NCBI GenBank assembly: GCA_016649785.1
Contig: JAENXB010000003.1
Span: 1 to 32,155, forward strand
Direction: 5' to 3'
From: Flavobacteriaceae bacterium
Lineage (GTDB): Bacteria; Bacteroidota; Bacteroidia; Flavobacteriales; Flavobacteriaceae
Length of the DNA stretch: 32,155 nt
Numbering within the stretch: position 1 is the first letter of the stretch; each line of letters begins with the position of its first letter. Below the pieces are notes generated by a model. The model worked only from the letters and a program-made list of their open reading frames with translations, had not been told where the DNA came from and ran no database searches. This document shows, one piece after another, positions 1 through 32,155 of this stretch. The position numbers were made by a program, and so were the translations under genes.

Positions 1-1023
1 GGTTCCATTATGCTGGTAGGTCCTTTATTGGGCCGCTTCGGGAGAGGTTATATCCCAAGACCCGGGGGCGATAAAATAGGCCGCCGCAGACTGGACACTC
101 ATTTTGAAGGTTTTATGAAATTGGGGGCTAAATTCCGTTATAATGATGAAGAGCGGTTTTATGGAGTTGAGGCTCCAAATGGGCTTACCGGCACCTATAT
201 GTTGCTGGAAGAAGCATCGGTAACCGGAACAGCTAATATCGTGATGGCCGCGGTTTGGGCAAAAGGAAAAACCACAATCTACAACGCAGCCTGCGAACCA
301 TATTTGCAACAACTTTGCAAAATGTTGAATTCCATGGGTGCAAAAATTGAAGGCATCGGTTCGAATTTATTACATATTGAAGGTGTTGAAAGCTTTACCG
401 GTTGTGAGCATACAATTTTACCGGATATGATAGAAATTGGCTCCTGGATTGGAATGGCAGCCATGACCCGGAGTGAAATTACCATAAAAAATGTCGGATG
501 GGACCACCTTGGCGTTATTCCGAATAACTTCCGAAAACTTGGAATTACCATTGAAAAAAGAAACGACGATATTTATATTCCTGCCCATACTGATGGATAT
601 GAAATTCAAAATTTTATTGATGGTTCTATAATGAACATAAGCGATGCTCCATGGCCAGGATTTACTCCCGATTTATTGAGTATTTTGCTGGTTGTCGCCA
701 CACAGGCAAGAGGAAGTGTACTTATTCATCAAAAAATGTTTGAAAGCAGATTGTTTTTTGTAGATAAGTTGATTGATATGGGGGCTAAAATAATATTGTG
801 CGATCCGCATCGTGCCACGGTAATTGGCCAGGATTTTAAATCTTTGTTAAGGGCTACCACCATGACTTCTCCCGATATTCGGGCAGGGGTTTCCCTTTTA
901 ATCGCCGCGATGTCTGCCCATGGTACATCAACCATTCATAATATTGAACAAATAGACCGGGGTTACGAAAATATAGATGAAAGGCTTTGTGCTATTGGTG
1001 CAAGAATAACACGTATTGAATAA
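1..1023 (+). CDS. murA: UDP-N-acetylglucosamine 1-carboxyvinyltransferase (5'-truncated by window edge)
   Basis: Frame is open from base 1 (GSIMLVGPLLGRFG...). EPSP-synthase-like fold motifs include RPGGDKIGRRRLDTHFEGF and PDMIEIGSWIGMAAM, with PWPGFTPDLLS and ATTMTSPDIRAG. Stop is at 1021-1023. Confidence 0.95.
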   Translation, partial: GSIMLVGPLLGRFGRGYIPRPGGDKIGRRRLDTHFEGFMKLGAKFRYNDEERFYGVEAPNGLTGTYMLLEEASVTGTANIVMAAVWAKGKTTIYNAACEPYLQQLCKMLNSMGAKIEGIGSNLLHIEGVESFTGCEHTILPDMIEIGSWIGMAAMTRSEITIKNVGWDHLGVIPNNFRKLGITIEKRNDDIYIPAHTDGYEIQNFIDGSIMNISDAPWPGFTPDLLSILLVVATQARGSVLIHQKMFESRLFFVDKLIDMGAKIILCDPHRATVIGQDFKSLLRATTMTSPDIRAGVSLLIAAMSAHGTSTIHNIEQIDRGYENIDERLCAIGARITRIE

Positions 1024-1036
1024 AACCTATTGAATA

Positions 1037-1076
1037 AAAAAAGGTGGTTTAAAATTAATTTTAAACCACCTTTTTC
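1037..1076. terminator. Bidirectional intrinsic terminator between convergent murA and the 1093-2547 gene
   Basis: Perfect palindrome AAGGTGGTTTAAAATT|AATTTTAAACCACCTT at 1041-1072, flanked by an A run and a T run. Confidence 0.85.
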
Positions 1077-1092
1077 TTTACCAGAAAAAAAC

Positions 1093-2547
1093 CTATTCTT
1101 TTTTTTCTAAAACAGGTTCCTTGTATCCAAATAAATTCTGATTTTTAATCATCTCGGAAGTAGATTCGGGTAACATCTTTTCCCATCCACTTTTTCCGTC
1201 ATTGATCATTTGTAAAATTTCCCTGGAGAAAATGTCTAAAAATTCAGGATTGTAATCTTTTATATCTAAAACTTTACCATTGTATTTAAAAAATTTGTAA
1301 AGTTCTTTCATACGGGGATGAACCTTTAAGTTTTCACTTGTAATAATTTCCCCGGTTTCATGATCTTTTAAAGGATATAAGTACACTTTTAAATCTTTAA
1401 AGAAGAGTTTGCCAAATGCTTCCAGGATACCTCCACTTAAGTGCCTATAGTATTTTTCGTCAAATATTTCAATCATGTTGTTTACACCCATCGCCAGTCC
1501 CATACGTTCCTTGGTATATCTGGAGAAATACTCTACCAATTTATAATATTCCTGGAAGTTGGAGATCATCACCGTTTGTCCCAAAGAACATAATAGCTTA
1601 GCCCTGTCCATAAAATCCAGCTCATTGATTTCTCCTTCAGCTCTTAAATTGGAAAGTGTAATTTCAAAGATTACTTGGGTATTTTCCTCAGACACCTTTT
1701 TCTCCTTGATGAAAAGTTCCAATGAGCCTTTGTAAATATCCATATTCACCTTTGTTACTGGTCTAAAACTTCCGCGTAAAGCGAGGATATTTTTTTTGTA
1801 AAGAATTTTGGCCGGTAAAACGTTATTGCCATCTGGTGCAAACATTACAGCATCGGTCATTCCGTTTTTTACCAATTGCAAACTCATCAAGCGGTTGTCC
1901 ACCTGTTCAAACCTGGGGCCCGAAAAGTTGATGGTATCAATTTCAATCTGGTCCTTATCAATATGATCGTATAAATACCTCAATAACTTTTTTGGGTTAT
2001 CGTATTTGTAGTATGCCCCATAAATCAGGTTTACACCTAGGGTTCCAAGTGTATTTTGTTGTAAACGGGCATCATTTTCATGAAAACGTATATGCAGGCT
2101 TATTTCGTTGTAATCTTCACCTGGCTCAACCTGATACCTTATGCCCACCCAACCGTGACCTTTGTACTGCTTGGCAAAATCTATTGTTGCGACAGTATTT
2201 GCGTAGCTAAAGAATAATTTATGTGGATGCTTGTCTCGTGTAATTCGCGCTTCGATCAAGTTGATTTCATGAGAGAGCATTTTTTTAAGCCTTCCTTCGG
2301 TAACGTAACGTTTATCGTCTTCTTCTCCATAAATGGCATCACTAAAATCTTTGTCGTAAGCACTCATAGCTTTCGCTATAGTACCTGAAGCACCACCAGC
2401 TCTGAAAAAATTCCTTACGGTTTCCTGTCCTGCTCCAATCTCGGAAAAGGTGCCATAAATATTTTCATTTAAATTGATGCGTAATGCTTTACTTTTAATT
2501 GAGGGAACATCTTCAAACTCCCTGTCCCCCATAATTGTAATTGGCAT
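1093..2547 (-). CDS. Conserved protein of unknown function (large Bacteroidota family; annotations elsewhere are inconsistent)
   Basis: Long ORF. The ATG at 2547 (MPITIMGDREFEDVPSIKSKALRINLN...) is preferred. The ORF-track start at 2583 is a TTG lying inside a TANNTTTG promoter element on this strand. Confidence 0.8.
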   Translation of the reverse strand: MPITIMGDREFEDVPSIKSKALRINLNENIYGTFSEIGAGQETVRNFFRAGGASGTIAKAMSAYDKDFSDAIYGEEDDKRYVTEGRLKKMLSHEINLIEARITRDKHPHKLFFSYANTVATIDFAKQYKGHGWVGIRYQVEPGEDYNEISLHIRFHENDARLQQNTLGTLGVNLIYGAYYKYDNPKKLLRYLYDHIDKDQIEIDTINFSGPRFEQVDNRLMSLQLVKNGMTDAVMFAPDGNNVLPAKILYKKNILALRGSFRPVTKVNMDIYKGSLELFIKEKKVSEENTQVIFEITLSNLRAEGEINELDFMDRAKLLCSLGQTVMISNFQEYYKLVEYFSRYTKERMGLAMGVNNMIEIFDEKYYRHLSGGILEAFGKLFFKDLKVYLYPLKDHETGEIITSENLKVHPRMKELYKFFKYNGKVLDIKDYNPEFLDIFSREILQMINDGKSGWEKMLPESTSEMIKNQNLFGYKEPVLEKKE

Positions 2548-2579
2548 AGAATAATGTTTTGGTGATAATATTAAGTATG

Positions 2580-2587
2580 ACAAAGGT
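2580..2587 (-). promoter_or_regulatory. Putative Bacteroidetes -7 element (TACCTTTG on the minus strand)
   Basis: Plus strand reads CAAAGGTA at 2581-2588 region, whose reverse complement TACCTTTG matches TAnnTTTG upstream of the 2547 ATG. The -33 box is not clear. Confidence 0.35.
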
Positions 2588-2621
2588 AGTGAAACGGTAA
2601 GCTACAGAAAATAAATATACT

Positions 2622-2629
2622 TACTTTTG
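2622..2629 (+). promoter_or_regulatory. Putative Bacteroidetes -7 element (TACTTTTG)
   Basis: Exact TAnnTTTG match about 16 nt before the proposed TTG start of the MBL hydrolase. It is divergent from the minus-strand element. Confidence 0.4.
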
Positions 2630-2644
2630 TAAAAAATAACTCTT

Positions 2645-3406
2645 TTGGTAATAACATTTTTGGGTACTGGTACTTCACAGGGCATTCCGGTAATAGGAAG
2701 CAATCATCCTGTATGTTTAAGCACTGATCCCAAGGATAAACGATTACGGGTTTCGGCCCTTGTGGAATATAAAGGTTATACTATTTTAATAGATTGCGGC
2801 CCCGATTTCAGGGCGCAAATGCTCACCAATCAAATCACACATATAGATGCCATTCTATATACCCATGAGCATAACGACCACACTGCGGGCTTGGACGATA
2901 TCCGGCCGTATTTTTTCAGGCAGGGGGATATTCCCATCTACGCTCATAAAAGGGTACTGGATTCTCTTAAGAAACGATTTGATTATATTTTTGAAAGTGA
3001 AAACAAATATCCCGGGGCTCCAAGTGTAGTCGTCAATGAAATTCAAAATACACCTTTTAAATTTAAGGAACTCGATATTATCCCCGTAAATGTTATGCAC
3101 AACCGGGTGCAAGTTTTTGGTTACAGGTTGGAGGATTTCGTTTATTTAACCGATGTAAAAACAATTGAAGAAGAAGAAATCGAAAAACTCATGGGTGTTA
3201 AAGTGCTGGCAATTAACGCTTTGAGAATAGAGAAGCATCATTCTCATTTTAATTTAGAGGATGCTCTGGAGTTTATAAACAATGTGAAACCGGAACGCGC
3301 CTATATTATCCATATCAGCCATGTAATGGGTTTCCATAAGGATGTCCAGGCACAATTGCCGGAAAATGTTTTTCTGGCCTATGATAACCTTAAAATCACA
3401 ATATAA
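2645..3406 (+). CDS. MBL-fold metallohydrolase, PhnP-like
   Basis: FLGTGTSQGIPVIG N-terminus, THEHNDHTAGLDD (HxHxDH metal motif), and later HHSHFN and HISH motifs. Start codon is TTG. Confidence 0.9.
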   Translation: MVITFLGTGTSQGIPVIGSNHPVCLSTDPKDKRLRVSALVEYKGYTILIDCGPDFRAQMLTNQITHIDAILYTHEHNDHTAGLDDIRPYFFRQGDIPIYAHKRVLDSLKKRFDYIFESENKYPGAPSVVVNEIQNTPFKFKELDIIPVNVMHNRVQVFGYRLEDFVYLTDVKTIEEEEIEKLMGVKVLAINALRIEKHHSHFNLEDALEFINNVKPERAYIIHISHVMGFHKDVQAQLPENVFLAYDNLKITI

Positions 3407-3903
3407 TGCTCGGTAAAATTTATATGTACCTATTTTTCTTCATGTTGCTTTTCACGATCTTTATCTATGTAAACGATAAAAAGATCCTGGATGCAAAAGA
3501 GGAAAAAATTGAAAATTTACAGGAAAAACTATCAGAGGCTGAAATTAAAAATGAAGCCCTCACCAGCGAAAATTTAAGTTTGAATTATTTTTCTTTAGCT
3601 CAAAATGAAGAAGCTATTTCATATTTCGATAACTTGAGTATAAACGCTGTAGAACTTGCGAGTGCGGTAGAAGATGAAATAATAGGCAGAAATAAAGCAG
3701 GGGAGGATAATGACCTGGTTCCGTTTAAAGGAATGGAAGGCGTGATGCGGATCAATAAAGTAAAAGTCTTAAACCACAAATGGATCATCGCCGATTTTAC
3801 CGATGGCACCTACTGGGGTGAAGTTTTGATCTCCTATGAAATTGACAAAGAAAATAACCTGAACTTCACTACCGAAAAATCATTTTTATATCCAGTCGAG
3901 TAG
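3406..3903 (+). CDS. Hypothetical membrane-anchored coiled-coil protein
   Basis: N-terminal TM segment (YLFFFMLLFTIFIYV) followed by a heptad-like coiled coil. Start ATG overlaps the preceding stop (TAATG). Confidence 0.75.
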   Translation: MLGKIYMYLFFFMLLFTIFIYVNDKKILDAKEEKIENLQEKLSEAEIKNEALTSENLSLNYFSLAQNEEAISYFDNLSINAVELASAVEDEIIGRNKAGEDNDLVPFKGMEGVMRINKVKVLNHKWIIADFTDGTYWGEVLISYEIDKENNLNFTTEKSFLYPVE

Positions 3904-3907
3904 AGGG

Positions 3908-3956
3908 AAGTACGAAGTACGAGTGAAAAGGAAATAAGAGGAAAGAGGAAAGATCA
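3908..3956. repeat. Degenerate heptanucleotide (purine-rich) repeat array
   Basis: Reads in 7-nt phase: AAGTACG AAGTACG AGTGAAA AGGAAAT AAGAGGA AAGAGGA AAGATCA. Confidence 0.6.
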
Positions 3957-3966
3957 TTTCGCCACA

Positions 3967-4015
3967 TCTCTATTTTCTCTTCTCTATATTCTCTTATCTA
4001 AGATCTAAATTCTCT
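3967..4015. repeat. Degenerate heptanucleotide (pyrimidine-rich) repeat array
   Basis: Reads in 7-nt phase: TCTCTAT TTTCTCT TCTCTAT ATTCTCT TATCTAA GATCTAA ATTCTCT. It runs into the 3' end of the hydrolase gene. Confidence 0.55.
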
Positions 4016-4664
4016 GTATTAACCATTTCCTAAATTCCATAAAATTTTGCGGGGCAACTCCATGACCTACCGGAAATTCAGAATAAGTGTGATTTATCCC
4101 CAATTCCTTCAGCAATATTGGCGCTTTTCTTCCCCAGGTTACTGGGATTACCTGATCCTGGCTGCCGTGAGAAGCATAAATTGATAAGTTGGAAAAATCA
4201 TTTTTAGCATAATCCTTTTCTAAAAGTTCCTCATTAATGTATCCGCTTAAAGCAATCACATTTTTAATTTTTTCAGGATGATTTAATGCAACCGCATAAG
4301 CTAAAATAGTGCCCTGGCTGAACCCTAACAAGCTTATGTTTTCCGGATTTATAGGATAGTTTGCAATAACTTCATCTATAAAATCCGCGATTTTATCCCT
4401 GGATTCCCGGGCCTGAACATTATCGCTGAATTTTCCTGCAGTGGCGTCAAAATTAATTGCGTACCATGCATTACCGTATGGAGGCAGGGAATACGGAGCC
4501 CTAACCGAAATTATAAAGAGCTCTTCCGGTAATTCATTTGCAAATGAAAAAAGGTCGTTTTCATCGCTTCCGTACCCGTGCAACATAATGAGCGTAGGCG
4601 CTTTTTCCTTCTTAATTGAAGGTTCTTTGATAATATGATATAAAGAGAGTTGTTTTGGAGTCAT
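4005..4664 (-). CDS. Alpha/beta hydrolase (phospholipase/carboxylesterase family)
   Basis: MLHGYGSDENDL, LLGFSQGT nucleophile elbow (GFSQG), SHGSQDQVIP and PVGHG motifs. ATG at 4664 (MTPKQ...) is favoured because it forms a TAATG overlap with the upstream gene. Confidence 0.88.
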   Translation of the reverse strand: MTPKQLSLYHIIKEPSIKKEKAPTLIMLHGYGSDENDLFSFANELPEELFIISVRAPYSLPPYGNAWYAINFDATAGKFSDNVQARESRDKIADFIDEVIANYPINPENISLLGFSQGTILAYAVALNHPEKIKNVIALSGYINEELLEKDYAKNDFSNLSIYASHGSQDQVIPVTWGRKAPILLKELGINHTYSEFPVGHGVAPQNFMEFRKWLIQRI

Positions 4665-4990
4665 TAGCTTATTGTACTGAACCATTTTTGAAATTTGTCT
4701 CCCAATAACGGGACTTCTTTTTGTTCTCCCTGGAGAGCGGTTATAAACCCATAACCCCACAGGACAATAATAAAAACATAGAATGCCCAGGAAATCATCC
4801 AACTGTCAAAAATACTTATCAGGGCTCCCAATAAATAGAACGTGATGTGAATTCCCAGTGCCTGCCTGATATGAAAACTGGCGAAGGTATTTTTGGTGTC
4901 ATTATTCATGAAATAGGCTATAATGGTCCCAATTATAGTAAGGTAAGCTACAATAGCGGTAGTTTTTCCTGTTTCAGCCGTTGTATTCAT
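4664..4990 (-). CDS. Small membrane protein, DUF4870-like
   Basis: About 108 aa with several hydrophobic segments; pattern FASFHIRQALGIHI...GYGFITALQGEQKEVPLLGDKFQKWF. Confidence 0.7.
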   Translation of the reverse strand: MNTTAETGKTTAIVAYLTIIGTIIAYFMNNDTKNTFASFHIRQALGIHITFYLLGALISIFDSWMISWAFYVFIIVLWGYGFITALQGEQKEVPLLGDKFQKWFSTIS

Positions 4991-5041
4991 AGTTTTGGTT
5001 AATTTTTTTTTCTGTTAGACAAAAATATCATTTTTTAAATC

Positions 5042-6298
5042 TTATTCAGAGATCACAAAGTTATTTCCGGAAATAATCCCGTACACTTTTCCCTTTAAAG
5101 TCGAATTTAAAAAAATACTGTTTTTGGAGGAGGAATGTATATTCTGCGAAGTGAAAACATACTTTCCTTCCGGGGTAAAGAGGCTTAAATTTGCCTTGTT
5201 TCCTTCTTTAATTTCCGGCTCCGGAATCCCAAAACGCACTCTTCCTTTTGTTAAAAACGCGATGGTTTCTTCCAGGGAGAAGACATTTAACAAGCTTCCA
5301 AATGCCGATTCCAAACCGATGGTCCCGTATAAAGCGTTTTCAAATTCCACTTTTTTATGTTCTATGTCAATAGGGTTGTGGTCTGATGTCACCATATCTA
5401 TAGTCCCATCTTTCAAGCCTTTAATCAGCGCTTTTGTATCTTTTTTGGTTCTAAGTGGAGGCAAAACCTTCACATTGGTGTCAAATTCCAATAACAGTTC
5501 ATCGGTAAATACAAGATTGTGAATGGCCACACTGCAGCTTACATCCAATCCTTTCTTTTTCGCATCCCTGATAAGTCTTACCGAATTTTCAGTAGAAATA
5601 GTGGGGATATGCAATTTTCCGCCAGTGTATTCCAAAATGGCGAGATCCCGGGTAATTTGTAGTTCTTCTGCCAGTGCAGGGATTCCCATCAAACCTAAAC
5701 GCGTGCTATTCGATTCCTCATTTACCAATCCTTTTCCAGCAATTAGATTATCCTGCGGAAAAGATTGAACCAAACCTCCAAAATTTTGTACATACAGAAG
5801 TGCCAATTTCAATAAATTTGGGTGCATCACTCCGCGTTTGTAATCGCCAAATGAAATTGCTCCACCCTGGTGCATATCGAAAATTTCTGCCAGGTCTTTT
5901 CCTTCAGATTTTCGGGTTAAAGCGCCTATTGGAAACAATTCCACAGGCTGGTTTTTTGCTTTTGATTGCACTGAAGTTATCGCTCCGTTATCATCTATCA
6001 CGGGATTGGTATTTGGATTCAGGGCAATTTGTGTAAATCCGCTGCTGGCTGCGGTCTTTAATCCGTTGGAAATGGTTTCCCGTTCTTCAAATCCCGGTTC
6101 CCCAAAACAAACACTGCTGTCAAACCAACCCGGGGAAACGTGTAGATCCTTAAGATTGATCTCTCTGTCTAAACCGGAAATTTTAAGGGAGGTTCCTATT
6201 TTATCGATTTTTCCTCCATTGATAAAAATATCCATCGTTTTTTTATGGTGGCCGGAATTTGGATCTATAATTTTAGCCGATTTGAGAAGTACTTTCAT
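5042..6298 (-). CDS. Dihydroorotase-like amidohydrolase (metal-site variant, possibly non-catalytic)
   Basis: GEPGFEERETISNGLKTAASSGFTQIALNPNTNPVID and SDHNPID match the DHOase family, but the canonical DxHxH reads DSSVC. Confidence 0.85.
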   Translation of the reverse strand: MKVLLKSAKIIDPNSGHHKKTMDIFINGGKIDKIGTSLKISGLDREINLKDLHVSPGWFDSSVCFGEPGFEERETISNGLKTAASSGFTQIALNPNTNPVIDDNGAITSVQSKAKNQPVELFPIGALTRKSEGKDLAEIFDMHQGGAISFGDYKRGVMHPNLLKLALLYVQNFGGLVQSFPQDNLIAGKGLVNEESNSTRLGLMGIPALAEELQITRDLAILEYTGGKLHIPTISTENSVRLIRDAKKKGLDVSCSVAIHNLVFTDELLLEFDTNVKVLPPLRTKKDTKALIKGLKDGTIDMVTSDHNPIDIEHKKVEFENALYGTIGLESAFGSLLNVFSLEETIAFLTKGRVRFGIPEPEIKEGNKANLSLFTPEGKYVFTSQNIHSSSKNSIFLNSTLKGKVYGIISGNNFVISE

Positions 6299-8211
6299 TT
6301 AAAATATTTTAAGAGTAGTGTTTCAATGATTAGAAAGAGCAATGCAAAAGTAACAAACCATTTCCAAAAAGTACCGACTTCTTTTTTAAAACCGGCAGAG
6401 TTAAAAAATTCAGGAAGCTCTTTAATAATCTCAATGTTTTCAGCATTTTTTATCTCCTTATAAACCAGTTTGCTTTCGTCTCTGTCAACATTAAAACTGA
6501 TCCCGGAAACCAATTGTTCTTTATTATTTATGCTGAAATTTCCCGGTTCATTGGGCAGTTCATCAATAATGATCTCAACCTTATTTGAAAATCGTTTTTG
6601 CTGCGGAATGAAATTGGAAGTTTCAGAACTGATCTGCAAAATTTGATCGCCCTGAATTTCTACAGGAACCTCGATCTTGTTAATTTTCCCCGGATAATAG
6701 TATAATTGTACAGGCCTGATCGCCGATGCTCCTATGTTGTAAAAAGTTGGGACCACCAATGGAGATTGGGTGAAATTAGTGTTTTTTTGATTTAGTGGAG
6801 CGGTAAAAAAATAATTTCCGTCAAGATCAAATAAAAACGCTTTCTCATCCTGAAAAGACAAAATAGGAATATTTCCTGATTTCAGAAGGAATGTGACCTG
6901 GACTTTGGGATATTCAAAATTGCGAATTTGTTCCTCAAAAACCCCCGTAAATAACGGATGTTTAAAAGAGATCCCGGTAACTAATTTTTCCTGTTCCTGC
7001 TTGTTCTCAAAACCGCTAACTCCTAATCTTCGCATAAATAACCGGTAATTTTGATCGGTATCTTCAGCAGATGGAATTACGATAAAAACCACATTTTCTT
7101 CATATTTTTTCTGAAGGGAGCTTAAAAGGGAACCGGATAATTCTGCAACTTCATTTAAAACCACAACCTGGGAGGCGGCAAGTTTATTGTAATCTATGGC
7201 ATTTACAGGCATTGCCCTGTATTCAAATTCCGGGGAGGTGAAGATTCGATTTAAAAACCCGTCTTCTGCATTATTAATGCTGCTTATCAGTATTGGATTT
7301 GCTTCATTAATTGTAAAAAATAAATTGTTGTCAAATTGAAGTCCGTTATCTTCAATTTTGATCAAACCATTCAAAATTGGTTTGTTCTCCAGGGGAAATT
7401 CGAGTTGCTGAAGTTTTTTTTCTGAAAAATCGATACTGGTTTTTCCTATCAAATTATCGCCGCTGTAAAGGGAAACCGGCGTGTTTTCAGGTTGATTTCC
7501 ACTATAACTGAGTTGTACATTTAAAATCCGGGTATCAATTGATTTACCTGTTATAAAAGCCGAATCCAGCTGAATATTTTCCAGACGCTCGGGACGCCGG
7601 GCAAGGGGATATAAGGTTATGTCTTCAGAATTAAATATTTTCGGAAATTTGAATTTCTCCTGAAAATCTGAGATCAGCAGCAGTTTTTTATGAGTGGTGG
7701 GATCGTTGGAAAAGATGTTTTTCGCCTTTAACAATACGGTTTCAAAATCGAGTTGAGAAACTGAATAGCCTATTTTCTGCAAGTCGCTTTTTCCTGCGCT
7801 TTTAAATTCATCTGTATTGGTGAATAAGGTAAAATCCCGGTCATCCGGAAGGTTTTCCAACAGTTCCTGAATACTGCGCTCCAGCAATCTGCCGCGTTGT
7901 CCTGTGGCCTGCATGCTGTAAGAATTATCCAGATAGATCACGGTTTCTATATTTTCCGCAGCAGGAGTTTCTGAAGGAAAATAAGGCTGGGCAAAAGCAA
8001 ATATTATGGAAGTTAAAATCAATAATCGGGTAGCCAGCACCAACCATTTTTTGAGGCGTGAACTTTTTCGGGTTTGCTGGGAAAGTTTTTTTAAAAATTT
8101 TACGTTGGTGAAATTCTCAGTTTGGAATTTGCGGAGCTGAAATAAATGGATAATTACGGGAATAATCAATAAGAAGAGGGCGTATAGTACTTCGGGCTGA
8201 TTAAACTGCAT
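6295..8211 (-). CDS. BatA-domain / VWA-like membrane protein
   Basis: N-terminal FNQPEVLYALFLLIIPVIIHLFQLRKFQ (aerotolerance regulator N-terminal type). IYLDNSYSM is MIDAS-like (DxSxS). C-terminal TM segment. ATGA overlap with the downstream gene. Confidence 0.85.
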   Translation of the reverse strand: MQFNQPEVLYALFLLIIPVIIHLFQLRKFQTENFTNVKFLKKLSQQTRKSSRLKKWLVLATRLLILTSIIFAFAQPYFPSETPAAENIETVIYLDNSYSMQATGQRGRLLERSIQELLENLPDDRDFTLFTNTDEFKSAGKSDLQKIGYSVSQLDFETVLLKAKNIFSNDPTTHKKLLLISDFQEKFKFPKIFNSEDITLYPLARRPERLENIQLDSAFITGKSIDTRILNVQLSYSGNQPENTPVSLYSGDNLIGKTSIDFSEKKLQQLEFPLENKPILNGLIKIEDNGLQFDNNLFFTINEANPILISSINNAEDGFLNRIFTSPEFEYRAMPVNAIDYNKLAASQVVVLNEVAELSGSLLSSLQKKYEENVVFIVIPSAEDTDQNYRLFMRRLGVSGFENKQEQEKLVTGISFKHPLFTGVFEEQIRNFEYPKVQVTFLLKSGNIPILSFQDEKAFLFDLDGNYFFTAPLNQKNTNFTQSPLVVPTFYNIGASAIRPVQLYYYPGKINKIEVPVEIQGDQILQISSETSNFIPQQKRFSNKVEIIIDELPNEPGNFSINNKEQLVSGISFNVDRDESKLVYKEIKNAENIEIIKELPEFFNSAGFKKEVGTFWKWFVTFALLFLIIETLLLKYFK

Positions 8212-8273
8212 GGTTTAATGGAATGTTTATCAAATATATAAAAACCTCATTAAACACAATGGTTTCAGGTGAG

Positions 8274-9473
8274 TTAAAGTCGTTTTATCGCAAATTTAAA
8301 ATTGCTGCCTATTCCCGGGGTAGATTCTGCTTTAATATCCCCACCCATATTGTTTACCAGTTTTTTTACCGTGGCAAGCCCAATTCCGCTTCCTGGGTTT
8401 CCTTCCCTGTCTGTGGTTTCCAGAGTTTTAAAAAGTTCAAATATTTTTGAAGAATCCTCAACCAAAAATCCTTCGCCATTATCTATGACTTCAAATTGGT
8501 AAAAATTTTCTGTTTCTTTGAACCTGATATCGATTTTTCGTATTTTTTTCTTGTTATACTTCAGGCCATTGCTGATCAAATTTAAAAATACCTGGGTCAA
8601 CGCGACTTTGTTTACATGGTGAAGCATCGCCGTTTTTGGGTAATTGATCTCTATATCCTCCGAAACTTCATATAATTGGGCAATTCCTTTTAAAATTTGA
8701 CCTAAATCGACATTTTCATAATCTTTTTCCAGAATATGGTCACTTCGGTAAAAACTTAAAATTCCATCTACATAATTCCGAAGGGAATAAGAAGATTCAA
8801 CAAGATAGTTGAGATATTGATTTGTTTCGGCATCAAACTTATCTTTGTTTTCTTCTTTTAAAAGTTCGGTGAGAGAAATAATGTTTGCCAACGGAGATTT
8901 AATATCATGGGAAACCAAGCTGGTAAATTTTTCGAGTTCCCTGTATTTATGCTTTAATTTTTTTTGAACTTGTTGAAATTTCAGGTTTTGCTTTCTAAAT
9001 TCAAACAATAGTTCAAACTGGTTGGCAAGTGCATGAAGGGCTTTTATTTGAAACTCTTCCAGGCTTCGTTCTTTGGTGTCCAAAATATTCAAGACGGCAA
9101 TGGAATAACCTTGTAAATTCTTGATTGGCAAGCCTGTATAAAACTTATAATCTTTGACGAATTCTTTTTTTGAATTATCAAAAAAATTGGGATTTTCAGA
9201 ATAATTTATGCTGTAAATGTCTTTTCCGGAATTTAAAACGGCTTGCGAAAAACCGGTATCACTTTTAATTTCTTCAATATTAATTCCATAACCGGATTTA
9301 ATCCAAACCCGGTTTCTATCCAATACGCTTAAAAAGGCAACCGGGACTTTACAAATACTGGCGGTGAGAAACGTGAGTTGTTCGTAATCCTTATCGGGAA
9401 CGGAATTGGTCATATTATAATCCTTGAGGACGGTTCCTCTTGTTTTTTTATCTAAAAAGGTTTTGCGTTCCAT
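8274..9473 (-). CDS. GAF domain sensor histidine kinase
   Basis: GAF-like N-terminus. H-box FTSLVSHDIKSPLANI, N-box LNLISNGLKYN, G boxes DNGEGF and GSGIGLATVKKLV. Confidence 0.9.
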   Translation of the reverse strand: MERKTFLDKKTRGTVLKDYNMTNSVPDKDYEQLTFLTASICKVPVAFLSVLDRNRVWIKSGYGINIEEIKSDTGFSQAVLNSGKDIYSINYSENPNFFDNSKKEFVKDYKFYTGLPIKNLQGYSIAVLNILDTKERSLEEFQIKALHALANQFELLFEFRKQNLKFQQVQKKLKHKYRELEKFTSLVSHDIKSPLANIISLTELLKEENKDKFDAETNQYLNYLVESSYSLRNYVDGILSFYRSDHILEKDYENVDLGQILKGIAQLYEVSEDIEINYPKTAMLHHVNKVALTQVFLNLISNGLKYNKKKIRKIDIRFKETENFYQFEVIDNGEGFLVEDSSKIFELFKTLETTDREGNPGSGIGLATVKKLVNNMGGDIKAESTPGIGSNFKFAIKRL

Positions 9474-9510
9474 AAAGGATAAAATTACCGAGAGCTACAT
9501 AAAAACTTGC

Positions 9511-9530
9511 ATTACTATAAATATAGTAAT
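9511..9530. repeat. 20-bp inverted repeat ATTACTATA-AA-TATAGTAAT
   Basis: Perfect 9-bp arms in the gap between the two kinase genes, 38-57 nt upstream of the 9473 start. Confidence 0.7.
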
Positions 9531-9562
9531 TTTAAGTTAATGTAAATGAAGGATATTTTATA

Positions 9563-10780
9563 CTATTGGAATCGCATTATGGAAAAATTGAACGTAGTTC
9601 CTTCATTGACCACAGAATTCACTGAAATATCCCCTCCCAAAGTGGTAATCAATTTTTTTACAGTGGAAAGACCTATTCCATTTCCACGATTCCCGCTTCT
9701 GTCGGCTTCAACCAGCACGGTAAAAAGTTTAAAAATTTCTTCCTGTTTGTCTTTTGGGATCCCTATTCCGTTATCGGTTATGGAAAAATGATAGAATTTA
9801 TCATCCTTAGAACAGGTAACATCAATGATAATTTCTTCTTTATTGTTGTATTTCAGGCTATTGCCCAATAAATTCAGAAAAATTTGTTCCAGGGCAGCCC
9901 GGTTGGAATTCAGGATATTATTTTTTTTGGGTAAATTAATAACGCAATCGTAGTTAATATTTAGCAAATCTATAATTTGCTCGAGCAAATCGTGGATGTC
10001 AAAATCTTCATTTAGGGATTCGTCAAGGGTATCGCTTTCATAGTGTTCTAAGATCCCGGTGACATAATTGCTGAGTTTAAAGGAAGATTGTTTTAAATAA
10101 TTTAAATATTCAAGCCCTTTTTGGTCCAGACTTCCGTCATATTTTTTCTTTAACAAATCCACGGTCATCACTATATTGGCCAGTGGCATTTTCATATCGT
10201 GAGATACGGTCCCGGCGAAATCCTTTAACTGTCCATTTCTTGTCCTTAATTTTATTCTTGTCTTTTCCAAATGCAGGTTCTTGCGGCGCAATTCAAATAA
10301 ATTTTCCACCTGCTTTGCCAATGCTTTTAACGCATCTTTTTGCTCGTTATCCAGGGAATTTGACTTTGTGTCCATCACACATAAAGTGCCCAATACCGCT
10401 CCGTTATGTGCTTTTAAAGGCATTCCGGCATAAAAAATAATTGGGGTGTTCGCATCAGTTGTATATGGATTGTCTGCAAAGCGTGGATCTTTTCTGGTGT
10501 CTTTCACTTCCATCAATTCATCGGGATGCAAAATAGCATGTGAGCAATGGGAAATATCCTTGTCGGCTTCACATATATCAGTGCCAACTTTAGACTTAAA
10601 CCACTGTTTCTTTTTTCCTATCAAGGTGATCAGGGAAATGGGCATCTTACAAATAAAAGATGCTAATTTTGTAATATTATCATAATTCTGTTCGGGCTCT
10701 GTATTAAATAATTTAAGATCTTTAAGAGCCGATAACCTTGTTTTTTCGTTAGGCGGAAGCTTGGCTAATATCATAGTCAA
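9563..10780 (-). CDS. GAF domain sensor histidine kinase (paralogue of the neighbouring kinase)
   Basis: GAF (FADNPYTTDANTPIIFYAGMPLKAHNGAVLGTLCVMD), H-box FAGTVSHDMKMPLANI, N-box LNLLGNSLKYN, G boxes DNGIGIP and GNGIGLSTVKKLI. Confidence 0.92.
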   Translation of the reverse strand: MTMILAKLPPNEKTRLSALKDLKLFNTEPEQNYDNITKLASFICKMPISLITLIGKKKQWFKSKVGTDICEADKDISHCSHAILHPDELMEVKDTRKDPRFADNPYTTDANTPIIFYAGMPLKAHNGAVLGTLCVMDTKSNSLDNEQKDALKALAKQVENLFELRRKNLHLEKTRIKLRTRNGQLKDFAGTVSHDMKMPLANIVMTVDLLKKKYDGSLDQKGLEYLNYLKQSSFKLSNYVTGILEHYESDTLDESLNEDFDIHDLLEQIIDLLNINYDCVINLPKKNNILNSNRAALEQIFLNLLGNSLKYNNKEEIIIDVTCSKDDKFYHFSITDNGIGIPKDKQEEIFKLFTVLVEADRSGNRGNGIGLSTVKKLITTLGGDISVNSVVNEGTTFNFSIMRFQ

Positions 10781-10868
10781 TAATAAAAAAGGTTAAACTT
10801 CCAGGATTCGTTTTTAGCCGGAAGTGGCAACTAAGTTAATGAATTTTTGGATATAAGTTAAAAAAATG

Positions 10869-11636
10869 TTAATATTTTTCGAACACACCCAGTCCAAATA
10901 ATGCAAAGTCATATTTAACGGGGTCAATTGGGTCCAACTTACGTAAGGAATTATCCAATTCCACAAGTGCTTTACCATCGTTCTGTTTTCGCTTGAGCAA
11001 ACCCAGTTTCCTGGCGGTATTTCCGGAATGTACATCAAGCGGACACGAGAGTTGGGCAGGCGAGAGGCTTTTCCAGATCCCAAAATCTACTCCGGCGGCA
11101 TCGTTTCTGATCATCCATCTCAGGAACATGTTGATGCGTTTTGCCGCCGAATTTTTCAGCGGATCGCTCACATGTTTTTGGGTCCTTGAAGGATGCGGCA
11201 ATTCAAAAAACAGTTGTTTAAACTGATGTATGCTCAACTGAAGGTATTTTGCTTCGGCATATTTGGCAAATACGGCTTCCAATCCATCGTGTTTCAAATA
11301 GATATTTCGAAGGGATTGCACGAAATACTGAAGATCTGTTCCGTTAAAGGTGCGGTGAACAAAATTTTCCAGGGAAATTAAATCGGTTTCAGAATGATTC
11401 ATTACAAAATCAAAAGGCGAATGTTCCAACAACTCCATTAAATTCGAGGCATTGTTCAGGATGCTTTTGCGGTTTCCCCAGGCGATGGTAGCAGTTAAAA
11501 ACCCGGCGATCTCGATATCTTCTTTTTTGCTGAATTGATGCGGGATTTGAACAGGATCTGTTTTTATAAATTCGGGAGAGTTATATTGCTCCACTTTATA
11601 ATCTAAAAATAATTTTAATTCAGATCTTTTGATCAT
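10869..11636 (-). CDS. TIGR02757 family (DUF2400) protein
   Basis: Characteristic FLTATIAWGNRKSIL, RMFLRWMIRND-type segment (INMFLRWMIRNDAAGVDFGIW), PLDVHSGNTARKLGLLKRKQNDGKAL, YDFALFGLGV. Confidence 0.85.
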   Translation of the reverse strand: MIKRSELKLFLDYKVEQYNSPEFIKTDPVQIPHQFSKKEDIEIAGFLTATIAWGNRKSILNNASNLMELLEHSPFDFVMNHSETDLISLENFVHRTFNGTDLQYFVQSLRNIYLKHDGLEAVFAKYAEAKYLQLSIHQFKQLFFELPHPSRTQKHVSDPLKNSAAKRINMFLRWMIRNDAAGVDFGIWKSLSPAQLSCPLDVHSGNTARKLGLLKRKQNDGKALVELDNSLRKLDPIDPVKYDFALFGLGVFEKY

Positions 11637-11661
11637 TCCACTTGCTTTTCAAAACTTATAA

Positions 11662-12321
11662 TTAGACGATCTCTCCATCAACCATGGTCAGTTTCCGGTC
11701 GGCCATATCGGCCAATTCTTCGTTGTGGGTGACAATTACAAAGGTTTGGTGAAATTCTTCCCGAAGTTGAAAAAACAATTTATGCAGGTTTTCCGCCGAT
11801 TCGCTGTCCAGATTTCCCGAAGGCTCATCGGCAAAAATTACCGAAGGATTGTTTATCAGAGAGCGTGCAACTGCAATGCGTTGTTGTTCCCCACCGCTGA
11901 GTTCTCCGGGTTTATGATGCGCCCGGTTGGTCAATCCTAAAAAATCAAGCAGTTCAAGGCCTCTTTTTTCAGCATCGGCTTTAGGTGTTTTTTTGATGAA
12001 AGCGGGGATGCAAATATTTTCCAGGGCTGTAAATTCCGGCAATAATTGATGGAACTGAAAGATGAACCCCACTTGTTCATTCCTGAATTTGGAAAGCTTT
12101 TTCGCACTTTGCGAATAGATATCTATATCGTTTATTTTTAGGGAACTGTCGGGTTGCTTATCCGGTTGGTCCAGGGTTCCCAAAATATGCAGCAACGTGG
12201 TTTTTCCTGCTCCGGAAGGCCCCACAATGGAAACAATCTCACTTTTTTTAATATGAAGATCTACACCTTTTAAAACGTGGAGGTCTCCATAGTATTTGTG
12301 AATATTATTTGCGTAAATCAT
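11662..12321 (-). CDS. ABC transporter ATP-binding protein, LolD/MacB-like
   Basis: Walker [10 protein letters not shown], signature [15 protein letters not shown], Walker [14 protein letters not shown]-loop VTHN. Confidence 0.93.
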
Positions 12322-12369
12322 CGGCTTAATTTAAAAGCGAAATTACTTATATTCTTTTGAACCCAACCT

Positions 12370-14817
12370 TTAACTTTTAAAAATGTTTTTAGCCTTGTTG
12401 TAATCTATGTAATAAACCAGCCTTAAGGAAATGTTTTGTCTCAGTGATTCTTCAAACAAATTCCCCAAACTTTCCCCGTAACCCAACTCGCTTTGACTGT
12501 CTAAATTGAAAATAGAATTGCGGTAAAGCAAAATCGCTTCACTTCCCGGCGCAAATTCCCATTTATAACTAAAATCCAGGTTCCAGATATTAAAATTCAC
12601 ATTCGGATTATTATCCGGTGAAATTTGAAATTGTGCGGGGGTTAGACTTCCATTATTTTGTAAGCTGGAAAATTGATTTTCGGCAAATGTTGCCGCCGAC
12701 CAAAAATTCCGGAAACTTAAGTTGAGCGCCTGTTTGGTATTAAAATTATAACTTCCCCGAATTGAATTTTCCACGCTTTGCTTATCCCTGTTTCCAAATA
12801 TAATCGCAGTGGGTTGCAGGGCCACGAAACTTTCCCTGTTTATTGTGTTGTTATATTCGAAGGAATAAATAAGACTGAATTTATCACTGATACGAAACCG
12901 TGGACTAATGCTAAGGTTAACATTTTCCTGCCTTGAATCGGAATAAACCCAGTATCCCACCTTAACATCAATTGCGAATTTTTTTCTGTAATCTGTAGAT
13001 ATCCAGGTGTTGCCACCAATATTTTTATTGTAAATCACATATTGACCATTACGACGGGGTTCAAAAAAGTCTTTGAAATCTGAATTCAGTAATAAAAAGC
13101 CCCCAAATGCAAAGCGTTGTGTAGTGATCGCAAATAGGCTTGCACCAACCCCGGTGCCAACGAATAAGCTTGGAAGATAACGTCGTTTATAGTTCCCGAA
13201 AAGTTGGATATTAAATGTGTTGAATTTTTTTGTTGGCTCAAATATCCTGTAGGAGGTTTCCGCATAGAAATCATTGTAATTATTTGTAAAATTCAATCCC
13301 AGGTCATTTATGTCATAAGTTTCATTTGCAAAATCGTGTTTAAACTCATACCTGAAATTTCCTTTGGTACGTTCTATTCCGAAGGTGGAAGCAAAGCCGG
13401 TGATGTTTTGTTCCGTTTTGTTTACATTGCTCATTTTTGCCTCCCCCGTAAAATTAAAGGAATTGGATTTATTGAAAATATCAAATAAAAACCCGGACAC
13501 ATTTCCATCCCTAAAATGTCCGTTTCGGCTAACATTGGTATTGATGAGGGTAATGGAGGAATTTTGATTGTATTGTTGGTCCAGCACAAAAATATTATAA
13601 TTGGAAAGAGGTTCCGTAATTCTTGTTCTGTTAACCCCGGTGATGGTATCCCTAAAACTGGCATAGGTTTCCTGTGTAATGGCATTAAAAAATCCAATTC
13701 CCAGACCTCTATCGGTTCTGCCTGAAATTTTAAGAGCATTTAGCAAATCGGCTTTTTCGGGATTTTCAATAATTATTTCATCATTGAGCATTTCCTTTTG
13801 AGCTGAATTAAACCCAATGGGAGCATCTCCAATTCGGCGGGAATAAAACAAATCCCCTTTTGTGAACAACTCGGTTCCTTCGGTAAAAAAAGCCCTGTTT
13901 TCACCAAATGTCTGCTCAAAAGGTCCTAAATTCAATTCGACTTTGTCAAAAGCAGTTTGTCCAAAATCGGGGATTAATGTGGCATCCAGGGTAAAAGCAT
14001 CATTTATCCCGTATTTAAAATCCAGTCCGGCACTAAAATTTGATTTGGTATTACCTTGAAAATGTTCTACAGTTGCTGAGGTGTAAGGGTAAAAACTCAA
14101 ACGCACAGGCGGTTCAATATTTTTTATTCCTTTTAGCAATCCGTTATATTGTGAAGATTTTCCTAAAGATTTATTGATATAATTCCAGGTATAAACCTCA
14201 TTTAAATGTGAAATTTTTCGGGCAAACTGAATTCCCCATACTTGTTCTTCCTTTTTTGGAAACCTCAGGGCGGCATAGGGAATTTTTATTTCTGCATACC
14301 ATCCGTTTTCATCGTAAGATATCTCGCCTTCCCACACCACATTATAACTGTAATCTTCGTTATTCCCGGTCATTTTCGCATCGGCTAAAGCCCCGGCGGA
14401 GGTAATTACAAACCGGGTTTGATTTTCTCCGTCATTATAAGTATTGATATCAACTAAAAAGAAATCAGATTGTTCTATATTATCCCTTTGGGTAAATTGC
14501 CTCATGATCCTGTTTGGTTCATTATCCTTCATATAAGCCGCGATGTAAATCCCTTCATCGTCATAGACTACTTTTACCGAGGTAGGGTGGGTTTCACGAC
14601 TGGGATTACCGTCAGCGGGTTCTAGCATTACAAAATTTGTGGCAATGGGTTTATTTTTCCATACCTCATCATTGAGTAAACCGTCAATCCCTGGAGGGTT
14701 TGCGATACGCAAAGCAGTAAATTCTTTTATGGAATCCTTTTCCGGATGTATATTTTGTGCCTGAATTTTGCTGATAAACAGGAAAATTAAAATAAAAAGG
14801 ATGCTTCGATAAGTCAT
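12370..14817 (-). CDS. DUF5916 domain protein (CBM9-like N-terminus, C-terminal beta-barrel-like region)
   Basis: Signal peptide, then IANPPGIDGLLNDEVWKNKPIATNFVMLEPADGNPSRETHPTSVKVVYDDEGIYIAAYMKD, typical of the family. Extended barrel-like C-terminus. Confidence 0.82.
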   Translation of the reverse strand: MTYRSILFILIFLFISKIQAQNIHPEKDSIKEFTALRIANPPGIDGLLNDEVWKNKPIATNFVMLEPADGNPSRETHPTSVKVVYDDEGIYIAAYMKDNEPNRIMRQFTQRDNIEQSDFFLVDINTYNDGENQTRFVITSAGALADAKMTGNNEDYSYNVVWEGEISYDENGWYAEIKIPYAALRFPKKEEQVWGIQFARKISHLNEVYTWNYINKSLGKSSQYNGLLKGIKNIEPPVRLSFYPYTSATVEHFQGNTKSNFSAGLDFKYGINDAFTLDATLIPDFGQTAFDKVELNLGPFEQTFGENRAFFTEGTELFTKGDLFYSRRIGDAPIGFNSAQKEMLNDEIIIENPEKADLLNALKISGRTDRGLGIGFFNAITQETYASFRDTITGVNRTRITEPLSNYNIFVLDQQYNQNSSITLINTNVSRNGHFRDGNVSGFLFDIFNKSNSFNFTGEAKMSNVNKTEQNITGFASTFGIERTKGNFRYEFKHDFANETYDINDLGLNFTNNYNDFYAETSYRIFEPTKKFNTFNIQLFGNYKRRYLPSLFVGTGVGASLFAITTQRFAFGGFLLLNSDFKDFFEPRRNGQYVIYNKNIGGNTWISTDYRKKFAIDVKVGYWVYSDSRQENVNLSISPRFRISDKFSLIYSFEYNNTINRESFVALQPTAIIFGNRDKQSVENSIRGSYNFNTKQALNLSFRNFWSAATFAENQFSSLQNNGSLTPAQFQISPDNNPNVNFNIWNLDFSYKWEFAPGSEAILLYRNSIFNLDSQSELGYGESLGNLFEESLRQNISLRLVYYIDYNKAKNIFKS

Positions 14818-14974
14818 GTATGGGATATTCTGTTCTTAAAAGACAGGTTAAGATTTGCAAGGTTACAAAATTATTGAAGTATTTTTGATATGGAAAGAAT
14901 ATAATACCTGAATTAAAAATATTTAATTTGTTTATATTTTTATTACTTTTGTTAAACAAAATAAGATAAGCGAA

Positions 14975-15520
14975 ATGAATAATGAAAAAATAGGAATTGC
15001 AAGCCTGGCCGGTGGATGTTTTTGGTGCACCGAAGCTGTATTTGAAAGAATAGCGGGCGTGACCAAAGTGATTTCAGGATTTACCGGCGGAACCATTAAA
15101 AATCCGGCATACAGGGAAATTATCACGGGGAGGACCGGTCATGCGGAAGCGGTGGAAATTCATTTTAATCCGGAAATTATCAGTTTTGAGGAATTGTTGT
15201 ATATCTTTTTTAGCATTCACGATCCCACAACACTCAACAGGCAGCAATATGACGTGGGAACCCAATACAGGAGCGCAATATTTTATCATTCAGAAGAACA
15301 AAAAGAAACAGCCTTCAAAGTAATTGAACGTCTTGAAAAGGAAAAGGTTTTTAATGCTCTCATTGTGACCGGGATCACAGCTGCAACTACTTTTTATGAG
15401 GCTGAACCGGAACATAAGGAATATTATTCCAAACACAGGGAACAGCAATACTGCCAGGTAATAATAGATCCTAAGATCAAAAAGTTGAAAGAATTATTTT
15501 CGGAAAAATTAAAAAACTAA
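14975..15520 (+). CDS. msrA: Peptide-methionine (S)-S-oxide reductase
   Basis: GGCFWCTEAVFERIAGV catalytic motif, SGFTGG, RTGHAEAVEIHFNPEIISFEELL, HDPTTLNRQQYDVGTQYRSAIF. Confidence 0.96.
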   Translation: MNNEKIGIASLAGGCFWCTEAVFERIAGVTKVISGFTGGTIKNPAYREIITGRTGHAEAVEIHFNPEIISFEELLYIFFSIHDPTTLNRQQYDVGTQYRSAIFYHSEEQKETAFKVIERLEKEKVFNALIVTGITAATTFYEAEPEHKEYYSKHREQQYCQVIIDPKIKKLKELFSEKLKN

Positions 15521-15530
15521 TTTGGAAATT

Positions 15531-15683
15531 ATGTATAAGTTTAGCGAGGAATACAGCCGGGAAGTTACCGAAGAATTAACAGAAAACTTTAAAAATATAA
15601 TCAGTCGGTTAGGGGAAGAAATCTGCGAATCCGAGAGAGATTATTATAGAAGCCGAAATAGTTTAGAAAATTTTCAATTTTAA
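15531..15683 (+). CDS. Small hypothetical protein (50 aa), not in the supplied ORF track
   Basis: ATG at 15531, 10 nt after msrA stop. Encodes MYKFSEEYSREVTEELTENFKNIISRLGEEICESERDYYRSRNSLENFQF. Stop abuts a strong terminator hairpin. Confidence 0.5.
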   Translation: MYKFSEEYSREVTEELTENFKNIISRLGEEICESERDYYRSRNSLENFQF

Positions 15684-15724
15684 ATAGATAAGCGGTTGCC
15701 GAACTGGCAACCGCTTATCTATTT
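15682..15724. terminator. Bidirectional intrinsic terminator between the msrA unit and the convergent TonB receptor gene
   Basis: 19-bp perfect stem AAATAGATAAGCGGTTGCC / GGCAACCGCTTATCTATTT with loop GAACT. Confidence 0.85.
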
Positions 15725-15738
15725 AAAAGAGGGTGATT

Positions 15739-17958
15739 TTAAAAGGATGTTTGTAAACTCAGGGTGACATTCCTTCCCCTGTTTGGAATTCCGTCCTGTT
15801 TCAATCTGGAGAGATGGGAAATATATGTTTTATCCAATAAATTATTTCCGCTAATCCTCAAATCAAGAGTTTGGCCCTTAAATTTAAAACTGCTCCCAAT
15901 TCCGGCACTTAACAAGGAATAACCGGGAGTATTGGTCTCAAATTCGCTTATGTCGTTTTGGGATAGGGTACTTTTTAGTGTAACAAAACCATAATTATTT
16001 TTCAATGACCAAATTTGATCAAATTCAATTCTAAGCGTATTTGTAAATGAAGTTGCGGGAATTAGTGGTAAATTTTCACCATTTTCCTGTTCTCCTCTTA
16101 CCATTTCCACACTGCTTTCCAAATGCAGCCAATCCAGTGGGTGAGGGTGCAAATGCAATCCGGCTTCTCCTCCGTAAAGGCGGGCATTATTTTGAATGTA
16201 TTCAAAAACGGGATTTTCATCTTTAATTTCACCGGAAGGATTCAGGAAAATATAATTATTTATTTTATTGTAAAAGCTATTGGCAAATATCTCAAAATGT
16301 TCATTCCTGTATTCCAGGGAAAGATCCAGCTGAAAATTTTGCTCATTGTCTAAATTTGGATTTCCTATCTCAAATCGGTTGGTGCCTTCGTGGATTCCGT
16401 TGGAGGTGAGTTCCGATAGGTTGGGTGCCCTGAACCCTGTGGCAACATTTACCCGGGCGATCAATGAATTTAAAATATCGAATTTCACCCCAAAAGCTCC
16501 ATTATAACTTGTAAAATCACGTTCAATTGGAGCGAAATATTTTTCTTCCCCAAAAACTCCATGTTCCTCACTGTCAATTTTTCGACTATCAAAACGCAAG
16601 CCTGCCTGGAAATCCACCTTTTCCAGGTGATAATTTGAAGTAGCCAAAAATCCTATATCTGCTACATTAGCATTGGGAATCAATATTTCCATTCCTAAAT
16701 TTTTATTGGTTTGATACATTCCCTGAATTCCAAAAATAGCTTCAAAATTTCCCCATTTTGAACTATTGTATTTCACATCGTAATTTAAGGTTTCCAGGTG
16801 CATTTCAAGGGCTGGAGTATTAGCATCCAAATTTTCCGGATCCTCTTCAAATTCCTTCCTATTATTAAATAGATATCCCACTTTTAAATCCAAACTGGAA
16901 TTTTTAAGAAACAGTTTGTTGTCAAAACTCAAAATATGATTGTCCAATTTTTGATTGGGCAACAACATATCTTTTGAAGTAGATTGTTCTTCAATTTCTT
17001 CCGGGATCCCTGTGTTGGTATTATTGTACCTTAGATCTCCACGGTAATTGGTGTCCTGGTAACCCAAACCGGTTTTGATATCTATTTCCTCGAATCTTGA
17101 ATTGGTTACCCTAAGGCCATTCCCGGATTTATAATCGCTGTTTGCAGCGTAATTTCCCCGCAGCAAAAATTTAAGTCGTTCTCCGGATGTTTTAAAACCT
17201 GCATTTGCTTCAGTTCCCAGGGAATTTGTGTGATAGGTTATTTTGGCATCTGCATCAGAACTGTCTGAGATGGCGTATTTTTCAGGATTAAGGTAAAGTA
17301 CCCCACCAAGAGCATCACTTCCATAGAGAAGGGATGCCGGACCTTTTATAACCTCAACGCTTTCCACTCCGCTGGAACTTACCCCTAAACCGTGTTCATC
17401 TCCAAATTGCTGATTTTCAAGCCTTACTCCCTGGGTATAGACCAAAACTCTATTGGCGCTAAGTCCGCGAATTACAGGTTTGCCAATTCCTGCTCCGGTA
17501 GTTATACTTTCAACCCCCGGGATTTGCGTTATGCCTTCAGCCAGGGTTACCGCTCCCGATTTACTGAGGTTATCTACTGTTTCCCTAGCCACCAATACCA
17601 CATTCTCACTTTGCAGCTTGTGAAACGGGGTGGAAACAATAACCGCTTCCATCTCTATGGCAGAAGTTTGTAATTGAATGACCAAAGGTTTGGTAAGAGA
17701 AGTATTAACCTCAACAGTTTGTGTTGTAAATCCTAAGGAGGAAATGACCAATTGAAAATTTCCTTTAGGAATATTATTTAAATGAAATTTGCCGTCAGCG
17801 GAGGTCATAGTGCCTCTTTCAAGTTTTGGAAGATATACGGTTGCAGCAATAACAGGTTCATTTGTTTCGGAATTGAGGATACTTCCTTCAATAGAATTTT
17901 GGGAATAGGTTGTAACAGAGATTGCCATAACGCATAGCATACAAATTAATTTCTTCAT
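15739..17958 (-). CDS. TonB-dependent outer-membrane receptor with N-terminal carboxypeptidase-regulatory-like domain
   Basis: Signal peptide; SIEGSILNSETNEPVIAATVYLPKLERGTMTSADGKFHL; plug motifs PVIRGLSANRVLVYTQGVRLENQQFGDEHG and VEVIKGPASLLYGSDALGGVL; C-terminal aromatic residue (SLQTSF). Confidence 0.93.
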   Translation of the reverse strand: MKKLICMLCVMAISVTTYSQNSIEGSILNSETNEPVIAATVYLPKLERGTMTSADGKFHLNNIPKGNFQLVISSLGFTTQTVEVNTSLTKPLVIQLQTSAIEMEAVIVSTPFHKLQSENVVLVARETVDNLSKSGAVTLAEGITQIPGVESITTGAGIGKPVIRGLSANRVLVYTQGVRLENQQFGDEHGLGVSSSGVESVEVIKGPASLLYGSDALGGVLYLNPEKYAISDSSDADAKITYHTNSLGTEANAGFKTSGERLKFLLRGNYAANSDYKSGNGLRVTNSRFEEIDIKTGLGYQDTNYRGDLRYNNTNTGIPEEIEEQSTSKDMLLPNQKLDNHILSFDNKLFLKNSSLDLKVGYLFNNRKEFEEDPENLDANTPALEMHLETLNYDVKYNSSKWGNFEAIFGIQGMYQTNKNLGMEILIPNANVADIGFLATSNYHLEKVDFQAGLRFDSRKIDSEEHGVFGEEKYFAPIERDFTSYNGAFGVKFDILNSLIARVNVATGFRAPNLSELTSNGIHEGTNRFEIGNPNLDNEQNFQLDLSLEYRNEHFEIFANSFYNKINNYIFLNPSGEIKDENPVFEYIQNNARLYGGEAGLHLHPHPLDWLHLESSVEMVRGEQENGENLPLIPATSFTNTLRIEFDQIWSLKNNYGFVTLKSTLSQNDISEFETNTPGYSLLSAGIGSSFKFKGQTLDLRISGNNLLDKTYISHLSRLKQDGIPNRGRNVTLSLQTSF

Positions 17959-18015
17959 TAATATGGTTTTAAGAATTTATAGTTGCGGGAAAAATATTTC
18001 CTGCGTAATTATCAT

Positions 18016-18357
18016 TTAACTGAATGAAATTGAGGCAGGTGGACCCCGCAACTCAAATGATAATTTTTGAAAATCGCTTAAAAACCGATAATGGTTGAAA
18101 AATTTTTTGTTTGCCGGAATGGCTTGATTTAAATTGAAATGGAAAAGATCAAAGGCAATTACCGGAGTAGGATGAAATTTACACAGCTCACAGTCGATAT
18201 TTTTTTTATGAAGATGGGTGTCGAAATAATTGTGACATATCTCCTGTTTTTCATGTGCATAAATGTGGCTGATGCTCACTGCTGAAGGAAAAAGCAGGGC
18301 AATGACCATAAAGAGCAAAATATATTTCTGAAAAATTTTCAACTGAATTTTATTCAT
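18016..18357 (-). CDS. Small secreted or membrane-anchored His/Cys-rich protein of unknown function
   Basis: N-terminal hydrophobic signal/TM, then HIYAHEKQEICHNYFDTHLHKKNIDCELCKFHPTP. Overlaps the upstream gene by 8 nt and precedes the TonB receptor. Confidence 0.65.
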   Translation of the reverse strand: MNKIQLKIFQKYILLFMVIALLFPSAVSISHIYAHEKQEICHNYFDTHLHKKNIDCELCKFHPTPVIAFDLFHFNLNQAIPANKKFFNHYRFLSDFQKLSFELRGPPASISFS

Positions 18358-18655
18358 TTAAAAAACGGGATAAGCCAAGGCGAACCAACATTTTCTTTTC
18401 AAATTTCCAGAAGAAACTAAATTGACCGAATAGCCAGCCAAAACAAACCAGTAATAGCTGATAAAGGGGGAAAATAAGGAGGATCCTTACAGGCCAAAAT
18501 AAATACCAGGGGGATGTTTCTTTATAAATTCCAAAAAATTCACAAATAGGTGCTGCCAGTTTAACGGCAGAAGATCCAGTGACTGCAAAAACGAGGAAGA
18601 TAACAATAATCTGAAAATTGGAATCGATGCCCCAACGTTGCTTAAGTTTGTCCAT
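18350..18655 (-). CDS. Small membrane protein (DUF6787-like)
   Basis: LKQRWGIDSNFQIIVIFLVFAVTGSSAVKLAAPICEFFGI...WYLFWPVRILLIFPLYQLLLVCFGWLFGQFSFFWKFEKKMLVRLG; two hydrophobic segments. Confidence 0.7.
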   Translation of the reverse strand: MDKLKQRWGIDSNFQIIVIFLVFAVTGSSAVKLAAPICEFFGIYKETSPWYLFWPVRILLIFPLYQLLLVCFGWLFGQFSFFWKFEKKMLVRLGLSRFLNE

Positions 18656-18698
18656 ATTGCAAATGTATCATTTAACGGTCCAATTAACCAAATTTTAA

Positions 18699-19121
18699 CT
18701 ACAATCGTGTAGGTACCGGAAACCGCTGATTGTATTCATGGGATAAATAAACAAAATAATTATAGAGCAAATAATTTACTTCATAGCCGTAATTGACAAA
18801 CGGGTCATAATTAATTTCCTGGACATATAAATTCGGATTATAGCGAAGAGGATTTCTAACCCGGGAATTGTATTCCTGCACCAGGATTAGATTTTTGGAT
18901 TCCAGATAAGATTGTGAATAATAGCCTTTGGGTTTGGCTAAACTGTTTATAAACAAATTAAACCCAGGTTCAATAATAATGATCTCATACTGCAAACTGT
19001 CATTGGCAATACGCACGGTATCATTTTCAGTTCCGGAGGCATTGGAACCTTTGAAATCCCTACCAGAACCACAACTATATATAAATAACCCCAAGAGAAA
19101 AATATACAATAGATTTTTCAT
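18699..19121 (-). CDS. Putative lipoprotein (DUF6146-like)
   Basis: Lipobox-like LFIYSCGSG after an N-terminal hydrophobic stretch; YEIIIIEPGFNLFINSLAKPKGYYSQSYLESKN. Confidence 0.68.
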   Translation of the reverse strand: MKNLLYIFLLGLFIYSCGSGRDFKGSNASGTENDTVRIANDSLQYEIIIIEPGFNLFINSLAKPKGYYSQSYLESKNLILVQEYNSRVRNPLRYNPNLYVQEINYDPFVNYGYEVNYLLYNYFVYLSHEYNQRFPVPTRL

Positions 19122-19228
19122 TTTATTTATTTTTAAGTATTAATTGGCTTATTGATACATAAACCGAATTTTCAAAGTTTAATTAAATAATTAATTTACA
19201 AATTTTTAACTGATGCATACCTTAAGGA

Positions 19229-19281
19229 AATTGTAAAAAAAATGATCCAGAAACATTTATTCCTGAATCATTTTTACAATT
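19229..19281. terminator. Imperfect bidirectional terminator-like hairpin downstream of serA
   Basis: ATTGTAAAAAAAATGATCCAG ... CTGAATCATTTTTACAAT self-complementarity with A/T tracts. Confidence 0.55.
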
Positions 19282-19298
19282 GGATTTGACAATTTCCT

Positions 19299-20261
19299 TT
19301 ATACTGTTTCGCCTTTTAAAATGGAAATGATCTGCAAGGCAAGTTCAGTCCCGATCCTGTCCTGGGCTTCTTTTGTAGCTGCCCCAATATGTGGAGTTAG
19401 CGAAATTCGTTGATCCATTAAAATTTGAAGGGCAGGGGTAGGCTCATTTTCAAAAACATCCAGTCCTGCAAAAGCGACTTTTCCGTTTTTAAGAGCTTCT
19501 ACAAGTGCAACCTCATCTACAATTCCGCCACGCGAGGTATTAATAATCCCGACCCCGTCTTTCATCATCTCAAATTCCTTTTCACCGAGTACAGGTTTTT
19601 TCTGAGCAGGGATGTGAACCGTTATAAAATCTGAATCCCTGATCACATCTTTTACCGGTTCGGTTTTTATAGGAATTGTTACTACCTGGTCATTGTAAAA
19701 ATGCAGGGTAATATCTGCTTCCCCCACGTGATCATCACTGGCAATAACTTTCATTCCTATTCCAAGGGCTATTTTGGCCACCTCGCGACCAATTCGCCCA
19801 AGTCCTATAATTCCCAGGGTTTTTCCCCTGAGTTCGGTTCCTCCGGAATAATTTTTCTTTAAAGCTTTGAATTGTGTATCCCCGCTCAAAGGCATGATCC
19901 GGTTTGAATCGTGTAAATAGCGAACCCCTCCAAAGAGATGTGCAAAAACAAGTTCTGCGACAGATCCGGAACTGGATGCAGGAGTGTTAATGACTTTTAA
20001 ACCTTTTTTTCGGGCGTATTCCACATCAATATTATCCATCCCAACACCACCACGACCAATAATTTTTAAGGAAGGACACGCATCGATCAGATCCTTTCTT
20101 ACTTCAGTGGCACTGCGCACAAGAATAACATCGATTTTTTCTTCATTGATGTAATTTTTAAGTTGCTCCTGCGCCACTTTGGTCACAATCACTTCAAATC
20201 CGGCTTTTTTAAGGGCATTGATGCCACTTTGTGATATTCCGTCGTTTGCTAATACTTTCAT
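19299..20261 (-). CDS. serA: D-3-phosphoglycerate dehydrogenase / D-2-hydroxyacid dehydrogenase
   Basis: NAD-binding GKTLGIIGLGRIGREVAKIALGIGMKVI, catalytic INTSRGGIVDE and PHIGAATKEAQDRIG. The start MKVLANDG at 20261 is preferred over the 12-residue extension. Confidence 0.88.
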   Translation of the reverse strand: MKVLANDGISQSGINALKKAGFEVIVTKVAQEQLKNYINEEKIDVILVRSATEVRKDLIDACPSLKIIGRGGVGMDNIDVEYARKKGLKVINTPASSSGSVAELVFAHLFGGVRYLHDSNRIMPLSGDTQFKALKKNYSGGTELRGKTLGIIGLGRIGREVAKIALGIGMKVIASDDHVGEADITLHFYNDQVVTIPIKTEPVKDVIRDSDFITVHIPAQKKPVLGEKEFEMMKDGVGIINTSRGGIVDEVALVEALKNGKVAFAGLDVFENEPTPALQILMDQRISLTPHIGAATKEAQDRIGTELALQIISILKGETV

Positions 20262-20310
20262 TGCTTTTGTTTTCAATAGTGGATTATAGGTTCCCAATCG
20301 GAAATTTCCG

Positions 20311-21375
20311 TTAGGCCTTTCGTTCCAGATCGCCCATTACGTCTACCAAAACCTGGACACTTTCCAGTGGAAGGGCATTGTACATAGAGGCCCTGTATCC
20401 ACCTACGCTCCGGTGACCATTGAGTCCAATTATGCCAGCTTCTTTCCACATTTTATCAAATTGATCTTTTAAAGATTCATTTTTCAGGTTAAAAGTAGCA
20501 TTCATAATTGAACGGTCTTCATTTGCCGTAAAGCCTTTAAAGAGCGGGTTGATATCAATTTCAGAATACATCAATACAGCTTTCTTCTTATTTAATTTTT
20601 CAATAGCAGCAATTCCGCCCTGCGCCTTAAGCCATCTAAGGGTAAGTAAGGAGACATAAACAGGATAAACCGAAGGTGTATTGTACATACTTTCCTTTTC
20701 AATATGCTGTTTATAATCCAACATAGATGGTATTTTGCGGGTTACTTTTCCCAAAATATCATCTTTTATAATTACCAAAGTGGTTCCTGCAGGTCCCATA
20801 TTTTTTTGTGCCCCTGCATAGATCAAATCGAATTTTGAGAAATCCATCTGTCGGGAAAATATATCACTGCTCATATCACAAACCAAGGGAACGGAAGTAG
20901 CGGGAAATCTCTTCATTTGAGTACCAAAAATCGTGTTGTTGCTGGTACAGTGAAAATAATCGGCATCTTTTGGGATCTTATATCCTTTGGGAATATAATT
21001 GAAATTTTTATCTTTTGAAGAAGCCACAACATCCACTTCTCCAAATAGTTGAGCCTCTTTTATCGCCTTGTCAGCCCAGGTTCCAGTATTGAGATAGGCC
21101 GCTTTTTTCTCCAACAGGTTATAAGCCACCATCAAAAACTCCAGGCTGGCACCTCCTTGCAGGAATAAAGCCTGATAACCTTTGCCTTTTAAGCCTAAAA
21201 GTTCCAGGGAAAGATTTCTTGCTTCCTCCATCACATCTACAAAAGCTTTGCTGCGATGTGAGATTTCCAAAATAGATAATCCTGAATTATTAAAGTTCAG
21301 AACAGCTTGCGAGGCTTCCTGAAATACCTCCTGAGGCAGAATACATGGCCCTGCGCTAAAGTTGTGTTTTTTCAT
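20311..21375 (-). CDS. serC: Phosphoserine aminotransferase
   Basis: HNFSAGPCILP N-terminus, SHRSKAF, FLQGGASLEF, AGAQKNMGPAGTTLVII (PLP lysine), NGHRSVGGYRASMYNALP. Confidence 0.95.
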   Translation of the reverse strand: MKKHNFSAGPCILPQEVFQEASQAVLNFNNSGLSILEISHRSKAFVDVMEEARNLSLELLGLKGKGYQALFLQGGASLEFLMVAYNLLEKKAAYLNTGTWADKAIKEAQLFGEVDVVASSKDKNFNYIPKGYKIPKDADYFHCTSNNTIFGTQMKRFPATSVPLVCDMSSDIFSRQMDFSKFDLIYAGAQKNMGPAGTTLVIIKDDILGKVTRKIPSMLDYKQHIEKESMYNTPSVYPVYVSLLTLRWLKAQGGIAAIEKLNKKKAVLMYSEIDINPLFKGFTANEDRSIMNATFNLKNESLKDQFDKMWKEAGIIGLNGHRSVGGYRASMYNALPLESVQVLVDVMGDLERKA

Positions 21376-21599
21376 ATATAAGTTGTTTGAACAAAGATCC
21401 TAAAAGTGACTGAAAATTGTTTTATTAAAATGATACTTGTAAGCTGCCAAGTTACAAAAGTCGCCGCTCAAATAAAAACCGGAAAAATTTAGTTGTTGAA
21501 TTAGTTTGCCAATCTGCAGCAAATCAGGATGAATAAAATTTTATTTTTTATTCTTAGGAGAGAAACAAAATTTTGACCAATTTTACAGAAAGCAAACAA

Positions 21600-21776
21600 A
21601 TGAAGACTTTAGAGAATATTCAGAAAAAGTTTGTGGGTAGAATTTTAGCCTCGAAAAATGAAAAATTGCTGGAAGCTATTGACAAGATCTTTGATTATAC
21701 ACAACCGGAGGATATTATAGCTCTTTCTGCCGAAGAATTAGAAATGCTGTTGATGAGCGAAAAGGAGAATGAATAA
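21600..21776 (+). CDS. Small antitoxin-like protein (58 aa), orphan
   Basis: MKTLENIQKKFVGRILASKNEKLLEAIDKIFDYTQPEDIIALSAEELEMLLMSEKENE resembles the N-terminal part of Bacteroidota RelE-associated antitoxins. The ATG at 21600 is preferred over the TTG at 21573. Confidence 0.5.
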   Translation: MKTLENIQKKFVGRILASKNEKLLEAIDKIFDYTQPEDIIALSAEELEMLLMSEKENE

Positions 21777-21836
21777 GAATTTTATTTTTTTCTGCCAAAA
21801 CCGAGAACATCAGCTTCTAAGATGAAAAACAAATTT

Positions 21837-22895
21837 CTACAATTGTTGTAAAAACTTCAGGGTATCTACATTATCGGCGTAATCCCAAAGTTGCGGGTGT
21901 TGGGTTTGTCCAAATGCAATTTCCTCATCAAGCAATCCTTTGGAGACGATACATTGCAAATTTTCTTTGTTTTCCTCCAGGGTTATTTTTAGGGAATTTT
22001 CATCTGAGTAAGTTTCAAAAAACAACGTGCCAATAGGGGAGCCAAAACTTTTATCTTCCTTCAGGATCAAAAACCCATTGTCCAGGAGCTTAAATTCACT
22101 CATTAAATATACAGCCTTGTTATAATCGTAATTATTGGCATATTTTGCGTTGTTCATCAACTCTGCCCAGGGGAACATCGTTTTAAAAAACAAATCAAAA
22201 TCATAAGCTTCAGGCACATATAATTTGGAAACATTGCGGCAACCCAAACCAAAGTAACGAAAAATATCATCCCCTAAAGCCTGCAGTTCTGCCTGAGTTT
22301 CATTGCCTGTCAAAACCGCGATGGAATTTCTGTTTTTGCGGATGATAGAAGGTGTTTTTGCAAAATAATATTCAAAATACCGGGCAGTATTGTTGCTGCC
22401 GGTGGCTATTACCGCATCAAAATTACTAAATCTGCCATCCGTAAATTCAATCAACTCCTTATATCCAGGCTCAATCGCCATCAGGTAATCTGCCAGTATT
22501 GGCAATAATTTCTGATCGTTGGAAGATTGCTTTATCAACACTTTATGACCCGAGATCAAAACCGAGATAAAATCGTGAAATCCAACCAAAGGAATATTTC
22601 CGGCCATTACAATCCCCACAGTTTTTGACTGTTGATCGCTGAAATTGTATGGTTTTAACCAATTATCTAAATTTGCTTCGGTAAGCGCCTTGCTCCATTC
22701 TTTCAGCGAAAAAAGAACATTTTCCCTGGTAAACCAACCGTTATAATGCACAGCCAGATCTATTTGTTCCCGGAAAGCATTGAAAAACAGATCATTGTGA
22801 GGCAAATCTGAGAGCTGCTGAATACCTTCCCGGTGAAATTGGCTCAAAAATAAACCGACTTGTATAAGATGGGATTTTCGTTGGTCGATTGTCAT
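21837..22895 (-). CDS. Acyl-CoA reductase, LuxC-like
   Basis: VGIVMAGNIPLVGFHDFISVLISGHKVLIKQSSNDQ, DAVIATGSNNTARYFEYYFAKTPSIIRKNRNSIAVLTG, YFGLGCRNVSKLYVP (candidate catalytic Cys). Confidence 0.87.
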   Translation of the reverse strand: MTIDQRKSHLIQVGLFLSQFHREGIQQLSDLPHNDLFFNAFREQIDLAVHYNGWFTRENVLFSLKEWSKALTEANLDNWLKPYNFSDQQSKTVGIVMAGNIPLVGFHDFISVLISGHKVLIKQSSNDQKLLPILADYLMAIEPGYKELIEFTDGRFSNFDAVIATGSNNTARYFEYYFAKTPSIIRKNRNSIAVLTGNETQAELQALGDDIFRYFGLGCRNVSKLYVPEAYDFDLFFKTMFPWAELMNNAKYANNYDYNKAVYLMSEFKLLDNGFLILKEDKSFGSPIGTLFFETYSDENSLKITLEENKENLQCIVSKGLLDEEIAFGQTQHPQLWDYADNVDTLKFLQQL

Positions 22896-22903
22896 AGCAC
22901 TAA

Positions 22904-22935
22904 TTTGGTTATGAAATGTTTTGGGTTTAAATTTG
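22904..22935 (+). promoter_or_regulatory. Candidate Bacteroidetes promoter for the ferredoxin gene
   Basis: TTTG (22904-22907), 20-nt spacer, TAAATTTG (22928-22935), matching the TTTG / TAnnTTTG consensus; about 110 nt upstream of the ATG. Confidence 0.45.
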
Positions 22936-23047
22936 TATCGGCGAAATTAAAAGTTATCTATTTAAAATCACCTATAAAACATTGAAAAGTTGAAAGGAAG
23001 TAAAACCGCTCAATTTTTCCATTTTAAATTTACTAATAAAAAAAGCT

Positions 23048-23401
23048 ATGGCAATTAAAATAACAGACGAATGTATTAACTGCGGTGCCTGCGAGCCGGA
23101 ATGTCCCAATACGGCTATTTATGAGGGCGCCGATGACTGGCGTTATTCTGATGGAACCGATTTAAAGGGAGATGTAATTTATCCAAATGGCAAAAAAGCA
23201 AATGCAGATGAAGCACAGGAACCTTTAAGCGACGAAATTTATTATATAGTTGCAGATAAATGTACAGAGTGCCAGGGATTTCACGATGAGCCTCAATGTG
23301 CCGCGGTATGCCCGGTAGATTGTTGTGTTCCGGATGAGGACCACGTTGAAACCAAAGAGGAATTATTGGCAAAACAACGTTTTATGCATCCTGACGCTTA
23401 A
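23048..23401 (+). CDS. 4Fe-4S dicluster ferredoxin
   Basis: [23 protein letters not shown] and [25 protein letters not shown] cluster motifs. Confidence 0.94.
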
Positions 23402-23423
23402 GAATTTATTTTCTTAAAAAATT

Positions 23424-23452
23424 AAAATCCCGCTTTTCAGCGGGATTTTTTG
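23424..23452 (+). terminator. Intrinsic terminator after ferredoxin gene
   Basis: AAAATCCCGCT-TTTC-AGCGGGATTTT stem-loop followed by a T run. Confidence 0.9.
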
Positions 23453-23485
23453 GTTTATTATTAGCATCAATGATCTTTTTGAACA

Positions 23486-24769
23486 TTAATTCTCTTTTTC
23501 CATTTGGCGTTGAATTTTTTCAATAGCATTCTCAATGGATTTTTCAGGTTCAATTATATTGTTATCTCCCCAAAAATCCGGGTCTGAAAAACCAGAAACA
23601 TCATCAACCATGACTACTGAAGGGCTAATGAGGTTTTTTTCCTTTCTTGATTTCCCGTCCGGATCAAGTTCCCAATCGGTTACGGCCATTTCGCCATTTA
23701 TAGTGTAACGGGAGTTAAATAATTTATTTTTCCAGTTTACCACAAATTCCAATTGGGCATTCCCATAACCATAAAACCATTTTCCATTGCTCTCACGGTA
23801 ATCTATCCTGTAATCTACGTTAACAGGGTATACTCTTGCGCCGGCAGGTTTTTTCTTCACAAATAAATTGGAAGCAGCATTCCTGTTTTCCACATTGAGC
23901 TTGTATGTAGCTTTAATCAATGTATGAGTTTCCGCATCCACAAACAATTTTCCATAATACCATGGGTTTTTATGATCTTTCTCAACAAAATCAATAACGT
24001 ACAAATAGCGGTTATTGATCTTTGTAGGTTTATCAAAAGTGAATTCGTAGATGTCAATCTCGTCCTTGTTAAACAAAAACTCAGGATATTTCATCACATC
24101 CAGATAAATGGCGTTAAAAGGTCCACCGCGGAGTTTGAGTGCCAAAGTATCCAATCTTTCGTAATCGGTTTTTTTACGCGCTTTGATAATGGAAATTTCA
24201 TCTCTTTTTGAAGACGTATAGGGTTGTTTGTAAATTTTCACAACCGCTTCAGAAAGCGATACATTTCTTCTTCTTTTTTTTATGGTTTCCCTGTAAAAAG
24301 CTGTCATTTGGGTTTGGTCGTTGATGTAGTTATCGTCCCTTTTTTTAAGCATATCCAGGACCAGTCCTCTCGCATCTTTAGAACTAAAAATGCTGACCTC
24401 AGATAATTCTTCTACAGATTCTTCTAGTTCTATTCGTGTATTTTCCGTTTTGAAGTAATCAAGCGGAAGTATTTTACTTTGGTAACCCAGGTAAGAAACA
24501 GTTACCATTGCACCGGTAATATCTTCAGGAACTTTTAAAGAAAATTCGCCGTCTTTATTGGTAATGGTTGAAATATTTGTTCCGTTTACAGAGAGATAAG
24601 CCGATGCTATAGGATCTCCATTCTTACTGTCTACAACTTTTCCCTTGTATTCAACATAATCAACTTTTATTGAAATTGAGGCACCTAGACAGGGCGTCAT
24701 TCCCTGTAGAACCAGAAAAACAACGATTAAAACCTGTTTTATTTTAAAAGAATTTTTATTTGTTTTCAT
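23486..24769 (-). CDS. Secreted carboxypeptidase-like regulatory domain protein
   Basis: Signal peptide; YKGKVVDSKNGDPIASAYLSVNGTNISTITNKDGEFSLKVPE (CarboxypepD_reg-like); large C-terminal region. Confidence 0.82.
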   Translation of the reverse strand: MKTNKNSFKIKQVLIVVFLVLQGMTPCLGASISIKVDYVEYKGKVVDSKNGDPIASAYLSVNGTNISTITNKDGEFSLKVPEDITGAMVTVSYLGYQSKILPLDYFKTENTRIELEESVEELSEVSIFSSKDARGLVLDMLKKRDDNYINDQTQMTAFYRETIKKRRRNVSLSEAVVKIYKQPYTSSKRDEISIIKARKKTDYERLDTLALKLRGGPFNAIYLDVMKYPEFLFNKDEIDIYEFTFDKPTKINNRYLYVIDFVEKDHKNPWYYGKLFVDAETHTLIKATYKLNVENRNAASNLFVKKKPAGARVYPVNVDYRIDYRESNGKWFYGYGNAQLEFVVNWKNKLFNSRYTINGEMAVTDWELDPDGKSRKEKNLISPSVVMVDDVSGFSDPDFWGDNNIIEPEKSIENAIEKIQRQMEKEN

Positions 24770-24990
24770 ATGTAGATATTTATTGTTTTTTATTGGTCAT
24801 ATGTAATTTGCATATCTTCATTGGTGTTTGCATCGAGTTCCCGTTATGCTCATTTCATAACGAAATTTTTAAATTGGAAATAAACAAATCATTGCTCTAA
24901 GATATTGAATTTTAACAATATATAGATCGTTAACAAGTCGGAATATTACTTTTTTGGGTATAGTTTATTAAAAATGGTAATTTTGGTTTA

Positions 24991-25109
24991 AGGAAAAGGA
25001 AAGAGGAGAGTTGAAAAGTGAAGAGTGGAAAGTGGAAAATGGAAAGTGGAAAGTGGAAAATGGAAAGTTGAAAGTTGAAAGTTGAAAGTGGAAAGTTCAA
25101 AGCGGAAAG
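24991..25109. repeat. Degenerate heptanucleotide tandem array (TGGAAAG-type)
   Basis: Core 25026-25109 reads as 12 heptamers: TGGAAAG TGGAAAA TGGAAAG TGGAAAG TGGAAAA TGGAAAG TTGAAAG x3 TGGAAAG TTCAAAG CGGAAAG. The first six form 2 x 21 nt. The preceding 35 nt are in the same phase. Confidence 0.85.
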
Positions 25110-25214
25110 AGAATAGATTAACGTCGTAGAGAAACAGAAACACTTCGTTTTTGCAAAAAAAAACATTATTAACGATGTCGAAAAAGGGAATGCTTAAAAT
25201 AAAAAACCTAAATT

Positions 25215-25260
25215 TCTCAAATCTCAAATCTCAAATCTCAATACTAAGTACTCAATACTA
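25215..25260. repeat. Heptanucleotide tandem array (TCTCAAA-type)
   Basis: TCTCAAA x3, TCTCAAT, ACTAAGT, ACTCAAT, ACTA, all in 7-nt phase, ending 7 bp before the GNAT ATG. Confidence 0.75.
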
Positions 25261-25267
25261 GTTTAAT

Positions 25268-25825
25268 ATGCGATCATTGGTTTACACTACTTCAAAATCT
25301 GATAAGGATTTACTCGGGATCCTTGAATTACAACGAAAAAATCATTCGGCGAATCTATTAGCTGAAGAAATTTCTACACAGGGATTTATAACCGTAATTC
25401 ATAGTATTGAAAATTTGAGGAATTTAAACAACATTCAGCCACATATCATATGCAAACATAACGGAAAAGTTATTGCATACCTATTGGCGATGACTGCAAA
25501 ATCTCAAAATGAGATCCCTGTTCTTATTCCAATGTTCAAAATATTTGAAACACTGATATTCAAGGAAAAACCCATTTCAGAGTACAATTATGTTGTTGTT
25601 GGCCAAGTATGTGTAGATAAAAATTACAGGGGAATGGGGATTTTGGACAAATGTTATACAGAATATAAACTTCATTTAAAGGACAAATACGATTTTGCAA
25701 TAACCGAAATTTCAAACCGGAACTCGAGGTCTATAAAGGCACATAAGAGGATAGGATTTTCTGAAATTTATAAATACGCTTCAAAAAACCAGGAAGAATG
25801 GAGTGTGGTTGTTTTGGAATGGTAG
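25268..25825 (+). CDS. GNAT family N-acetyltransferase
   Basis: YVVVGQVCVDKNYRGMGILDKCYTEYK (motif A-like, RGMG) and EISNRNSRSIKAHKRIGFSEIYKY (motif B-like). Confidence 0.85.
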   Translation: MRSLVYTTSKSDKDLLGILELQRKNHSANLLAEEISTQGFITVIHSIENLRNLNNIQPHIICKHNGKVIAYLLAMTAKSQNEIPVLIPMFKIFETLIFKEKPISEYNYVVVGQVCVDKNYRGMGILDKCYTEYKLHLKDKYDFAITEISNRNSRSIKAHKRIGFSEIYKYASKNQEEWSVVVLEW

Positions 25826-25939
25826 ATTTTGTTACCAGCTTGAGGACTAATTTCGGCTATAAGCGACATTCCAATAAACATACAACTTACTTTCTCTTGT
25901 AAATTTCTTACACAGAATTTTTCTTCAGATCATAAAAAC

Positions 25940-25981
25940 AACTTTAAAGAGGAAGATAAAAATATCATGCTCTTTAAAGTT
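25940..25981. repeat. 12-bp perfect inverted repeat with 18-nt spacer
   Basis: AACTTTAAAGAG ... CTCTTTAAAGTT between the GNAT gene and the acsA operon; no clear T run. Confidence 0.75.
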
Positions 25982-26211
25982 ATTCCTTTCATTGGAGAAA
26001 AGATAAACCATTTCTTTTTCCTGACATAAATCATAGGTTCAAAAATAGATCTTCAATAACTTTAATACTCAGCAACACTTAAAAAGATTCAAATAAATAA
26101 GGAAAAAGCTTTTACTGCAGTTGCATGCAGCATAAAATCCGTACAAGGCCAGATCCATATAAAATACTGTTCGGTTAGAGCGGGGAGGAATCGTTAAAAA
26201 ATTATAATAAA

Positions 26212-27945
26212 ATGAGCTCAGTAAGGACTAATATCCAACCCAACCTATTGGATTATGAAGAAACTTTGACTTCTTTTTCCTGGGATAATATCGCCGGGGA
26301 ATTAAGCGGACTGCCGCAAGGAAAAGGTTTGAATATCGCTTATGAAGCCATTGACAGGCATTCTACCGGTAATCTTAAAGATACTGTCGCATTTCGATTT
26401 ATTAGAAAGAACAGAGTTGTGGATGATTTCACTTACTCGATGTTACAAAAACAAACTTCAAAATTTGCCAACGTGTTGAAAAACCTGGGGATCAAAAAGG
26501 GGGAGCGTGTTTTTTCTTTGGCAGGAAGAATACCCGAGTTATATATCACTGCGTTGGGAACCTTGAAAACCACCGCTGTTTTTTGTCCGTTGTTCTCTGT
26601 ATTTGGTCCTGAGCCTGTTTTTCAAAGAATGAATAAGGGAGAAGCAAGTGTTTTGGTCACAACTTCGGCTCTTTTTGAGAAGAAAATAAAGCAATTGATG
26701 GAGAAACTTCCATCGCTACGTTTTATTATTCTGAGTGATGCAGCTGGGCATCTTTCCGGAAAAGTGCTGTCCTGGTCCAAACTTATGGAACAAGCTTCCG
26801 ATGAATTCATTATCCCAAAAACAGATCCGGAAGACCCTGCACTTCTGCATTTTACAAGTGGCACAACCGGAATGCCCAAAGGCGCTTTGCACGTTCATAA
26901 AGCGGTGCTCACTCACTATATAACCGGGAAATTTGTGTTGGATTTTCATCCGGGGGATATTTTCTGGTGCACTGCCGATCCTGGTTGGGTAACGGGTACT
27001 TCCTATGGCATTATCGCGCCTTTGGTAAATGGCGTCACCAGTATTATTGATGAAGAGGAATTTGATGCCAAAAGGTGGTATTCTATTCTCGAAGAACATA
27101 AGGTTAATATTTGGTACACAGCGCCTACAGCTATCCGAAGATTGATGCGGATGGATATCAATGTTAAGGAGACATACGATTTCAAAAATCTTAGGGTGAT
27201 TCTAAGTGTAGGCGAACCGCTTCATGCGGAAGCCGTGATTTGGGGCGAGGAAAATTTTGGGTTTCCCATACTCGATAACTGGTGGCAAACCGAAACAGGC
27301 GGGATCATGATCGCAAATTATGCTTCGGTGAAAGTAAAGCCCGGCTCCATGGGAAAACCTTTGCCAGGGGTGGAAGCAGCAATTGCAAAAGTGAATGATA
27401 AAGAAATAACAATTATATCCTCACCGGACAAACAGGGACATTTGGTATTGAAAAAGGGATTTCCGTCTCTGTTTCGCGCCTATCTAAATGATGAAGAACG
27501 TTATAATAAATGTTTTCTTGGGGAATGGTATCTCACCGGAGATCTGGCCAAAAAAGATGCCGATGGATATTTCTGGTTTATCGGCCGAGCCGATGATATT
27601 ATCAAAACATCGGGACATATGGTCGGGCCCTTCGAAGTTGAGAGTACGCTTATGAAACATCCTTTTGTTTCTGAAGCTGCGGTAATAGGCAAACCGGAAC
27701 CTTCAATTGGCGAACTCGTTAAAGCTTTTGTTGTCCTGAAATCGGGAAATGAACCAAATGATGAGGTGAAGATGAACATAATGGGCTTTGCCCGAAAAGA
27801 AATGGGGCCTGCCGTAGCACCTAAAGAAATTGAATTTGTGGAAAGTATACCCAAAACCCGTAGCGGAAAAATTTTGAGAAGATTATTAAAAGCCCGTGAA
27901 CTCGGATTGCCTGAAGGTGATATTTCCACACTTGAACAAAACTGA
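26212..27945 (+). CDS. acsA: Acetate-CoA ligase, AMP-forming (short AcsA type)
   Basis: [21 protein letters not shown]-binding motif, [34 protein letters not shown], and [14 protein letters not shown] catalytic-Lys motif. Confidence 0.93.
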
Positions 27946-27952
27946 AAATCTC

Positions 27953-28951
27953 ATGCCAAAAACTAAATCAAAAAAGATAGACCTGGATGCGAAAAAAAGT
28001 CGTCACCTTTTTTATCAAATGCTCCTTATAAGAAAGTTTGAGGACAAAGCAGCCGAAGAATATACCAAAGCTAAGATCAGGGGTTTTTTGCACTTGTATA
28101 TTGGTGAAGAAGCCGTTGCGGTTGGGGTAATTCAGGCATTAACAGATGATGATAATGTTTTATGCACTTACCGTGAACATGGCCATGCACTTGCCCGCGG
28201 GATGGATGCAGGAGCCATTATGGCCGAAATGTACGGGAAGCAGGAAGGATGCAGCAGAGGAAGAGGCGGCTCTATGCACCTGTTTGATAAATCAATTAAT
28301 TTTTTCGGAGGCAATGCTATTGTAGCCGGTCATCTTCCAATGGCAGTTGGAATGGCATTGGCTTCCAAAAAACAGAAGAAAGGAAATATTACCTGTTGCT
28401 TCTTCGGGGAAGGCGCGGCCGCCGAGGGCGAATTTCATGAGGCTATGAATCTTGCTGCACTCTGGAAGGTTCCGGTTTTATTTGTTTGCGAAAATAATCT
28501 GTATGCAATGGGTACAGCAATTCGATATTCACATTCCGTGCAGGAACTTGAGAAAAAGGGTGCAGCTTATGGAGTTGAATCTTCTGCCGTTAACGGAATG
28601 AATTTAATGGATGTGATAGAAGCAGCCAATGAGGCCGTTCAAAAAGTAAGAGACAACGGCAAACCTTATTTGCTGGTTTGCAATACCTATCGTTTTCGGG
28701 CACATTCCATGTTCGATGCGGAATTGTACCGTGATAAAAAGGAAGTGGAAGAATGGAAAAAGCGTGACCCGATACCTGAGTTTCAGGAATTTTTATTGAA
28801 ACAAAAGATAATCACTGAAAAAGAGATCAAAAAAATTGAAAATCAGGTGGATTCAGAAATTCAAAAAGCAGTTGATTTTGCCGAGGCAGGAACCTGGGAA
28901 CCAATAGACCAATTGACAGAATTTGTTTACAGTGAAAATGAAACGAAATGA
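27953..28951 (+). CDS. Pyruvate dehydrogenase-type E1 component, alpha subunit
   Basis: [51 protein letters not shown] motif [31 protein letters not shown]. The ATG at 27953 (MPKTKSKK) is preferred. Confidence 0.93.
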
Positions 28952-29934
28952 GCCAAACTATAAAAATAACCTACAGGGAGGCTTTTAAACAAGGTCTTCG
29001 GGAAGCATTGCAAAATGATGATCGCATTTTTCTGATGGGGGAAGATGTGGGGCGTTACGGTGGCGCTTTTGCTGTAAGCAAGGGCTTGTTGCAGGAATTT
29101 GGAGAGGAACGCATCATGGATGTGCCTCTTTCCGAATCGGGGTTTGTGGGAGCCGGAATAGGGGCTGCCCTGGCCGGAATGAAACCAATCGTTGAAGTGA
29201 TGACCGTGAATTTCGGATTGCTGGCAATGGATCAAATTGTGAACAACGCGGCTACTTTGCTGCATATGTCCGGGGGACAATTGAACGTTCCCGTGGTAAT
29301 CAGGATAAGTTGCGGGATTGGCCAGCAATTGGCGGCGCAACATTCACACAGTTGGGAACCTTTTTTTGCGCAAGTACCGGGATTGGTAGTTTTGTCCGTA
29401 GGCACACATGAAGATGCGCGGGGTATGTTGCATACTGCACTTCAAAGCCCAGATCCGGTTATCATCATTGAATATACCTCAATGCTCAATCTGGAAAAGG
29501 AGATATCAACGGATATGGGCGCGGTGAACATTACCAAAGCAAAAGTGATAAAATCAGGAAAGGATATTTCCATCATTACTTATGGCACAGGTGTCTATAA
29601 ATGTTTGGAGTCCGCAGATGAATTGGCTGCAGAGGGAATTGATGCTGAGGTAATTGATCTGCGGGTATTGAGGCCTTTGGATGAGGAAACATTTCTCGCT
29701 TCCGTTGCCAAAACACACCGGGCCCTGATCGTGGAAGATGCCTGGCGTTCTGTAAGTATTTCTTCAGAAATAAGTTCCCGTATTATGGAGAAAGCATTTT
29801 ATGAATTGGATGCGTCGGTAAAAAGATTGTGCGGTGTGGAAGTTCCAATTCCTTATCCGTTACATCTTGAACAGGCTTCAGTCCCGCAGAAAAGTGATAT
29901 TGTAAAGGCAGTCAAACGAATAATAAACCCATGA
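28948..29934 (+). CDS. Pyruvate dehydrogenase-type E1 component, beta subunit
   Basis: [92 protein letters not shown] overlap with the upstream gene. Confidence 0.95.
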
Positions 29935-31220
29935 CAGAATTTTTGATGCCCAGTTTGGGAGCCGATATGGAAGATGGTACGCTGGTAGAATGGAGAAAAA
30001 AATCCGGTGATACTGTGAAGCGTGGTGACATCATTGCCGAGGTTGAAACCCAAAAGGGCCTGATCGAAATAGAAGTGTTTGATGAAGGTGTGATCGAAAA
30101 GCTGCTTATCAAAGAGGGTGAAAAGGTTCCTGTGGGAACTCCAATGGCCCTGATCAATCCTGATGGGGCAGAGGCAGAAGCAAAAAAAGAAACCGCTTCA
30201 ATGAAAAAAGAGGTCAAATTACAACCGATTGAAGAAAAAGCTGAACAAAAAGTCATGGAAAAATCCACAAAAGAGATAAGGATTAGAGCTACTCCCATAG
30301 CTAAAAAAATTGCTCAGGACAAGGGTATAGACCTTTCTCAGGTTACCGGTACAGGAGAAAATGGAGCCATTACCAAAGATGATGTGGAAAATGTCATAGT
30401 CCAAAAAGGAGAAATATCTAAAACAGAAAAAGGAGAAAAGCCGGTTGATAATTTGGTTGAAGTAGAGCCAGAAAAAACAGAGGCTCAACCTTTTGAAGCA
30501 GAATTATATAAAATGGAGAAACAACCGGTTGAGGTAAAAAAAGAGAGGGCTCTTACTCCCGCTGAGGCGATTCGTTCAGCAGTGGCTGCGGCAATGAGCA
30601 AATCCAATCGTGAAATTCCACATTATTACCTGGAAAAAAGAGTGGATATGTCAAAGGCTATGGCCTGGATAAAAGAAACTAACAGGGAACGGCCAATTCA
30701 GAAAAGACTTCTTCCTGCCGCATTGTTCATAAAAGCGGTTGCGAGTTCGCTTGATGAGGTTTCGGAATTGAATGCTATTTGGGAAAATGGGTTACAACTC
30801 AAAAACGAAATTAATATAGGTTTTGTAGTTTCATTGCGAACTGGAGGAATTATTGTTCCTGTAATTCTTCAGGCAGATTCCAAAAGCGTAGGTGAAATCA
30901 TGGAGGTCCTAAATGATCTTATTCCCAGAGCCAGAGCATTAAAATTACGCAGTTCTGAACTCAGTGATTCTACTATTACAATTACAAATATTGGAGAAGG
31001 AAGTGCCGATAAGGTTTTTGGTGTGATCTATCCACCGCAGGTAGCAATTATCGGTTTCGGAAATATTACAGAACAAGCCTTTGCAGAAAACGGAATGTTG
31101 GGAATACGGCCAGTTGTTGATGTTACCCTTGCAGGTGATCATAGGGCAACTGATGGAATTACCGGAAGCCGGTTCCTGGGTTCTTTAAACAAATACTTAC
31201 AAAATCCTGAATCCTTATGA
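29931..31220 (+). CDS. Dihydrolipoamide acetyltransferase-type E2 component
   Basis: One lipoyl domain ([13 protein letters not shown]), peripheral subunit-binding domain ([35 protein letters not shown]), catalytic DHRATDG. ATGA overlap. Confidence 0.94.
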
Positions 31221-31474
31221 ACGAAGAAGAAATTAAAAATATCATTTTTCAATTGTTGAAGAAGATAGCTCCGGATACAGAACCCTCTGCGTTACAGCCA
31301 GATGAAAACATTCGGGAGGTACTCAATATCGATTCCTTTGATTCATTGCAATTCATCGTTTCGTTGAATGAAAAATTAGGAATTGAAATTCCTGAGGAGG
31401 ACTATGGAAAGATATCAACCTTAAAATCACTGATCAATTATTTATTGGCAAAATTAAAATCTCAATTATCTTGA
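31217..31474 (+). CDS. Stand-alone acyl carrier protein / phosphopantetheine-binding protein
   Basis: 85-aa helical protein with the phosphopantetheine motif VLNIDSFDSLQFIVSLNEKLGIEIPEEDYGKISTLKSLINYL. ATGA overlap with the E2 gene. Confidence 0.9.
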   Translation: MNEEEIKNIIFQLLKKIAPDTEPSALQPDENIREVLNIDSFDSLQFIVSLNEKLGIEIPEEDYGKISTLKSLINYLLAKLKSQLS

Positions 31475-31902
31475 AAACTAAAGCAACTAAACAAATTGGA
31501 GTATGGATGAACCATTCTCAGGCGCATTTTTTCGGTTATAAAGCCGAAAGCGCATTTTTTATTGAAACCATTGAATCTCCTTACGAAAGCATTGTAAGAG
31601 TGGAAGGGGAGGGGAATGATAAAACCCGTTTTTCACCCAATACAGAACGAGGTTCCAACAATGAAAAGCGCAAGCACAACATAGTTCAAAATGAACTGGA
31701 CGAATATTTCAAAATACTTGAAGGCAAATTGGAAAGTTATCAGGAGATATTATTGTTTGGACCCGGTACTGCCAAAGAGGAACTTTTTAACCGCCTGTCT
31801 GAAAAAAAACTATTTAAAGCAAAAGATATAGCTGTGAAAAGCAGTGACAAATTAACTGAAAATCAAATGCTTTCTTATGTGCTTGATTTTTTTAAAGCCT
31901 GA
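31471..31902 (+). CDS. Hypothetical protein, possibly of the eRF1-like/host-attachment type
   Basis: 143 aa, TTG start overlapping the ACP stop (TTGA). Features IGVWMNHSQAHFFGY and LDEYFKILEGKLESYQEILLFGPGTAKEELFNRL. Confidence 0.65.
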   Translation: MKTKATKQIGVWMNHSQAHFFGYKAESAFFIETIESPYESIVRVEGEGNDKTRFSPNTERGSNNEKRKHNIVQNELDEYFKILEGKLESYQEILLFGPGTAKEELFNRLSEKKLFKAKDIAVKSSDKLTENQMLSYVLDFFKA

Positions 31903-32033
31903 TAGGTGAACAGAAATTATAAGATGATAATGATCCTGTTCATCAAAGGTTTATAGTAAAATATTTTTTTTAATTTCAGGTTGCCTTAGTGAATTTGAAA
32001 ATTTTCTATCATTTATTTTAATCAATAGAATTC

Positions 32034-32052
32034 CCCGAGGCTCTGCCTCGGG
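32034..32052. mobile_element. REP-like / IS200-IS605-type end hairpin
   Basis: Perfect 8-bp GC-rich stem CCCGAGGC-TCT-GCCTCGGG in an AT-rich context, 30 nt upstream of a transposase-like start. Confidence 0.6.
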
Positions 32053-32082
32053 TGTTGCGTAAAGATATTTATATTTGTGGTT

Positions 32083-32155
32083 ATGAGTGAACATATCCAT
32101 AAAAGTCATAACAAGAGTTTGCTTCTTTATCATTTTGTTTGTCCTATCAAATATA
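32083..32155 (+). CDS. IS200/IS605-like Y1 (TnpA / REP-associated) transposase, N-terminal fragment truncated by window edge
   Basis: ATG at 32083 opens MSEHIHKSHNKSLLLYHFVCPIKY, resembling the N-terminus of Y1 TnpA-type transposases. A TATATTTG -7-like element lies at 32070-32077. Confidence 0.6.
   Translation, partial: MSEHIHKSHNKSLLLYHFVCPIKY

Follow-up and report, generated by a model that had tools for sequence, protein, structure and literature searches.

The stretch of DNA analysed here (the window, 32,155 nt) comes from a Gillisia draft genome of 429 contigs that is 80.7% complete, and in the spacer ahead of a gene for a GNAT-family acetyltransferase it carries a strand-asymmetric array of heptamers. 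The locus raises the question of whether such an array is a local device acting on the neighbouring gene, or the product of a process that shapes intergenic DNA throughout the genome.

The array and its spacer

The spacer between the carboxypeptidase-like gene and the GNAT gene measures 498 bp, and the following features were recognised in and around it.

23486-24769, minus strand: divergent gene with a carboxypeptidase regulatory-like domain, on the other side of the spacer (Pfam PF13715, E 1.8e-14)
24953-24985, plus strand: Bacteroidetes-type promoter match TTTG-N21-TAATTTTG towards the GNAT gene (pattern scan)
24991-25109, plus strand (the AG strand): focal heptamer array (sequence, Tandem Repeats Finder, lag statistics)
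25207-25260, minus strand: second heptamer array, reading CTCAAAT/CTCAATA/CTAAGTA on the plus strand (period scan; Tandem Repeats Finder for the part 25215-25241)
25268-25825, plus strand: GNAT-family acetyltransferase gene, 3' of both arrays (Pfam PF00583, E 3.7e-5)

The initial annotation had counted about 17 in-phase heptamers, and direct counting gives 17 across 24991-25109, in a single phase and of the TGGAAAG family. Their order is AGGAAAA, GGAAAGA, GGAGAGT, TGAAAAG, TGAAGAG, TGGAAAG, TGGAAAA, TGGAAAG, TGGAAAG in the first half and TGGAAAA, TGGAAAG, three times TTGAAAG, TGGAAAG, TTCAAAG, CGGAAAG in the second, so that both the duplicated 21-nt block (TGGAAAG TGGAAAA TGGAAAG) and the TTGAAAG triplet described earlier are present. 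Tandem Repeats Finder, which had been proposed as a check, reported 24998-25109 as the top-scoring array of the whole window (period 7, 15.9 copies, 81% matches, score 124). Identity at lag 7 was 0.79, whereas 2000 composition-matched randomisations averaged 0.38 and never exceeded 0.60, i.e., the tandem 7-nt units exceed chance as expected of a heptanucleotide SSR. It remained at 0.76 at lags 14 and 21 and was still high at lag 28, from which past slippage or duplication in 7-nt steps, as suggested earlier, can be inferred. The exact copy number rests on the assembly, because some contigs of the draft begin about 150 bases or less from such arrays. A search against Rfam gave no match.

The claimed strand asymmetry was confirmed, with 83% purines on the plus strand, and it is also general among the tracts described below. 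The suggested triplex potential is poorly supported, because nearly every heptamer holds a pyrimidine (20 in all over the 119 nt, with no purine run longer than 20). The array lacks the long uninterrupted purine tract of a homopurine mirror repeat (H-DNA), and a triplex role is unlikely in view of its composition.

The array lies 159-277 bp upstream of the GNAT ATG (25268), a distance that had been given correctly, and the second array, opposite in sense, ends about 8 nt before this codon. The Bacteroidetes-type promoter pattern is matched three times in the window, where 1.24 matches are expected. The match at 24953-24985, TTTG-N21-TAATTTTG, ends 5 bp ahead of the focal array and would place the transcript start near 24990. 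The array is therefore more likely situated within the transcribed leader, and its proposed role as a spacer upstream of the GNAT promoter is doubtful. The predicted leader is less structured than all 200 shuffles (z +3.0), and the AG array probably makes up roughly the first 120 nt of a GNAT mRNA leader that is long and unstructured. Gain or loss of units would then mainly alter the length of this leader, and a dedicated switch role for the array is not favoured.

The same spacer contains a dispersed element of about 92 bp (24770-24861), which immediately precedes the start codon of the carboxypeptidase-like gene and is bounded by TTTCAT on either side. At least 12 copies with 80-96% identity were present in the own-genome sequence examined, L093 carries three copies in tandem, and genomes G001, G002 and G003 hold copies at about 90% identity. 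The copies seem to adjoin start codons (ATGAAA), and the element, which had no match in Rfam, could represent a leader element that is mobile or else a conserved leader.

A genome-wide class of heptamer tracts

The focal array has 18 other matches in its own draft genome and the second array has 24 further ones, some of them overlapping. When 940 contiguous kb from the congener G013 were scanned for periodicity, the scan found 22 arrays of period 7, nine of period 14 and four of period 21, and at most two arrays of any other period from 2 to 29. The near restriction to periods 7, 14 and 21 is in line with growth in 7-nt steps. All 22 period-7 arrays were intergenic, and the tracts thus share the intergenic, genome-wide distribution of the heptanucleotide SSR class. 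At least 75% purine on one strand was found in 45% of tracts vs 0.8% of random segments. Array density varies among species, with few arrays in G003 and G011.

Within 12 nt of a coding edge lie 54 of 100 arrays, compared with about 35 expected from random placement in spacers, thus closeness to edges is only moderately enriched. Convergent spacers make up 7 of the 18 array-bearing spacers of G013 vs about 14% of intergenic bases (p about 0.008), and because of this over-representation a promoter-specific role was rejected as a general rule. Within this genome-wide class the focal array is an ordinary member.

The members of the class share a vocabulary. In the unbiased 940 kb, 27 pairs of exact repeated heptamers were common to distinct loci vs 3.4 +/- 1.8 when positions were permuted within each array, with or without dinucleotide weighting. 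Independent slippage from random seeds would give less sharing than this, so that an added constraint, or copying between loci, is required. Read in the CT orientation, the units follow roughly the pattern W-C-T-H-W-N-N, with an AG anchor on the other strand, and the dinucleotide with the highest conservation is CT 1.85 times as often as expected. In spacers of the own genome, on contigs partly chosen for containing arrays, CT recurs at lag 7 with a ratio of 2.4, and of 1.6 once recognisable arrays are masked. Outside the own genome, observed and scrambled control heptamers gave similar numbers of matches, one control, AATCATC, being itself common elsewhere; it matches often in another family of the order (G028, G043, G089, G112). 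Other genera may have favoured heptamers of their own.

Some array loci also carry a recurrent core word, which is absent from the focal locus. The word AGCCACGAATGCACGAATA recurs in own spacers (L106 at 4446, 7476 and 7600; L100 at 11094; L108 at 1121), in most cases at the distal side of CT heptamer tracts, and in L106 a unit of about 124 bp composed of AGCCACGAATGCACGAATA and degenerate heptamers is tandemly duplicated. A CCCGCAGATTTCGCAGATT-like word family with a period near 10 was seen beside heptamer tracts in the L035 and G013 L087 spacers.

Orientation towards gene edges

Of 96 cases within 100 nt of a coding sequence, 83 have the AG-rich strand running away from it 5'-to-3', both at starts and at stops; put differently, the CT strand has its 3' end towards the gene. 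These counts rest on simple ORF calling, arrays of the same spacer are not independent, and some of the own contigs were chosen for their arrays. The polarity holds at distances of up to 12 nt (54/62), 13-40 nt (12/14) and 41-100 nt (17/20) and is lost beyond 100 nt (10/23), which fits a filter acting near coding edges. It is seen in co-directional (54/70), convergent (24/29) and divergent spacers (15/20). The focal array itself, more than 100 nt from both genes, belongs to the zone without polarity.

For the class as a whole, 15 start edges have an array in CT sense within 12 nt vs three with an array in AG sense. For the unbiased G013 set, significance is reached on the stop side (14:3) but not when starts are taken alone (5:3). 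Arrays often begin at the stop codon, e.g., after a GroEL gene of another genus, where TAA is followed by AATAGATTTGAGATGTGAG. When neighbouring arrays of opposite sense occupy one spacer, the order is AG and then CT in 16 of 17 cases; the present window is among them, its AG array being followed by a CT array near the GNAT start. The convergent spacer G013:756326-756456 and its orthologue in G011 read stop, AG heptamers, terminator-like hairpin, CT heptamers, stop, an architecture kept between the two species with differing heptamers. A reading of AG and CT arrays as arms of a hairpin was set aside, because on inspection the motifs of one spacer often differ. In the open-access literature we found no paper stating a polarity rule for starts and stops jointly.

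Turnover between species

In seven congeners, each represented by one genome, the flanking genes are still adjacent and the spacer, 142-235 bp vs 498 bp here, contains neither array. The focal array therefore turns over between species, and it is in this sense, variation from one species to another, that the proposed variable spacer holds. Among syntenic spacers of six Gillisia genomes, a list in which some pairs are counted twice, several have an array in a single species only. The clearest case is the gap after the gene for elongation factor P, which measures 145 bp here, mostly AG heptamers followed by CT heptamers, whereas its median among 28 relatives from other genera is 6 bp. A 6-bp gap between linked genes can thus become 145 bp of new DNA.

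Origin of the arrays

We hypothesize that the arrays are intergenic heptamer DNA grown by slippage, the orientation of which is filtered near gene edges, and we give this best explanation about an even chance of being correct. The focal array would be one copy of the degenerate heptamer tracts that fill Gillisia intergenic DNA. Tracts would be born and lengthened in 7-nt steps by strand slippage and block duplication, they would be tolerated only where no reading frame is hit, and near genes one orientation would be retained more often. After a stop codon, AG-sense tracts could supply extra stops in all frames, as many units carry TAG or TGA, and before a start codon CT-sense tracts could offer fewer spurious start or ribosome-binding sequences. 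The AG unit TGGAAAG is itself without a stop codon, which counts against the stop-codon basis of the filter. The excess of shared vocabulary and the weak start side of the G013 set likewise count against the explanation.

A somewhat improbable alternative, and the one that we rank next, is that a protein recognises the anchor every 7 nt in RNA or DNA, e.g., in CT-rich leaders ahead of start codons, and that the arrays are kept by selection as its binding sites. The conserved anchor with freer positions around it, the shared vocabulary and the closeness of arrays to start and stop codons are all compatible with this idea, and translational regulators were proposed by MacGregor for the TAACTGA repeats of Beggiatoa (PMC4679880). 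However, the same families are found at starts and, in reverse orientation, at stops, therefore a function of RNA leaders alone does not cover them, and the rapid turnover between congeners also argues against maintained sites.

The orientation could instead reflect strand-specific synthesis, in which a slipping polymerase extends 3' ends at breaks in the spacer, adds AG heptamers outward from each side and the ends are then joined. We consider this unlikely, even though it accounts at once for the AG strand leaving the edge 5'-to-3' at starts and stops, for the AG-CT order (16:1) and for the new DNA that fills the elongation factor P gap from stop to start, and even though a similar geometry has been reported for Xanthomonas (PMC4692102) and Beggiatoa (PMC4679880). 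The disappearance of polarity beyond 100 nt from genes (10/23) and the presence of terminators and the recurrent core word between both arrays in some spacers speak against this candidate process. Compared with this bolder end extension, which the data do not need, slippage with a filter at gene edges is best supported.

Regulation of the GNAT gene by heptamer copy number, which would tune or switch expression as in the hmw genes of Haemophilus influenzae, is in our view just as unlikely as end extension. The position of the array 159-277 bp upstream of the gene and directly after a promoter match would suit such a role, for which there is a precedent in the effect of 7-bp repeats on HMW expression (PMC2424069, PMC10127715). 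Nevertheless, like arrays adjoin many unrelated genes, they are over-represented in convergent spacers, which offer no promoter to tune, and at the GNAT locus they are absent in seven congeners; moreover, the repeat is imperfect, which usually slows slippage. Finally, that the arrays are ends of a dispersed composite element inserting into spacers is very improbable, as AGCCACGAATGCACGAATA does flank some arrays on one side, but most arrays, including the focal one, have no shared flank, two arrays of one spacer often differ in motif on inspection, and no transposase or target duplication was seen with arrays.

Comparison with known systems

Among the longer simple repeats of many bacteria, heptamers are described as the most abundant, and slippage has been put forward as their source (PMC4679880). 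The long SSRs surveyed by Mrazek in 2007, as cited there, resemble the Gillisia tracts in the over-representation of period 7, the intergenic position and the proposed slippage, but that survey, as summarised in the citing paper, concerned perfect-type repeats, whereas the Gillisia tracts are degenerate, oriented and have a shared vocabulary. The tandem heptamers upstream of hmw1A and hmw2A of Haemophilus influenzae are alike in placement, but they belong to specific adhesin promoters with effects on expression (PMC2424069, PMC10127715), whereas the Gillisia arrays are genome-wide and imperfect.

The (GGGANTN)n arrays of Xanthomonas are also degenerate heptamers with conserved positions, G-rich in this case, and they are intergenic with a similar geometry (PMC4692102). 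Their mean distance is 28 nt to the ORF located 5' of the G strand vs 160 nt to the next one; they are about 90% intergenic and genome-wide, are found at about 70 convergent pairs per genome, and their length is not conserved between species (PMC4692102). Xanthomonas differs in having a single, G-quadruplex-capable motif per genome (PMC4692102), whereas Gillisia has many motifs with a shorter AG/CT anchor and no G-runs.

The TAACTGA arrays of Beggiatoaceae, cyanobacteria and some Bacteroidetes, including Gramella and Aequorivita, are likewise intergenic and have a CT-containing unit pointing at start codons (PMC4679880). In Beggiatoa the sets most often end 1 nt ahead of the start codon, and one Flexibacter set lies reversed immediately after a stop, but the sets of Microcystis do not follow the orientation (PMC4679880). 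The data from Beggiatoa, Xanthomonas and Flexibacter thus agree with the Gillisia geometry, and those from Microcystis do not. A CT strand directed towards a nearby start is a property of the Gillisia class and, within the window, of the second array and not of the focal one. The TAACTGA arrays have one fixed unit, whereas the units here are TGGAAAG/TTGAAAG and CTCAAAT/CTCAATA and fall outside that family.

It is conceivable, though we regard it as rather far-fetched, that one strand-specific process, i.e., slippage-prone extension of 3' ends at spacer breaks followed by joining, gives Gillisia, Xanthomonas and Beggiatoa their common geometry. If true, the arrays would represent a bacterial counterpart of end healing and a continual source of new intergenic DNA. 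Heptamer repeats between genes are on record from scattered bacteria, and the number 7 has no accepted cause. The heptamer class with its vocabulary and orientation, rather than the focal array, is the interesting part of our results: a single Gillisia genome contains many motifs that share an anchor and are oriented relative to gene edges, which makes it testable whether such repeats originate from ordinary slippage filtered by selection or from strand-specific synthesis.
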